DNA of 60,457 nucleotides, taken from Acidobacteriaceae bacterium (lineage in GTDB: Bacteria; Acidobacteriota; Terriglobia; Bryobacterales; Bryobacteraceae). Numbering within the stretch: position 1 is the stretch's first letter; every line of letters starts with the position of its first letter. The translations under genes were made by a program, and so were the position numbers. The notes beneath the pieces are model-generated. The model was given only the letters and a program-made list of their open reading frames with translations. It was not told where the DNA came from and ran no database searches. This document shows positions 1-60,457 of the stretch, piece after piece. Where the stretch lies: positions 1 through 60,457 of the forward strand of contig JAFATG010000323.1 of the NCBI GenBank assembly GCA_019244055.1. The letters run 5' to 3'.

Positions 1-1
1 T

Positions 2-961
2 CACGAGTATCAGGGCCGGTTGGCGGAGCGTCTCGCAAAAATCAGCGGATTGAAGCGCAGTTTCTTTTGTAATTCCGGCGCCGAAGCCATGGAAGGTGCC
101 CTGAAGATGATCCGCGCGCACGGCAATGCGGTCTGCGGGGAAAAAACTGAAATCATTTCCCTCGAAAATTCTTTTCACGGCCGCACGCTCGGAGCGCTCT
201 CGATTACGGGTCAGCCGAAGTACCGCAAGGATTTCGAACCGCTTGTGCCAGGTGCGCGCTTTGTTCCGCGTAACGATATCACGGCGCTCGAAGCCGCCGT
301 GAGTGAAAAAACAGCCGGCATTGTTTTGGAATTTATTCAGGGCGAAGGGGGAATTCTTCCTATTTCCGAGGAGTTTGCTCGCAAGGCCCGGGAGCTGGCC
401 GACCGGTACAACGCATTGATGGTATTCGATGAGATCCAGTGCGGTGTAGGGCGGCCAGGGGCCTACTTCGCGTATCAGTTACTCGATCCGGTTTTGATGC
501 CGGATATCGTGATTGCGGCGAAGCCAATGGCGTGCGGGATTCCGCTCGGCGTAATCATCGCGAACGAGAACGCGGCTCAGTCAATTAAATCCGGGATGCA
601 CGGGTCCACTTACGGTGGTGGGCCGCTCGCCTGCCGCGTGGCGCTGGAATTCTTCGATGTCCTCGATGAATTGCTTCCATCTATCAACAGCGTGGGCGGC
701 TATTTCCGGATGCGCCTCACGGAGCTCATGCGATCGTTTCCTTTCATCAAGGAAGTCCGCGGCCCCGGGCTCATGATCGGCGTGGAAATCGAGTTTCCGT
801 GCAAGAACTTCGTGCTGGAAGGTATGAAGGAAGGCGTGCTGTTCAATTGCACGCACGATACGGTGCTTCGGTTTCTGCCCCCGTATATCCTGACCGAGCA
901 GGATGTCGATCGCGCGGCGATTGCGCTGAGAAGAGTGTTCGAGCGGGGCAAGCCGGCCTGA
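2..961 (+). CDS. argD: Acetylornithine-type class III aminotransferase (5' end cut by window)
   Basis: PLP-dependent class III aminotransferase of the acetylornithine/succinyldiaminopimelate group, which would transfer the omega-amino group of an ornithine derivative to 2-oxoglutarate in arginine synthesis. The frame is open from base 2, so the N-terminus lies outside the window. Visible family motifs are NSGAEAMEGALK (cofactor phosphate binding), FHGRTLGALSITG, EFIQGEGG, DEIQCGVGR, and the PLP lysine in AAKPMACG (codon 521-523). The sequence after the lysine (MACGIPLG) is less glycine-rich than in typical ArgD, so another class III subgroup such as a GABA or ornithine aminotransferase is possible. 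No arginine gene is visible nearby. The next 117 nt hold nothing I recognise. Confidence 0.75.
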   Translation, partial: HEYQGRLAERLAKISGLKRSFFCNSGAEAMEGALKMIRAHGNAVCGEKTEIISLENSFHGRTLGALSITGQPKYRKDFEPLVPGARFVPRNDITALEAAVSEKTAGIVLEFIQGEGGILPISEEFARKARELADRYNALMVFDEIQCGVGRPGAYFAYQLLDPVLMPDIVIAAKPMACGIPLGVIIANENAAQSIKSGMHGSTYGGGPLACRVALEFFDVLDELLPSINSVGGYFRMRLTELMRSFPFIKEVRGPGLMIGVEIEFPCKNFVLEGMKEGVLFNCTHDTVLRFLPPYILTEQDVDRAAIALRRVFERGKPA

Positions 962-1078
962 CCAGATCGCGAGCGGACAGCGAGCGGCATCGGCCCCAGA
1001 GCAGCACAGGCCTGACCCCGCGTGTTGACTTCAGTTTGCACGTATCCATAACATAGGCACCTAGGGCAGGGAATTGAA

Positions 1079-3406
1079 TTGATCGGGCGAACTGTCTCCC
1101 ATTACCGCGTTCAGGAAAGGTTAGGCTCGGGCGGAATGGGTGTCGTCTACAGAGCGACCGACATTCGCTTGGGCCGCTCCGTTGCGCTGAAATTTCTTCC
1201 TGAAGATCTCGCCAAAGGCACGCAAGCCCCGGTACGTTTTCAACATGAGGCGCAGGCCGCGTCGGCGCTGAATCATCCGAATATCTGCACTATCTACGAC
1301 ATTGGTGAAGACGATGGGAAAGTGTTCATTGTCATGGAGCTGTTGTTAGGACAGACTTTGAATGAGCACATCACTCGGGGACGGCCAAAGCTCGATGACC
1401 TGCTGAAGCTCGCGATTCAGGTCACTGATGCGGTGGAAGCGGCGCACAGGGCAGGGATAATTCATCGCGACATCAAGCCCGCAAACATCTTTATCACCGA
1501 TCGAGGCGAAGCGAAGATTCTTGATTTCGGGCTGGCGAAAATGCAGGAGCTAGGGAGCAGGAATCAGAAACCAGAAGGCCCAGGGCTCTATCATCTGGCC
1601 GCTGTTGGCGGCGCTCCTACGGCATTGATGGATCCTGGCCGCCTCACCAGCCCTGGTGTCGTGATTGGCACGGCGGCCTATATGTCTCCCGAACAGGCAC
1701 GAGGCGAGCAACTGGATGCTCGCACCGATCTATTTAGCTGGGGTGCCGTCCTCTACGAATTGGCAACTGGCCGGCAGGCGTTCCCGGGAGACACCCTCGC
1801 CATCACATTTGACGCAATACTCAACCGAACTCCTGTTTCGCCTTCACGCTTGAATCCTGAGTTGACCTCGGAATTCGATACCATCGTCGATCGCTGCCTG
1901 GAAAAGGATCGCAGCGGGCGCTACTCTCACGCCTCAGTCTTACTTGCCGACTTGCGACGGCTGAAGCGCCAGGCCGATACAGGGCAGATACAGGTCCGGC
2001 AAGTCAACCGGTCTCCCGGATTCGCGGATTCCATTGCTGTTTTTCCGTTCGGGAATGCCGGAGCCGATCCGGAGATGGAATATTTGAGCGACGGCATCAC
2101 GGAAACCACTATTAACAGCCTTTCGCGAATAACAGGCCTGCGTGTCGTCCCTCGCACGACGATGTTTCGATACCGTGGAAGCGCTGCGGACCCCATCGAA
2201 GCAGCTCGAGAGCTGCGGGCCCGTACTGTCCTGACAGGTCGAGTTACGCAACGCGGTGACGATTTGATCGTCGATGTGGAGCTTGTCGATACCGCTCTGG
2301 AGTCACAACTCTGGGGAGAGAAGTACAAACGAAACAGCTCGGATATCTTCGCGGTTCAGGAAGGAATCGTTAGCGAAGTCTCAAAGAGGTTGCGCCTGCA
2401 ACTGAGCGATGAGGAGAATGAATATCTCGTCCGGCGTCCCACTCAGAACCGCGAGGCGTATCACCTCCTCATAAAAGGCAGGTATTACGCCAACCAGTGG
2501 AGCCCCGAGGGGCTCAGCAAAGGACTCCAATACGCGCGTCAAGCGATTGACGCGGATCCCGCCTATGCCGAAGCTTACGCCCTACTCGCCTATGTTTACA
2601 TCATGCTGGGGTTTCTCGGCCCCACCGACGCGTTTCCCAAAGCGAAGGCCGCAGCGCTCAGAGCGTTAGAAATTGACGAGAGTCTCGCCAGAGCCCATTT
2701 CTCGCTCGGGGTCGTACACCTTCTTTACGACTGGGACTGGACCCGTGCTCAGGCTGAAATTCAGAGAGGGCTCAATTTGGCTCCGAATGACCCTCGTGGC
2801 CATTTTGCATATGGCGAATGGCTGAAAGTGATGGGGCGTTTGGACGAGGCCATCCAGGAATTGGAACGGGCTCTTGATCTTGATCCGTTGTCCAGTCCGA
2901 TCGGGACCAATCTGGCTGGAGCGTACTACTTTGTTCGGAAATATGATCGAGCGCTGGAGCAGATCCGCAAGACGGTGGAACTCGATCCCTCCTTCGGTGC
3001 AGCCCAGACGTTTCTCGCCGTAGTGCTTGCGCGTACAGGCCGTTATGAAGAGGCTATTGCGGAAGCGCGGAAGTGCCTTTCTGTTTCAGGCTCTGAGCTG
3101 GGGGGCACTAGCACTCTAGGACTGGTCTACGCAATTGCGGGCAGAACCGGCGAAGCTCGGAAGATTGTTCACGAGGTCGAAAGTTTGCCGCACGCTCGTA
3201 AACTTACGTCAAGCCTTCCCTATATTTATGGCGCTTTAGGGGATCGGGACGAAGCTATTAAGTGGCTCGAAGAGGCTTATCAGGCGCGCATCAGCACTCT
3301 TCTCTTTAATTATCAGGGGCCGGAACTCGACAGCCTGCGCGGCGATCCCCGCTTCGTCGATCTCCTTCGCCGCATAGGACTACCGGCGGAATCGCAATGG
3401 CGGTAA
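1079..3406 (+). CDS. Ser/Thr protein kinase with TolB-like and TPR regions
   Basis: Hanks-type protein kinase, 775 aa, starting at TTG. Kinase features: glycine loop GSGGMG (residues 16-21), Lys38 in ALKFL, catalytic loop HRDIKPAN (Asp131), DFG (Asp149), and SPE in place of APE in the activation segment. A roughly 50-residue insert separates DFG from SPE. After the kinase comes a segment near residues 318-440 ([32 protein letters not shown]) resembling the TolB-like part of adenylate-cyclase-linked proteins, then TPR-like repeats to the C-terminus. No transmembrane helix is evident, so it should be cytosolic, with the TPRs binding partner proteins. This architecture is common in Acidobacteria. 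The substrate cannot be inferred. Confidence 0.9.
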
Positions 3407-3539
3407 GGACCGGCCCACACCGACGGACTTCCCGGGTCCAGGCCTTAGTAAGCGAGGCGGCAGAACCCGCAGGCCCGTATGTGGCGTCTGCCAAAGGTCG
3501 AACTACGCCTCTGATAGCATCAGAGCCATCGAGACCGAT

Positions 3540-4106
3540 CTGTATACTGCCCTGAAGGTCACTTGGGCAATTTTCTTCATAATCTGGATCATCGGCGCGT
3601 TCACGTCCAAGCGAAGCCTGCGCCGTCAATCGTGGGCATCTCGCTTCGGTATGGTGGCCATCGCGATCGTCGAATACTTGTTGCTGTTTTGGGCTGCTAG
3701 CTACTTTGGGTTTGCGGAACGGCGGTTCTTGCCGAATTCAGCGATGTACCTCTGGATCGGCTTATTCATGACCATCGCAGGAGTGACGTTTGCAATTTTG
3801 GCGCGGGTCACACTTGGCCGAAACTGGAGCGGGACCGTAACGGTCAAGCAAGACCACGAGTTGATTTGCAATGGTCCTTACGCGGTGGTACGTCATCCCA
3901 TTTACACAGGCATCACGTTTGCGGTATTTGGAACAGTTATCTTCGACGGAAAAATTAGAAGCATCATCTTATTTGTTGCGGCGCTATCAGTACTTATTCA
4001 CAAGATGAAGATCGAAGAGCAATTCATGACCGAACAGTTCGGTTCCGAATACACCAGCTACCGGCAGAAGACCAGGGCATTGGTGCCGTTTCTTTGGTGC
4101 CCATAG
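3540..4106 (+). CDS. Isoprenylcysteine carboxyl methyltransferase-like membrane protein
   Basis: Small integral membrane methyltransferase of the ICMT/PEMT-like family; the bacterial substrate is usually unknown. The C-terminal signature is clear: NGPYAVVRHPIYTG, then a hydrophobic stretch, then EEQFMTEQFGSEYTSYR, which forms the SAM site in this family. The first ATG is at 3651, but the frame stays open upstream and encodes a further helix (WAIFFIIWIIGAF) plus KRSLRRQ, the expected first membrane segment. No ATG, GTG or TTG occurs in frame between the kinase gene and 3651. I placed the start at CTG 3540, just before this helix. The safe alternative is 3651-4106 (151 aa). No Shine-Dalgarno sequence is obvious for either. 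Confidence 0.75.
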   Translation: MYTALKVTWAIFFIIWIIGAFTSKRSLRRQSWASRFGMVAIAIVEYLLLFWAASYFGFAERRFLPNSAMYLWIGLFMTIAGVTFAILARVTLGRNWSGTVTVKQDHELICNGPYAVVRHPIYTGITFAVFGTVIFDGKIRSIILFVAALSVLIHKMKIEEQFMTEQFGSEYTSYRQKTRALVPFLWCP

Positions 4107-4402
4107 CGTTCGTCCAATCAGACCCTTGCACCTCGCGATCGATGATAGTGTGCTCCAACCAGGACAAATTACCCTTGCCGTCAAAACGAGCTACGCCTAC
4201 GGCAGAGAACGGCAACTCAGGGCGGAACATGCGGCCCGGGACAAGCGAGGCCTTGAGCTGCCCACCCGCAATAACCCCAAAGGGCTCGGTTCGACCAATA
4301 GTCGTCCCAATCCGCCAGCGCAGTAGTGCCTGTTAGCACTACGCCGTAACAAACCATCATAGGAATCGCGAGTATCGAGATTCTTACGCCTTGGTTTTTC
4401 AA
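4100..4402 (-). pseudogene. Decayed gene for a small secreted acidobacterial protein
   Basis: A TTG start (4400-4402) preceded by a good Shine-Dalgarno (AGGAGG within 4406-4413) opens a signal peptide (MKNQGVRIS...MVCYGVVLTGTTALA), but the frame stops at 4217 after 61 residues. A second minus-strand frame covering the same DNA continues with a protein-like sequence: TIGRTEPFGVIAGGQLKASL, then PFSAVGVARFDGKGNLSW and LEHTIIDREVQGSDW. That wording matches a secreted family I recall from Acidobacteria, which carries GKGNLSW-like and GTYTVN-like motifs. The similarity fades where the methyltransferase gene ends, near 4100. The simplest reading is one gene with a frameshift near 4300 and a lost 3' part. 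The first frame could also be a real 61-residue exported peptide. Confidence 0.6.
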
Positions 4403-4466
4403 CGTGACCTCCTCGGGGTCAGAGTTCTAGCTCGAAATTTTGGCGGCCCGGCACCTAAGATTCACT

Positions 4467-4988
4467 TCAGGCTTGTGCAGCCCCGGCGTTTCCTAAGGTT
4501 TGGAAGGTTTGGATCCAGATCGGATCGTTCGGATAGTCGGTATAAAATTTGCGCAGTTCCTCCAGCAGCGCATCCCGCCGTTCTAAGGCTTCCTCCTGCT
4601 TGGCATGAACTAGCGCGTTGAACAGGCCTATGGCCAACTGTTCGCGAACCGCTGCATCCTCCCGATAGGCGGCGTGGAGTCGGCGCAGTTCCTCCAGCAG
4701 CGCATCCCGCCGCCGAAGGTCATCCAGGTCAATCGATGAAAGACCCTGCAAGATAACTGGCTTCAGCGCGTTCCAGGTTTCGAGATATCCGGCCAGCGGA
4801 AGTAGGGCCAACCGGATACTCAAAAGCAGAAGGGGCTTCGGCAAGTCCTTCAGCAGAACCTTGACTTCAGAAAATTGATTCCTTTCGGCTTTCTTTGCCA
4901 CCCGGTGGAATTCGTCAAACGATGTCAGTTTCTCGGCGAAGTAATCGCTCGTCCATCGACTGATCGTTCCCGGGTACCCGGCGAGCAA
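4467..4988 (-). CDS. Helical repeat (TPR-like) protein of unknown function
   Basis: 173 aa from TTG 4988, with GAGGAG 9 nt upstream. I do not recognise a specific family. The C-terminal half holds two 44-residue repeats beginning RRDALLEELR, spaced 132 bp, in the manner of TPR/Sel1-like helical repeats in STAND-type and other signalling proteins. The N-terminal part (WTSDYFAEKLTSFDEFHRVA, then leucine-rich LLLLSIRLALLPLAGYLETW) is helical without clear catalytic motifs. It follows manC on the same strand and is in frame with it: after the manC TAG the frame is open all the way to 4467, with no standard start before 4988. It could be a fragment of a longer repeat protein. Confidence 0.5.
   Translation of the reverse strand: MLAGYPGTISRWTSDYFAEKLTSFDEFHRVAKKAERNQFSEVKVLLKDLPKPLLLLSIRLALLPLAGYLETWNALKPVILQGLSSIDLDDLRRRDALLEELRRLHAAYREDAAVREQLAIGLFNALVHAKQEEALERRDALLEELRKFYTDYPNDPIWIQTFQTLGNAGAAQA
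4551..4712. repeat. Two exact 30-bp direct repeats, 132 bp apart
   Basis: The 30 bases at 4551-4580 recur exactly at 4683-4712. On the minus strand they encode RRDALLEELR at the head of two successive 44-residue repeats of the TPR-like protein, so the period is a whole number of codons. Nearly perfect DNA identity here, against lower identity in the rest of each unit, suggests recent duplication or gene conversion. Confidence 0.85.
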
Positions 4989-5036
4989 TTTCAGCAGCTC
5001 CTCGGTTCCTGTGACGGGAACACCATAAACCGAGAC

Positions 5037-6110
5037 CTACAGCAGCTCTTCGCGCCCTCTCGCTTCCAGAGTCTTGACGAGCTTGCTGACATCTTGCGCT
5101 TTTTCGCGGCTTGCGATGAGGAGAGCGTCCGGCGTGTCGACCACGATCAGATTACTTACCCCGACTAAGCCTACTGTTTTAGTCGCTTCCACAAAATTAC
5201 CCCGACTGTCTTCCGTCACCAGGTCGCCGCGGCAAGCGTTTCCCCGAGCGTCCTTGTCGGCGAGGTCATATACGGCCTCCCAACTGCCGACGTCATTCCA
5301 TCCAATGTCATTCAGCGCAATTCCAGCCACATGTTCGGCTTTTTCCGCGATCGCATAGTCTACGGAAATGTTTTCGCAAAGTGGATACAGTTCAGCTAGT
5401 TTCCTAGTGAACGCGCGGTTGCCGAAATCCGGCAAACCAGCCAGCAGAGTAGCAGTTTTGGGCTGGTGGTGGCGCATTAGGTCGAGGATCGCGGCTGCGC
5501 GCCAGAAAAACATCCCGGCATTCCAAAAGAAATGGCCCCGTTCCACGAAGCGCTTGGCCGTGCGCTGGTCCGGCTTCTCTCGGAAGCTGGCAACCGGCAA
5601 CACTTCGCCTTTCCCGGGGATGGTATTTTTCGGAAATTCGATGTAGCCGTACCCAGTCTCAGCCCAGCGAGGTTGAATCCCCAGAACGACCACTTCGTTC
5701 TCTTCTGCCACACGAAAAGCAGTCTTAAGAAAACCGCGGAACTTGGCCTCTTTGAGGATCAGGTGATCAGCCGGAAAAACTCCGATGACGGCCTCTGGAT
5801 CCATTCCGCAGATAATGTGGGCGGCAAGGCCGATGCAGGGCGCGGTGTTGCGCTGCGCCGGCTCTGCGATGATCTGCGCCTTCGGAATCTCGGGTAGCTG
5901 GTTTCGAATCTCGGCCTGCAGTAGTTGGTTCGTGATGACCCAGAGATTTTCGGGCTGGATTAGCGGCTGAAGCCGGTCCACTGTCTGCTGGATCAGCGTT
6001 CTCTCCCCAAAAAAACGAAGAACCTGCTTTGCGTTCCGCTTGCGGCTGCGCGGCCAGAAGCGCGTGCCGCGGCCTCCGGCCATAATCAGGCCGTATCGAT
6101 GATTAGCCAT
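5037..6110 (-). CDS. manC: Mannose-1-phosphate guanylyltransferase
   Basis: Forms GDP-mannose from mannose 1-phosphate and GTP for glycan and exopolysaccharide synthesis. 357 aa. The nucleotide-binding signature near the N-terminus (LIMAGGRGTRFWPRSR) is the GGxGTR(L/F)WP pyrophosphorylase motif. FREKP, the sugar-phosphate binding motif of this family, and FFWNAGMFFW follow. The length fits the short form, without the C-terminal phosphomannose isomerase domain of bifunctional ManC/AlgA. It is convergent with nothing and precedes the TPR-like ORF on the same strand; lepB lies 57 nt upstream in the same direction. The nearest polysaccharide cluster in the window is 18 kb away. Confidence 0.93.
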   Translation of the reverse strand: MANHRYGLIMAGGRGTRFWPRSRKRNAKQVLRFFGERTLIQQTVDRLQPLIQPENLWVITNQLLQAEIRNQLPEIPKAQIIAEPAQRNTAPCIGLAAHIICGMDPEAVIGVFPADHLILKEAKFRGFLKTAFRVAEENEVVVLGIQPRWAETGYGYIEFPKNTIPGKGEVLPVASFREKPDQRTAKRFVERGHFFWNAGMFFWRAAAILDLMRHHQPKTATLLAGLPDFGNRAFTRKLAELYPLCENISVDYAIAEKAEHVAGIALNDIGWNDVGSWEAVYDLADKDARGNACRGDLVTEDSRGNFVEATKTVGLVGVSNLIVVDTPDALLIASREKAQDVSKLVKTLEARGREELL

Positions 6111-6167
6111 AGTTTTGTTTGGAAAGAGATCCGAGGTGAAAGAAACGGCAGTATCCGGAAAAGGCGC

Positions 6168-7019
6168 TTACGGGTTCGGCGAACCAGCGTTAAGCGCCAC
6201 TGGGTGGTCCGGCAGCTTCGAATCGGGGAAGCCGCGGATTACGCGAAATGTTCGATCCCAGCGCGTTCGAGTGAAAAAGTGCTCGCCCAGATCTACTACA
6301 TGATCAACCCACGAATGGACGGAAGCCCCGGCGAGATCTTCGGTGGAGGCGCGGTATGACCAATAAATGAGCAGCGGCTTTCCGATGATGTTGTCGCGCG
6401 GAACGAAGCCCCAGTAGCGGCTATCCAGAGAGTTGTCACGGTTATCGCCCATCGCGAAATAGGAGTTCGGTGGAACCACTGCTTCTCCGTTCACGACGTG
6501 GTGCTCCAGCATGTCTCGCTGAAGTTCCGCCTGGAGTCCTTCGGCAAATGGAGAGGGCTCTCCCGGAAAGTTATCGCGAGCGGGGTCGTAAGGAAACTTG
6601 TGGTAGACATACGGTTCATTCAGCCGCACGCCGTTTCTATACACGATCCGATCAATCATCTTGATGTGATCGCCGGGCACGCCGATAACGCGCTTAACAA
6701 AGGTCTGTGAAATGTCCGCCGGGTATCGAAACACGATAATGTCTCCGTGTTTCGGATTCTCGTAAGGAAGAATGTACTGGCTGAATGGGCCTACCGGCGC
6801 GTAGGCGAGCTTGTCTACGAGCAAGTGGTCTCCGATGAGCAGCGTGTCTTCCATCGATCCGGTGGGAATTACGAAGGCCTGCACCAGCGTCGTGGTGCCG
6901 AATAGGAGCAGCAGAATGGTAACGGTCCATTCAGCAATGCTGTTCCGCGGCGGCTCGCGCTTGGTTTCTACGTGCTTCTCTTTCGTTGTGCGATTGATGG
7001 TAGCGGTTTCTTCAGCCAT
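6168..7019 (-). CDS. lepB: Signal peptidase I
   Basis: Membrane serine/lysine protease that removes signal peptides after Sec or Tat export. 283 aa. One N-terminal transmembrane helix (WTVTILLLLFGTTTLVQAF, about residues 31-49) is followed by box B IPTGSMEDT, which gives nucleophile Ser55, then by KRVIGVPGDHIK, which gives the general base Lys109, and by box E YFAMGDNRDNSLDSR. The N-terminal 30 residues are charged and cytosolic. It is divergent from the BON lipoprotein gene across a 96-nt gap, and manC follows it on the same strand. Confidence 0.96.
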   Translation of the reverse strand: MAEETATINRTTKEKHVETKREPPRNSIAEWTVTILLLLFGTTTLVQAFVIPTGSMEDTLLIGDHLLVDKLAYAPVGPFSQYILPYENPKHGDIIVFRYPADISQTFVKRVIGVPGDHIKMIDRIVYRNGVRLNEPYVYHKFPYDPARDNFPGEPSPFAEGLQAELQRDMLEHHVVNGEAVVPPNSYFAMGDNRDNSLDSRYWGFVPRDNIIGKPLLIYWSYRASTEDLAGASVHSWVDHVVDLGEHFFTRTRWDRTFRVIRGFPDSKLPDHPVALNAGSPNP

Positions 7020-7115
7020 TCAGTTTACTGGGACGAGACCCGAGAGGAAGTTGATCCCGAAACTTTTATTGTATCTGCCGCCGAAATCCCGAAAATTTGA
7101 CAGAATAGTGACACT

Positions 7116-8024
7116 ATGACGAGAACGTATGTACCAGTTTTCATCGCAGTAGGGTTGGGGTGTTTGGCGACCGGATGCGCAAACAAACCGCCTTCAGATC
7201 AGTCGCTGGTGACGGATATTCAATCCAAGTTGTACGCGGACGCGACAACAAAGCCGGCTGGCATAACCGTGACTGCCAAGGATGGAGTAGTCACGCTGAG
7301 CGGTGACGTGCCGAGCTCGGACGTGGAGCTGGAAGCGATGAAGGTCGCCAACGGTACGGCCGGGGTCCGAAGCGTAACCGATCAGATGAAAGTAAACACC
7401 GCGGCAGCGAATCCAGCTCCCGCGCCTCCTCCGTTGGCGCAAGAGTCCACTCCACCCCCCGCGCAAGAGCCCGTGGCTGCTGCTCCAGTAAATCCTCCGC
7501 CGAAACCCAGACCTGTAACGATTCCTGTCGGCACGCGAGTTTCGGTTCGGACGATCGACGCAATCGACTCATCGTCAAGTAGCCCTGGGCAGGTGTTCGG
7601 TGCTTCGCTCGATTCTCCTCTCGTTGTCGGCGACCGCGTTGTTATTCCAGCCGGAGCTAACTGTGGGGTCGCATTGGTGGCATCGAAAGAAGCTGGACGC
7701 ATTAAAGGGCAGAGCGAGCTCGAAGTTCGCCTGGCGAGCATCGATTATCACGGGCGCCCCGTGCAGGTCGATAGCACCGCCGTGACGGAGGCCGGAAAGT
7801 CCCGCGGGAAACAAACCGCCGTACGGACGGGAATCGGGGCCGCTGCGGGAGGGATCATTGGAGGTTTGGCGGGCGGCGGCAAAGGGGCCGCGATCGGAGC
7901 TGCGGCCGGAGGTGGAGCAGGGTTCGGCATTAACGCCTTCACTCATGGACCAAAAGTGAAGATTCCTTCAGAAACTGTGCTGAATTTTCAGCTCCAATCC
8001 CCGCTTGTTTTAGAAAGGCGGTAA
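7116..8024 (+). CDS. BON-domain lipoprotein with C-terminal glycine-zipper region
   Basis: 302 aa. The signal peptide ends in a lipobox (CLATGC, lipidated Cys21). A BON domain follows (SLVTDIQSKLYAD, then ITVTAKDGVVTLSGDVPSSD), a fold thought to bind phospholipid or outer-membrane components. Then comes a Pro/Ala-rich linker near residues 90-130. The C-terminal half has GTRVSVRTIDAIDS, VGDRVVIPAGANCGVALV and a glycine-zipper run (GIGAAAGGIIGGLAGGG), likely membrane-inserting. The C-terminal half matches the layout of the exported protein at 28625-29449. It is probably an envelope-integrity lipoprotein; the exact role is unknown. Confidence 0.85.
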   Translation: MTRTYVPVFIAVGLGCLATGCANKPPSDQSLVTDIQSKLYADATTKPAGITVTAKDGVVTLSGDVPSSDVELEAMKVANGTAGVRSVTDQMKVNTAAANPAPAPPPLAQESTPPPAQEPVAAAPVNPPPKPRPVTIPVGTRVSVRTIDAIDSSSSSPGQVFGASLDSPLVVGDRVVIPAGANCGVALVASKEAGRIKGQSELEVRLASIDYHGRPVQVDSTAVTEAGKSRGKQTAVRTGIGAAAGGIIGGLAGGGKGAAIGAAAGGGAGFGINAFTHGPKVKIPSETVLNFQLQSPLVLERR

Positions 8025-8032
8025 GGGGCCTT

Positions 8033-8069
8033 GAAATGAAAAAACGAACCCAATCGGCGAAGTTCGTTT
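8033..8069 (-). terminator. Rho-independent terminator after ftsH
   Basis: An 8-bp perfect stem (AAACGAAC at 8042-8049 with GTTCGTTT at 8062-8069) and a 12-nt loop. Read on the minus strand it is followed by a run of T at 8044-8039 and then CATTTC. It begins 7 nt past the ftsH stop, as expected for ftsH termination. The facing BON gene ends at 8024, so it may act in both directions, although the plus-strand tail is poor in T. Confidence 0.6.
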
Positions 8070-8075
8070 GGTAAT

Positions 8076-9995
8076 TTATGCGGGCTGCGGGCTTTCGCCG
8101 CCGACGAGGCCCGGAATGGGTGTCGTTGGATGCGGGGCGATCACAGTTCCGCCGTCCGGAGGCGTCGGAGTTGTCTTCGGCGTCGTCAAACTCTTTAGTG
8201 GCCTTCCATTGATTAGATCAACGACCTCGTTGCCGTCCAGCACCTCGCGCTCGAGCAGCGCTTCGGCAACCCGCACCAGAGCTTCCGAACGCTGCTGAAT
8301 AATGCCCTTAGCCGCGTTGTAGCCATCTTCTACCAGCCGGCGAACCTGCTGGTCGATCCGGATAGCCGTTTCCTCGCTGTAATCGCGGTGTTGGGCAATC
8401 TCGCGGCCAAGAAAGATTTGTTCATCCTTCTTTCCGAAGCTCAAGGGGCCGAGCTCACTCATACCCCATTCGCACACCATCTTATGAGCCATCTCGGTCG
8501 CGCGCTCAATATCGTTACCGGCGCCGGTGGTCATCTGGTCGAGAAAGATCTCTTCCGCGATACGGCCAGCCATCAAAATGGCCAACCGCGCCTCCAGGTA
8601 TTTCTTGTCATGCGACAACTTGTCATCGAGCGGCAACTGCATGGTTAAGCCAAGCGCCATGCCGCGCGGGATGATCGTGACTTTGTGAAGCGGGTCCGCG
8701 TGCTCCATCAGGGCCGCGACGACAGCATGTCCGGCCTCGTGGTACGCCGTCATACGCTTCTCTTTGTCGCTGATGATGAGGCTCTTACGCTCGACTCCCA
8801 TTAGGACTTTGTCCTTTGCGAGCTCAAAATCGTACTGCGTGACGACTTTTCTGTTCTGCCGCGCCGCTACGAGCGCCGCTTCATTCACCAAATTGGCGAG
8901 ATCAGCGCCGGCGAATCCCGGCGTGCCCCGCGCGATCAGGGAAAGATCAACATCATCGCCGAGAGGAGTTTTTTTAGTGTGGACTTTGAGAATGCTTTCG
9001 CGGCCTCGCACGTCGGGTCGGTCGACGACAACACGCCGGTCAAAACGTCCAGGACGGAGGAGCGCCGGATCCAACACGTCGGGCCGGTTTGTAGCCGCAA
9101 CGAGGATGACGCCCTCGTTTGATTCAAAGCCGTCCATTTCCACGAGAAGCTGATTAAGTGTTTGTTCACGTTCGTCGTGTCCGCCACCTAAGCCCGCGCC
9201 GCGGTGCCGCCCGACAGCGTCAATTTCGTCGATAAAAATGATGCAGGGCGCGTTCTTTTTACCTTGCTCGAACAGGTCACGCACGCGGCTGGCGCCGACG
9301 CCCACAAACATCTCCACAAAATCGGAGCCTGAGATCGAGAAGAAGGGAACGTTAGCCTCGCCGGCGATGGCGCGCGCAAGCAGAGTCTTACCGGTACCGG
9401 GAGGGCCGATCAGCAGAACGCCTTTGGGAATGCGGCCGCCGAGCTTTTGAAATTTCTGCGGCTCACGCAGGAACTCGATGATCTCCTGCAGCTCCTCTTT
9501 CGCCTCTTCAACGCCCGCTACGTCTTTGAAGGTGACTTTCTTCTGTTGCGAGGAGTGCAGCCGCGCACGGCTCTTTCCAAAACTGAGCGCTTTATTTCCG
9601 CCGCTCTGCATCTGGCGCATCATGAAGATCCACAAACCTAGCAGGATCAGGACCGGCACTGCGTTGAAAAGAATACCGATCCAACTGCTCCCGGTAGAAT
9701 CCTTCCAGGTGTACTTTACGTTCTTCTCCTGCATCATTTTGTAAATGTCAGGATAGTTCGGAGGAATGACCGTGTGGAACGGTTTCGAGACGCCGTTGTC
9801 CACCATCGTGCCCTGCACGTCCGTACCGGTGATGTTTGCGTCCCGGATTTTACCTTCTTGGACATACGTCACGAAATCGGACACTGACAAATTGGTCGGT
9901 GTAGGACCCCGTCCGGTCTTGACCGCCATGTACACCAAAACCACCGCGCAAATAATGACAACCCAAAAAACCGCGGTTTTCACGTTTGAACTCAT
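8076..9995 (-). CDS. ftsH: ATP-dependent zinc metalloprotease FtsH
   Basis: Membrane-anchored AAA+ protease for quality control of membrane and regulatory proteins. 639 aa from ATG 9995, chosen because AAGGTGAG lies just upstream; an earlier in-frame start at 10040 would add 15 unlikely residues. Two transmembrane helices (about 8-24 and 106-125) flank the periplasmic part. Then come Walker A GPPGTGKT (197-204), Walker B IIFIDEID (252-259), the second region of homology with RPGRFDR, and the zinc motif HEAGH (419-423). The C-terminal tail is Pro/Thr-rich. It follows tilS on the same strand, the tilS-ftsH order known from many bacteria. Confidence 0.98.
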
Positions 9996-10115
9996 GAACT
10001 CACCTTCTGCCGGCGTACGTCTCACCGGCTCCGGGCGCATGACGCCCGCTTCCCCTCGTTTACAAAGACGTTAATCCCACTGCTTTCGATTCAGCTGTGC
10101 CGTACACTGACGCGA

Positions 10116-11546
10116 TCATTCCTGCGGCCGATACGTCAAGCGAACAGCGCCGCCTTGTTCTTTTGAGGCTGTAAAGTTAACGGCGCCGCCAAATTGGCGA
10201 GCCCAAGCGATTTCGTCTCCGCAGACAACGATCGGCCAGTGCCGCCGCATCCAGAGCGGCACACGATATTCCTGAAAGAGGGACTTGATCTTCTCTGCTC
10301 CCTTATGTCCGACCCGGTGAAGCTGGTCGCCCGGCTCCCAATTGCGGACGCAGAACACACCTTCTGAAGAATTCAGGGCAATCCGATCGCCATTCAGATA
10401 TACCCGTTCGAGCGATAATTCTTGTCCTTCCTTGAAACTAGCACAAATTTCGGTGCCCGGCTTTACCCAATCGATGCAAAGTGATCCGGCATTCGCCGGG
10501 AGCGCTAACTCCTTTCCGAATACGATGTGAAGGCGATAATGCCGCCCGTTGGCGTTCAGTGCTCCAGGTGCGGCGATCAGTAATTGATCAAACGATCGTA
10601 GGGCCTCGGCACCCGGGACCAACACTCGGTCATGTCCCTCGCAGGACCGGCAAAGAGCCAGAACAGCGTCTATGTGCTCCATATCCAGTGCGCGCAGGCT
10701 CATGCGGGTTACAAAAAGAGCGTGGCGAATCAGCCTCCGCTGCACAGCCAAATGCAAATCGCGGACCGCTCCGACGGGCAAAATCCACCCGAGATGGATG
10801 CGTTTCGCTAATTGATGGAACAACTTGCTGATCTCGCCCAGCCAGTAGTCTTCTTCGGCGAGGGCCAGTTCGGAAGTCCTGGACAGCACGACCTCGAGAT
10901 TCGAATTGTAGTCACGGGTCAGGGCGGGCAAGAGGTCGTTGCGCAACCTGTTGCGAGTGAAGCGGCAGTCCTGGTTCGAGCTGTCTTCGCACCAGCCGAT
11001 TCGCTCGGCCTCGGCCCACGAACGTATCTCCTGGCGACTACTTGTAAGCAATGGCCTGATCAAGCGGTTCGGCGTCCATAAGCGCATCCCACATAATCCA
11101 GCCAGGCCGGAGCCTCTCAGAAAGCGAAACAGAACCGTTTCTGCCTGATCGCTGCGGGAGTGGCCGAGCGCAATCTTGTCGAGTCCACCTTCGCAATTCA
11201 GCAGGCGCAAGAAGAATTCCCGCCGGGCATCGCGCGCTTGCTCCTCGATATTGGCTCCTTCAACGCGAGCGGATTCGACGAATATTTCGACATTAAGGAA
11301 AGCAGCAAGTGCGCGAACGAATTGTTCGTCCTGGTCCGATTCTTCGCCCCTCAATCCATGATTGACGTGCACGATCGAGAGAGTGATCCCGAAGCGCGGC
11401 GCCAGTCTTTCGAGAATGTGCAGGAGAGCGACCGAATCCGCGCCGCCCGAAACCGCCACGCCCACCCGATCACCAGGTGACAGCATGTTATAACGAGTGA
11501 GTATTTCAGCCACTCGCTCGATTAAATCAGCGGTCAATACCGCCAT
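10116..11546 (-). CDS. tilS: tRNA(Ile)-lysidine synthase
   Basis: Converts the wobble cytidine of tRNA-Ile(CAU) to lysidine with ATP and lysine, so that AUA is read as isoleucine. 476 aa. The PP-loop motif SGGADS is at residues 33-38, followed by HVNHGLRGEESDQDEQFV and the family block LGHSRSDQAETVLFRFLRGSGLAG. The C-terminal part (VRNWEPGDQLHRVGHKGAEK, then KSLFQEYRVPLWMR) is the tRNA-binding TilS C domain. It is upstream of ftsH with a 120-nt gap and divergent from the KdsC-like gene with a 29-nt gap. Confidence 0.96.
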   Translation of the reverse strand: MAVLTADLIERVAEILTRYNMLSPGDRVGVAVSGGADSVALLHILERLAPRFGITLSIVHVNHGLRGEESDQDEQFVRALAAFLNVEIFVESARVEGANIEEQARDARREFFLRLLNCEGGLDKIALGHSRSDQAETVLFRFLRGSGLAGLCGMRLWTPNRLIRPLLTSSRQEIRSWAEAERIGWCEDSSNQDCRFTRNRLRNDLLPALTRDYNSNLEVVLSRTSELALAEEDYWLGEISKLFHQLAKRIHLGWILPVGAVRDLHLAVQRRLIRHALFVTRMSLRALDMEHIDAVLALCRSCEGHDRVLVPGAEALRSFDQLLIAAPGALNANGRHYRLHIVFGKELALPANAGSLCIDWVKPGTEICASFKEGQELSLERVYLNGDRIALNSSEGVFCVRNWEPGDQLHRVGHKGAEKIKSLFQEYRVPLWMRRHWPIVVCGDEIAWARQFGGAVNFTASKEQGGAVRLTYRPQE

Positions 11547-11575
11547 TCTAAGTCGTTCGCGGCCATCAATCCTAA

Positions 11576-12142
11576 ATGCAAATCAACACTCCCCTGACGG
11601 AAGAGCAATTGCATCACCTCGCTGCCGGAGTGAAGGTGCTGTTGATGGATGTCGATGGCGTTCTGACGGACGGGCGTCTCTACCTGGTTCCCGATGCGAA
11701 CGGGAATATGGTTGAGACGAAGGGATTCGATTCGCAGGATGGAATCGCCCTTCGCTGGTTGACTTGGTTTGATATCAAGACGGGCGTGATCAGCGGCCGC
11801 GAGTCGCCGGCGACCGCTGTGCGGGCAAGCCAAGTGGGCATGAGTTGGGTTTTTCAGGGGCATATCGAAAAAATTCCGTTATTCGAACGCATCCTCGCCG
11901 AAGCGAATGTACAGCCAACAGAGATCGCCTATGTGGGCGACGATCTCACGGACGTGGTGATCATGCGGCGAGCCGGTCTCTCGTTCGCCACAGCAAACGC
12001 TCGCCCCGAAGTGAAGCGTTCGGCCATGGCAGTAACGGAGGCGATGGGAGGGTCCGGTGCAGTGCGCGAAGTAATCGAGGTGCTGCTCAAAGCCCGCGGT
12101 GTCTGGGCCAATCTGCTCAAGAAGTATGAGGTGAACTTCTGA
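11576..12142 (+). CDS. kdsC: KDO-8-phosphate phosphatase-type HAD hydrolase
   Basis: 188-aa HAD phosphatase of the KdsC/YrbI class, which releases phosphate from 3-deoxy-D-manno-octulosonate 8-phosphate on the way to lipopolysaccharide. Motif I LLMDVDGVLTDG gives nucleophile Asp25 and acid/base Asp27; motif IV is VGDDLTDVVIM. It has no cap domain, as expected of a C0-type HAD that works as an oligomer. No kdsA, kdsB or kdsD is near, so a related sugar phosphatase role is possible. The TGA overlaps the proposed CTG start of the next gene, which suggests translational coupling. Confidence 0.85.
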   Translation: MQINTPLTEEQLHHLAAGVKVLLMDVDGVLTDGRLYLVPDANGNMVETKGFDSQDGIALRWLTWFDIKTGVISGRESPATAVRASQVGMSWVFQGHIEKIPLFERILAEANVQPTEIAYVGDDLTDVVIMRRAGLSFATANARPEVKRSAMAVTEAMGGSGAVREVIEVLLKARGVWANLLKKYEVNF

Positions 12143-12807
12143 GCGATCCCGGAGCAGGAAGAATAGGTCTGGTCCTCACGACCGCAGCGGGGCCCGGCGT
12201 GCTTCATCAACTCACGGGCGTTATCGCTCAACATCAAGGTGACATCCGTTCGATTTCGATCATCGAGGATCTGCCCACCGAAAGCCGCATTTATCTCGAA
12301 CTCGATCTGCCCGGTTCTACAGACCCTCTGGTGAGCGATCTCGAGCGGCTGGAGGTAGTGCGCTCCGCTGCCCAGGTGCAATCACTCCAAAAGATCTATG
12401 GCAAGCGGATCATCATCATGGGAGGCGGGGCACAAGTCGGACAAGTAGCGGTTGGGGCGATATCGGAGGCAGATCGCCACAATATTCGTGGTGAGCATAT
12501 TTCGGTTGACACCATTCCCCTCGTCGGAGAACAGACGCTAGCGGACGCTGTCCGCGCAGTGCGGCGCTTGCCGCGTGCTCGCGCGCTCGTGCTTGCGGGT
12601 TCACTGATGGGCGGGGAGATCGAGAAGGCCGTTCGCGAAGTCCGCAACGAAGGATTACTGGTAATCAGCTTGAATATGGCGGGAAGTGTGCCGGATGCTT
12701 CCGATTTAGTGGTCACCGATCCGATTCAAGCGGGCGTTATGGCGGTGATGGCTGTTGCCGACACCGCCAAGTTTGCCATAGAACGATTACGCCGGAGGGT
12801 TTTCTAG
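12139..12807 (+). CDS. ACT-domain protein with DUF5612-like C-terminus
   Basis: The N-terminal ACT domain reads RIGLVLTTAAGPGVLHQL, then HQGDIRSISIIED, a ligand-binding fold. The C-terminal part (KRIIIMGGGAQVGQVAVGA and LVLAGSLMGGEIEKAVREV) resembles the DUF5612 region known from methanogens. The first conventional start, GTG 12199, would remove the first ACT strand. The frame opens upstream at CTG 12139, which overlaps the preceding TGA (CTGA) and is preceded by GAGGTG at 12128-12133. I therefore prefer 12139. Function unknown; an amino-acid or cofactor sensor is plausible. It ends directly against the convergent anti-sigma gene. Confidence 0.75.
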   Translation: MSDPGAGRIGLVLTTAAGPGVLHQLTGVIAQHQGDIRSISIIEDLPTESRIYLELDLPGSTDPLVSDLERLEVVRSAAQVQSLQKIYGKRIIIMGGGAQVGQVAVGAISEADRHNIRGEHISVDTIPLVGEQTLADAVRAVRRLPRARALVLAGSLMGGEIEKAVREVRNEGLLVISLNMAGSVPDASDLVVTDPIQAGVMAVMAVADTAKFAIERLRRRVF

Positions 12808-13413
12808 CTACTGCACTTCGATCTGAAATTCTTGCAACAGTTGACGATCGGAGCCGGCTTGCGCAGGTGCGTAAACGCGGATGAAGTAAATACCTTTCTC
12901 TTTTAGCCTGGGAACGGATACGCGAGCTTCGTCGTTGTGATCTGCTGCGGTTCCGGACCAAACCGGTTCTCCGGTGCCTTTGAGAATTTCTACTGCTGCA
13001 CTGCCATCCGGCAGCTCGCCCTTAAGATCGATTGCGAGCGGCCGTCCCTGTGGTACGAGAACTACGTCCGCGCCGCGATGCGCTGACAAGGTTACTTGGG
13101 CAGGAATAAAGTTCGGCGCTGCTGTTACTGCCAAGATCACGGCAGCGGCTGCACCTGCGAAGGATAGATTGGGAATGGTAAACCACTTCCGCCAGAACGG
13201 CGAAGAGGTCGCCGGAACCTTTTTAGCTTGGAGATTGGTTAAGGCGGTCTTCATGACCGCCACTTCTTCGGTGAGAGCCTCGAGCCGGGTAACACACGCC
13301 TCGCAGGCCAGGAAATGCGTTTCGATCGTCTCGAGCTCGGTTTCGGTGGCCATGTGGAGCAAGTAACGCTCCAGTGCGTCCTCACTGGGGTGGTCGAGAT
13401 ATGCGTCAGTCAT
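12808..13413 (-). CDS. Membrane anti-sigma factor (zinc-finger type)
   Basis: About 201 aa from ATG 13413; a TTG four codons earlier is possible. The N-terminal cytosolic part carries the ZAS zinc motif HxxxCxxC (HFLACEAC), typical of anti-sigma factors that hold an ECF sigma factor. One transmembrane segment follows (LSFAGAAAAVILAVTAAPNF), then an exported domain of about 100 residues with beta-rich sequence (VLVPQGRPLAIDLKGELPDG and IYFIRVYAP). It lies 48 nt downstream of the sigma gene, which is its presumed partner. The exported domain is the likely sensor or cleavage site for the secreted TPR-CHAT protein of the same operon (inference). Confidence 0.82.
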   Translation of the reverse strand: MTDAYLDHPSEDALERYLLHMATETELETIETHFLACEACVTRLEALTEEVAVMKTALTNLQAKKVPATSSPFWRKWFTIPNLSFAGAAAAVILAVTAAPNFIPAQVTLSAHRGADVVLVPQGRPLAIDLKGELPDGSAAVEILKGTGEPVWSGTAADHNDEARVSVPRLKEKGIYFIRVYAPAQAGSDRQLLQEFQIEVQ

Positions 13414-13461
13414 AAGGTTGTGCAAGAGAATTCTGTTCTCTCGCTATCAGAAAAGTGCTCG

Positions 13462-14148
13462 TCAGCCTGCTTGCGCTCTCACGAAAACCGAGAAAATTCC
13501 GCTACTCGCCAGTTTTTTCTTGCCAATCTCTCCGAACTTGGCTTTAGCCCGCGATTTCAGAAGCCGGAATTGAGTTTCGGTAAGGGACATCTCCCGGCAA
13601 ATCTGCTCTTGGCTCTGCTCCTGGAGATAGAACCGGACAAGAATATCACGATCTCTCTCGGAGAGTGCTTCGAGAGCGCTCTTCATCAACTCTGCTTTCT
13701 GCCTGAGAATGGCTTCCTGTTCTGGATTTTGCTTGCGATCGGCGACGGTGATGCCCGTTTCCAGATCCGTTTGCTCGCGCCGAGTGTGAACGGCTTGTTC
13801 TATGTAAGCGGCGACCTGCCGCCGTACAACGGTGCGCACGAAGCCCATCAGCCTTTCGGGTTCCCGCAAATCGCCTTTCCGAATCGCATTCACAACGATC
13901 AGGAAGGTATCGTGCACTTTGTCGTCCAGTTCCTGAGGCCCCAGTTGGCGGCATAGGTAGTAACGGATGCCGCGACTGAACAGTTTGTACAACTGTTCCA
14001 TGCCAGCGTTCTCGCCGGCCTTGATCTGCTCAACTAGCAGCGCCCAATCAACCGCAGGGAAGCCGGGTTTCGCTTTCTCTGCGGAATCTTGAGACGTATC
14101 AGCATCTGCGGCCGGCGCCTGGGGGAGTTTTTGTGGGGTGGCCACCAT
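13462..14148 (-). CDS. ECF-type RNA polymerase sigma factor
   Basis: 228 aa. The N-terminal 35 residues are a Pro/Ala-rich extension. Region 2 follows (MEQLYKLFSRGIRYYLCRQL, ELDDKVHDTFLIVV, RLMGFVRTVVRRQVAAYIE), then region 4 (ALEALSERDRDILVRFYLQE and QICREMSLTETQFRLLKSRA), whose helix-turn-helix would bind the -35 element. The start ATG is 11 nt after the CHAT gene stop, and the AAGGAG overlapping that stop is a somewhat distant ribosome site. It is the middle gene of the CHAT / sigma / anti-sigma operon, so its activity should be set by the anti-sigma factor at 12808-13413. Confidence 0.9.
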   Translation of the reverse strand: MVATPQKLPQAPAADADTSQDSAEKAKPGFPAVDWALLVEQIKAGENAGMEQLYKLFSRGIRYYLCRQLGPQELDDKVHDTFLIVVNAIRKGDLREPERLMGFVRTVVRRQVAAYIEQAVHTRREQTDLETGITVADRKQNPEQEAILRQKAELMKSALEALSERDRDILVRFYLQEQSQEQICREMSLTETQFRLLKSRAKAKFGEIGKKKLASSGIFSVFVRAQAG

Positions 14149-14159
14149 AGATTCGGAGA

Positions 14160-16634
14160 TTACTCCTTGGAAATGATCGAATACGCTGCCCAGAATTTCG
14201 GCGAACTGCGATAACCGCTCTCGCGCTGCATATCCAATTGGGCTAATTGGAGTGCCGTAGCAGCGTTTTCTGCAATGGTCCCGGTTTTTACTCCATTCAA
14301 GTGACTGTAGAAAGCGGAAAAGAATTGACCGGAATCATCGGGCGTAGGCCAGGCGGTGACAACAACTGCAGAGGCGCCCGCCAACAACCATGCCCGGCTC
14401 AAGCCAATGACACCAGCACCCGGAAGAATTTTGCCCTGTTCGGAAAAGCAGCCACTGAGAACAACCAAGCTGCCTGGCACGCGATAGCGCGCAATGACTT
14501 CCCTGGTCAGCAGTTCTGGAACATCGTTCTGATTCAGGCTCAGCGCCAAAGCCGCGTCTTCTGGTTGTCCCTCCGGGCTAACAACATGGACGGCAAAGTG
14601 CAGTATTGCTGGGTGCGCAAGCAACGCTTTTTTGAGAGCGGCGCCGTTTGCCTGGGCTCCGGTGAGAATCTCGGCATCGGGCATTCCACTCAGTCGCGCT
14701 GAGGATCGTATCTCCCGCTCGCTTCCGGGTAGTCTCGCCAGTGCGACTGAGGCTCTTCCTTCGGCCCGAACCGGACGGATACGCGCTGCTCGCCGCGAAT
14801 CGGCCAAGTTGTAAATTGGATCTCCGATCCCGAGAAATTGGGGCTTCGGCCGTTTGGGTTTCGACGAAAGCAGTAGCAACTCGCTGGGAAGCAGGCGAAT
14901 GGCGTGTGATGCCACGAGAGGCGCCGCGGAGTTGCCGGGATCGGGTAAAGCGGAGAAGGGAAAAGCTTCCAGCAATTGTCCATCGCCTGCGATTAGCCAG
15001 TCCTTTTTGTTGCGAATCGAAGGCGGGAGCTGCCCGAACAAAGTGCGGCTAAGGCTCCGGCCAACAAGCGAAACATCGCGCCCCGCCTGCAATGCCTCTC
15101 TAAAGCTGGCGATTGTGCTGGCTATATTTTTCGCGCCAGCCAATTCGTACACCTGCACTTTATCCCCGGTAACCGCCCAAAGAAACGAGTCGCTACTGCC
15201 GAGACAAAAGCTAAGCAGCGCCTCGTCGCCATCGATTCTTGCCTGAATATCTCTAAGTGAATTCTTATGCGGATTTCTCTCACTATGCTGGGGAGTATTT
15301 TGCAGGTTGAGATCAGCTCTGTTTTCGATATCGCTCAGTTGAGTACGAATATCCCGGAGTTGGTCGGCGGTCTTTTGGCTGGATTGTCCAAGGGTCTCCT
15401 GGGCCTGGACACTTTGCAACTGGGAAAGGAGCTCAAAATACGCTGCTGGTAACTGGAAGTCGCGGCTCAGTTCAGAGGTGATTTGCTCCCGCAAACTGGC
15501 TCCTCGGTTCTCGGCTAACGCGTTCAACCCCTCTTGAGCGAGGGCAGGATTATGCGACTCCAAAGAGAGCTTGGCGGCTAATAGAGCGAAATCGACGTAC
15601 ACCGCTTGCAGGGTCACTACAGTGCGCGTGTTGGTGGCGTCACCGGGAAGGGCTCCTTTTCGCCATTCGTTCGCGGATTCGACAGCTTTGCGGAATTGGG
15701 ATAGGGCCTCGGTTCTGCGATTGAGAGCCAGAAGAATCTCGCCACGGACGTGGACTGGATAGTATTGCGGATTGGTTTTAAAAGACAACCCTGCGGTAGA
15801 AAACGCTTCGTCCACCAGCTTTAGAGCCAGATCATATTGTTTTCTGTGAAAAGCAAGCTCGGCGAGATGTTCCTTAACGAAGGGCACCATCTCCTGGTCA
15901 CCCGCGGATTTCGCGAGCGACAGGGCCGTTTGGAACGGTTGCTCGGCTGCCTGCGTATAACCGGCGAGCAATAAGGACGTTCCAAGCTCGTCTCGAATAG
16001 TGGCCTCGAGACTGACCTGGTGAGCTTTCTGCGCTGCGGCAATCGCTTCGTGGTAGAGGGCTATTGCCTTCGCAAGATCCGAGTTGCCGACTCGGCCATC
16101 GCCGGTGGCGCGATCGGCTTCGATATCAGCTTCATTTACCAATGCCATCGCCAGGCGATCGTGGGAAGCTGTCTGTTTGAAACAGGCGACCGCTTCGAAG
16201 GCTTCTTTTTCGGCAGATTGCGAATCGCCAAGCCGAGAATAGATCGCGCTCAGATTGTTCGCCGCAGCTCCCTCGAAACCGACATTATGGCTGCGTATCG
16301 CGAAATTCTTCGCGGCGGTGGCGGACCGCATTGCGGCTGCGTACTGAAAAAGCCTGGCTTGGGACGCGCTCGCAGCTATCAAAGCCTCCGCATGCCGCGC
16401 GTCGTCGCCAGAAGCGGCAGCCAGATCTGACGCCCGCTGAAAGAATTGCACTGCGTCCGAATACTGTCCCCGGTTGCGCGCTGCCCGACCTTGTGACATT
16501 TCCGTCTCGTACCGGGCAGGAGCCGCATTCGGCTCTCGGTGGTCGGCAGCAGCCAAACTGACGTGCATGAGCACGCACGGCAGTAACAGAGCTTGAGGCA
16601 GCCACAGGGCAAGTGTCCACCCCACTCGTCTCAA
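14160..16634 (-). CDS. Secreted TPR-CHAT domain protein (caspase-like)
   Basis: 824 aa from TTG 16634 (GTG 16625 is an alternative). A signal peptide (LALWLPQALLLPCVLMHVSL) is followed by TPR-like helical repeats over about residues 40-430. The C-terminal CHAT domain is a cysteine-protease fold related to separase and caspases. The catalytic pair appears intact: His683 in LHFAVH and Cys729 in VVLSGCFSE. The family-typical segment GLSRAWLLAGASAVVVTAWP also follows. The signal peptide suggests the protease works outside the cytosol. It heads an operon with an ECF sigma factor and a membrane anti-sigma factor, so control of that pair by cleavage is a reasonable hypothesis, not shown. Confidence 0.88.
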   Translation of the reverse strand: MRRVGWTLALWLPQALLLPCVLMHVSLAAADHREPNAAPARYETEMSQGRAARNRGQYSDAVQFFQRASDLAAASGDDARHAEALIAASASQARLFQYAAAMRSATAAKNFAIRSHNVGFEGAAANNLSAIYSRLGDSQSAEKEAFEAVACFKQTASHDRLAMALVNEADIEADRATGDGRVGNSDLAKAIALYHEAIAAAQKAHQVSLEATIRDELGTSLLLAGYTQAAEQPFQTALSLAKSAGDQEMVPFVKEHLAELAFHRKQYDLALKLVDEAFSTAGLSFKTNPQYYPVHVRGEILLALNRRTEALSQFRKAVESANEWRKGALPGDATNTRTVVTLQAVYVDFALLAAKLSLESHNPALAQEGLNALAENRGASLREQITSELSRDFQLPAAYFELLSQLQSVQAQETLGQSSQKTADQLRDIRTQLSDIENRADLNLQNTPQHSERNPHKNSLRDIQARIDGDEALLSFCLGSSDSFLWAVTGDKVQVYELAGAKNIASTIASFREALQAGRDVSLVGRSLSRTLFGQLPPSIRNKKDWLIAGDGQLLEAFPFSALPDPGNSAAPLVASHAIRLLPSELLLLSSKPKRPKPQFLGIGDPIYNLADSRRAARIRPVRAEGRASVALARLPGSEREIRSSARLSGMPDAEILTGAQANGAALKKALLAHPAILHFAVHVVSPEGQPEDAALALSLNQNDVPELLTREVIARYRVPGSLVVLSGCFSEQGKILPGAGVIGLSRAWLLAGASAVVVTAWPTPDDSGQFFSAFYSHLNGVKTGTIAENAATALQLAQLDMQRESGYRSSPKFWAAYSIISKE

Positions 16635-16643
16635 AGGTGGCAG

Positions 16644-16672
16644 AGTATAATCCGGGCGAACCGGCCTGTCAG
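16644..16672 (-). promoter_or_regulatory. Sigma70-like promoter of the TPR-CHAT / sigma operon
   Basis: Read on the minus strand, CTGACA (16672-16667) and TATACT (16649-16644) each match the sigma70 consensus at five of six positions, with a 17-nt spacer. Transcription would begin near 16637, only a few bases before TTG 16634. The mRNA would then be nearly leaderless, or translation starts at GTG 16625. Confidence 0.65.
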
Positions 16673-16736
16673 TACTCTACCACCGCTAGGGAGAGATCAC
16701 CAAGAAATACTTCTGGATAATCCCGAAAAGAATCTG

Positions 16737-16799
16737 CTAGAAGCCAAATAGAATTCCGAAAATTCCACAGAAGCTATCAATGAGGATGATGTGACGCAT
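16737..16799 (-). CDS. Candidate 20-residue hydrophobic peptide
   Basis: A short frame from ATG 16799 to TAG encodes MRHIILIDSFCGIFGILFGF, with GGAG five bases before the ATG. It lies in the 257-nt gap between the CHAT operon and the SpoIIE phosphatase gene, on the strand of both. It is rich in Ile, Phe and Gly with one Cys. I know no family for it. It could be a small membrane peptide or chance. Nothing else in this gap is recognisable. Confidence 0.25.
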   Translation of the reverse strand: MRHIILIDSFCGIFGILFGF

Positions 16800-16891
16800 G
16801 CGACTCCCTTCGCACACGAATCTATCGTCGGGTTGTGGTATTTCGAGGAGTATTAGGTCTGCTAAGCTACTGATTCTAAGCAGGATAATTT

Positions 16892-18079
16892 TTAAGAAAT
16901 TTGTGACTGCCGAAACCGGCGTAACAGAACAGGTTCGGATGGCGCGAAGGTGCGCAACACCAGGCAGGTGATATCGTCGTGCTGGCGCGCGGACCCTACA
17001 AAGGCGTCTACAGAGGCCATAAGCCATCCGAGCGCCTGGGAAGCAGTTCGTCCGAGAAGACCATGGACGATTCCGAGCATACGAGCTTCGCCGTATTCTT
17101 CTTCGCGTTCGTTCTCTGCTTCGACCACTCCATCCGTAAAGATGAGCAAGAAATCGCCAGGGGTCAGGGTTGTGTTGCAGCATTCATAGTGAGCGGCCGC
17201 GCTGATGCCGAGGGGCAAGCCTCCCTTTTCCAGGCGCTCGATACTTCCCGAAGCCCGTCTCAGCACAGGCCAGTTGTGCCCAGCGTTGACAAAGGTCAGG
17301 CACTGAGTGGAGATCTCCAATTCCGCAAGGAAAGCGGTAATAAAGCGCCGGCCTCCCGCGTTCTGAGCACAGACGTATTGATTGAGGCGATTCACCAACT
17401 CAGGCAGGGAGAGCGGCAGGGTTGCCAAAGTACGCAGACTCGCCTGCAGGGTAGCCATCAGGAGCGCTGCCGGAACGCTCTTGCCAGCGACATCGCCGAC
17501 GACAATGAGCAGACGCTTGTCTTGCGCGACAGGCAAGTCCCGCTCCGGATGCGGCACCATGCAGCGCAGAAAAGCGTCATAGTAATCGCCCGCCACGGTA
17601 TTGGCTGGACGGGTTGCAAACGCGATATCGATACCGGGAATGGATGGAGGGGCAGAGGGCATAAGCCAGCCTTGTATCTCGCGCGCAATTTGGAGATCGC
17701 GTTTCATGGTGACGCGGTCGGCGAGTTCGAGAGCCAGCAGGATGACCAACGCGATGCCGCCGAATAAGGCGAGATTCGGCATGGAGAATTCGGAATCGCG
17801 ATAGCGGATATCAAAACCCGGAAATACTAAGAGGATCAGGGCGATAAGAAGAAGTATTCGGCGGCCCGGGGAGAGTTTCATCATCATCGCCCAGAACAGC
17901 GCTTTAGCGACGCGGCGAGATCGCTTGCCGCGAGATTCCCCTTCGGCGCGGTTCCAATCGACCTCTTTCGAATAGAGTTCGTAGCTGGCTCGGGCTTCGG
18001 TGCGAAACTGCGCCCAAAGTTCCTGGACCTGAATGCCCTCGCTTACGCGTTGCCAAAAACTTCGCAGGGCGCGAACCAT
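16892..18079 (-). CDS. Membrane-attached SpoIIE/PP2C-type phosphatase
   Basis: 395 aa. A charged N-terminus is followed by two predicted transmembrane helices (ILLLIALILLVFPGF and LALFGGIALVILLALELADR), then a PP2C-like SpoIIE phosphatase domain in the cytosol. The domain shows QIAREIQGWLMPSAPP (the common linker to the catalytic core), VAGDYYDAF (metal-binding Asp), VVGDVAGKSVPAALLMA, FVNAGHNWP, LIFTDGVVEAEN and RQHDDITCLVLR, the metal-ligand Asp pairs of this family. Such proteins usually dephosphorylate anti-anti-sigma factors in partner-switching circuits. No STAS-domain or HATPase partner is in the window. It is divergent from cytochrome P460 with only 36 nt between start codons. Confidence 0.9.
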   Translation of the reverse strand: MVRALRSFWQRVSEGIQVQELWAQFRTEARASYELYSKEVDWNRAEGESRGKRSRRVAKALFWAMMMKLSPGRRILLLIALILLVFPGFDIRYRDSEFSMPNLALFGGIALVILLALELADRVTMKRDLQIAREIQGWLMPSAPPSIPGIDIAFATRPANTVAGDYYDAFLRCMVPHPERDLPVAQDKRLLIVVGDVAGKSVPAALLMATLQASLRTLATLPLSLPELVNRLNQYVCAQNAGGRRFITAFLAELEISTQCLTFVNAGHNWPVLRRASGSIERLEKGGLPLGISAAAHYECCNTTLTPGDFLLIFTDGVVEAENEREEEYGEARMLGIVHGLLGRTASQALGWLMASVDAFVGSARQHDDITCLVLRTFAPSEPVLLRRFRQSQIS

Positions 18080-18115
18080 GTTTTAGGCTCAAGTATACGA
18101 AGGGTCTTTTCGAAA

Positions 18116-18709
18116 ATGAGAGCGCGTGATCTGTCATTCGTTTTGATTGCTGTTTCATTTACCGCTGCATTGGCCCTGGTTGCGAGGTCGCAGCCCGAGT
18201 CACAGGTGGCAGTGGACGACGGGCCTCGTTTCACGCGAGGGAACCAGATGGTGCGGCCGGATAATTACCGTGAATGGATCTATCTCAGCTCCGGTTTGGG
18301 CATGTCCTATACGCCGGGGACGGCTGATGCCGATCCTAGCTTCGATAACGTGTTTGTGAATCCAAGTGCATACAAGTCATTTGTTGCAACCGGAAGGTGG
18401 CCGGAGAAGACCATCTTTGCGCTCGAGATCCGGCAATCCGTCAGTAAAGGATCCATTAATCGAAAGGGTCACTATCAGGGCGAGTTCGCAGCACTCGAAG
18501 TTCATGTCAAAGATGAGAGGCATTTCCCAGGGAAGTGGGCGTTCTACGGCTTCAATGGCCCGGAAAAGACCGCGAGCATGATTCCGACCAGCGCAGATTG
18601 CTATTCGTGTCACGAGCAGCACGGAGCGGTCGACACTGTCTTCGTGCAGTTTTATCCCACCTTACTCGACGTTGCCAAGCGACAAGGGACGATCCGGACG
18701 CAGTACTGA
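18116..18709 (+). CDS. Cytochrome P460 family protein, exported
   Basis: 197 aa from ATG 18116; an earlier in-frame ATG at 18050 would place 22 extra residues before the signal peptide and overlap the divergent gene. The signal peptide is LSFVLIAVSFTAALALVARS. The single c-type haem motif is CYSCH (Cys162, Cys165, His166), close to the C-terminus as in cytochrome P460. The N-terminal half includes NYREWIYLSSGLGMSYTP, a family hallmark. Characterised P460 enzymes oxidise hydroxylamine, but the many homologues in heterotrophs have unknown substrates, and I infer only a periplasmic haem redox protein. MATE follows after 4 nt. Confidence 0.85.
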   Translation: MRARDLSFVLIAVSFTAALALVARSQPESQVAVDDGPRFTRGNQMVRPDNYREWIYLSSGLGMSYTPGTADADPSFDNVFVNPSAYKSFVATGRWPEKTIFALEIRQSVSKGSINRKGHYQGEFAALEVHVKDERHFPGKWAFYGFNGPEKTASMIPTSADCYSCHEQHGAVDTVFVQFYPTLLDVAKRQGTIRTQY

Positions 18710-18713
18710 ACCG

Positions 18714-20084
18714 ATGAGGATCGCGGAACTCTGGCCCGATGTTCGCCGTGTGATTGTACTCGCGATTCCGGTCGCGTTAGCCGAGCTGGGGTGGATGGCA
18801 ATGACGGTGGTGGACACCATCATGATCAGCCCGTTGGGGCCGGTAGCGATCGGCGCCATCGGGATCGGCAACAGCGCTTTCTATTCGTTCGCAATTTTTG
18901 GAATGGGCCTGCTGCTCGGCTTGGATACGCTCGTCTCCCAGGCATTCGGGGCGGGTGATCGTGGAGATTGTCACCATTCACTTTCACAGGGGCTGCATCT
19001 AGCGGTGTTTTTCACCATTCCGTTAATGCTTCTGTTTGCATTCATGCCACCCGTTTTCTACGCGCTCGGTATCAACGCAGAAGTGAGCGGGAGGGCAGGT
19101 TCGTTTCTGATTACCCTGAGCTTCAGCACGCTACCGCTGCTGCTATATGGCGCGCTGCGCCGTTACCTCCAAGGCATAGGTCACGTGCGGCCGGTTATGT
19201 TTACGCTGATCAGCGCGAACCTTATCAACTGGTTCTTCAATTGGTTGCTCATACTGGGGCACTGGGGATTCCCAGCTCTGGGGGTGGTGGGATCGGCGCT
19301 TTCTACCTGCTTGGCGCGAGTTTACATGGCCCTCCTGCTGGCTGGTTTCATTTGGTGGTTTGAGCGAAAAACAACGGCCGGCTTCCGGGCAATTTTTCGA
19401 CCCCCAGACTGGACCCGGATTCACCGACTCATCCGGATCGGATTGCCCGCCGCGACTCAAATCCTGTTGGAAATCGGCGCTTTCGGAGCTGCCGCAATCC
19501 TGGCTGGACGACTAAGTCCGATTTCGCTCGCATCCCACCAAATAGCGCTAAACTGCGCGGCAGTGACTTTCATGGTCCCACTTGGGGTGTCATCTGCTGC
19601 GGCAGTGGCGGTGGGGCAGGCGATCGGGCGCGGTGAACCCGCACTCGCCAGACGCAATGGATTCATCGCGATCGGCCTCGCCTGCGCTTTTATGACGTGC
19701 GCGGCGCTGGCGTTCCTTGTGATCCCAGGACCAATTCTGCGTGTTTACACAAACAACGCAGGAATTCTAAGCATCGGTACCGGCTTGCTTGCCATCGCGG
19801 CACTTTTCCAATTGTTCGACGGTATTCAGACGGTTGCTACGGGCGCACTTCGCGGGCTAGGCAACACGCGCACGGCGATGCTGGTGAATCTCGGGGGCTA
19901 TTGGCTTTTGGGCTTACCGATTGGATATATGCTCTGCTTCCGCCAGGGATTCGGGATCTATGGCCTGTGGTGGGGCTTAACGCTTGCGCTAATCGCGATT
20001 GCCCTCATTCTGCTTTACAGTTGGCAAGGGCAGTCGCGCTGTCCCCAGCCGGTATGTGAGGCCGCCCGAGTGCATAGCGCCTAA
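18714..20084 (+). CDS. MATE family efflux transporter
   Basis: 456 aa from ATG 18714, four bases after the P460 stop; the upstream in-frame start at 18672 would overlap P460. About twelve hydrophobic helices form two MATE halves (for example VIVLAIPVALAELGWMAMTV, GLLLGLDTLVSQAFGAGD and ALRGLGNTRTAMLVNLGGYW). The paired LDTLVSQAFGAG and AVAVGQAIGRGEP segments are typical. It should export cationic or organic compounds using a Na+ or H+ gradient. Likely co-transcribed with P460 and the selenoprotein peroxiredoxin, which hints at a shared response to toxic or oxidising compounds (inference). Confidence 0.92.
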   Translation: MRIAELWPDVRRVIVLAIPVALAELGWMAMTVVDTIMISPLGPVAIGAIGIGNSAFYSFAIFGMGLLLGLDTLVSQAFGAGDRGDCHHSLSQGLHLAVFFTIPLMLLFAFMPPVFYALGINAEVSGRAGSFLITLSFSTLPLLLYGALRRYLQGIGHVRPVMFTLISANLINWFFNWLLILGHWGFPALGVVGSALSTCLARVYMALLLAGFIWWFERKTTAGFRAIFRPPDWTRIHRLIRIGLPAATQILLEIGAFGAAAILAGRLSPISLASHQIALNCAAVTFMVPLGVSSAAAVAVGQAIGRGEPALARRNGFIAIGLACAFMTCAALAFLVIPGPILRVYTNNAGILSIGTGLLAIAALFQLFDGIQTVATGALRGLGNTRTAMLVNLGGYWLLGLPIGYMLCFRQGFGIYGLWWGLTLALIAIALILLYSWQGQSRCPQPVCEAARVHSA

Positions 20085-20111
20085 ATCATGCTAAGGTCGG
20101 TTAAGGTACCT

Positions 20112-20657
20112 ATGCACATCACCAGGCGGCTCGCGATTGCGAGCACGATAGGGATCAGTTTGCTAGCGCAGGCACCGCCTTCAAGCACGCTCACGGTGGG
20201 CGACAAGGCGCCCGATTTCACGCTCCCGTCCACCGACGGCAAAGCTGTTCACATCGCCGACTATATTGGCAAAAGCACCGTCGTGCTGGCGTTCTTTCCG
20301 GCTGCGTTCACAGGCGGTTGAACGGCGGAGATGAAAGCGTACCAGGCTGGTATGCAAAAGTTCCAAGAGACCGGAGCGAAGGTGTTCGCGATTAGCACCG
20401 ATAACGGGCCATCGCAGAAAGCGTTTGCCGAACAGCTCGGCCTCTCGTTTCCCTTACTGAGCGATTTTGTCGATAGGAAGGTATCGCAAGAATATGGTGT
20501 GTACATTCCGAGATATGCAATTGCCGGACGAGTCACATTTGTGATTGATAGCAACGGCAAGATCGACACAATCGAATCGGGCGGCGATGCGATTAAAATG
20601 TTGCACACACCGGACGCTTGTAGCCGCCTTGCTCACAAGAAGGCGAGCGGAGGATAA
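20112..20657 (+). CDS. Selenocysteine-containing peroxiredoxin (in-frame TGA at 20319-20321)
   Basis: AhpC/TSA-family peroxiredoxin, 181 aa if the TGA is read as selenocysteine (residue 70). The start is ATG 20112, with TAAGGT just before it and a signal peptide (RRLAIASTIGISLLAQA); ATG 20088 has no ribosome site. Upstream of the TGA: VGDKAPDFTLPSTDGK and FFPAAFTGG. Downstream in the same frame: TAEMKAYQ, VFAISTDNGPSQKAFAEQ and VTFVIDSNGKI. The TGA therefore sits exactly where the peroxidatic Cys of the F-T-x-x-C motif belongs, and both halves are well conserved. A SECIS-like hairpin starts at the TGA, and selA is at 33532. Cys170 is the only Cys and could be a resolving residue. It would reduce peroxides outside the cytosol. 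Without recoding it would be a 69-residue truncated protein. Confidence 0.88.
20320..20363 (+). promoter_or_regulatory. Predicted bacterial SECIS element
   Basis: The hairpin lies directly at and after the in-frame TGA. Its upper stem pairs GCGTACC (20337-20343) with GGTATGC (20349-20355), including one G-U pair, around the 5-nt loop AGGCT. Its lower stem pairs GAAC (20320-20323, within and after the TGA) with GTTC (20360-20363). The loop begins 22 nt after the TGA and has G at its second position, which fits known bacterial SECIS elements bound by SelB. The position within the coding region is as in formate dehydrogenase genes. Confidence 0.75.
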
Positions 20658-20748
20658 GTTCTCCGGGATCATCGTGCTGTCCAGATCGATGTAGGCAAGA
20701 TTCGTACGAGCTTGTTCGGAATTTAATCGGGGGAGCCTCGCAAATTCC

Positions 20749-20773
20749 CGCGTTTAGGCCGGCGCGAAACGCG
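20749..20773. other. Hairpin before the NarL-type regulator gene
   Basis: A perfect 7-bp stem (CGCGTTT with AAACGCG) around an 11-nt GC-rich loop, in the 132-nt gap after the peroxiredoxin gene and 16 nt before the regulator start. No T-run follows on either strand, so I do not call it a terminator; an mRNA leader structure is possible. Confidence 0.35.
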
Positions 20774-20789
20774 TTACTCTGATGTGTAG

Positions 20790-21479
20790 ATGTTGTTAGG
20801 CTCCGAGTCCGAACCTCATCAGGCGACCGCTCCCCGCTCTCCAAGGCTGCGTGTCCTCATAGCGGAGGATCATCAGCTCGTACTCGAGGGAATCAGAAAG
20901 ATTATCGAGTCCGAGTGCCAGATAGTGGGTACCACCGGAAACGGCCGTGATTTGCTCAGTCTGGTGGACGAGCTCAAGCCCGATCTCTTGCTTCTTGATA
21001 TCGCGTTGCCTCTTCTGAACGGCATAGAAGCGGCACGGCAGCTTCATCGAACGCATCCGGGATTGAAAATTATCTTTGTCACCATGCAGCTTAGCCGGGA
21101 CTACGTGCGTGCGGCGTTCGAAGCCGGAGCATCCGGCTACGTGCTGAAACAGGCTGCGGCTGCCGACTTGGTGAACGCCCTTCGGGAGGTGAAAGGTGGC
21201 CGCTATTTTGTGTCGTCCGCGATATCGGACAAGTACCTGCCCCATGCGCCTTCGCCGAATCAGAATCCATCGAAGCTTTTTGGATCCCTAACGCCGCGGC
21301 AGCGAGAGGTCCTGCAACTGGTAGCTGAAGGCAAATCGGCTAAAGAGATCGGCAATCTGCTATTCATTTCTGTTAAGACCGTCGAATTTCACAAGAAACA
21401 CCTGATGGAGGAACTCGACCTCCGGAGCACAGCCGAGCTGATCCGCTATGCGGTCGAGCACGGCTGGGTGTCCTCATAA
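20790..21479 (+). CDS. NarL/LuxR-type response regulator
   Basis: 229 aa. The receiver domain (about residues 20-135) has acidic pair IAEDHQ, phospho-acceptor Asp70 in LLLLDIALP, and VLKQAAA near the conserved Lys. The C-terminal LuxR helix-turn-helix runs SLTPRQREVLQLVAEGKSAK, then EIGNLLFISVKTVEFHKKHL. It should be phosphorylated by a histidine kinase and bind DNA as a dimer. No kinase gene is adjacent, so it is an orphan here. Its N-terminal 20 residues are non-conserved, so the start may be slightly later. Confidence 0.93.
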   Translation: MLLGSESEPHQATAPRSPRLRVLIAEDHQLVLEGIRKIIESECQIVGTTGNGRDLLSLVDELKPDLLLLDIALPLLNGIEAARQLHRTHPGLKIIFVTMQLSRDYVRAAFEAGASGYVLKQAAAADLVNALREVKGGRYFVSSAISDKYLPHAPSPNQNPSKLFGSLTPRQREVLQLVAEGKSAKEIGNLLFISVKTVEFHKKHLMEELDLRSTAELIRYAVEHGWVSS

Positions 21480-21559
21480 GCTGTTCCAGCGTAATTTGCT
21501 CCTATGCGATGAAGTGAGCGTCGGGATCGAGCGTTTATCGTTAGCTATGTTCGTTGTAA

Positions 21560-22105
21560 GTGTTAATCCTTGCATCGGCATCGCCGCGCCGGCACGAGCT
21601 ACTCTTAGCAGCCGGCATTCCTCACGTTGTTCGCCCGGCGGCGATTCCGGAAGAGCGCCAAGGGGGTGAGTCCCCGGCCAGCTTCGTCAAGCGGCTAGCG
21701 GAGGAGAAGGCTCGGTCGATCCCGCGTCAGACCGGCGACGTTGTTTTGGGCGCGGATACTGCCGTCTGCCTGGAAGAAGCAATATTCGGCAAACCCTCAG
21801 ACCTCGAGGACGCCTCACGGATGCTGCGGGCCCTCTCCGGCCGAACGCACTCCGTTTACACTGGTATATGTCTTCTGTCTGACCGGCGCTTGATTGTCGA
21901 TTCGGCTCTTACCTACGTTACTTTCGCGCCGCTATCGGATAACGAGATAAAGGATTACACTCGAAGCGGGGAGCCGCTTGATAAAGCGGGCGCATATGCC
22001 GTTCAGGGATTGGCGTCTAAATTTGTGCTGAGTATTGAAGGCTGCTACCAGAATGTAGTCGGGCTCCCGGTTTCCCTCGTCTACCATCATTTGAAGTCTT
22101 TATGA
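21560..22105 (+). CDS. maf: Maf-type nucleotide pyrophosphatase
   Basis: 181 aa. Hydrolyses non-canonical or modified nucleoside triphosphates to monophosphates, a house-cleaning role. Motifs: LASASPRRHELL at the N-terminus, VVLGADTAVCLE in the active site, FGKPSDLEDASRMLRALSGR and DKAGAYAVQGLASKFV. All conserved blocks are present and the length is typical. Its TGA overlaps the ATG of the GH127 gene in an ATGA arrangement, indicating translational coupling although the two products have unrelated roles. Confidence 0.95.
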   Translation: MLILASASPRRHELLLAAGIPHVVRPAAIPEERQGGESPASFVKRLAEEKARSIPRQTGDVVLGADTAVCLEEAIFGKPSDLEDASRMLRALSGRTHSVYTGICLLSDRRLIVDSALTYVTFAPLSDNEIKDYTRSGEPLDKAGAYAVQGLASKFVLSIEGCYQNVVGLPVSLVYHHLKSL

Positions 22106-24150
22106 AGCCGTTTGCCTTGGCAGCGTCGGCCTTGGTGTGCAGCGTGGCTGCTTCCAGTGCACAGGTTCAACCCGGTGACTGGAGATCACAAGGAGTGATC
22201 TATCTAGACAGTTCCCTGAACGCGCGGCTGCATCCGGTACCGATCCAGGCCGTACACATGGGAGACGGCTTTTGGAAGGCGCGCCGCAACGTCACGACCG
22301 AACGTAGTTTGCCGACTCTTCTGCAATTGCTTGAAGAGCACGGGGTGGTAGATAACTTCCGGCGCCTTTCCGGTCAACCCGAACTTTCGCGCAAGGGCCC
22401 TCTGTATACCGATTCCGATCTGTACAAATGGATCGAGGCTGCCTCATGGGCGCTCGCATCAAACGAAACTTCAGACGCAGATAAACTCGTGCTCCGGGGC
22501 GATGTCGAATCGCTGATCTCGCACATTATCGCCGCGCAGGAGCCGAGCGGATATCTGAACACCTACTTTGTAGGCGATAAGGCTCATCTGCGCTTTACTG
22601 ACCTGCCTCACTCTCACGAAGATTATTGTCTGGGTCACCTGATCCAGGCAGGAATTGCCTACTACCGGGCGACTGGCAGCCGCAAACTGCTCGAGGCAGG
22701 GATACGATTCGCGGATTATGTCGTCGATAACTTCGGCCCGAACAAGCGGCCATTCGTTACCGGCCATCCGGAGCTAGAGATGGCAATGGTTGAGTTGTAT
22801 CGCACGACCGGCGAGACCAAGTACCTAGAGTTCGTACGTTACTTGTTCAGTGGCGTTGAGAAAGATCGACTGAAATTGAAAGACGCCGAAATCCGGTACA
22901 TGTTCAGTGGCCGGCCTTTCACATCCCATACGGAGTTTGAAGGCCATGCGGTGCGAGCGCTTTATGCCGTGTCGGGCGCAACCGACTACTTCACCGAACG
23001 CGGCGATCCAGCCTACAAGAGAACACTGGATCTGCTGTGGACCGACCTCACGACGCGAAAAATGTACATTACCGGCGGTGTTGGATCGCGGTCCGCGGGA
23101 GAGAGTTTCGGCGATCCGTATGAGCTGCCGGCTGAGCAGGCCTATGCGGAGACGTGCGCCGCAGTTGCTAATGTGATGTGGAACTTCCGGATGCTGAACC
23201 TCACGGGCGACGCGCGTTACGCGGATGTTCTGGAACGGACCCTTTACAACGGAGCCAACTCCGGGATGTCTCTTTCGGGAACCTTATATTGCTACCGGAA
23301 CCCACTCGCCTCTTCCGGCGACAAGCTGCGTAACCCCTGGTATGACACCACCTGTTGTCCGCCCAATATTGAGCGCTTGCTTGAATCTCTGCCGGGTTAT
23401 TTCTACTCGACGAGCCGTGATGGGGTTTACGTCAGTCTGTATCACAGCTCGGAACTGGATTGGCACCTGGAAGGTGGCCCACATTTGAAGTTGCTGCAAT
23501 CGACGTCCTATCCATGGAGTGGCGATATCAAATTCACAGTCACGCCGGAGCGCCCGGCCGAATTTGCGCTGTATCTTCGGTGGCCCAACTGGGCTCCCGC
23601 TGTGGATGTTGAGGTGAACGGCCAGCCGATGCCTGTATCCTCCTCCACTCGGAGAGGTTCGTTCATTGAGATTTCGCGGATCTGGAATCCTGGCGATACC
23701 GTAACACTCAACTTGCAAATGCAATCGACCCCAATGGTGGCGAATCCGCAGGTGGCCGACGAATATGGGCGAATCGCATTACAGCGTGGCCCACTTGTGT
23801 ATGCTCTCGAACAGATAGACCAGAATGGCGTTGCTTTGACTGATATTTTCTGGCGGGTTACCACCCCTATTACAGCCGAGGTGCGGAAAGATCTTCTAGG
23901 CGGAGTGACAGTTCTAAAGGTTTCCGGCCAAGCTGCCGAAAAACCTGTTGGGGAGGAGCCCCTATACCAGCCATTGTCAGCCGCAATACTCTTGACCAAG
24001 CGGCCGGTACCGCTAACGTTCATCCCTTACTACACGATCGCCAACAGGGAACCTACTCCCATGGAGGTCTGGGTTCCGATTTCGCGTTCCGAAGGTGGGG
24101 CAACTAATGCCTTTGCGTCTGTTCCCGATCGGCGTGCAGATGCCAGGTAA
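22102..24150 (+). CDS. Glycoside hydrolase family 127 (beta-L-arabinofuranosidase type)
   Basis: 682 aa, exported: the signal peptide is FALAASALVCSVAASSAQ. The fold is an alpha/alpha barrel with C-terminal beta domains. Sequence marks of GH127 are PVPIQAVHMGDGFWKARR at the N-terminus, YITGGVGSRSAGESFG, then YAETCAAVANVMW and TTCCPPNIERLL. In the characterised Bifidobacterium enzyme a Glu and three Cys from these two segments bind zinc, and one of those Cys is the nucleophile; all four appear here. Likely releases arabinofuranose from plant glycans outside the cytosol. Substrates vary widely in this family. Confidence 0.9.
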   Translation: MKPFALAASALVCSVAASSAQVQPGDWRSQGVIYLDSSLNARLHPVPIQAVHMGDGFWKARRNVTTERSLPTLLQLLEEHGVVDNFRRLSGQPELSRKGPLYTDSDLYKWIEAASWALASNETSDADKLVLRGDVESLISHIIAAQEPSGYLNTYFVGDKAHLRFTDLPHSHEDYCLGHLIQAGIAYYRATGSRKLLEAGIRFADYVVDNFGPNKRPFVTGHPELEMAMVELYRTTGETKYLEFVRYLFSGVEKDRLKLKDAEIRYMFSGRPFTSHTEFEGHAVRALYAVSGATDYFTERGDPAYKRTLDLLWTDLTTRKMYITGGVGSRSAGESFGDPYELPAEQAYAETCAAVANVMWNFRMLNLTGDARYADVLERTLYNGANSGMSLSGTLYCYRNPLASSGDKLRNPWYDTTCCPPNIERLLESLPGYFYSTSRDGVYVSLYHSSELDWHLEGGPHLKLLQSTSYPWSGDIKFTVTPERPAEFALYLRWPNWAPAVDVEVNGQPMPVSSSTRRGSFIEISRIWNPGDTVTLNLQMQSTPMVANPQVADEYGRIALQRGPLVYALEQIDQNGVALTDIFWRVTTPITAEVRKDLLGGVTVLKVSGQAAEKPVGEEPLYQPLSAAILLTKRPVPLTFIPYYTIANREPTPMEVWVPISRSEGGATNAFASVPDRRADAR

Positions 24151-24208
24151 GGTTCGTGTTGTAAGCACCACGAGTAAAATCATGAATTCGCAAGGTAAGC
24201 TTTAATCC

Positions 24209-24931
24209 ATGATCTCCAAGTTTATCACTGGTCTTAACTTAGGTCGGCGCAACTGGCCCGCTGCTTTGGCCGCGCTAACAGTTTTTCCGCTCCTGGCGGT
24301 GGGGCAAACAGGGTCCGTTGGACCGACTCCGGTGCCTCAGGTGCCCCAAACCAAGCCCGCACAGCAAGCACCCGCCACGGTGAATACACCCGGTACACCG
24401 GGGGAAAACAAAGCACCTGCGGGGAATGCGGCCTCGGGTGCTGGAGCACCGGTCGATTCCAACTCATACAAAGTGGGGCCGGCTGATGTCCTGAATGTCA
24501 GGGTCTGGGATGAAGAGAAATTTACGGGGCCCGTTACAGTCCAACAGGATGGAAAGATCACGTTGCCGCTCGTAGGTCAGTTGCAGGCTGGAGGACTAAC
24601 TCCTGTACAAATCCAGGACTCGATTGCTAAATCGCTTACGAAGTACGTGGTGAAACCCCTCGTTACCGTGAACGTGCTGGAGGTTGGCAGCAAACGCTAT
24701 TACATGGATGGCCAAGTTAATCGCGCGGGCGAATATGCGCTGGTTGTACCCACTACCATTCTGGAGGCAATCAGCAAAGCAGGTGGCCTGCAGGAATTCG
24801 CCAACTCTAAGAAAATTTACGTTTTGCGTGGCGACAAGAGAATTCCGTTTAATCTGAAGGACGTGATACGCGGGAAGCACATGGAGCAGAACATCCATTT
24901 GGAGCCCGGCGACCACGTAGTAGTTCCCTGA
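24209..24931 (+). CDS. Polysaccharide export protein (Wza-like)
   Basis: 240 aa. Exported outer-membrane polysaccharide export protein. After a signal peptide (AALAALTVFPLLAVGQ) and a Pro/Gln/Ala-rich stretch (residues about 30-85) comes the Poly_export domain (YKVGPADVLNVRVWDEEKFT, then VQQDGKITLPLVG), then an SLBB-type domain (YYMDGQVNRAGEYALVVPTT and EPGDHVVVP). No lipobox Cys is seen, unlike Wza itself. First gene of a three-gene module with the Wzz-like and CpsD-like genes downstream (23 nt to the next). Confidence 0.9.
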   Translation: MISKFITGLNLGRRNWPAALAALTVFPLLAVGQTGSVGPTPVPQVPQTKPAQQAPATVNTPGTPGENKAPAGNAASGAGAPVDSNSYKVGPADVLNVRVWDEEKFTGPVTVQQDGKITLPLVGQLQAGGLTPVQIQDSIAKSLTKYVVKPLVTVNVLEVGSKRYYMDGQVNRAGEYALVVPTTILEAISKAGGLQEFANSKKIYVLRGDKRIPFNLKDVIRGKHMEQNIHLEPGDHVVVP

Positions 24932-24954
24932 GAGGAATTTGAGGCCCGATCTTC

Positions 24955-26583
24955 ATGCTTGACCGATTGTCTATACCGCGCCGGCCGCTTGATTTTGGAG
25001 ATTATGTCGACATTCTCCGGCGAAACCTCGGATGGCTAATTGCCCCCGCCTTTATCGGGGTAGTTATCTCCACGATCGTCGCCTACATGTTGCAAGACAC
25101 TTACAAATCAATCGCGCTGATTCAAATTGTTCCCGCGCAGATTTCGCCGGAGTTGATTCAGAACGTCAGTGCGCAGGACGCTACCGACCGGATCAACGGA
25201 ATGGCGCAATCCATTCTGAGCCGCAACACACTGACAACGATCATCAACACTTACGGCCTTTATAAGAATGAATTAAAAACCGAGCCGCCGCAGGATGTGA
25301 TCGAAAAGATGAAAAAGGCCATCGACATAAGACCGCTGGTGGGAGCGGCGGGGGTGGCTAATACCTCAGGAAGGAACAACGTTCCGGCTATGCAGGTGGG
25401 GTTCTCGTATCGCGACAAGTACGTTGCGCAAAAAGTATGCCAGGACCTGATCTCGCGCTTTGTGGATGCCGATACGGAACAAAGCCTGGGCACGTTGGAA
25501 GCGGCAAACGGTTTCCTTGTCGACCAGGTAGACCAGGCGAAGCGTCGCTGGGATCAAGTCGAACAGAAACTGGCAGAGTATAGAACCAAGAATGCTGGAC
25601 GGCTTCCTGACCAATTGCAGAGCAATCTCTCTCAAATGAATGTGCTGGATACCCAGGCGGCCACTTTATCCGAAGCAGCAACTCGCAATACCGAACAACG
25701 CATGATGCTCGAGACCGAGCTTCGTATCGCGCACGACCGGCTAAGCGCTCTCAAGGCTAATTCAGTGGCACAGAACCAGAAAGTTGGCGAGCTCGACAAG
25801 GAGATCGACAGGTTGCAGGATGCGATTGCCGCGATGAAGGACAGGTATACGGACGATTACCCCGATCTGCAGGCTGCTCGCGACCGCCTCGCTTCGTTAA
25901 AGAAGCAGCGAGAAGCTGCGTCGAAAGAGACACCGGCGAGCGATGATACACCGGTACCGGACAATCCCTCGCTCAACAAGGAACGCCTGTCAGCGCAAGC
26001 AGCCATCGACCAGATTCAAACTCAAATGAAGGCTAATGCTCTGGAGGGTTCCCAGATCAAGCAGCGAATGAATGGAGTGAACAACGCACTCAGCGCATAT
26101 CAAAGCCGGATTACGGGCGAGCCGGAGGACCTTAAACAATACGCAGATCTCATGCAGGCTCGTCAGATCGCGCAGAAAGAATATGACGACTTTGAAGCCA
26201 AACGCGAGAAGTCCGCTGCAGCCCTGGATCTTGGGCGGCGAAAGCAGGGTGAGACTCTGGAGCTTCTGGATGCGGCTTCGTTACCGCCTGCGCCTACCGC
26301 ACCCAAGCGAGCCGTTATCATTCCGATCGGCGCCGTAGCGGGACTCTTTCTCGGCCTGGTGTTGGTCGCTTTCCGTGAGGTGAAGGATACGTCGCTAAAG
26401 AATTTGAAAGACGCTCGTCTCTACACTCAGCTTTCCATTCTTGGCAGTATTCCATTGCTTGAGAATGACGTGGTCGTGCAGCGTCGTAAGCAGGTCATGT
26501 GGGTGAGTTGGGCTACAGGAACTGTTCTCGGCCTGGCGGTCATGGGAGCAACGATCGCGCACTACTACATCAACAGGGCATAA
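24955..26583 (+). CDS. Chain-length determinant protein (Wzz/GumC-like)
   Basis: 542 aa. Inner-membrane polysaccharide co-polymerase. The Wzz domain starts FGDYVDILRRNLGWLIAPAF with the first transmembrane helix (about 29-50). A long coiled-coil region (about residues 180-420) is rich in Gln, Lys and Glu. A second helix (VIIPIGAVAGLFLGLVLVAF) follows a Pro-rich motif (AASLPPAPTAPKR), typical of Wzz/GNVR proteins. A third C-terminal hydrophobic segment (WATGTVLGLAVMGATIAHYY) is present. It lacks a kinase domain, which is supplied by the next gene as in Gram-positive-style split systems. Confidence 0.9.
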   Translation: MLDRLSIPRRPLDFGDYVDILRRNLGWLIAPAFIGVVISTIVAYMLQDTYKSIALIQIVPAQISPELIQNVSAQDATDRINGMAQSILSRNTLTTIINTYGLYKNELKTEPPQDVIEKMKKAIDIRPLVGAAGVANTSGRNNVPAMQVGFSYRDKYVAQKVCQDLISRFVDADTEQSLGTLEAANGFLVDQVDQAKRRWDQVEQKLAEYRTKNAGRLPDQLQSNLSQMNVLDTQAATLSEAATRNTEQRMMLETELRIAHDRLSALKANSVAQNQKVGELDKEIDRLQDAIAAMKDRYTDDYPDLQAARDRLASLKKQREAASKETPASDDTPVPDNPSLNKERLSAQAAIDQIQTQMKANALEGSQIKQRMNGVNNALSAYQSRITGEPEDLKQYADLMQARQIAQKEYDDFEAKREKSAAALDLGRRKQGETLELLDAASLPPAPTAPKRAVIIPIGAVAGLFLGLVLVAFREVKDTSLKNLKDARLYTQLSILGSIPLLENDVVVQRRKQVMWVSWATGTVLGLAVMGATIAHYYINRA

Positions 26584-26592
26584 AGAGAAAAA

Positions 26593-27612
26593 ATGAGCCG
26601 TATTCACGACGCGCTGCGTAAAGCTGCGCAACAGAATCCGCCAGCCGCAAAGGTTTCGCCGCCGCCGCCTACGCGTACGAGCTCGGTTCTTGGCCAAGGT
26701 GAGCCGCAGGTCGCAGTACCCGGATCAGCCGAAGCACCTGCTGCGGCGCCGAGTCGGTCGAGCGTTGCTTCGTCAGTTGTGGATCCCCTGGTTGTGATGG
26801 TGGATCCCGAAGATCTCTATCATCTTGACGAGATCATAAAATCCGCTCGACAGGCTCCCTACGACCCGCTAGGCAGCGCGCTTCTAGTGAACCCCGCGAA
26901 GCCTCGCGAAGCGCCAGCAGAAGAATTCCGCAGTTTGCGAACCCGCTTGAATCATTTGCAGACAATGCAGCCTCTTCATACGTTGGTTGTGACGAGCGGC
27001 TCTCCGGCTGAAGGCAAATCGTTCACCGCTTCCAATCTCGCGATCGCGCAATCGCAGCTCGCTGATAAGCGGGTTTTGCTCGCCGATTTCGATTTCCGCC
27101 GTCCCAGCGTCGACAAGACATTTCGGCTCCCTTCATCACCCGGTATTACCGATTACCTCCAAGGGAAAGCGCGACTAGCGGATCTTTTTACTAAGATCGG
27201 GGATACGAACCTCTACGTCATCACGGCGGGAGGACCGGTCGCGAATCCACTCGAGCTGCTGAACCTGAAAGAAAGCGCCGCACTGATCCAAGCACTGGGT
27301 GAACATTTCGATTGGGTGATTCTGGATAGCCCGCCGCTATTGTTCGCAGCAGACGCCAATCTGCTGGCCACGATCTGTGACGGCTCGATTCTGGTTGTCC
27401 GGATTGGACACACTACGTTCGATTCCGTGACGCGCGCGATGCAATCCTTATGCGAGAACAACATTCTCGGTGTAGTCGTGAACGGTGCTCGACGTGGCGA
27501 ACTGTACAGCAAGTACGCCTATTATCACGACTATTATTACGATGCGGAGACCGGCTCCTCGGAATCTGAGACGGGCGAGCAAGAAGCAGTTTCTGTCGAC
27601 TCAGTTGAGTAG
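26593..27612 (+). CDS. CpsD/CapB-type tyrosine kinase for polysaccharide export
   Basis: 339 aa. Bacterial tyrosine kinase that pairs with the Wzz-like protein before it and controls polymer length by cycles of autophosphorylation. Motifs: EFRSLRTRL, Walker A SGSPAEGKS (135-143), Walker A' LLADFDFRRPS (Asp164, Asp166), and VILDSPPLLFAADA (Walker B). The C-terminus holds a Tyr cluster (YSKYAYYHDYYYDAE), the usual autophosphorylation tail. The N-terminal 70 residues are Pro/Ala/Ser-rich. Nine nt after the Wzz-like gene, so surely one operon. Confidence 0.92.
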   Translation: MSRIHDALRKAAQQNPPAAKVSPPPPTRTSSVLGQGEPQVAVPGSAEAPAAAPSRSSVASSVVDPLVVMVDPEDLYHLDEIIKSARQAPYDPLGSALLVNPAKPREAPAEEFRSLRTRLNHLQTMQPLHTLVVTSGSPAEGKSFTASNLAIAQSQLADKRVLLADFDFRRPSVDKTFRLPSSPGITDYLQGKARLADLFTKIGDTNLYVITAGGPVANPLELLNLKESAALIQALGEHFDWVILDSPPLLFAADANLLATICDGSILVVRIGHTTFDSVTRAMQSLCENNILGVVVNGARRGELYSKYAYYHDYYYDAETGSSESETGEQEAVSVDSVE

Positions 27613-27673
27613 TCAATAACCGCCTCGCATCCAGACCGCCTGTTCGCGCATCAGAGAAGCGTGAGCGCCGGCC

Positions 27674-28324
27674 GTGGCGATCACGGAGGCAATTCGTTTG
27701 AGCACTACCGCGAGTTCCGTTGATTTCGACAAGAGCGCTGATACGCTGCCGTCAGTTCACGAACTGATTCGCACGCGTTGGAGTCCCCGCTCGTTTTCGG
27801 ATCGTCCCGTTTCAGATCAGGACCTCAGAACCGTTCTCGAAGCGGCGCGCTGGGCCGCGTCCTCAAACAACGAACAGCCCTGGAGATTCCTAATCGCGAG
27901 AAAGTCGGACGGGGAAGCTTACGGTAAAATGCTCAGCTTGCTTGTGCCGTCTAATCAAGAGTGGGCCAGAACAGCGCCGGTTCTGATCATTATGGCGGCC
28001 AAAAAGAACTTTTCCCATACTGGCGTGCCCAATGCATACGCCCTTCACGATACAGGCGCGGCTTTGGCGAACCTCTTCTTGCAGGCGAACGCTCTCGGGT
28101 TGAGCGCGCACGGAATGGCCGGGTTTGACCGGGAGCGGGCGCATGAGGTTCTGGGTATTCCTGCAGATTACGATTTAGGCGCTGCCGTCGCGCTCGGATA
28201 CAGAGATTCGCCGGACAAGCTCACCAATGAACGGCACCAAAAGGCCGAAACCGCTCGCCGTCAACGGAAGCCGCTGAACGAGATCGCGTTTGGACCATTC
28301 TGGAATCAACCACTCTCATTGTGA
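27674..28324 (+). CDS. Nitroreductase-family oxidoreductase
   Basis: 216 aa from GTG 27674. FMN-dependent nitroreductase fold: RTRWSPRSFSDRPVSDQDLR is the FMN-binding N-terminal motif (RxSxRxF type), with AARWAASSNNEQPWRFL and AVALGYRDSPDKL later in the chain. Substrate unknown; related enzymes reduce nitroaromatics, quinones or flavins. It converges with the Smr gene, sharing its last 9 bp. No ribosome site is obvious, so the start is uncertain. Confidence 0.88.
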   Translation: MAITEAIRLSTTASSVDFDKSADTLPSVHELIRTRWSPRSFSDRPVSDQDLRTVLEAARWAASSNNEQPWRFLIARKSDGEAYGKMLSLLVPSNQEWARTAPVLIIMAAKKNFSHTGVPNAYALHDTGAALANLFLQANALGLSAHGMAGFDRERAHEVLGIPADYDLGAAVALGYRDSPDKLTNERHQKAETARRQRKPLNEIAFGPFWNQPLSL

Positions 28325-28612
28325 GACGGCAGATTCCGGCGGAGCCAATGTCACGATAGTTGCACCCCAACCGCCTGCCTCTGCCGGCGCATCGCTGAAG
28401 CTCACAACATAGGGAGTCTTGCTCAGAGCCGATCGAACGATTTCCCGTTGTACGCCAATTCCGCGTCCGTGGATGATGCGGAGAGCCGCAAATCCGAGTC
28501 GGTGTGCTTCTTCCAAATAAGCCTCGACCGCTGCTTTTACATCGCGGGGCGCTATCGTGTGGAGATCAAAGACGTCTGTGATCGGGATCTCGACCGCGCC
28601 GTCGTCATCCAT
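28316..28612 (-). CDS. Stand-alone Smr-domain protein
   Basis: 98 aa. The Smr domain, otherwise found at the C-terminus of MutS2, has nicking-endonuclease or RNA-binding activity. The signature DLHTIAPRDVKAAVEAYLEE, then LRIIHGRGIGVQREIVRSAL, contains the DLHG-like and HGxG motifs. The first reads DLHT, lacking the usual glycine. It lies 12 nt after the glycine-zipper gene and about 0.9 kb after mutY on the same strand, so it may be co-expressed with a repair gene. Confidence 0.88.
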   Translation of the reverse strand: MDDDGAVEIPITDVFDLHTIAPRDVKAAVEAYLEEAHRLGFAALRIIHGRGIGVQREIVRSALSKTPYVVSFSDAPAEAGGWGATIVTLAPPESAVSQ

Positions 28613-28624
28613 GTGGAGAGTGGA

Positions 28625-29449
28625 CTAATACGGGACGCGAGGCGTCAAGCGTCGCTGCTGCGTCTGCTGTTGAGTATTGCTTCCCTCGCTCAACGCGGCG
28701 CGGGGCGGGGCGTTCGAGAAATCGAGATCCGAAGGTGCGAAGGTGATGGGACGATCAAGCACCATCTCGACCGTTGACCCTTTGTTGAGAGTGGCATCTG
28801 GGCCGCGAGTGAGCAGAACGCCCAGCAAGCCCGTGGCCGCGCCCGCACCAACTCCGATTCCGGCGCCTCTGGCCACGTTTCCTGCCGCTGCACCGATTCC
28901 GGAGCCGATCACTGTACCAGTGCTGGTCGTCTCCGCCACCGTTACCGCATCGCCTGTTCTGTTCCCGGGCCCCTTGACGGTGTTGTGCTCGCGATCGAGG
29001 GTGTCATTATCGCGCGGATCAACGGCACCCAGATCCGACCGGAAATCACGGCTTACACCGTTCGGTAAAGTGAGGGAATCGAAGCGCACCTGCAATTCGC
29101 CTCGGCCTTTCACGTGTCCTGGCCGCTTCACCTCAGTGATCGTGCCAGTGACCCAGCTCCCCTGCGGAATTACAATGCGTCCATTCGAAATGACAGGGAA
29201 TGCGGTTTCCAAGTAGATCCGATCCCCGACAACAGCTTGTTTTGTGCTCACGCTGTTAATCATGCTCAGCAGAATATGCGTTCCTGCCAAGACCTGGTAA
29301 GATCCGCTTCCGGGTTGCGCCTCGCGCTGCTTGAACCCAGCCTCTGGTGGGGCTGGTGTGGTGGCCGACGGTGCAGGTTGTGATTCCTGCCCAAAGAGCA
29401 CAACGGCTACGGTCGTGAACAGGCACGCCAAAGCCATGCATTTTGTCAT
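28625..29449 (-). CDS. Exported protein with glycine-zipper region
   Basis: 274 aa with a signal peptide (MALACLFTTVAVVLFGQ) and a Pro/Ala-rich linker. The core reads GTHILLSMINSVSTKQAVVG, then GRIVIPQGSWVTGTITEV and RGELQVRFDSLTLPNG. The tail has a glycine-zipper run (GIGAAAGNVARGAGIGVGAG) and ends VEMVLDRPITF. The same order of elements appears in the C-terminal half of the BON lipoprotein at 7116-8024, so the two are paralogous in this part; here there is no BON domain and no lipobox. Envelope location is likely, function unknown. Between mutY and the Smr gene. Confidence 0.8.
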   Translation of the reverse strand: MTKCMALACLFTTVAVVLFGQESQPAPSATTPAPPEAGFKQREAQPGSGSYQVLAGTHILLSMINSVSTKQAVVGDRIYLETAFPVISNGRIVIPQGSWVTGTITEVKRPGHVKGRGELQVRFDSLTLPNGVSRDFRSDLGAVDPRDNDTLDREHNTVKGPGNRTGDAVTVAETTSTGTVIGSGIGAAAGNVARGAGIGVGAGAATGLLGVLLTRGPDATLNKGSTVEMVLDRPITFAPSDLDFSNAPPRAALSEGSNTQQQTQQRRLTPRVPY

Positions 29450-29496
29450 CGAAATAGTCCCTTACGCCCCATTCTATGGTGAAATTCGACTTTCGG

Positions 29497-30570
29497 TTAG
29501 GAGGACGCCGTGGAGGATCGGAGCGTTGCGACCGCCTTGTCTCCTTTGTTGACCAAACGCTTGGCCTTTTTTAGAACGGTACTTAGCGGCAATCGGGAGA
29601 GCGCGTCCATCGGAACCCAACGGCAGACTCCGAGATCAGCCGGAGCCATGCCTAGCCGCACGTCAAAGCGGTAATTCCGAAGGGTAATGCCGTGCCGGAA
29701 AGTACCGAGGCTTTCACCTACGCCGATCGCCGGAAGTTCAGAGCGCTCCGGCAATTCCCAAAATCCAGGCATTAGGCGGGAGTCCTCAGGCCGCTGCCAT
29801 ACCAGCAATCGGCCGGCCTCCTCAATCCAGAAGACCACTCTGTGTTCCTCAATGCTCTTGGTCTTCACTGTCTTAACGGGTCTGAGGTGCTGGGTGCCCC
29901 GCTTTCGCGCGGCGCATAAACTCGCAACCGGGCAAAGCAAGCATTGCGGATTACTTGGCAGACAGACCGTCGCACCCAATTCCATCATCGCTTGATTGAA
30001 ATCTCCGGGCCGGGACCTGTCCAGCAACACGCTCGCCTGTTCCGTCACATGTCTTCGTCCTCGCGCGGATGCAATGTCGGCAGCATCGTCAAGCACCCGG
30101 GTTAAGACTCGAAGCACGTTGCCGTCAACCGTCGCATGGAGCAGCCCAAAAGCAATACTGGCGACGGCCGCGGCGGTGTAGTCACCAATGCCTGGTAAGG
30201 CGCGAATGTCCGCATAGGTGTCGGGGAATGCGCCGTAACTCCTGATCAGGCGAGCCGCCTTCTGCAGGTTGCGTGCGCGATAGTAGTAACCCAGGCCAGC
30301 CCAATACGCGAGAATATCCGACTCCGGCGCTTCGGCGAGCGCCTGGAAAGTGGGGAAACGGGCGAGGAAGCGTTCGAAGTACGGGATCACCGCAGCTACG
30401 CGAGTCTGCTGCAGCATGGTTTCCGAGATCCAGAGGGCATAGGGATCTCGCGTCTTTCTCCATGGCAAATTCCGTTGGAACAGGTCGAACCAGGACAGCA
30501 GATCATGCCGAAAAAGCTGGACTTGACTTTCGGACAGCACTCGATTGGAAACGGCGAGCCTCTTCGGCAT
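29497..30570 (-). CDS. mutY: A/G-specific adenine glycosylase
   Basis: Removes adenine mispaired with 8-oxoguanine. 357 aa. Catalytic Glu in WISETMLQQTRV, helix-hairpin-helix LPGIGDYTAAAVASIAFG, catalytic Asp in VDGNVLRVLTR, and the 4Fe-4S cluster ligands CLPSNPQCLLCPVASLC. The C-terminal NUDIX-like domain (VVFWIEEAGRLLVWQRPEDS and GFWELPE) recognises 8-oxoguanine. Divergent from uvrA across 82 nt, so two DNA-repair genes share a control region. Confidence 0.96.
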   Translation of the reverse strand: MPKRLAVSNRVLSESQVQLFRHDLLSWFDLFQRNLPWRKTRDPYALWISETMLQQTRVAAVIPYFERFLARFPTFQALAEAPESDILAYWAGLGYYYRARNLQKAARLIRSYGAFPDTYADIRALPGIGDYTAAAVASIAFGLLHATVDGNVLRVLTRVLDDAADIASARGRRHVTEQASVLLDRSRPGDFNQAMMELGATVCLPSNPQCLLCPVASLCAARKRGTQHLRPVKTVKTKSIEEHRVVFWIEEAGRLLVWQRPEDSRLMPGFWELPERSELPAIGVGESLGTFRHGITLRNYRFDVRLGMAPADLGVCRWVPMDALSRLPLSTVLKKAKRLVNKGDKAVATLRSSTASS

Positions 30571-30652
30571 CCTATACTAGGGAGAGATTTCCTTTCCGTC
30601 GAGATCTACGGCGCGGCCCAAAGGGTCGCGCAAACCTTCCGTACTGTCTGCA

Positions 30653-33532
30653 ATGCCGGAAATCTCAAGCATATCGCTCTGTGAAGAGGTCGCGTCCGCC
30701 GAGGTTGTCGCTGCGGCACGACCCGTGCTGGCGATTCATGGCGCGCGCGTTCACAACCTCAAGAACATCACGGTTGAAATTCCGCATGACCGATTGACAG
30801 TTGTGACGGGAGTTTCCGGTTCCGGCAAATCGTCGCTGGTGTTTGACACGATTTATGCCGAAGGCCAGCGCCGATACGTGGAATCGCTCTCGGCCTATGC
30901 GCGCCAATTTCTGGAGCGCATGGAAAAGCCCGATGTGGATGAGATTCTGGGCATCGCCCCTCCGATCGCGATACGCCAGAAGAATCAGACGCGGAATCCG
31001 CGCTCGACGGTCGCGACGGCCACGGAGCTATACGATTTTATGCGGCTCCTGTGGGCGCGGGCTGGGCAGACGTATTGTCCGAACGACGGCACTCGTATTC
31101 AGAGAGATACGGTGGATCAGGTGGGGGAGGCAATGCTGAAGGAGGAGGAAGGCTCCCGCTGGTATGCCCTGTTTCCCGTGAGAGTGGAAGCAAGCAATGC
31201 GACCGCGCTTCGGGACCGGCTCTTCGATCTGCGAAAGAAAGGGTTCAACCGGTTGTTTCAAAGCGGCCGCATTTGCGAGTTCTCCACACCCGAATCTCTG
31301 CTCGAAATCGATTTCGCGAAGCCGGTTTATGTACTTGCCGATCGGATTGTGATCCGTTCCGATTCCCATCAGAGGATCGTCGATACTGTCGAAATTTGCT
31401 ATCGCGAGACCGGCGAAGTTTTCTTTGAACAAGCTGGCGTCGCCGAACCGATTACACGTCATTTCAGCGAAAAGTTCGCTTGCAAAGCGTGCGGCCTCAC
31501 TGCTGTGGTGGCGGAGCCGACGCTCTTCAGCTTCAATAGTCCGATCGGAGCGTGCCCTGTTTGCCAAGGCTTCGGCAACACGATTGATTACGACTTCGAT
31601 TTGATTATTCCCGACCCGACGCTCTCACTCGAGGAGGGCGCGGTTGATCCATGGACCAAACCGCAATATGGCTGGTATTACGACGAAATCTTCAAGCCGA
31701 AGACTCGCGGCAAAGTTCGGTTGAACGTGACGTATTCGGATCTCAAAACGCAGGAGAAAGAGATCATCCGCACTCACATCCAGCGGTTCTTCGCCGAGGT
31801 CGAGAAGAAGAAGTACAAAGTGCATGTCCGGGTATTCATGAGCCGATATCGCGCGTATACGGAATGCCCCGCATGCCGTGGCGCCCGGCTGCGGCCTGAA
31901 GCGCTTTGGATAAGAATAGGCGATTGCAATATCGCCCAAGTCTCGGCAATGAATATCGCGCGGGCGCAGGCGTTTTTCAATACGCTGAAGCTCAGTCCAG
32001 AGGAATCGGAGATTGCAGGGCGGGTCCTTGAAGAGATCCGCCAGCGTTGCAAGTTTCTGAACGACGTGGGTTTGGAATACCTCACGCTTAATCGCCTCTC
32101 GGCTACGCTTTCGGGCGGAGAAGCGCAGCGCATCCAGCTCGCCACCTGTTTGGGCTCGCGCCTGGTTGGCGCGACGTACGTTCTGGATGAACCTTCTATT
32201 GGACTTCACAGCCGCGATACGGCTCGCCTGATCCGAATTCTGAAGGATTTGCGCGAACTGGGGAACACGATCATCGTCGTGGAGCACGATCCCGAGATCA
32301 TGTCGGAAGCCGACCACATTATCGATCTCGGACCCGGAGCTGGCGAAAATGGCGGGCGGGTTATTTTTTCGGGCAGCTACGGTCAACTTTTGGAAGGGCG
32401 ATCTCAATCGCTTACCGGACGATATCTGCGAGGCGAGGCGGCGATCAGGCGAGCCGTCGAGCGCCGGAAAGTTAATCCCAAACGCATCATCCGCGTTATT
32501 GGCGCGCGCGCGAATAACTTGAAGAACCTGGACGTCGAAATTCCGCTTGGCATGATGGTGGCCGTCACGGGCGTCTCGGGTTCCGGTAAATCGAGCCTGG
32601 TGCACGAGGTCATTTACCGAGCGCTGGATCTAGAAATCAATAGGGAACGCCAAGCCTCAACGAAAGATGATGCGGCCAGCGTGGAGTCAAGCGTTCGCAA
32701 GCTTCCGCTCAAGCGCGTAGAACGCGGCGATCTTCTCACTAGCGTTGTTATGGTCGATCAGTCTCCAATCGGCCGCACCCCGCGTTCGAATCCTGTCACT
32801 TACGTCAAGGCCTTCGATCTCATCCGCGATCTGTTTGCGTGCACTCCGGAAGCACAACGACGAGGATATACCGCCGGCCATTTTTCATTTAATGTTCCGG
32901 GTGGGCGCTGCGAGACGTGTCAGGGTGACGGTACGGTCACGGTCGAGATGCAATTTCTTGCCGACGTCGAGCTGGTATGCGAAGAGTGCAAAGGAACGCG
33001 ATATAAGCAGAGCGTCCTGGATATCCGATACAAAGGACTGAACATTCACCAAGTCCTGCAGCTCACGATCCGTGAGGCTCTCTCGTTTTTTGCAGACACG
33101 CCGCGTCTCGCCGCTCGAATGAAGGTGCTTCAGGATGTCGGGCTTGGTTACTTACGTCTCGGTCAATCTGCGACCACGCTCAGCGGAGGAGAAGCACAAC
33201 GTGTGAAGCTGGCCGCGCATTTGGCACAGGCAAGCTGCCAGGGGACTCTGTTCTTGTTCGATGAGCCCACGACCGGTTTACACTTCGAAGATATTTCGAA
33301 GCTGCTGCAATCTTTCGAGCGGCTTATTCAGAACGGTGGCAGCATTCTGGTGATCGAGCACAATCTGGATCTGATTCAGGCTGCCGACTGGATCATCGAC
33401 CTTGGGCCCGAGGGCGGGGAAGCGGGCGGCTCTATTGTGGCGCAAGGCACGCCGGAAATGGTGGCCGCGATTCCGGAGTCGTACACGGGCAAGTACCTGA
33501 AGCGGGTTTTGGCGCAGCGCGCGATCGCGTGA
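30653..33532 (+). CDS. uvrA: Excinuclease ABC subunit A
   Basis: Damage-recognition ATPase of nucleotide excision repair, 959 aa. First P-loop [20 protein letters not shown] followed by [15 protein letters not shown]. The first zinc finger is CKACG...CPVCQG and the second CETCQG...CEECKG. ABC signatures are [20 protein letters not shown] and [16 protein letters not shown], with a second P-loop [17 protein letters not shown]. About 20 residues of non-conserved N-terminus precede [15 protein letters not shown]. Its TGA overlaps the selA ATG (TGATG). Confidence 0.97.
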
Positions 33533-34860
33533 TGAAGCTTAATGAGATTCCCTCCGTCGACCAGGTCCTGCGGGGGCTAAAGCCGATCGACGGTCTCCCA
33601 CCCGAAGTAATCACGAATCAGATCCGCGTCGTGCTCGGCGAGTTGCGTGAGGCCTTAAAGCGGGGCCAACCGCCGGAGGAGGCCATCGGGCAGGCCGTTC
33701 TTGCACGGCTGAATGCTCTTGCACGACCTACCCTACGGCCGGTAATCAACGCGAGCGGAGTGATTCTGCACACCAATCTCGGCCGTGCCCCTCTTGCGGC
33801 GTTCGAGCCGCTAATGGGCTACTCAAATCTGGAATACGATCTCCTAAACGGCAAGCGCGGCAAGCGCGATTCGCACATCGCACCCTTGCTGGAACAGATT
33901 CTGGGAGTTCCGGGCATTGTAGTCAATAACAACGCCGCTGCTGTTTATCTTGTGCTTAACGAGGTGGCAGCCGGAGAAGAGGTCATCGTTTCGCGGGGAG
34001 AGCTGATCGAGATCGGCGACGGGTTTCGGATTCCAGAGATTATGGTCAGGTCCGGCGCGGTCTTGCGTGAAGTGGGCACCACCAACCGAACTCGCCTCGA
34101 AGACTACGAAGAGGCCATTAATGAACGTACTCGTCTAATTTTGCGCGTGCATCCATCGAATTTTCGCGTGAGCGGATTCACTAGCAGGCCAGAACTGAGA
34201 GAGCTCGCGACACTCGCCTTGGAGCACAAAATTCCTCTGTATGAGGATCTTGGGAGCGGGTGTCTCGTCGATCTGGCGAAGTACGGAATCCGGGAGCCGC
34301 TAGTAGCCGGCAGTCTCAAGTCCGGTGTCAATCTGGTTTCATTCAGTTGTGACAAGCTCCTCGGCGGTCCACAATCGGGCATTATCGCCGGCGATAAGCA
34401 ACTTGTCAGTCGCATTCGTCGCAATCCAATGTACCGCGCTTTCCGAGTGGACAAGCTCACGATTCAAGCGCTTCAAGTCACGTTGCACCACGTGCTGCGG
34501 CAGGAATGGCGCGCGATTCCAACTCTTCGAATGATTTTCCAAACTGCCGATGAAATTCGGCTTCGCGCCGAGCGGGTTGCGGATGCCTTGGCTCCCCTTG
34601 CCTGCCAAATTCGCACTGGGGAATCGGCGATTGGAGGCGGGTCTACTGCCGAACAGCCCGTGCCTACCTGGGTCATTGCAGTCTCCGTTCCGGATCCGGT
34701 GTCCTTTGAGCGGAAACTGCGCGAAGCGGCAATTCCCGTGATCGCCCGTATCAAAGATGATGAGGTCCTGCTCGACTTACGCACCGTACACGACGAAGAG
34801 GAACCGCTCCTCATAGCCGCTGTGCGGGCTGCAAATGAAGGCGCTCCCAGTCAGCCTTAA
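33532..34860 (+). CDS. selA: L-seryl-tRNA(Sec) selenium transferase
   Basis: Converts seryl-tRNA(Sec) to selenocysteinyl-tRNA(Sec) with selenophosphate; a PLP enzyme. 442 aa from ATG 33532, which overlaps the uvrA TGA; a GTG one codon earlier is less likely. Motifs: VILHTNLGRAPL, GYSNLEYDL, VVNNNAAAVYLVLNE, VIVSRGELIEIGDGFRIPE, EVGTTNRTRLEDY, and FSCDKLLGGPQSGIIAGD with PLP Lys275. The residue before DKLLGG is Cys where Gly is usual. Its presence means the host can decode UGA as selenocysteine, supporting the peroxiredoxin call at 20112. No selB, selC or selD is in the window. Ends 4 bp into the convergent pyrC. Confidence 0.93.
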   Translation: MKLNEIPSVDQVLRGLKPIDGLPPEVITNQIRVVLGELREALKRGQPPEEAIGQAVLARLNALARPTLRPVINASGVILHTNLGRAPLAAFEPLMGYSNLEYDLLNGKRGKRDSHIAPLLEQILGVPGIVVNNNAAAVYLVLNEVAAGEEVIVSRGELIEIGDGFRIPEIMVRSGAVLREVGTTNRTRLEDYEEAINERTRLILRVHPSNFRVSGFTSRPELRELATLALEHKIPLYEDLGSGCLVDLAKYGIREPLVAGSLKSGVNLVSFSCDKLLGGPQSGIIAGDKQLVSRIRRNPMYRAFRVDKLTIQALQVTLHHVLRQEWRAIPTLRMIFQTADEIRLRAERVADALAPLACQIRTGESAIGGGSTAEQPVPTWVIAVSVPDPVSFERKLREAAIPVIARIKDDEVLLDLRTVHDEEEPLLIAAVRAANEGAPSQP

Positions 34861-36140
34861 GCGCCAGCGCGCCAAACAATTCGTCCGGCAACAATTGTCG
34901 CCACCGGCCCACCGCGAAATCTATATCCATTGAATGGAGTGTTCCGGCTCTTTGATGGCGAGCGGTTCACGTCGTAGATCCATTCATGATCGAGTCCCAA
35001 GATCGTCAGGTCGGCTGCTGAGCCAGGCCGTAATGTGCCACGCGAGAGAGAAAGAATGCGGGCCGGGTTCGTAGTAAACAGGCGTACGAAAGGAAGGAGC
35101 CCGATTTTTCCTGAATGATATAAGCGCTCAAGCGCCAAGCCTATGGATGTCTCCAGGCCGATGATGCCGAACGGGCAGCGTTCAAACTCCTGCATCTTCT
35201 CCGCACCCGGATGAGGTGCGTGATCGGTGGCAATCGCATCGATGACGCCATCCACTAAGCCCTTGGTGACCGCCTCTACATCCGTCCTCTCTCGTAAGGG
35301 CGGCTTCATCTTGTAATTGCTGTCATAAGGACGCATATCTGCGTCTGAGAGCACAAAATGGTGTGGTGTGGCTTCTGAAGTTACCTTCAGGCGGCGCTGC
35401 TTGGCCATAGCGACCATCTCCACCGAGTGCCGGGATGAGATGTGTGCCACGTGGTACTGTACGCCGGTTGCCTCGGCCAGGATCAGATCGCGAGCAACCA
35501 TAACGTCTTCCGCGCTTCGCGGGATTCCCCGCAGACCCAGCCTCGTGGATTGCAGTCCCTCATGCATGTCCCCGCCCGCGCTCAGATGCAGATCCTCGCA
35601 ATGTTGGATGAGCGGGATATCGAGCGCGCGCGCGAACTCCATTGCCCGCCGTGTCACTCGCGCATTCATGACGGGCTTGCCATCGTCTGAAACCGCCACA
35701 ATGCCCGCTTCTTTCATCGAGCCAATAGCGGCCAGTTCCTCTCCCGCGCTGTTCTTCGTGATCGCTCCTATCGGGAAGACATTCACGACCGCATGCTGCC
35801 GGGCCTGGCTGATGATGTAACTCGTTACGGTTGCCTTATCATTGACGGGCTGTGTATTCGGCATACAGCAAATAGAGGTGAACCCACCCGCAGCAGCCGC
35901 CCTTGAACCGGTTTCGATTGTTTCAGCGTGCTCAAATCCGGGTTCGCGCAGGTGGACATGTATGTCGATGAAGCCCGGAGCGACCACCAGCCCGGATGCG
36001 TCGAAAGCCTCTGCTTCCGTAGCATCGATGTTTTTGCCAAGTTCCTTGATGATCCCGTCTTCAATCGCCACATCGCCGATGCGATCCAATTCTTGCGATG
36101 GATCCACCACACGTCCATTTTTGACAACGAGTCTGCTCAA
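34857..36140 (-). CDS. pyrC: Dihydroorotase (class I type)
   Basis: Third step of pyrimidine synthesis: carbamoyl aspartate to dihydroorotate. 427 aa. Metal-binding motif DIHVHLREPGFEHAETIETG, then GGFTSICCMPNTQPVND; HISSRHSVEMV and ATDHAPH further on carry the other His and Asp ligands. The long form with the HxHLREPG motif is the class I type that pairs with PyrB. Its start overlaps the pyrB stop by 4 nt. Its stop overlaps the convergent selA by 4 nt. Confidence 0.96.
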   Translation of the reverse strand: MSRLVVKNGRVVDPSQELDRIGDVAIEDGIIKELGKNIDATEAEAFDASGLVVAPGFIDIHVHLREPGFEHAETIETGSRAAAAGGFTSICCMPNTQPVNDKATVTSYIISQARQHAVVNVFPIGAITKNSAGEELAAIGSMKEAGIVAVSDDGKPVMNARVTRRAMEFARALDIPLIQHCEDLHLSAGGDMHEGLQSTRLGLRGIPRSAEDVMVARDLILAEATGVQYHVAHISSRHSVEMVAMAKQRRLKVTSEATPHHFVLSDADMRPYDSNYKMKPPLRERTDVEAVTKGLVDGVIDAIATDHAPHPGAEKMQEFERCPFGIIGLETSIGLALERLYHSGKIGLLPFVRLFTTNPARILSLSRGTLRPGSAADLTILGLDHEWIYDVNRSPSKSRNTPFNGYRFRGGPVATIVAGRIVWRAGA

Positions 36141-37048
36141 CCCGCCAACACTCTTTCTAGAACAGCCATGCGCACCGCGATCCCGTTTTCAACTTGATTC
36201 AGAATGGCGGATCGCTGCGAATCCGCAACCTCTGAAGAGATTTCCCGGCCTCTGTTGATCGGCCCGGGATGCATAACTACCACGTCGGGTTTCGCCAGTT
36301 CTAGGTGCTCCGGACGGAGCCCGAAGAATTGGAAATATTCGTTGGCCGGAAAAGCCGCCTCATGCTGGCGCTCCAATTGGACACGTAGCATCATGATGAC
36401 GTCCACATCGCGTATGGCAGCCTCGATATTGTTGGTAAGCGAAACACCTGGCGCGATCTGTCCCATTTCGCGAGGGAGGAGGGAGGCTGGCCCGCAGAGC
36501 ACAACCTGCACGCCGTATTTCGATAACAGAAAGATATTCGACCGTGCTACGCGGCTGTGCGCAATGTCTCCAATGATCGCAATGCGCAAGCCTTCGAGCG
36601 TTCCCCGGCGATCGAGGATCGTACGGGCATCGAGCAAAGCTTGTGTGGGATGCTCGTGCGTTCCGTCGCCTGCATTCACAATCGGGATCGGAAGATAGCG
36701 CGACAGGAAGTGAGGCGCGCCTGATGCCTCGTGCCGCATGACTATAGCATCCGGCCGCATCGCGCCCAACGTGTTCAGGGTATCGACCAGCGACTCGCCC
36801 TTAGACACGCTCGAACCGGACGCCGTAATGGACAGTGTATCGGCACCCAAACGCTTCGCAGCAATTTCGAAACTGGTGCGGGTGCGGGTCGACGCTTCAA
36901 AGAATAAGTTAACGACGGTGCGGCCCTTCAAAATATCGAAACGCTTGAAGGCCTGGCCCGGACCGGGCTGAAAGTCTTTCGAACGGGCCAGAATAGCATC
37001 GATTTCCTCGCGTGTGAGCGACTCAATTTCGAGCAGACCCTTGCCCAT
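36137..37048 (-). CDS. pyrB: Aspartate carbamoyltransferase catalytic subunit
   Basis: 303 aa. Condenses carbamoyl phosphate with aspartate, the committed step of pyrimidine synthesis. The carbamoyl-phosphate loop FFEASTRTRTSFEIAAKRLG is intact. HPTQALLDARTI and MHPGPINRGREI complete the active site. No pyrI regulatory subunit is present. Eight nt after pyrR and overlapping pyrC, forming a pyrR-pyrB-pyrC operon. Confidence 0.97.
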   Translation of the reverse strand: MGKGLLEIESLTREEIDAILARSKDFQPGPGQAFKRFDILKGRTVVNLFFEASTRTRTSFEIAAKRLGADTLSITASGSSVSKGESLVDTLNTLGAMRPDAIVMRHEASGAPHFLSRYLPIPIVNAGDGTHEHPTQALLDARTILDRRGTLEGLRIAIIGDIAHSRVARSNIFLLSKYGVQVVLCGPASLLPREMGQIAPGVSLTNNIEAAIRDVDVIMMLRVQLERQHEAAFPANEYFQFFGLRPEHLELAKPDVVVMHPGPINRGREISSEVADSQRSAILNQVENGIAVRMAVLERVLAG

Positions 37049-37055
37049 CTCCGAT

Positions 37056-37655
37056 TTAGCTCACGGCGAGCGAGGTCGCGGTATCTTCCACCCGTTCAAC
37101 CAGCATGACCTTTTCCTGGTTATCGATCTCCTGGACCTTCACCTCGATAATTTCATTAGAGCTGGTCTGGACCATTCGCCCCACATACCGGGCCTCGATG
37201 GGTAGTTCGCGATGACCGCGATCGATCAGGACCAATAATTGAACACGCGAGGGACGTCCGTGATCGAACAGAGCATCGAGCGCTGAGCGGACGGTCCGGC
37301 CGGTATAAAGAACATCGTCCATCAACACAATGTCTTTATTTGTTACAGGGAAGTCGATCTGTTTGGCGTGGAATATCGGCGCGTCACCGACCGTCGAGAG
37401 ATCGTCGCGATAAAGATTAATGTCGAGAACACCGACGGGAATGGTCAGACCTTCCAGGCTATTGATCTTGGCGGCGAGGCGCCGAGCTAACGGCACGCCC
37501 CTTCGCTTGATACCGACAAACGCTAGCTGATCCAGATCGTCGGTCTTCTCGAGTACTTCGTGTGCGAGCCGGACCAACGTACGGTCGATCTCGGATGCGC
37601 TCATCAATTGTCTTTTGTCGCGAACAGTAGCCATGAAAGGATGCGCCGCTGTCAC
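37056..37655 (-). CDS. pyrR: Pyrimidine operon regulator / uracil phosphoribosyltransferase
   Basis: 199 aa from GTG 37655; ATG 37634 is an equally plausible start (MATVRDKRQLMSASEI). The PRPP motif is VLMDDVLYTGRTVRSALDAL, and the PyrR block ELPIEARYVGRMVQTSSNEI follows. In Bacillus PyrR binds pyr mRNA leaders and also has UPRTase activity. I could not find a convincing PyrR-binding loop in the short upstream leader (about 50 nt). First of pyrR-pyrB-pyrC. Confidence 0.92.
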   Translation of the reverse strand: MTAAHPFMATVRDKRQLMSASEIDRTLVRLAHEVLEKTDDLDQLAFVGIKRRGVPLARRLAAKINSLEGLTIPVGVLDINLYRDDLSTVGDAPIFHAKQIDFPVTNKDIVLMDDVLYTGRTVRSALDALFDHGRPSRVQLLVLIDRGHRELPIEARYVGRMVQTSSNEIIEVKVQEIDNQEKVMLVERVEDTATSLAVS

Positions 37656-37691
37656 GTCAGGTTAGCATGTGCCCTTTTCAAGGATTTTGGG

Positions 37692-37706
37692 GAGAGCGCA
37701 GCTCTC
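37692..37706 (-). terminator. Short hairpin between the small secreted protein gene and pyrR
   Basis: GAGAGC and GCTCTC pair around a 3-nt loop immediately after the stop of the upstream minus-strand gene. The bases following it on the minus strand (CCCAAAATCC) are not a T-run, so termination is uncertain. Confidence 0.3.
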
Positions 37707-38046
37707 AGAGCTGGAGTCGGCCCCGGATCTTTTTGGCAAGTTTCTCGATTTGCTCGGTCTTCTTTACGGAACCCGCCGGAACAACGTAGTCCCCGGCTTT
37801 TTGTAGCTCATTGCGAAGTTCCTCTGCCACCGAAATGAGATCGTTGGCATCTTTCAGGGCCTGTTCGTGCTGTTCCTTTGCGATGGCGTCTTTTTGCGAT
37901 TTCCCGTTCGGGAGGCGCTTATCCGTATCGTCAAGATCCGGAAAAGTGATTCTGCGGTCATTCTGGTTGGGCATTTCCTGTCTGCCGGACGCCAGCGCCG
38001 CGGACCCGAGCAGCGAGAATAACGTGAAACGGCGAGTACGCCTCAT
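37705..38046 (-). CDS. Small exported protein of unknown function
   Basis: 113 aa from ATG 38046 (MRRTRRFTLFSLLGSAALAS), whose positively charged start and hydrophobic core look like a signal peptide; an ATG seven codons earlier would spoil it. The mature part is polar and helical: RLPNGKSQKDAIAKEQHEQA, then KDANDLISVAEELRNEL and VKKTEQIEKLAKKIRGRLQL. I have seen this type of protein in Acidobacteria but know no function. Possibly in one transcript with pyrR, though a weak hairpin separates them. Confidence 0.7.
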   Translation of the reverse strand: MRRTRRFTLFSLLGSAALASGRQEMPNQNDRRITFPDLDDTDKRLPNGKSQKDAIAKEQHEQALKDANDLISVAEELRNELQKAGDYVVPAGSVKKTEQIEKLAKKIRGRLQL

Positions 38047-38104
38047 CTGGTTGCTATCATAAGCCACTTATGACGACGCGATTCTGGCTTGGGAGCGGGT
38101 TTTC

Positions 38105-39406
38105 GTGGAAGTAAGTGTCGGCGTGGTCGGACTCGGGAATGTGGGCCTCGGGGCTTTGCAGATCCTGACCGAGAACGCGGCGCGCATCCGCGAAAAGCTC
38201 GGGTTCCCGTTGAAGGTCAGGGCCGTGTGCAGCCGCAGTGTGCAGCAGAAAAAACTTCCAGCGTGCTCGGATTTCCCTATTCGCACCACTGATTGGCGTG
38301 AGATCGTCTGCGATCCGGAGATCGATATCGTGCTCGAGGTGATTGGCGGTACGGCAACAGCGGCTCACGTGATTGAAGAAGCGTTGCGCCAACGTAAGTC
38401 TGTTGTAACGGCCAACAAGGAATTGATGGCGCTTCGTGGGGCCGAGTTTTGGACTCTCGCCCACCAGAACGGCGTCAACCTGGCAATGGAAGCGAGCGTA
38501 GCAGGGGGGATTCCGATTCACACGGTGCTGCGGGAAGGCATAGCCGGTGACAAGGTGATGGAGCTGTACGGAATCCTGAACGGCACCAGCAATTTCATCC
38601 TTACGGAAATCGAGAAGAGCAACGCCAAATTCGAATCTGTTCTGGCAGAAGCGCAGCAATTGGGATATGCCGAGGCCGATCCCTCCGCTGACGTCGACGG
38701 ATTGGACGCGCGCTCGAAGCTGGCCATTCTGGCAGCCCTGGCGTTCGGCGAAAAATTGACTCCCGCCGATATCTATACGGAAGGAATTCGGCGCATCATG
38801 CCGGTTGATTTCGAATATGCGCATCAGTTGAAGCACACGATCCGCTTACTGTGTCTGGCGCGCCAGACAGAAGAAGGTCTGCTTCTTTCCGTGCGGCCGA
38901 GCCTTATCCCACAATCGGCGATTCTCGCTCAGGTCCAGGGCGCTTACAACGCTATTTGGGTCCGTGGCACGTACGGCGAGGATACGTTTTACTATGGCCG
39001 TGGAGCGGGTTCAAAACCAACCGGCGTGGCCGTCGTGAGTGATCTGATGCGAGTCGCTCGTGAGATCCGTTTCGGCAGTCCCGAGCGCGTTAGCCCGTTT
39101 GCCCATGAGCGCCTGGGCGAGTACAAACCGCTACCGATTGCGACGCAGAAATTGCCATATTTTCTACGTTTTCGAGTCGAAGATAAGGCCGGAATCATCG
39201 CGACCCTGGCGACCGTTCTGGCGAAGCACCAAATCGGAATTGATGCCGTTCTCCAGCTTCCGCGCGAAGACTGGCGCGACCTGCCCTTCGTGGTTACGAC
39301 CCAGCCGGCGCCGGAGCAGGCGATCCGCGATGCTCTTCTTGAAATACGCGACGCCGATTTTTTAGTGGAATCGCCGTTTGCAATGCCAATGGAGCGCGGA
39401 TTTTAG
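38105..39406 (+). CDS. hom: Homoserine dehydrogenase
   Basis: Reduces aspartate semialdehyde to homoserine for threonine and methionine synthesis. 433 aa from GTG 38105. NAD(P)-binding motif GVVGLGNVGLGALQIL, then VVTANKELMALRGAEFWTLA, the catalytic block MELYGILNGTSNFILTEI and YAEADPSADVDGLDARSKLA. A C-terminal ACT domain (about residues 355-433, starting YFLRFRVEDKAGIIATLA) gives likely threonine feedback. Divergent from the small secreted protein gene; overlaps the convergent FAD reductase by 4 nt. Confidence 0.96.
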   Translation: MEVSVGVVGLGNVGLGALQILTENAARIREKLGFPLKVRAVCSRSVQQKKLPACSDFPIRTTDWREIVCDPEIDIVLEVIGGTATAAHVIEEALRQRKSVVTANKELMALRGAEFWTLAHQNGVNLAMEASVAGGIPIHTVLREGIAGDKVMELYGILNGTSNFILTEIEKSNAKFESVLAEAQQLGYAEADPSADVDGLDARSKLAILAALAFGEKLTPADIYTEGIRRIMPVDFEYAHQLKHTIRLLCLARQTEEGLLLSVRPSLIPQSAILAQVQGAYNAIWVRGTYGEDTFYYGRGAGSKPTGVAVVSDLMRVAREIRFGSPERVSPFAHERLGEYKPLPIATQKLPYFLRFRVEDKAGIIATLATVLAKHQIGIDAVLQLPREDWRDLPFVVTTQPAPEQAIRDALLEIRDADFLVESPFAMPMERGF

Positions 39407-40566
39407 GCGGCCGGCAGCGAAAGCCGGCTTGCTTGCTCTCGCTCAGAATCGGGACGATTCATTGCAAACGCAGCGATAACTTTGCCGCCCTTTAGCCACC
39501 ATGCGCTGAAACTTGGCGAATTCACGTCACCGCGGTATTCGGTTCGTTCCGCGCCCTCCGTGTCACCCCAGAACTCATACGAGAGATCAAACACATCGGA
39601 AAAGAAGTATGGGATGTTTTCAAAGCGCCCTGAATCGCCGCTCAAACAGCGGGCCAGGTATTGGCCTTGTTTGACAGCGTTGTCCCAGTGCTCGACACGG
39701 CGGCGTTTTCCAAAGAGGACATCTTGATACTCGGCGACATCACCCGCTGCATAGATACCCGCAGTGCTTGTCCTCAGAAACTCATTTACAGTAATCCCGT
39801 TCTCTACCTGCAGCCCAGCCGTGCGGGCGAGTTCTGTCGACGGTGTCACGCCAATTCCTGCCGCCAACAAGTCCGCATCCAGCTTTACTCCTGAGGATAA
39901 TGAAACACTGTTTTCGCCAATCTGTTGTACGCTTGCCGACGGCACGAATCGAACTCCGTGATTCTCGTAGTACATGCCAAAGAACTGAGACATTTCCGGA
40001 GTGAACAAGCTTTGCCACACTCGATTCTGCGGAAAGACCATCGCCGTGTCACGGCCCTGCTGCGCGCTTTGCGACGCGACTTCCATTCCGATAAAGCCCC
40101 CGCCAATCACTACAACTTTCCTCGCGCTCTTTAATGCATCGCGCAGCCGCGCCGAATCGGTCATCGAGCGCAGATACAGTACTTGCTTGCGATCGGCGCC
40201 AGGCACATTCAGCGTGCGCGGACGCGCGCCCGTAGCAAGGATCAATTTGTCAAAGCGAAATTCCTGGCCATCACCCGCGAGCAAACGCTTGCCGGAAAGA
40301 TCAATTTGATCGACTTCACTATTTAAGTGAATGCCGATCCCGTGCTCTGCGTAGAAGCTTTCAGGGTTAATGAGCACACTCTGTTCGTTGTCTTTTCCGG
40401 CAAGAAAGCTTTTCGAAAGCGGCGGACGCTCATACGGAAGCGCGTTATCCGCTGAGATGATCCCAAGTTCTCCTGGTTTTAAACCTCGCTCAGCGAGCTC
40501 TTTTGCGGCATATCCCGCCACCATGCCGCCGCCCAAAATGATGGTTCGATATTCAAGCACGTTCAT
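39403..40566 (-). CDS. FAD-dependent pyridine nucleotide oxidoreductase (AIF/ferredoxin reductase type)
   Basis: 387 aa. FAD site IILGGGMVAGYAAKELAERG; NAD(P)H site VVVIGGGFIGMEVASQSAQ; second FAD motif TAGIYAAGDVAEY. The segment YERPPLSKSFL is typical of rubredoxin/ferredoxin reductases and AIF-like proteins. The partner electron carrier is not adjacent. It lies 65 nt downstream of a DoxX-family gene on the same strand. No redox-active CxxC is present, so it is not of the thioredoxin-reductase type. Confidence 0.9.
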   Translation of the reverse strand: MNVLEYRTIILGGGMVAGYAAKELAERGLKPGELGIISADNALPYERPPLSKSFLAGKDNEQSVLINPESFYAEHGIGIHLNSEVDQIDLSGKRLLAGDGQEFRFDKLILATGARPRTLNVPGADRKQVLYLRSMTDSARLRDALKSARKVVVIGGGFIGMEVASQSAQQGRDTAMVFPQNRVWQSLFTPEMSQFFGMYYENHGVRFVPSASVQQIGENSVSLSSGVKLDADLLAAGIGVTPSTELARTAGLQVENGITVNEFLRTSTAGIYAAGDVAEYQDVLFGKRRRVEHWDNAVKQGQYLARCLSGDSGRFENIPYFFSDVFDLSYEFWGDTEGAERTEYRGDVNSPSFSAWWLKGGKVIAAFAMNRPDSEREQASRLSLPAA

Positions 40567-40631
40567 GAGGATACCTCTCCGTACTCAAGCTTGAACTGAT
40601 ACAGCAAAACTAACTGGGCTGTGCGTCGGCT

Positions 40632-41039
40632 TTACTTCCCATCAAAGCTGAACCGTCCCGGCCCGGCAATGAACACGGTCATAGCAGCCGCGAAGTAAAT
40701 CCACGGCATTTCGCCGTTTCCCGTCCCAAAGAAGCGGAACTTATGGACCAGCGCGAATGCTACGCCGGTGTTGATTGCGATGATAAGCGCAGCCCATCGC
40801 GCAGCCAATCCGAAAAACAGCAGGAGGGAACAGATCGCATCCGATAGAAGGGCAAATGCGAAACTTGGCACTGGCCCGATATGAATCGGATCGGGGAAAT
40901 GAGCTGTCATTTGCGTAAAACCAATTAGCTTTTCCCAGCCGTGTTTGAGAAAGAGGCTGAATCCAATCCAGAGCCGCAGAATCAGCAGGGCAAAGTCATA
41001 CCCGCGCGGCAAGAAGCTCAACCTGAAGAAGTTTTTCAT
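40632..41039 (-). CDS. DoxX-family membrane protein
   Basis: About 135 aa from ATG 41039; an in-frame start ten codons earlier is possible. Four hydrophobic helices with the DoxX pattern LLILRLWIGFSLFLKHGWEK, then FALLSDAICSLLLFFGLAAR and AALIIAINTGVAFALVHKF. DoxX-like proteins are associated with quinone or thiosulfate redox and with membrane-damage responses, but the biochemical role is mostly unclear. Upstream of the FAD reductase on the same strand. Confidence 0.85.
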   Translation of the reverse strand: MKNFFRLSFLPRGYDFALLILRLWIGFSLFLKHGWEKLIGFTQMTAHFPDPIHIGPVPSFAFALLSDAICSLLLFFGLAARWAALIIAINTGVAFALVHKFRFFGTGNGEMPWIYFAAAMTVFIAGPGRFSFDGK

Positions 41040-41145
41040 TGGGTGATGACCAACAGCGAGACGCTGCAAGTCATCATAGAGCTTACCAAGCGCAGTGCGT
41101 GTATCTAGGCCGGGCCGCGCTGGTTTAGAGAACTGTATTCCGAAG

Positions 41146-41805
41146 TTACGGCCTGTATACGACTGGAATGAAGGAAATGCTTATGTCGCCGCTCCTCGAC
41201 CGTTCCGGAAACTCTGGCAAGGAGATATTGTTCCCCTGCAGACGAGCCGGATCGCCGACAAACGATTTGGATTCTCCCTGCTGCACTGCGTAATCGGTAA
41301 TGCGTCCGCTCCCGTCCAGACTAAGCGTTAGAAATACCGATGAGCGAAGTTCCAACGGCACCAGATTGGGATCGATATGATTTTCGTAGTACACCGGGAC
41401 TTCGTACTGAACGGCTCTCGTGGTCGTACTGATTGTCAGCGCCAGTGCACCGAAAAGAAGCAAGCTGGAAAGCAATCCGCCGGTCGCCGGAATGGTCAAA
41501 GGACGCATCATCTGATTGATGCGGAATTTCCAGTTATTCCAAACCCGTCGCACCCGCGATCCGTTAGTTTCCAGAAGCACGTGGCGCTCATAAGATGCGA
41601 TTACACGAAGCCTTGTGCGCAGAGCCGCTGGTGCGTCCGGCTTTAGCAAATTCCGCAAGCTGGAACGCACCGAACGCATCTCATTGATTTCCAGATCGCA
41701 GCTATCGCAGTTCTGCAGATGGGCTTCCAGGCGGGAACGTTCTCCAGGCCGCAATCTCCCGTCAACGTAATCTGTTTTTCGGCGCTTGACGCTCCAACAA
41801 GTCAT
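41146..41805 (-). CDS. Anti-sigma factor with zinc-finger and exported TonB-like C-terminus
   Basis: 219 aa from ATG 41805; a start 20 codons earlier would run into the sigma gene. The N-terminal zinc-finger motif (HLQNCDSC) is preceded by TDYVDGRLRPGERSRLEA, the usual zf-HC2 anti-sigma start. One transmembrane helix (LLSSLLLFGALALTIS) is followed by a periplasmic domain with VFLTLSLDGSGRITDYAVQQ, resembling TonB-C-like folds. Follows the ECF sigma factor gene and should inhibit it. Confidence 0.85.
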   Translation of the reverse strand: MTCWSVKRRKTDYVDGRLRPGERSRLEAHLQNCDSCDLEINEMRSVRSSLRNLLKPDAPAALRTRLRVIASYERHVLLETNGSRVRRVWNNWKFRINQMMRPLTIPATGGLLSSLLLFGALALTISTTTRAVQYEVPVYYENHIDPNLVPLELRSSVFLTLSLDGSGRITDYAVQQGESKSFVGDPARLQGNNISLPEFPERSRSGDISISFIPVVYRP

Positions 41806-41833
41806 CGGTGTTCCATTCTGTTTGAAACCACTC

Positions 41834-42493
41834 TTAAGCCATTGCCTCCGCGAATCCCGCGTCACGTTGCGTTAGTTCGCGCCGCAAAGCCTCGCGGCCG
41901 CGAAGAATCCTTGATTTCACGGTGCCGAGCGAGACCTGCAAAATCTCGGCAATCTCCTCATAGCTCAGATTTTGGATGTCCCTCAGAACGACTGCCGTGC
42001 GAAATACCGGGTTAATTCTGGTTAACGCCTGCTCGATCATCAGCCGGTTCTCACTGTCCAAAGCTTGATCGAACGGAGACCGTCCCGGGTCCGTCGCGAA
42101 ATCCAGGGGGTCCGTATGTTCACAATGTTCGTTCCCTATTGGAACCTCTCGCCGGCAATGCCGAGCGAACCAGCGGCGGTGATTGTGGGCCTCATTCACT
42201 GCAATTCGATAAATCCAGGTACGTAAGCTACTCTGCTGCCGGAAGGACTGGACACCGCGAAATACCTTCAAGAAAACGTCCTGAACCACGTCCGAGGCAT
42301 CGGACGGATTGGCGATTAGGCGAAAAACAATGCTGTAGACCGGGTGCTCGTAGCGCTCGATCAGTTCCTCATATGCCTCTTCAATGCCTGCTCGAAGACC
42401 TCGCAAGATGCGCGCATCTTCTTCTGATACTCCGGTTTGCGCGCCCGCCAAGATGGATAGGCTGCCCGTTTTGCCCCAGAATGGTTGCGCCAT
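41834..42493 (-). CDS. ECF sigma factor (RpoE-like)
   Basis: 219 aa. Region 2: YEELIERYEHPVYSIVFRLI, SDASDVVQDVFLKVFRGV, LRTWIYRIAVNEAHNHRRWF. Region 4: QALTRINPVFRTAVVLRDIQ and LSYEEIAEILQVSLGTVKSR, then ILRGREALRREL. All helices needed for -10 and -35 recognition are present. Paired with the anti-sigma factor 28 nt downstream. Unlike the 13462 sigma factor it has no long N-terminal extension and no protease gene. Confidence 0.94.
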   Translation of the reverse strand: MAQPFWGKTGSLSILAGAQTGVSEEDARILRGLRAGIEEAYEELIERYEHPVYSIVFRLIANPSDASDVVQDVFLKVFRGVQSFRQQSSLRTWIYRIAVNEAHNHRRWFARHCRREVPIGNEHCEHTDPLDFATDPGRSPFDQALDSENRLMIEQALTRINPVFRTAVVLRDIQNLSYEEIAEILQVSLGTVKSRILRGREALRRELTQRDAGFAEAMA

Positions 42494-42531
42494 CGCCTGA
42501 AATTGTAACGCTACTGAAACTCTTACTTCTA

Positions 42532-43668
42532 TTATTTAGACACCGCTGCCGATGCGGAGGTTCCTTCTTCGGCACACACCCGTTCGTAGTACTTCTCGTA
42601 CTGGGGGATGATCAAATTCGTGCAGAATCGCGTTTTCGCAGTGTTTCTGGCGGCTTCCGCCATGCGCCCCTGCAACCTCTCGTCCGTGAGCAGCTTGATC
42701 AACTTCGAACCCTGCGCCTCGATATCTCCCACCGGTTCCATGAATCCGTCCACGCCTTGAGTGATCAGATCCGGCAAACCTCCGGTCAGTGTCGCAACTG
42801 GCGGTACTCCGCAGGCCATAGCTTCCAGCGCGGCCAGCCCAAATGCTTCGGTCTCGCTGGGCAGATGCAAAGCGTGCATCCGCGGGATCAACCGGTGCAT
42901 GTGATCCTGCTTTCCCAAAAAGGTCACGTGGCGTTCTACACCTAGTTCATGCGCGAGCCGTTCCGCTGACCCGCGATCCGGACCATCACCTGCCATAATC
43001 AACTCCGCATCCACCTCCCGACGTACTCTGGCCAACGCTCTCACGCAATCCAATACCCGCTTCACAGGCCGAAAATTGGAAATGTGCAGAATTCGTTTCC
43101 GCCCAGGTGCTCTCGCCTCCTCATTGGGACGATACAGATCACAGTTCACGAAGTTGTGAATGACCTCAATTGGCTTTCGAATACCAAAGAAATCCACCGT
43201 TCGCCGGAGCATATATTCGCTGATGGTCGTAACCCCGTCAGATCGCTCAATAGAAAACTTCGTGATGGGGAAATAGGACCGATCCGCACCCACTAGCGTG
43301 ATGTCGGTTCCGTGTAGCGTTGTGATGAACGGCAACCGCCGTTCCGTGATCATCTGCTGAGCAAGCAATGCTGATATCGAGTGCGGGATCGCATAGTGCA
43401 CGTGGAGGAGATCCAGATTGTGCCGCTCCGCCACTTCCGCCATACGCGAGGCGAGGGCCAGAGAGTACGGCGGGTATTGGAACAGCGGATAGGTCGAGAC
43501 CTCCACTTCGTGGTAGTAGATCCCGGGCGTATCGGGATCCAACCGAATTGGATTGGCGTAGCTGATGAAGTGAACTTCGTGCCCGCGCTGGGCAAGTTCG
43601 AGCCCCAGCTCGGTCGCAACGATGCCGCTTCCTCCGTAAGTCGGGTAGCAGGTGATTCCGATACGCAT
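42532..43668 (-). CDS. bshA: N-acetyl-alpha-D-glucosaminyl L-malate synthase
   Basis: 378-aa GT4 glycosyltransferase that joins GlcNAc to L-malate, the first step of bacillithiol synthesis. RIGITCYPTYGGSGIVATEL, HEVHFISYANPIRLD, YHEVEVSTYPLFQYPPYSLA and LLHVHYAIPHSISA are closely BshA-like; LPSETEAFGLAALEAMACGV is the GT4 donor-site motif. Start at ATG 43668 (RIGITCY begins at once); a TTG three codons earlier is possible. Five nt after the quinone oxidoreductase. bshB and bshC are not in the window. Confidence 0.92.
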   Translation of the reverse strand: MRIGITCYPTYGGSGIVATELGLELAQRGHEVHFISYANPIRLDPDTPGIYYHEVEVSTYPLFQYPPYSLALASRMAEVAERHNLDLLHVHYAIPHSISALLAQQMITERRLPFITTLHGTDITLVGADRSYFPITKFSIERSDGVTTISEYMLRRTVDFFGIRKPIEVIHNFVNCDLYRPNEEARAPGRKRILHISNFRPVKRVLDCVRALARVRREVDAELIMAGDGPDRGSAERLAHELGVERHVTFLGKQDHMHRLIPRMHALHLPSETEAFGLAALEAMACGVPPVATLTGGLPDLITQGVDGFMEPVGDIEAQGSKLIKLLTDERLQGRMAEAARNTAKTRFCTNLIIPQYEKYYERVCAEEGTSASAAVSK

Positions 43669-43673
43669 ACCTC

Positions 43674-44654
43674 TCAAGCGACAAGCACAATTTTGCCAAT
43701 GTGCTGTCCTTCCTCCATACGCTCATGCGCCAGCCGTGCGTCTCGCAGCGGGTACGTGGAATCGATGATCGGTCGGATCGGATCTTTCTTTGGAAGCAAT
43801 GGCCAGATATCCTGCGAAAGCCGACCAGCTATCTCACCTTTTTGAGCGGGTGTCCGAGCTCGCATCGTCGACCCGATGACGCGCGCCCGTTTGATCATCA
43901 GCTTGGTAATATCCAGCTCAGCTGTCCTGCCGCCCTGTATGGCGATGATCGCAAGCCGCCCTTCCGTCGCTAACGCATCCAGGTTGCGCGCCAGATAGCT
44001 CCCACCGACGAGATCGGCTATGACGTCCACCCCGCGGCCTCCGGTCAGCCGCTTAACCTCCGCCACGAAGTCTTGCTCGTTGTAGTTGATCGCGTGTTCG
44101 GCTCCAAGCCGAAGGCAGGCCTCGCACTTCTTACTGCTTCTCGCCGTTGCGATTGGAGTAGCACCCCAAGCGCGGCATAGCATAATCCCCATGCTGCCGA
44201 TACCGCTTGTGCCGCCATGAATCAGTACTGTTTCGCCGGATTTTAAGTTCGCCCGTGTAACGAGATTGTCGTACACGGTAAACAGGTTTTCCGGCAGCGT
44301 AGCGGTTTCCACCATGCTCCAACCGTCCGGAACCGGGAGCACCTGAACCGCGGGAGCGGCGCAGTACTCCGCATATCCGCCGCCTGCTACGACAGCGCAA
44401 ACTTTGTCGCCGCTCTTCCACTGCGCTACCCCGGCTCCGATTGAGTCCACAGTTCCTGCAATGTCGAGTCCTGGGATATCGGGCGCCCCCGCCGGCGGGG
44501 GATACTTGCCTTTGCGCTGCATGATATCCGCACGTGAAACTCCCGACGCTTCGACTCGGATCACGACTTCCCCGTTGCCCGCCTGCGGCTTCGGCCGTTC
44601 TACCGGCCGTAAGACATCTGGTGCGCCGAACGATGAAATCTCAACAGCGAGCAT
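43674..44654 (-). CDS. NAD(P)H-quinone oxidoreductase (zinc-free MDR family)
   Basis: 326 aa of the medium-chain dehydrogenase/reductase superfamily, PIG3-like quinone oxidoreductase branch. GVSRADIMQRKGKYPPPAGA and PGLDIAGTVDSIGAGV form the catalytic part; VLIHGGTSGIGSMGIMLCRA is the NADPH-binding motif. No zinc ligands are seen. Operon: small membrane protein gene (12 nt before) and bshA (5 nt after). A link between quinone reduction and thiol metabolism is possible but not shown. Confidence 0.92.
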   Translation of the reverse strand: MLAVEISSFGAPDVLRPVERPKPQAGNGEVVIRVEASGVSRADIMQRKGKYPPPAGAPDIPGLDIAGTVDSIGAGVAQWKSGDKVCAVVAGGGYAEYCAAPAVQVLPVPDGWSMVETATLPENLFTVYDNLVTRANLKSGETVLIHGGTSGIGSMGIMLCRAWGATPIATARSSKKCEACLRLGAEHAINYNEQDFVAEVKRLTGGRGVDVIADLVGGSYLARNLDALATEGRLAIIAIQGGRTAELDITKLMIKRARVIGSTMRARTPAQKGEIAGRLSQDIWPLLPKKDPIRPIIDSTYPLRDARLAHERMEEGQHIGKIVLVA

Positions 44655-44666
44655 AGGGCATCATCG

Positions 44667-44876
44667 CTACCACAGAACCAGCCATAGTCCGATCGCAATC
44701 TCCGCCGTCGCAATACGGCGTGTCAACTCGGGGCGTTCGGAGAAGTAATCCAGCATGTCATCTATCATCGGCGCTCCGGCCTGAAGCCGTCTTGGATATT
44801 CGGTCGGGGATAGAAAGGCGCCAATTCCATCAACTATAAATAGCGCGCCAATTGAGATTCTCGCCGCCTTCTTCAT
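44667..44876 (-). CDS. Small membrane protein
   Basis: 69 aa from ATG 44876, with AGAGG seven bases upstream; the extra 15 upstream residues are non-hydrophobic. Two hydrophobic stretches: ARISIGALFIVDGIGAFLSP and TRRIATAEIAIGLWLVLW. No known family. Probably the first gene of an operon with the quinone oxidoreductase and bshA. Divergent from the haem-type membrane protein gene at 44951. Confidence 0.65.
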   Translation of the reverse strand: MKKAARISIGALFIVDGIGAFLSPTEYPRRLQAGAPMIDDMLDYFSERPELTRRIATAEIAIGLWLVLW

Positions 44877-44950
44877 ACATGGCCTCTTCAGTTGATGCAG
44901 AAGGATTTGTTTATGCCTCACTGCAATGCTATCTTCCGAAGAGCCCTTAC

Positions 44951-45544
44951 ATGAGTGCTGTCGATTTATCCAGCGACGCCGGCCTTGTCGCTATGGTGCT
45001 GTTGACCGTCAACATCTTGCTCGGATTGATCCTTTCAGCCCGATATAATCCGGTGCGCAATTGGCCGCACCGCCGCGTTCCCGTTTTCGACATTCATAAT
45101 TGGACGGCTTACGTCGCGCTCGCGCTAGTCTTGCTGCATCCGATTCTCCTTCTCCTTTCGAAATCTGCGGGTTTCCGTGTGATCGATATTCTTTGGCCTC
45201 TCCACTCGCCCAAACAGACTCTATACAACTGCCTAGGCGCCACCGCCTTCTACTGTGTTGTTTTTGTGGTTGTCACTTCGTACTTTCGCTTAAAACTCGG
45301 TAGCAGGCTCTGGAAGAAGTTACATTACGTGTCCTACGTTGCTGCGGGATTCCTTTTTGTCCATGGAATTTTGATCGACCCGGAACTGAAAGATGCCGGC
45401 CCTGATCTTCTGGACGGCGAAAAGATCCTGGTTGAAGTCTGCGCTCTTCTCATTGTTTCCGCCACAATTTGGCGGGTCCGTTACCAGCCTAAAAAGCGTT
45501 CACTGGCCGCGTCTGTTCGCAAGGTGGATTACGAAGCGGTTTGA
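44951..45544 (+). CDS. Ferric reductase-like / YedZ-type transmembrane protein
   Basis: 197 aa from ATG 44951; an earlier in-frame ATG at 44852 would overlap the divergent gene and add 33 non-conserved residues. Five to six helices with His in the right places for b-type haem: FDIHNWTAYVALALVLLHP, WKKLHYVSYVAAGFLFVHG. This resembles the ferric reductase-like transmembrane domain of MsrQ/YedZ. No MsrP-type reductase or NAD-binding domain is next to it, so its electron partners are unknown. Confidence 0.75.
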   Translation: MSAVDLSSDAGLVAMVLLTVNILLGLILSARYNPVRNWPHRRVPVFDIHNWTAYVALALVLLHPILLLLSKSAGFRVIDILWPLHSPKQTLYNCLGATAFYCVVFVVVTSYFRLKLGSRLWKKLHYVSYVAAGFLFVHGILIDPELKDAGPDLLDGEKILVEVCALLIVSATIWRVRYQPKKRSLAASVRKVDYEAV

Positions 45545-45613
45545 ACTCGGAGTTGCCCCGTGTAACACTTGTCATCCCGTCGCTATCCAACGGTCGCCGG
45601 TAAGGAGTGTTCG

Positions 45614-46000
45614 ATGAAAGCTCTCTTCTTCTTGGGACGTATGGTGTTCGGCGGCTTTTTCCTGTACAACGCGATCCACCACTTCAAGGAGACGAAGGGT
45701 CTGGCTGCATATGCCGGGTACAAGGGCGTGCCGAATCCGGATCAGGCCGTTCTTATTTCAGGTGCCCTCCTTGCAGTGGGTGCGACTAGCGTTCTCTTAG
45801 GCGTCAAGCCGAAGATTGGTACTCTTGCCTTGGTCAGTTTCCTGGCCGCTGTCTCACCCGCCGTGCACGATTTCTGGAACATCCCGGAGCAAGGCGAGCA
45901 CATGAATCAGATGATTAACTTCAGCAAGAACATGGCTCTGCTCGGTGCCGCTTTGTTGCTGATGGGAGTGCCCGAGCCTTGGCCGGCAAGCCTCGGCTAA
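45614..46000 (+). CDS. DoxX-family membrane protein
   Basis: 128 aa from ATG 45614, fixed by AAGGAG seven bases upstream; the open frame extends 45 nt further but without features. DoxX-type sequence: FFLGRMVFGGFFLYNAIHHF, then ALLAVGATSVLLGVKPKIGT and NMALLGAALLLMGV. A His pair (IHHF) sits at the end of helix 1. Second DoxX-like protein of the window, only distantly like the one at 40632. Confidence 0.88.
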   Translation: MKALFFLGRMVFGGFFLYNAIHHFKETKGLAAYAGYKGVPNPDQAVLISGALLAVGATSVLLGVKPKIGTLALVSFLAAVSPAVHDFWNIPEQGEHMNQMINFSKNMALLGAALLLMGVPEPWPASLG

Positions 46001-46037
46001 AGGGAGCGTTCGCTGCCGCCGTCCGAATCCGCATACA

Positions 46038-46703
46038 ATGGATCGCGGCAGGCAAGAATTGATCAAGATTATCACCATCGAGCGCGAATACGGATGCGGC
46101 GCGGCGGACATTGCCAAAGAGTTGGCCGGCCGGCTCGGTTGGGCTCTTTGGGATCATGAGATTACCTGTGCCATAGCAAAGCGCCTCAATTGCGATGTTC
46201 GCTCAGTCGAGCGGCGGGAAGAGAAACCTGATCCTACCTTCTACCGGCTAATAAAAGTCTTCATGCGCGGCAGCTACGAAGAACATTACTCAGGCGGCGG
46301 CCCGGTGGAACTGCTGGATGGCGAGACCCTCGCCCGGCTTTTCGAAAAGGTTGTTACTGATCTCGCTGGCCGAGGACCCTGCGTCATTGTTGGCCGCGGT
46401 TCGCCTTGGTTTTTACGAACCCGCGACGATGTGCTCCGCACCTTTCTTTATGCCCCCTATGAAGAGAAACTTCGCCGCATGCTCGAGCGAGGGGTATCAC
46501 ACGAAGAAGCCGAAGACCTTCTTGAACGCGTTGACCGCGATCGCGCTGCCTTCGTCACGAAGTATTACGCGAAAACTTGGCCCCAGCGCGATATATACCA
46601 TCTGATGGTCAACACGCTCCCCGGCGACGCCGCCGTAATCGACGTGATCCTTCATGAGATGGAAATACTGAATCGCGGCGCCCAGGTAGCTTCGCGCTCC
46701 TAG
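46038..46703 (+). CDS. Cytidylate kinase-like protein
   Basis: 221 aa. P-loop region IITIEREYGCGAADIAKELA is of the Cytidylate_kin2/AAA_26 type, shorter and different from true Cmk. LAGRGPCVIVGRGSPWFLRT, then LRRMLERGVSHEEAEDLLER and RDRAAFVTKYYAKTWPQRDI are family blocks. Substrate unknown; possible nucleotide or small-molecule kinase. Convergent with the 53-aa acidic protein by 4 nt. Confidence 0.85.
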   Translation: MDRGRQELIKIITIEREYGCGAADIAKELAGRLGWALWDHEITCAIAKRLNCDVRSVERREEKPDPTFYRLIKVFMRGSYEEHYSGGGPVELLDGETLARLFEKVVTDLAGRGPCVIVGRGSPWFLRTRDDVLRTFLYAPYEEKLRRMLERGVSHEEAEDLLERVDRDRAAFVTKYYAKTWPQRDIYHLMVNTLPGDAAVIDVILHEMEILNRGAQVASRS

Positions 46704-46861
46704 CTCTTTTGAGCATCAGTCGGTTTCGTCTTGGCCGTTTGCTCTAAATCCTCCTCTACGGTCTCCAAATCTCCTTCAGCCTGGGATGGCTTAGGCCGCT
46801 CTTCCGCGGCCAGATCCTTGTCTGGTTGGGATGAAGGTTGTCCTTTGATTTTCTTGCTCAT
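46700..46861 (-). CDS. Small acidic hypothetical protein
   Basis: 53 aa from ATG 46861 (MSKKIKGQPS), with GAGGT directly before the ATG. Very rich in Glu, Asp, Lys, Gln and Pro; probably disordered. No recognised family. Its stop overlaps the cytidylate kinase-like stop by 4 nt, and galM ends 32 nt upstream. The reading is plausible but rests on composition and ribosome site only. Confidence 0.45.
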   Translation of the reverse strand: MSKKIKGQPSSQPDKDLAAEERPKPSQAEGDLETVEEDLEQTAKTKPTDAQKS

Positions 46862-46893
46862 ACCTCGTAGAGAAAACGATTCAATCCGAGGTT

Positions 46894-47958
46894 TCACTCG
46901 ACTGAGAATTTGTAGACAGTTGCCTGTTGGTACCGCTGGCCGGGTCTCAATTCTGTCGAGGGGAAATTCGGGTGATGAGGAGAATCGGGGAAATGTTGAG
47001 TTTCCAGGCAGAATGCCGAACGGAATCCGTAAACAATCCCTCTCTTGCCGTGCACGCTTCCGTCCAGATGGTTGCCGGTGTAAAACTGCATACCCGGCTG
47101 CGTCGTGTGTACTTCCAGAGTGCGTCCGCTGTTAGGGTCTGTGACTCGCGCGGCCAGCGACAATCGACTGCCACCGCCGTTCAGAGCGTAGTTATGATCG
47201 AATCCAAGGCCAAGCTTCAACTGCTCGCTGTCTTCGTGGAGTCTCTTTCCGATCTCCTCTGGTGTGCGGAAATCGAATGGCGTTCCCGCAACGGGGCGCA
47301 ACTCGCCAGTCGGGATCAAGTGCTCATTGACCGGAGTGAATTTATCGGCATTAATCATCACGAGATGTTTGGCAATACTTCCTGAGGGTTGCCCGGCCAG
47401 ATTGAAGTAGGAATGATTGGTCAGATTGACAATTGTTGGCTTGTCGGTGCTGGCCTCGTATTCGATTCGTAGTTCCCCGTTTTCGGTGAGCGCGTATTGA
47501 ACCTTGACCGATAATTGACCCGGATATCCTTCATCTCCATCCGGGCTTATAAGCTGAAGCTCCAGTGCCGGGCAACCGTCCAGCTCGGTCTCTCTTGCCT
47601 CCCAAGCCGCTCTGTCGAAACCTCTCCAGCCTCCGTGCAACGAGCACTTCCCGTTGTTTTGGGCCAGGTGGTACTCATGTCCTCCCAGAACAAATTGCGC
47701 ATTCGATATGCGGTTTGCGTACCGGCCGACAAGTGCCCCAAAATACGGATTTTTGCCCAAGTATCCTTCCAGATCATCGAATCCCAGAACAACATCTTCG
47801 AATCTATTGTGACGGTCCGGAGTGAGTAGGCTTACCACACGACCGCCATAGTTGGTGATCCGCGCCTCCATTCCCTTCGAGTTCCGAAGCGTATAGATAT
47901 CGATCTTCTCGCCCGAGGGCAGGTGACCCCAATTCTCTTTCTTGCGTTCTCCAATCAT
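46894..47958 (-). CDS. galM: Aldose 1-epimerase (galactose mutarotase)
   Basis: Interconverts alpha and beta anomers of hexoses. 354 aa from ATG 47958; an earlier in-frame start at 48042 overlaps the divergent gene and adds non-conserved residues. Motifs: GGWRGFDRAAWEA, VNLTNHSYFNLAG (catalytic His) and GLGFDHNYAL, with the Glu-containing C-terminal block GLEVHTTQPGM-like (LEVHTTQPGMQFYTGNHLDG). Cytosolic. Only 20 bp separate its start from the divergent gene. Confidence 0.94.
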   Translation of the reverse strand: MIGERKKENWGHLPSGEKIDIYTLRNSKGMEARITNYGGRVVSLLTPDRHNRFEDVVLGFDDLEGYLGKNPYFGALVGRYANRISNAQFVLGGHEYHLAQNNGKCSLHGGWRGFDRAAWEARETELDGCPALELQLISPDGDEGYPGQLSVKVQYALTENGELRIEYEASTDKPTIVNLTNHSYFNLAGQPSGSIAKHLVMINADKFTPVNEHLIPTGELRPVAGTPFDFRTPEEIGKRLHEDSEQLKLGLGFDHNYALNGGGSRLSLAARVTDPNSGRTLEVHTTQPGMQFYTGNHLDGSVHGKRGIVYGFRSAFCLETQHFPDSPHHPNFPSTELRPGQRYQQATVYKFSVE

Positions 47959-47978
47959 TACGGCAAGTAGTATACGGT

Positions 47979-50033
47979 ATGGAGTCGGAAACAGAAGTCT
48001 CGGCACCGCGCGCGCTGAACTCCCTCCTGTGCGGCACGGCAATATTTCTGAGCGCCTTTCTTCTGTTTTCTCTCGAACCGCTCATTGCGAAACGAATTAT
48101 TCCGTGGTTCGGAGGGTCTGCCGCTGTCTGGACAGTTTGCCTTGTCTTTTATCAAATCGCGCTCTTGCTCGGCTATGTTTACGCTCGCGCGGTAGCTCGT
48201 AGGTTGACGCCGCGGATGCAATCAATTCTTCACATCCTGCTTCTGCTGGCATCGCTGACCCTCTTGCCGATTGGACCCGGCGCTGGTTGGAAACCCGCGC
48301 CTTCGCAAGATCCCACTTGGCTGATTCTTCTTATGCTGACCGCGACGATCGGCCTACCTTTTGTTGTGCTCTCGGCTACCTCGCCGCTCCTCCAGTACTG
48401 GTTGGCAAGGGGCGGCCACAGCACGCCGTACAGTTTCTTCGCGTTCTCGAATTTCGCCTCGTTCGCGGCGCTTATCGCTTATCCACTCGGAATCGAACCG
48501 ACACTCGACGTAAACGCTCAAAGCCGCTGGTGGTCGGTACTGTACACGGTCTTTGTAGTCGCTTGCGGCATCTCAGCATGGCAAAGCCGCAGTGCTGCCC
48601 TGCAGTTGACCGCCTCAACGGAACACCCGCCCCTCAAAGGAACTCACGAATGGATCTGGTTCACGCTGGCCGCCTGCGGTTCCATGCTGCTGCTCGCCGT
48701 GACCAATCACATCGATGAAAATGTCGCGGCGGTTCCACTTCTCTGGGTTCTGCCGCTGGCAGTATATCTTCTTAGCTTTGTCTTCGCATTTAGCGGCGCA
48801 CGTCTCTATCGGCGATCATTATGGCTTCGGGTTCTTGCTTTCTCGCTCGGCATACTTGGTTACGCCATTTACAACATCAATGAGGTGCAGGCACTCCAGA
48901 TCAGCATCCCGATTTTTTTAGCCGGCCTTTTTGTGTGCTGCCTCTTTTGTCACGCTGAACTCTACCGTCTCCGCCCCGACGCTTCTGACCTCACGCGCTT
49001 TTATTTGATTGTCGCTGCCGGTGGCGCAGGCGGTGCGATCTTCGTCGGCTTGATTGCACCCCGCATTTTCAGTGGCATCTACGAACTTCCGCTCGCTCTC
49101 TCATTAACGGCGGCTCTGGCCCTACTGCTCACCTGGAGCGAACACGTCTGGTCCATTCGTCTTCTTTGGGTGGGGGTTTCGGCGGCCATGTGCGCCGTAT
49201 TCGCTGCCAATATAGCCGCGTATCACCAAAACGCGCTTGCGCTTCGCCGCAGTTTCTATGGCTCGCTTCGGGTCGTACAGTCGCGTCACGCAGGGCCGGA
49301 GCAGACTCGTACGCTCTTCCATGGAACTATTGAGCACGGCGCTCAGTTTCTTTTGCCGCCGCGCCGCTCTCGCCCGACTACGTACTATGGTCCGGATTCG
49401 GGTATTGGAATTCTGCTCCGGGAATGCTTCCCGCCGGGTAAGCGCGTCGGAATCGTTGGCCTCGGGGTCGGCACAGTAGCGGCATACGGCCAGCCCGGGG
49501 ACACGTTTCGGTTTTATGAAATTAATCCCCAGGTGATTGAGATTGCCGAATCGCTGTTTTTCTATCTGCGCCAAACCCCTTCGAAGGTCCAAATCGTTGA
49601 GGGAGATGGCCGCCTCTCCCTAGAACCGGACACGTCTCCGCCCTTCGATGTGCTCGCTCTGGATGCCTTCTCCGGTGATGCGATTCCTGTTCATCTGTTG
49701 ACGGCACAAGCAATGACTCTCTATCAACGCCACGTCCGTCCGAATGGCGCGATCGCCTTCCATGTTTCCAACAACTATCTGGATCTCGCGCCCGTTGTAC
49801 GCCGGTTGGCGCAGTCGGCCGGTTACAAGACGATTTTGATCCACAACCACGGGGAGGACGAGGAATCGATCCTGCCTGCCGACTGGGTCATTGTCACCAA
49901 CAATGAAACCGTCTTGGCAGATCCGGCTCTGAAACTTCGTTCCCGAGTTATCGCGCCTCGGCCGGGTCTTCGACTCTGGACGGACACTTACAACGATTTG
50001 CTACAAACCTTAAAAACACCGCGGGTTCACTGA
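47979..50033 (+). CDS. Membrane protein fused to spermidine synthase-like domain
   Basis: 684 aa. N-terminal two-thirds: about 10-12 transmembrane helices (for example LLCGTAIFLSAFLLFSLEPL and VPLLWVLPLAVYLLSFVFAF). C-terminal domain from about residue 465: VGIVGLGVGTVAAYGQPGDT is the SAM-binding glycine motif, with FYEINPQVIEIA, VEGDGRLSLE and LALDAFSGDAIPVHLLT as in polyamine synthases. Such fused proteins are common but their substrates are unsettled; a membrane transporter-methyltransferase or aminopropyltransferase role is possible. Confidence 0.85.
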   Translation: MESETEVSAPRALNSLLCGTAIFLSAFLLFSLEPLIAKRIIPWFGGSAAVWTVCLVFYQIALLLGYVYARAVARRLTPRMQSILHILLLLASLTLLPIGPGAGWKPAPSQDPTWLILLMLTATIGLPFVVLSATSPLLQYWLARGGHSTPYSFFAFSNFASFAALIAYPLGIEPTLDVNAQSRWWSVLYTVFVVACGISAWQSRSAALQLTASTEHPPLKGTHEWIWFTLAACGSMLLLAVTNHIDENVAAVPLLWVLPLAVYLLSFVFAFSGARLYRRSLWLRVLAFSLGILGYAIYNINEVQALQISIPIFLAGLFVCCLFCHAELYRLRPDASDLTRFYLIVAAGGAGGAIFVGLIAPRIFSGIYELPLALSLTAALALLLTWSEHVWSIRLLWVGVSAAMCAVFAANIAAYHQNALALRRSFYGSLRVVQSRHAGPEQTRTLFHGTIEHGAQFLLPPRRSRPTTYYGPDSGIGILLRECFPPGKRVGIVGLGVGTVAAYGQPGDTFRFYEINPQVIEIAESLFFYLRQTPSKVQIVEGDGRLSLEPDTSPPFDVLALDAFSGDAIPVHLLTAQAMTLYQRHVRPNGAIAFHVSNNYLDLAPVVRRLAQSAGYKTILIHNHGEDEESILPADWVIVTNNETVLADPALKLRSRVIAPRPGLRLWTDTYNDLLQTLKTPRVH

Positions 50034-50043
50034 ACCTTTGCGT

Positions 50044-53000
50044 CTATAACGGCGCTGGCTTGGCTCGAGTCCGGTTCACTTGTGTCCGCTTGCTGCCCCA
50101 CGGCAAGACTCTACGGGGTTGCATATCTATGGTAGGTCTAACTCGGAGCGGCCGCTCCTGTAGAATCAGTTCGCTTGCCTGCACAAGCCGCTCTGCGTGG
50201 AACCACCGTTGAAACGGGTCCCCGTGCAGCAGATTGCAAATAGCTGCCAGACTCATTCCTTGGTGGTGGGCCATCCAGCAGCGCACCAGTTCGCATTTTC
50301 TGCGCAGCAATCGTGATGGCGCCGAACCCGTGTAGTCTCCCGATTCATAGAAGCCAAACTCCGCCATCCAGCCCCGCCGGGCCATTCGGCGAAGGTTAGC
50401 AACTGCCGAGACGGGCTCTATCAACAAAGCGAGAACGCTTGAATACGGCGAAACCACCAAAGCGCCTTCCCGTGCCACACTCAGCGCGAGACCCGGAACT
50501 CCGAACGCCGCATATTGATAATTTCCATCCGCATCCGTCTTGCTGTAAGCTGCTTCAGAAATTCCCCACGGCACGCTCCGTTTGGTCCCATAAGCACGCT
50601 GCGCACGTACCGCCGAACGAACGGAGCGATCAAGCAGGGTATTCGGATGCGATTTCATCCAAATCACTGGCATCAGGTACTCGAACATCGTTCCGGTCCA
50701 GGAAATTAGGACCTTCTCGTCCTCGCAAACCGTGTGCTGCCTTCCCAAACGAAACCACGCGTCTTGTTCCACCTCGCCCCTTGCGACAGCGATAAATGCC
50801 GCGGTGCGGCTCTCTGAAGCGAGCAGATCGTAACAGGAGTTGCTGAGCTTGTTTGCGTCCACGTCGAAGCCGACGGAGAGCAGTCTTCGGTCCGGATGAA
50901 TTAGTGGCGAAAAGCTCATTTCCCGAGCCAGACGGTCGGAATCCGACGCAAGCTGACGTAGCCGCGCCGCCAGTACGTGGACCTCTTTCCGGCAGCTAGC
51001 AATCTGTTCCTGTAGCCGAAGGGCTAAACGCGCCGCTTCAACCGGACTCGTCGGGGCACCGGCGAATTCACGAAGCTCCTTTTCGAATTCGTCGTAGTAC
51101 CTATCTGCGTTATCCAAGCACAAGGGAGCGCCCAACAATGACGGTCCGATATGTTGACGCAGCGCTTCGTATTCCGGTAAACACCACGGCATGAAGCGGC
51201 GGGCCTCTTCCCGGAGAGCTTCAATTCGTCTTTCAAGAGCTGCGGCCCACCAGGCCTTTGGGTCCGCTGCCGGTGAACTGCCCTTTCTCCTGCTCAGAAT
51301 GTCTGACAACCAGACCGTTGGATTTCCTCGGCTTCGCTCCTTTTGCGTGATCTTCTGGTCCAGCAATCGCCGGTGATCCAGAATTCCATTGAGCGCATTC
51401 GACCGGATTACCGGTTCGTGCAATAACTCCCGGCAGCCGTGCTCGAGCGCCCACAGCGATGCCACTAGGTTCCCGCTGTCTACGCTCGAAACGAACAACG
51501 GCGGTAATGGCGCAAGCGTCAGCGTGTCGTACCAGTTGAAGAAATGCCCGATATGGCGGGGGAGCTTCCGCATCGAACCGAGCGATAACTCGGTCAGTGT
51601 GGCAAATTCCGAGAGTGTCAAGTATCCAAATTCGAGCGCGGCCTGTCGTGCATTGAGTAGCAGACCGAGATTAGTCGGGGAGATGCGTTCCGCTATTCGA
51701 AACGGACGCTCCTGCACATTATCGGGAATCAGCCAGTGGTTCGCCGCCGTGCTGAATTCGGCGAAATAACGCCATGTGCGTAGCGCCACCTCACGTAAGA
51801 AAAGGCGGTCCGCCTCTTCGAGCGCGGCATCCTCGTGCGGCGATCTGTTCACCCATTCCGAAAACAGCTTCGAGCAGCACCACGCAACCAGGAAAGGAAG
51901 CGCATATGGCGCCGCGTATGGCCGCAGGAATAGACCTAGGCCGATCACAACACACAATGCCGGAACCCAATCCAGGTAGATATCAACCGGTGTTCTCTTT
52001 CGAATTCCCAGCTCGGCTTCAGTAGCGGTTTCCCATTCGAGCAACCGGGTGTGCGTGATGGTACTTCGAACGATGGTTCTGACAATTGCATCAATCGCAA
52101 CTAGAGCTTGATGCGCCAAAAATGCAATATTGAGCAAAATACTGACCTGTGAGGTCCCGAAATCCAGTAAGGCTTCTCTCAGAGTCCCCCATTTCTTACG
52201 CGCCGTTGCGCTTATCGCCGCGAACACGAGCCGGAAGTAGATCGGAAGGAACAGCAGCGCGACTGTTACCAGAGTCCAAAACCGGGGACCGCCTGGAAGC
52301 CAAAACCACCCGGCAATCAGAAGGAAGAAGGTTGCGGGTTCAACCAAGCTTCGCCGCAGATTATCAACAATCTTCCAGCGCGAAACCAGCGAAATCGGAT
52401 TGTCTACTAGCCGTCGCGACTCGTCTGGAACGCGGTTGAAAATCCACCTGACGATCTGCCAATCACCACGCAGCCAGCGATGTCTTCTCCTGTTGTACGC
52501 GCTGTAATGCGACGGGTAATCATCGATCACTTCTATATCGGAAACAAGGCCGGCCCTGGCATATGCCCCTTCAATCAAATCGTGACTCAGGAGCGCGTTG
52601 CGGGGGAAGCGATGCTCCAGCACCTGGCGAAGCGCGTCCACGTCATAAATGCCTTTACCGGTGAAAATGCCCTCGCCATACAGATCTTGATACGCATCCG
52701 AAACTGCTCGTGAATAGATATCGAACCCTGTTTGCCCGGAGTAGATGCTCCCCAGCCTCGAGCGCGTGGCCGAGTGCACGCTGATGCCCACTCGTGGTTG
52801 CAAGATCCCGTAACCCTGTGTGACGATGTTGAGCTCCGGGTCAATCAATGGCTGGTTCAACGGATGTGCCATTGCGCCAATCATCCGTTGCGCTGACTCT
52901 CTCGGCAACTGCGTGTCCGAATCCAGTGTCAGAACATATTGGATTTTGGGCAGTTTCGCCAGATCGCCGGCCTTTACAGGAAATGGATCGAACTTCTTAC

Positions 53001-54552
53001 GAAGCATCTGGTTGAGGTCCAGCAGCTTGCCGCGTTTCCGCTCCCAACCCATCCACGCTCCTTCACGTGGGTTATAAATCCGGTGTCGATGAAACAGATA
53101 GAATCCGCCGTACGGCTCGCCTTCGTACTTCAGGTTGAGTTCTTCGATTAGCTGCAGCGCAAGATCGACTCTGCGATCCTGCTCCCTTGCGGGTTCAGCT
53201 GTGTCCGGCAAATCCGTCAGAAGCGCGTAAAAGATATTCGGATCTCTGTTGACTAGATATCGGACCTCAAGGTCCTCTAGCAATTGGCGGATCTGTTTAT
53301 CGTTGATCAGCAACGTCGGAATGGCGACCATGGTCGCGCACGACGGATCGACCCGCTTTGAGAAATCCAGCTTTGGGAGCGGGTGCGGGGTCAGCACGGA
53401 CGTTACCAGATAATTCATCAACTCCACTGCCGCCTGCGTTGCAGGAAGAATGAGCAGAATGGCTCCGATTACCAGGCCAGGCCCGCCCTGCGTTTTCACG
53501 GTGATCATGATCAGCAGGACTACCGTAATCAGTGAGACGAACTCGATTCCGATGATGTAAATCTCGTCCGGATACTTGCGGAATAGCCGTTCAAGAAGCG
53601 AACTAGGTGGCGCGTTATATCCTACCCGCGGCAAGAAATCGTCTGAACCTTCTTCGTCGATCAGGTAATAGCCAACGTGCCGCAACCGGTTCCGAAGTGC
53701 CTCGGGCGCTTCAGGGTCAATGATCGCTTCCTCGGCCATCGTGATTGCCAGTCGCGCTACTTCGGACTCGTTCATGTCCGAATGCGCGGCAATTTTCCCC
53801 ACCCTTTTTCGGTACAAATCCCTGCTCTCGAAATCCATCTGGGAGTAAACGCCGGCCGGATCGAGTCTTAAGATGCGATCGACCACAGAGAGTTGCTCAA
53901 GCGTTTCCTTCCAGTCGATATCGCCGATGTAGCGGAGACTGGTCACGAACCGTCCCAAATGGAAGGAAGCTGCATTCGCGCCATTGCTAACGAAAGCCTT
54001 CAGCGCCTTGTGCCCCAGCTCGGCGACCTTCTCCAGAAGGGCGAGCTGCATCGCGCTCAGCATCCCGCTAAGCTCTGCATAACGCAGCGGCTCGGTTTGC
54101 TGTACGGCATCGATATAAAACGCGAAAGAGGATCGCGTGAGAGGAGAATCGAGCGTCTCGGTCAATGCTCTCGCCAGCACCAGACACCTGGGAATCGCGT
54201 CGTCCTTTGCAGTCCGGACGAGCGGCACCTGCGATAGTTGCCTTGTCGAATCGCGAAGCGCCTGTAAATCCGTCCGGATCAGCCGGATATTGTCGTACAG
54301 CCACCGCAGATCTTCGCTCGGATTCTCTGCGTTTAACGAATACAGCTCGTGCTCGAGACTGGCTAGCTCTCTCTTAACACGCCTATAAATTTCTCGCGGT
54401 GTACCTGAAGAGCGCCTGCCCGAAAACCATCCCGACGATCGGGCAGCCTGGGTTGCCGCCTGACGAAGCCTTTCCTGCTCGGCTTGGCTGATCCCAATGT
54501 CCGCTTCGTTCAGCTCTGCTGTTTCATCTACTTGTCGGGACGGCTCAGCCAT
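50044..54552 (-). CDS. GT84 cyclic beta-glucan synthase-like protein without GH94 domain
   Basis: 1502 aa. The N-terminal helical region is followed by transmembrane helices (about residues 330-390), then the GT84 domain: YVLTLDSDTQLPRESAQRMI carries the DSD metal site and NRRRHRWLRGDWQIVRWIF the QxxRW-like motif. Further helices lie near 690-770. The C-terminal glycoamylase-like domain includes SWTGTMFEYLMPVIW, YSKTDADGNYQYAAFG and MAHHQGMSLAAICNLL. NdvB/ChvB proteins are near 2800 aa and end in a GH94 phosphorylase domain; here the protein stops right after the glycoamylase-like part. Six nt after the ABC exporter gene. Confidence 0.88.
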   Translation of the reverse strand: MAEPSRQVDETAELNEADIGISQAEQERLRQAATQAARSSGWFSGRRSSGTPREIYRRVKRELASLEHELYSLNAENPSEDLRWLYDNIRLIRTDLQALRDSTRQLSQVPLVRTAKDDAIPRCLVLARALTETLDSPLTRSSFAFYIDAVQQTEPLRYAELSGMLSAMQLALLEKVAELGHKALKAFVSNGANAASFHLGRFVTSLRYIGDIDWKETLEQLSVVDRILRLDPAGVYSQMDFESRDLYRKRVGKIAAHSDMNESEVARLAITMAEEAIIDPEAPEALRNRLRHVGYYLIDEEGSDDFLPRVGYNAPPSSLLERLFRKYPDEIYIIGIEFVSLITVVLLIMITVKTQGGPGLVIGAILLILPATQAAVELMNYLVTSVLTPHPLPKLDFSKRVDPSCATMVAIPTLLINDKQIRQLLEDLEVRYLVNRDPNIFYALLTDLPDTAEPAREQDRRVDLALQLIEELNLKYEGEPYGGFYLFHRHRIYNPREGAWMGWERKRGKLLDLNQMLRKKFDPFPVKAGDLAKLPKIQYVLTLDSDTQLPRESAQRMIGAMAHPLNQPLIDPELNIVTQGYGILQPRVGISVHSATRSRLGSIYSGQTGFDIYSRAVSDAYQDLYGEGIFTGKGIYDVDALRQVLEHRFPRNALLSHDLIEGAYARAGLVSDIEVIDDYPSHYSAYNRRRHRWLRGDWQIVRWIFNRVPDESRRLVDNPISLVSRWKIVDNLRRSLVEPATFFLLIAGWFWLPGGPRFWTLVTVALLFLPIYFRLVFAAISATARKKWGTLREALLDFGTSQVSILLNIAFLAHQALVAIDAIVRTIVRSTITHTRLLEWETATEAELGIRKRTPVDIYLDWVPALCVVIGLGLFLRPYAAPYALPFLVAWCCSKLFSEWVNRSPHEDAALEEADRLFLREVALRTWRYFAEFSTAANHWLIPDNVQERPFRIAERISPTNLGLLLNARQAALEFGYLTLSEFATLTELSLGSMRKLPRHIGHFFNWYDTLTLAPLPPLFVSSVDSGNLVASLWALEHGCRELLHEPVIRSNALNGILDHRRLLDQKITQKERSRGNPTVWLSDILSRRKGSSPAADPKAWWAAALERRIEALREEARRFMPWCLPEYEALRQHIGPSLLGAPLCLDNADRYYDEFEKELREFAGAPTSPVEAARLALRLQEQIASCRKEVHVLAARLRQLASDSDRLAREMSFSPLIHPDRRLLSVGFDVDANKLSNSCYDLLASESRTAAFIAVARGEVEQDAWFRLGRQHTVCEDEKVLISWTGTMFEYLMPVIWMKSHPNTLLDRSVRSAVRAQRAYGTKRSVPWGISEAAYSKTDADGNYQYAAFGVPGLALSVAREGALVVSPYSSVLALLIEPVSAVANLRRMARRGWMAEFGFYESGDYTGSAPSRLLRRKCELVRCWMAHHQGMSLAAICNLLHGDPFQRWFHAERLVQASELILQERPLRVRPTIDMQPRRVLPWGSKRTQVNRTRAKPAPL

Positions 54553-54558
54553 GGGTCC

Positions 54559-56442
54559 TCACCTATAGCTTGAGGCTTGCAGCTCGAACATTTCGGCATA
54601 CTGCCGGCCGCGCGCGATGAGCTGGTCATGAGTGCCTTCCTCCGCGATGCATCCGTTCTCCAGGACGACGATTCGTTCCGCCATCCGTACAGTCGAGAAG
54701 CGGTGCGAAATGAACAAGGCCATCTTTCCGACGGTCAGCTCGTTGAATCGTTTGAACACCTGATATTCCGCGCGGGCATCCAGTGCCGCCGTCGGCTCAT
54801 CCAGAATAAGCACCTGAGCGTCTCGCAGATACGCGCGTGCAAGAGCTAGCTTCTGCCACTCGCCTCCCGAGAGATCCACACCGGTCTCAAAGCGCCTCCC
54901 GAGCATTTGCTCGTATCCGTTCTCCAATTTCGCAATCACCTCGTCGGCAAGGCTCTTGTGCGCTGCGCGCTCGATTCGATCGAGGTCCTCTAAATATTCA
55001 ATCCGCCCTACTGCGATATTCTCTCGCGCGGTCATCTCGTACCGCATGAAATCCTGAAATATGACGCCGATCTCGCGGCACAAGTCCTCCACCTCATAAT
55101 CACGAAGATCAACCCCATCCAGCAGTACCTTCCCGTCAGTCGGATCGTACAGACGAGTCATCAGTTTCACAATCGTGGTCTTTCCCTGGCCGTTTTGTCC
55201 GATCAGAGCGACTCGTTCTCCCGGCTCCAAACGAAAATTCAGGTCCTCCAAGATTATTCGGCTCGTTCCCGGGTAAGCAAATGACACATCCCGGAATTCG
55301 AAGCCGGTCTGAATCGGTCGCGGCGCAGGCAGGGCATCGGGTTTCGAGATAACGGTCGCTCGCATTTCAAAGAACGCCAGCAGGTCTGTCAGGAACAAAG
55401 CCTGGTCGGCGATGCTCGACAACGTGGAGAACATCTGGGAGATCTGGTTCGACGCGTTCATGATCGACGCCATTAAAAACGTCAATGTGCCGATCGAGTA
55501 CACGCCCGTCACTGTCTTCCAAATGACCCAGACATAGGCGCCGTAGTACCCGGCGGTGCTTAACAAAGATAGCAGCGAAACCGCTACCAGCCGCCTCCGG
55601 TTCAATGCCATGTTCTCATCGAAAATCTGGTTGGAAAGAGTGGTGAATCGGCGTGTCAACCACGCGCTCAGCCCAAATAGCTTGAGCTCCTTGGCGGCTT
55701 CTTTGCTTCCGCCGAGCTGCCGAAGATAATCGAGTACCCGCTTTACCGGCGTTTGGCGGAAATTCTTTGCGTAGCTCAGGAACGCGAAGTGGCTTTCTCC
55801 CAGAAATGCAGGAATGAGGCATGCGACCAGTAGTAATATCAGCCACGGCGAGTAGAGAAGAATCGCAAGGGAAAGCGAAACGGTTGTGATCGCCTGTTGA
55901 AACAGGCGCCCGATCGACTGGATCATTCCCAGCCGGTCCGTCGCCTGGACCCGCGCACGCTCCAACCGGTCATAAAAGACCGGATCCTCGTACGCCTGCA
56001 AATCTAATTGCGAGGCGTGCCGCATTACTTCGATGCTGACGTGCCGCGTGTAGCGGTCCGCAAGCACCGAATCATAGTAATCAATCAGCCGGCCGACCAA
56101 GCTCCCGATGATTGCGATCGCAAATTCCAGCCCGGCAAGCCACCACAAATACGTACTTAAAGTCGTCGTGTGATGCACAACTGCGTTGATGTTGTCGATG
56201 ATGCGGGCGCTTACCCAGGACAGGCTGACAGGAACGAGAGAAACGATCACCCGCAGTATCAGCCCAAGCACAACGACACTTGGGCCCGAATCCCAAAGTA
56301 TGCGCAGGACTGGCGGAACGTTCTTCAAGGCTCGTAAACGGTCCTGCCAAGCCGAAGAAAATGCCTGATTCGTTTTTTCTGCCACGCAAAATTCGACCGC
56401 GGTGCTCTTACCGATAAGGCCAGCGGGTGCCGCGGGCGACAC
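54559..56442 (-). CDS. ABC exporter (fused permease and ATPase)
   Basis: 627 aa from GTG 56442; GTG 56385 is another possible start. Six transmembrane helices (about residues 50-350), then an ATPase domain: Walker A LIGQNGQGKTTIVKLMTRLY, ABC signature VDLSGGEWQKLALARAYLRD, Walker B VLILDEPTAALDA, and H-loop FISHRFSTVRMA. The arrangement is a homodimeric exporter. Because it precedes the glucan synthase-like gene by 6 nt, export of that glucan (NdvA/ChvA role) is likely; sequence alone does not prove the substrate. Confidence 0.93.
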   Translation of the reverse strand: MSPAAPAGLIGKSTAVEFCVAEKTNQAFSSAWQDRLRALKNVPPVLRILWDSGPSVVVLGLILRVIVSLVPVSLSWVSARIIDNINAVVHHTTTLSTYLWWLAGLEFAIAIIGSLVGRLIDYYDSVLADRYTRHVSIEVMRHASQLDLQAYEDPVFYDRLERARVQATDRLGMIQSIGRLFQQAITTVSLSLAILLYSPWLILLLVACLIPAFLGESHFAFLSYAKNFRQTPVKRVLDYLRQLGGSKEAAKELKLFGLSAWLTRRFTTLSNQIFDENMALNRRRLVAVSLLSLLSTAGYYGAYVWVIWKTVTGVYSIGTLTFLMASIMNASNQISQMFSTLSSIADQALFLTDLLAFFEMRATVISKPDALPAPRPIQTGFEFRDVSFAYPGTSRIILEDLNFRLEPGERVALIGQNGQGKTTIVKLMTRLYDPTDGKVLLDGVDLRDYEVEDLCREIGVIFQDFMRYEMTARENIAVGRIEYLEDLDRIERAAHKSLADEVIAKLENGYEQMLGRRFETGVDLSGGEWQKLALARAYLRDAQVLILDEPTAALDARAEYQVFKRFNELTVGKMALFISHRFSTVRMAERIVVLENGCIAEEGTHDQLIARGRQYAEMFELQASSYR

Positions 56443-56500
56443 GGCTAAAGTAGTCTTCTATCTAGATCCAGAGGTACTACGTAAGGTTACGAACATCTAC

Positions 56501-56926
56501 TCAAGCGAGCAGATTGATCGTATTAACAGTACCAGCGGCATCCGGCAGGTCGGCAGAAGGACCACCCGAATCTGGGATTTGAGCGGTCATCGCTGCATCA
56601 ATCTGGGCAGCGGCATGCGAGCTCAAATCGGCAGTGTCGATCGTCGAATCCGAAATCACAAGCAGTGTGGCTGTCGTTTGAAGCGTGAGGCTCTCACTTG
56701 CCAGCTTCTGCAGTTGGGCCGGTGAGGCGTTTGTTAAGTCTGCCCGCACTGAGTCGGGGGGACACAACCCGTCCTCATACAAAAGCCGAACACCGTATGG
56801 CAGTGATATCGAGCCCATGCCAACACCCGTCCTACTACGACCCATATCGGCGAAGAACGCACTCCGTTTTACCCGATTAAGTCGCCAGAAGAACGCCAGT
56901 CCCCAGCCTCTTCGGAGGCGTTCCAA
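56501..56926 (-). CDS. Doubtful hypothetical ORF in a 519-nt gap
   Basis: 141 codons from TTG 56926, possibly starting later. The C-terminal half has protein-like text (LYEDGLCPPDSVRADLTNAS, then AQLQKLASESLTLQTTATLL and VISDSTIDTADLSSHAAAQI), rich in Ala, Thr, Ser and Asp. I recognise no family, and no clear ribosome site is seen. The rest of the gap between the ABC exporter and the Ppx/GppA gene (56443-56961) holds nothing else I can identify. Confidence 0.3.
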   Translation of the reverse strand: MERLRRGWGLAFFWRLNRVKRSAFFADMGRSRTGVGMGSISLPYGVRLLYEDGLCPPDSVRADLTNASPAQLQKLASESLTLQTTATLLVISDSTIDTADLSSHAAAQIDAAMTAQIPDSGGPSADLPDAAGTVNTINLLA

Positions 56927-56961
56927 GGCCGTGCTACCGCGTGTAGCTGTTATAAACGAAT

Positions 56962-58497
56962 ATGCCTAGGTACGCAGCGGTCGATATCGGGAGTAACTCG
57001 GTCCGCATGATGGCTGCGGAAGTGAATCAGGCGGAAACCCGGATTCTCGCCCAGGACCGGCAGGTCACCCGGCTCGGTGAAAGCGTATTTCGTTCGGGTC
57101 GTATCAGCAAAGACGCGTTGGACTTCCTCTGCGCGAACCTTGCCCGAATCGCAGCCACGTACAGCCGGCTAGATGTTGTCGGGGTGCGGGCGGTTGCTAC
57201 GAGTGCCGTGCGTGACGCCGGCAATCAGCAGGAATTTCTCGAACGCGCCTCAGCCGCTCTCGGCACCAATGTCGAAATTATTTCCGGGCCCGAGGAAGCG
57301 CGCCTCATTCATCTGGGCGTCGAAGCTCGTTGGCCGCGGCCCAAAGAGCGTACCCTAATTGTCGACGTCGGAGGCGGCAGTGCCGAGTTGATCATCAGTC
57401 AGGGAGGGCAGTTGATCGATGCCGTATCAAAGCCTCTCGGCGCCGTTCGTCTGACTCAGGTCTTCCTCAATACCGACCCGCCCAGCGCTAGCGAATTGCA
57501 TCGCCTGCACGCCTATATCGATGAGAAATTAACTCCGTTTTCCAAACATCACGCTGCCGAGAAATTCGACCGAGTGATCGCGACCTCCGCTACGCCCGCG
57601 GCCGTCGTCAGCGCGGTCAACCAGATTGCGCGTACCAAACGGGACGAGGCGGACCGGCTACGCGCCTCCAGTGCCCAAGTGCGCGAGTTGTACAACACTC
57701 TGGTCCAGACCGATGTCACAGGCCGCCGCAAAATGACTGGCATCGGACCAAAACGTGCCGAAATCATCATCGCAGGCACCGCCGTGTTCCTGCGTACTCT
57801 CGAGTTATTCGGCCACCGTTCGCTCTACTACTGTGCGGCCGGGGTGCGCGACGGCATCATTGCCGATCTCGCCGCGCGACGGGTCGGACGAGAATTGTCA
57901 CAGCTCTCCCGGGAGCAGCGGGCTCTTGTCGAAAGCATGGCGAAACGCTACAGCGTTTCTCTAAAGCATGTTCGGCACGTTGCTTGCTTGGCCCACAGGC
58001 TCTTCGAGACTCTCCAGCCAGTTCATCACCTTCCTCCCGAAGCTGGTAAGCTCCTCGAAGCCGCTTCGTATCTCCATGACATAGGACATTACGTAAGCGG
58101 TACGGGTCATCACAAGCACTCCGCTTATCTAGTGGCCAATTCGGACATGCCCGGCTTCACCGACCACGAGCGGCTGACCATCTCGGCGCTTTGCCGGTTC
58201 CACCGCAAGTCGATGCCGCAGCCGCGGCATTCCTATTTTCAGGCTCTCGATTCCGAATCGAAGCGCACTGTGCTCGCGCTTGTGCCTTTGCTGCGCATCG
58301 CCGATGCCCTGGATCGCGGGCACGAGCAAAAAGTCCGCGACATCGCCGCGTCTTGGAGGGACGGAACGATAGGTCTCTTCATCGAAGCGGAGACCGATGC
58401 CGATTTGGAGATATGGGCCGCCAATGAAGCTGCGGGCCCCTTTCGCGAAAGCTACGGCACAGCGTTGACTCTCCAACGCGCCCGCCAGCCTAGATAG
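56962..58497 (+). CDS. Ppx/GppA phosphatase with C-terminal HD domain
   Basis: 511 aa. Exopolyphosphatase/guanosine pentaphosphatase fold: AAVDIGSNSVRMMAAEV, VGVRAVATSAVRDAGN, IVDVGGGSAELIISQ and TGIGPKRAEIIIAGTAVFL. The C-terminal HD domain (ASYLHDIGHYVSGTGHHKHS) is like the RelA/SpoT-type hydrolase domain and is usual in Ppx2-type enzymes. Roles: polyphosphate or pppGpp hydrolysis. Stand-alone gene. Confidence 0.92.
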   Translation: MPRYAAVDIGSNSVRMMAAEVNQAETRILAQDRQVTRLGESVFRSGRISKDALDFLCANLARIAATYSRLDVVGVRAVATSAVRDAGNQQEFLERASAALGTNVEIISGPEEARLIHLGVEARWPRPKERTLIVDVGGGSAELIISQGGQLIDAVSKPLGAVRLTQVFLNTDPPSASELHRLHAYIDEKLTPFSKHHAAEKFDRVIATSATPAAVVSAVNQIARTKRDEADRLRASSAQVRELYNTLVQTDVTGRRKMTGIGPKRAEIIIAGTAVFLRTLELFGHRSLYYCAAGVRDGIIADLAARRVGRELSQLSREQRALVESMAKRYSVSLKHVRHVACLAHRLFETLQPVHHLPPEAGKLLEAASYLHDIGHYVSGTGHHKHSAYLVANSDMPGFTDHERLTISALCRFHRKSMPQPRHSYFQALDSESKRTVLALVPLLRIADALDRGHEQKVRDIAASWRDGTIGLFIEAETDADLEIWAANEAAGPFRESYGTALTLQRARQPR

Positions 58498-58738
58498 TGC
58501 ACCTCAAGTACGGGTGTTGTCGCGCCCAGCAGTTAAGTTTGTCCTAGTAATTGTATGACCCGGTCCGCGAACTGCGCCGCAAAGGCGCCCGCCCCCATCG
58601 AAGAACAGGTCTCCCGCTAACTTATTTCCCCGGCTACCGTTGTTGTAAGAACCTTCACGCTCGGTATGCCAGCGAACGGATACGTCAATCCGGGATACTG
58701 CGCAGTGCCGCATATTTCGGTAAACCAGTCGATGAAGT

Positions 58739-59028
58739 GGGTTTCTGTTAGTAAGACTGATTTCTGGCGTCCAGAATCGAAAAGAACTTCTGAATCCTCG
58801 CAATCGCAGACTAGCCTCGAAAGGCAAAAGCTCCTTGCCAAAATAGCGCGATGAGGCCCTCAAATTTCCCGATTTCGCGCGTAGCGCTCCCCGGTGTCTG
58901 GCGTCCAAAAAAGGGAGGCATATCCAATGGCGGAAAGCGACGCCAGAAATCAGTCTTCTAACAAAAACCCAGAATCGAAAAGAACTTCTGAATCCTCGCA
59001 ATCGCAGACTAGTCTCGAAAGGCAAAAG
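58739..59028. repeat. Direct repeat pair with an inverted flank, in front of and inside hsp20
   Basis: A 60-bp segment at 58771-58830 recurs at 58969-59028 with one mismatch; the second copy codes for PESKRTSESSQSQTSLERQK in Hsp20. The 33 bases before copy 1 (58739-58771) are the reverse complement of the 32 bases before copy 2 (58939-58970), apart from one indel and one substitution. So the duplicated unit is about 92 bp, with its first third inverted in one copy. The motif TCTGGCGTCC also appears at 58897. The 429-nt gap 58498-58926 contains copy 1 and otherwise nothing I recognise. Confidence 0.85.
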
Positions 59029-59610
59029 CGTCACACCGGGCTCTCCCGCTCGCGTGAGTGGGATCCTTTCGGCGGATTCCTGAGCCCGGCGGAGTTTTTC
59101 TCTACTAATCCCTTTTCGCTTATGCGTCGCATGAGCGAGGAAATGGACCGTCATTTCGGGCAAATGTTCGGCCAGGCATCAGGCAGAGCCGGCCAAGGTT
59201 GGTCGCCCGCAGTGGAAGTACGTGAGAATAAGGGCCAGCTCGAGGTCTGTGCCGAACTACCGGGCCTTAAGCCGGAAGACGTGAAAGTCGAATTGACCGA
59301 AGATGCTCTGGTCATCCACGGCGAGCGCAAATCCGAGCACGAGCATCGCGTGGGGCACGCGTATCGTTCAGAGCGCCGGTACGGCGAATTTTATCGCGCT
59401 ATTCCATTACCGGAGGGAGTGAATACCGATCAAGTACACGCCCAATTCCGGGATGGCGTGCTCCAGATCACCATGCCCGTTCAAGAGCAGTCCAGCCGTC
59501 GGCGCGAGATCCCAATCCAATCCGGCGAATCTGCTGCTTCGGGCGGCACTGCTTCTACTAAGACCCAGTCTGCCAGCGCGGGCGCGGGTAGCAGCACAAC
59601 CAAGAGCTAG
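58927..59610 (+). CDS. Small heat-shock protein (Hsp20 family)
   Basis: 227 aa from ATG 58927, fixed by GGGAGG eight bases upstream. ATP-independent holdase. The alpha-crystallin domain (about residues 92-190) reads WSPAVEVRENKGQLEVCAEL, then PGLKPEDVKVELTEDALVIH, YGEFYRAIPLPEGVN and FRDGVLQITMPV, with the conserved GVL motif. The N-terminal extension (residues 1-40) is Ser/Gln/Glu-rich and includes the duplicated 60-bp segment. The C-terminal tail is Ser/Ala/Thr-rich and lacks a clear I-x-I motif apart from IPIQ. No HrcA or CIRCE element is visible upstream. Confidence 0.93.
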   Translation: MAESDARNQSSNKNPESKRTSESSQSQTSLERQKRHTGLSRSREWDPFGGFLSPAEFFSTNPFSLMRRMSEEMDRHFGQMFGQASGRAGQGWSPAVEVRENKGQLEVCAELPGLKPEDVKVELTEDALVIHGERKSEHEHRVGHAYRSERRYGEFYRAIPLPEGVNTDQVHAQFRDGVLQITMPVQEQSSRRREIPIQSGESAASGGTASTKTQSASAGAGSSTTKS

Positions 59611-59626
59611 CGTCCAATAGACACGC

Positions 59627-60091
59627 TCAGGCGGTTGATCTCGACCGCCGCCGTTCCATTAACTCGAGTGTGCGGGCGCGATGGCATTTCAAGCAGAGCG
59701 TCCGCATATTCGATAAGTCGCATTCGCCGCCCCCTTCCGCAACGGGCACGATATGGTCGGCATCCCAAAGCGACCTCCGTCCTCGCAGGCTCCAATCTTC
59801 GATGGCTTGGACGCGAGCCGCACCGCGCAATCGCTTCAGCCGCCGCATCTCGGCTATGCAATCGAGGTGGCAACTGGCGCATACGCCGCGGTCGCGCTCG
59901 AAGACTCTCTGGCGGAGATGTCCCGGGTCGCTGCGGAGCTTCCATTCCTCTACGCACCACTCAGAACAAAACGTTTGGCGCGCCGCGGGCACCTCCAAAT
60001 TGCACCACCGGCATAGGCAGCGACCATTCAAGCCTTTCGGTAAGGCTTCGCGGTTCGCTACCCCACCGGCCATCGCCCGTTGCATGCTCAT
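59627..60091 (-). CDS. HNH endonuclease-like protein
   Basis: 154 aa from ATG 60091; a start 19 codons earlier would overlap the permease gene. The N-terminal part has a small zinc-binding segment (CLCRWCNLEVPAARQTFCSE, then WC). The C-terminal HNH motif runs VCASCHLDC, then WDADHIVPVAEGGGECDLSN and MRTLCLKCHRART, with paired cysteines as structural zinc ligands. May be a free-standing nuclease of unknown target; no restriction or phage genes are adjacent. Confidence 0.85.
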   Translation of the reverse strand: MSMQRAMAGGVANREALPKGLNGRCLCRWCNLEVPAARQTFCSEWCVEEWKLRSDPGHLRQRVFERDRGVCASCHLDCIAEMRRLKRLRGAARVQAIEDWSLRGRRSLWDADHIVPVAEGGGECDLSNMRTLCLKCHRARTLELMERRRSRSTA

Positions 60092-60116
60092 GCAAACAGA
60101 ATACAGTGGAAATGTT

Positions 60117-60457
60117 CTATATGGCCGCGGGTTCCGGCACTTCTGCAATTCTGGTCCGTGCCCGGTAGATCATTGCTCCCAAGAGGTTGCTGATCAGCAC
60201 CGTCCCGCCGATCTTCGCGGCATACGACGTCTGGCTCGATACGTTGATGATGGGGTGCATCGCAATCAAAACAGCTACTGCGCTCGAAGCCAGTCCGGCA
60301 CCTGAAACAGCACGCAACCAGGTCGGGAGCAGCTTACGAATACGCCGGGCTCCGAAGACAGGGAGCGCAAACAACCCCACGTAGGCCAGCCCGTAATGCA
60401 CCGTAGATGCATTCTGCAGTAACTGCATCGCTTCCTGTTCGTGAACGCCGATCATCA
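60117..60457 (-). CDS. C-terminal part of an APC-type amino acid permease (cut by window end)
   Basis: The last 113 or so residues of a membrane protein; an in-frame ATG at 60455 exists, but the sequence looks like the end of a longer permease. Three to four helices are visible (VHYGLAYVGLFALPVFGARR, SGAGLASSAVAVLIAMHP, IGGTVLISNLLGAMIYRAR). HEQEAMQLLQNASTVHYGLA before the first is typical of an APC-family loop in Acidobacteria. The substrate is unknown. Confidence 0.6.
   Translation of the reverse strand, partial: MIGVHEQEAMQLLQNASTVHYGLAYVGLFALPVFGARRIRKLLPTWLRAVSGAGLASSAVAVLIAMHPIINVSSQTSYAAKIGGTVLISNLLGAMIYRARTRIAEVPEPAAI

Follow-up and report, generated by a model that had tools for sequence, protein, structure and literature searches.

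The reading frame of a peroxiredoxin gene in an acidobacterial contig (JAFATG010000323.1; the whole 60,457-nucleotide stretch analysed is called the window) is interrupted by a single in-frame TGA between FFPAAFTGG and TAEMKAYQ, which raises the question of whether this codon marks a broken gene, an ordinary stop or the insertion of selenocysteine (Sec) and, if the last, what kind of enzyme is made. Read through from its ATG to its TAA, the frame encodes a 181-residue AhpC/TSA peroxiredoxin, residues 29-152 of which match PF00578 (1.4e-37, 128.8 bits, cut-off 26). Our best reading is an exported variant of the known selenoperoxiredoxin kind, marked out by its predicted export and a distal Cys, and we give roughly 0.85 to the joint claim that the product is a selenoprotein, is exported and has a peroxiredoxin core. 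Taken by itself, the selenoprotein part is, on sequence grounds, close to certain.

Table 1 Features of the peroxiredoxin locus and its surroundings (window positions)
Feature	Position	Strand	Evidence
AAGG upstream of ATG 20112, probable ribosome-binding site	20103..20106	+	read from the sequence
Selenoperoxiredoxin gene, 181 residues, TGA read as Sec, TAA stop, product probably exported	20112..20657	+	reading frame and PF00578
Probable signal peptide, about residues 1-22, twin-arginine-like ITRRLAI start	20112..20177	+	crude hydropathy, TRR pattern
TGA, Sec70, peroxidatic position	20319..20321	+	TGA in 108 of 114 loci and alignment with AhpE
SECIS-like hairpin GCGTACCA-GGC-TGGTATGC, within the coding sequence	20337..20355	+	folding, covariation, pairing counts
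Arg140, counterpart of the AhpE active-site Arg	20529..20531	+	alignment
TGT, Cys170, likely resolving residue	20619..20621	+	counterpart in 112 of 112 full-length loci
selA, L-seryl-tRNA(Sec) selenium transferase	33529..34860	+	PF03841, 4.5e-123

The catalytic codon among Acidobacteriota homologues

The original prediction placed the TGA exactly at the catalytic Cys of an FTxxC motif, and alignment agrees: residue 70 lines up, with no gap N-terminal of it, with the Cys of FTGIC in Mycobacterium tuberculosis AhpE (Rv2238c), which we take to be the peroxidatic Cys45. Translation likewise leaves residue 170 as the sole Cys, as had been claimed. Under translation table 11 the gene is listed as two open reading frames (20088-20321 and 20331-20657), just as foreseen for standard gene callers, and the window protein falls short of the curated cut-off of every one of the 15 NCBIfam models listed for it; many copies of the gene are therefore probably annotated as fragments.

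The codon at the catalytic position was read in 114 homologous loci of Acidobacteriota. Searching 60 related genomes at a threshold of 1e-30 gave 58 loci in 51 of them; a phylum sample of 396 genomes at the same threshold gave matches in 54, the genome of the window included, and contributed 54 loci besides its own; two more (L058 and L060) were added. Nothing at 1e-30 was found in the other 342 sampled genomes, so that the family, though it occurs widely, is by no means universal. One locus with 30% identity was left out as another peroxiredoxin (L062), as were five loci (L055, L056, L057, L059 and L061) regarded as copies of ones already read, since their contigs equal in length those of G014, G002, G016, G001 and G009, and two incomplete loci (L043 and L052) were counted for codon and hairpin and excluded for Cys170, leaving 112 full-length loci. 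The codon is TGA in 108 loci, TGC in five and TGT in one, with TAA, TAG or any other codon in none. Homologues had been expected to carry mostly Cys and sometimes TGA; both forms are indeed found, but the majority is TGA, 108 against six.

The Cys forms occur in six genomes (G006, G029, G030, G032, G043 and G052), two of which also carry a TGA paralogue (L117 in G043 and L122 in G029), and they offer a natural comparison for the benefit of selenium to the enzyme. Four changes between Sec and Cys are needed on a tree of 61 loci, at least three of them forced by well-supported branches, and five on the 114-locus tree. Because the 114 loci contain paralogue pairs (in G029, G040, G041, G043, G044, G045, G056 and G216) and close relatives, locus counts do not equal independent events.

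The sequence beyond the TGA was said to be conserved in a way that a pseudogene would not predict. Comparing the window gene with seven relatives, we found pN of 0.04-0.17 against pS of 0.68-0.78 after the TGA (seven comparisons), indicating purifying selection on the codons 3' of it. In a single draft assembly of 372 contigs, a lone in-frame stop would look the same if it came from a pseudogene, a sequencing error or a genuine stop leaving only a 69-residue product, and this is where such readings would draw their appeal; retention of TGA in 108 of the 114 loci, with TAA and TAG in none, together with the selection downstream, already contradicts them, and we rejected pseudogene and sequencing error, giving this whole group of readings the least credence of any considered here. 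TGA is also an ordinary stop in this genome, since 8 of the 27 window genes inspected end in it, and on this use and the codon survey we rejected TGA as a reassigned sense codon.

Selenocysteine machinery and the hairpin downstream of the TGA

The original prediction hinged on selB, selC and selD being present in the genome (G000; 6.2 Mb, 372 contigs, 96.7% complete), and all three are, with selA in addition inside the window. SelA, SelB and SelD score 412, 346 and 354 bits, and a tRNA-Sec of 71.5 bits with an ARAGORN anticodon of TCA lies on another contig; ARAGORN run on the window alone found no tRNA. Among the 60 relatives, SelB exceeds its cut-off in 50. It does so in four of the genomes with a Cys form (G006, G030, G043 and G029) and fails to do so in the other two, G032 (62% complete) and G052. 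Six TGA-form genomes also have no SelB over the cut-off; two of these (G028 and G038) hold SelB-matching pieces at 158-185 bits, and in the other four (G010, G019, G022 and G034) assembly gaps may explain it, since the drafts are 80-94% complete.

A 19-nt hairpin with the loop GGC starts 15 nt downstream of the TGA. Folding of 60 nt gives a z of -1.96, with 9 of 200 shuffles equally good. Using 27 Sec loci, we obtained a covariation score of 0.159 for the named stem against a shuffled mean of 0.077, a value that none of 500 shuffles attained, and slid controls gave 0.001-0.036; two measures were weaker, since 37 of 500 shuffles attained the count of three pairs with both partners changed and 268 of 500 that of five further pair types. 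Across the 108 Sec loci, the stem codon pairs are TAC..GGT in 48, TAT..GAT in 42, TTC..GGA in five and others in 13. Specifically, the synonymous third base of the Tyr codon tracks the Gly/Asp change three codons on, a compensatory pattern. The inner pairs 23-33, 24-32 and 25-31 are all formed in 98 of the 108 Sec loci versus one of the six Cys loci, counts that are inflated by the relatedness of the loci; on five phylogenetically independent pairs, a sign test for pair 24-32 was not significant (median p 0.25), the partners going together about three times, oppositely never and without difference about twice. Rfam found no RNA family in the window at gathering thresholds. On its covariation and its loss in Cys forms, the predicted hairpin is a putative SECIS element.

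Ten Sec loci lack the full set of inner pairs. One (L089) has the same hairpin with a mismatch. The other nine (L095, L146, L147, L150 and L152-L156) fold differently, with no common hairpin and with other, longer hairpins directly after the catalytic TGA; these folds, seen without a control, may be an alternative form of the SECIS in this family.

Insertion of Cys or another residue at the UGA by an unusual tRNA has a precedent of sorts in selC-type tRNA-Cys and in allo-tRNAs; passages of PMC7609411 mention both and place allo-tRNAs in Acidobacteria too. The genome of the window, however, encodes SelA, SelB, SelD and a tRNA-Sec with the matching anticodon, and the hairpin goes with the TGA form and is mostly missing from Cys forms, so that we regard such decoding as very improbable, scarcely ahead of a broken gene. 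Sec at the peroxidatic position, as originally proposed, is thus what the sel genes, the TGA count, the covarying hairpin and the downstream selection together support.

Predicted export, active site and proposed mechanism

The protein was also claimed to carry a signal peptide. Its N-terminus has basic residues and a hydrophobic stretch ending in LLAQA and passed a crude hydropathy test, from which export is predicted. The same test, which ignores start codons, finds a hydrophobic segment ahead of the domain in 110 of the 114 loci. An [ST]RR pattern occurs in the N-terminal region of 23 of the 114, some of them misplaced, and since ITRRLAI of the window protein is among the matches, Tat export is possible. 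Judged from sequence, the peroxiredoxin is probably exported.

The window protein has PxxxTxxU and a distant Arg (P63, T67, U70 and R140), which presumably fill the peroxiredoxin active-site roles. Family-wide, Thr is replaced by Ser in three of the 114 loci, and the distant Arg is found by pattern in 109 of the 112 full-length loci and by eye in the remaining three. The Pro is absent from 49 of the 114, so substrate handling may vary. In 41 of the 114 loci it is Val (FYVLAFTGGU, e.g. L075 and L109), which is unusual for a peroxiredoxin active site.

The distal Cys is more constant. A Cys lies 97-105 residues past the catalytic residue in all 112 full-length loci, whether of the Sec or the Cys form, giving each the conserved second Cys of the 2-Cys type, and it is the only Cys after the catalytic residue in 109 of them (L127-L129 have one more). 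This invariance argues that Cys170 is not incidental and is likely the resolving Cys, and we consider it probable that Cys170 resolves oxidised Sec70. An AlphaFold model built from seven rows had a mean pLDDT of 61.6, with residues 65-70 under 50, and this poor model matched AhpE and other peroxiredoxins at an rmsd of 6.0-8.2 among the 50 PDB matches listed; we therefore took no 70-170 geometry from it.

We propose that the hairpin just past the UGA would direct SelB to place Sec at residue 70 during translation, and that the protein would then be exported to the periplasm. There, Sec70 in its PxxxTxxU site with Arg140 would reduce hydroperoxides, and Cys170 of the same or another subunit would resolve the resulting selenenic acid by forming a selenenylsulfide. 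This bond might in turn be reduced by thiol relays of the periplasm that possibly draw electrons from a DsbD-type protein; a 654-residue frame with a DsbD_TM match in the same genome could supply them.

Among solved structures, AhpE is the best match (2.9e-24), with the FFPxAFTGxC motif and the Arg aligned; it differs in having Cys where the window protein has Sec. AhpE is cytosolic and a one-Cys peroxiredoxin, the latter also by its PDB title, and this kinship is what would favour a one-Sec, AhpE-like selenoprotein in which Sec70 is reduced directly by a small thiol or by a partner of the redoxin kind, and Cys170 does something else. The AhpE match spans residues 24-153 of the window protein and does not reach the C-terminal segment with Cys170. 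Against the one-Sec scheme stands the distal Cys, kept at its distance in every full-length locus of both forms, and we hold that scheme to be unlikely. Resolution by Cys170 instead recalls human PRDX5, an atypical 2-Cys enzyme with a peroxidatic-to-resolving spacing of about 104 residues, compared with 100 in the window protein, and without Sec; PRDX5 is not among the 60 PDB chains listed as matches of the window protein.

Relation to known selenoproteins and gene neighbourhood

The first Prx (TxxU) selenoprotein to be demonstrated was reportedly PrxU of Eubacterium acidaminophilum. That selenoperoxiredoxins were already known, as the original prediction noted, is evident from the tables of PMC13188914 and PMC9312934, where Prx (TxxU) is an established bacterial selenoprotein family; the window protein shares with it the AhpC/TSA domain and a peroxidatic Sec within TxxU. 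It scores 64.8 bits against the NCBIfam PrxU model NF040737, short of the cut-off of 270. A probable signal peptide and the invariant distal Cys may set it apart from known Sec peroxiredoxins. The tables of the same two papers also give Prx-like thiol:disulfide oxidoreductases (UxxC), likewise with Sec on a PF00578 fold; unlike these, the window protein has no Cys three residues after Sec.

The tally in PMC5029168 is 91 Prx selenoproteins from 78 organisms. For Acidobacteria, the counts in PMC1794560 (four selenoproteins of three families) and in PMC12013277 (three genes for known selenoproteins in Occallatibacter riparius, an acidobacterium) come without names there, so an acidobacterial Sec peroxiredoxin may already be among those counted. 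A search of largely open-access full texts listed no title on this acidobacterial selenoperoxiredoxin lineage.

More tentatively, and with the odds somewhat against it, the loci may represent an old, widespread acidobacterial lineage of extracytoplasmic selenoperoxiredoxins with a two-residue Sec/distal-Cys mechanism. Retention of the Sec machinery in many acidobacterial genomes would then be due in large part to this lineage, and the supply of selenium would limit how well these bacteria defend their envelope against peroxides. The predicted exported enzyme by itself would extend Sec-based peroxide chemistry beyond the cytosol in this phylum. Acidobacteriota are common in soil.

The gene was described as lying behind a cytochrome P460 and a MATE exporter. 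Both are present upstream (P460 at 18050-18709 and MatE at 18672-20084), and a LuxR-type response regulator follows downstream. MATE recurs near three of 66 other loci, in two genomes (L027 and L059, both in G001, and L030 in G010), and P460 and the response regulator near none of the 66, with flanks mostly of 1.5 kb (3 kb for L055-L062), so short that P460 would often lie beyond reach of the search. The poorly conserved neighbourhood gives the P460/MATE context little functional weight, and we rejected a functional linkage, MATE being found again within these short flanks in two genomes only and P460 in none. With the start codons as mechanically listed, the frames of P460 and MatE share 38 bases, probably because of a misassigned start or else because the two genes are coupled.

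Another likely selenoprotein of the same genome is a membrane-anchored redoxin with the motif GYW-TGA-PFC (P0002; L065:1426-2202, minus strand, contig C109). At 1e-25 it has matches in three of 30 genomes, its own included, with one TGA inside each (the position was read in its own genome only), and its WUPFC motif fits the UxxC oxidoreductase type better than the window peroxiredoxin does. A third AhpC/TSA match of 34.2 bits, also with one TGA inside, lies on contig C254 (13366-13647, minus strand).
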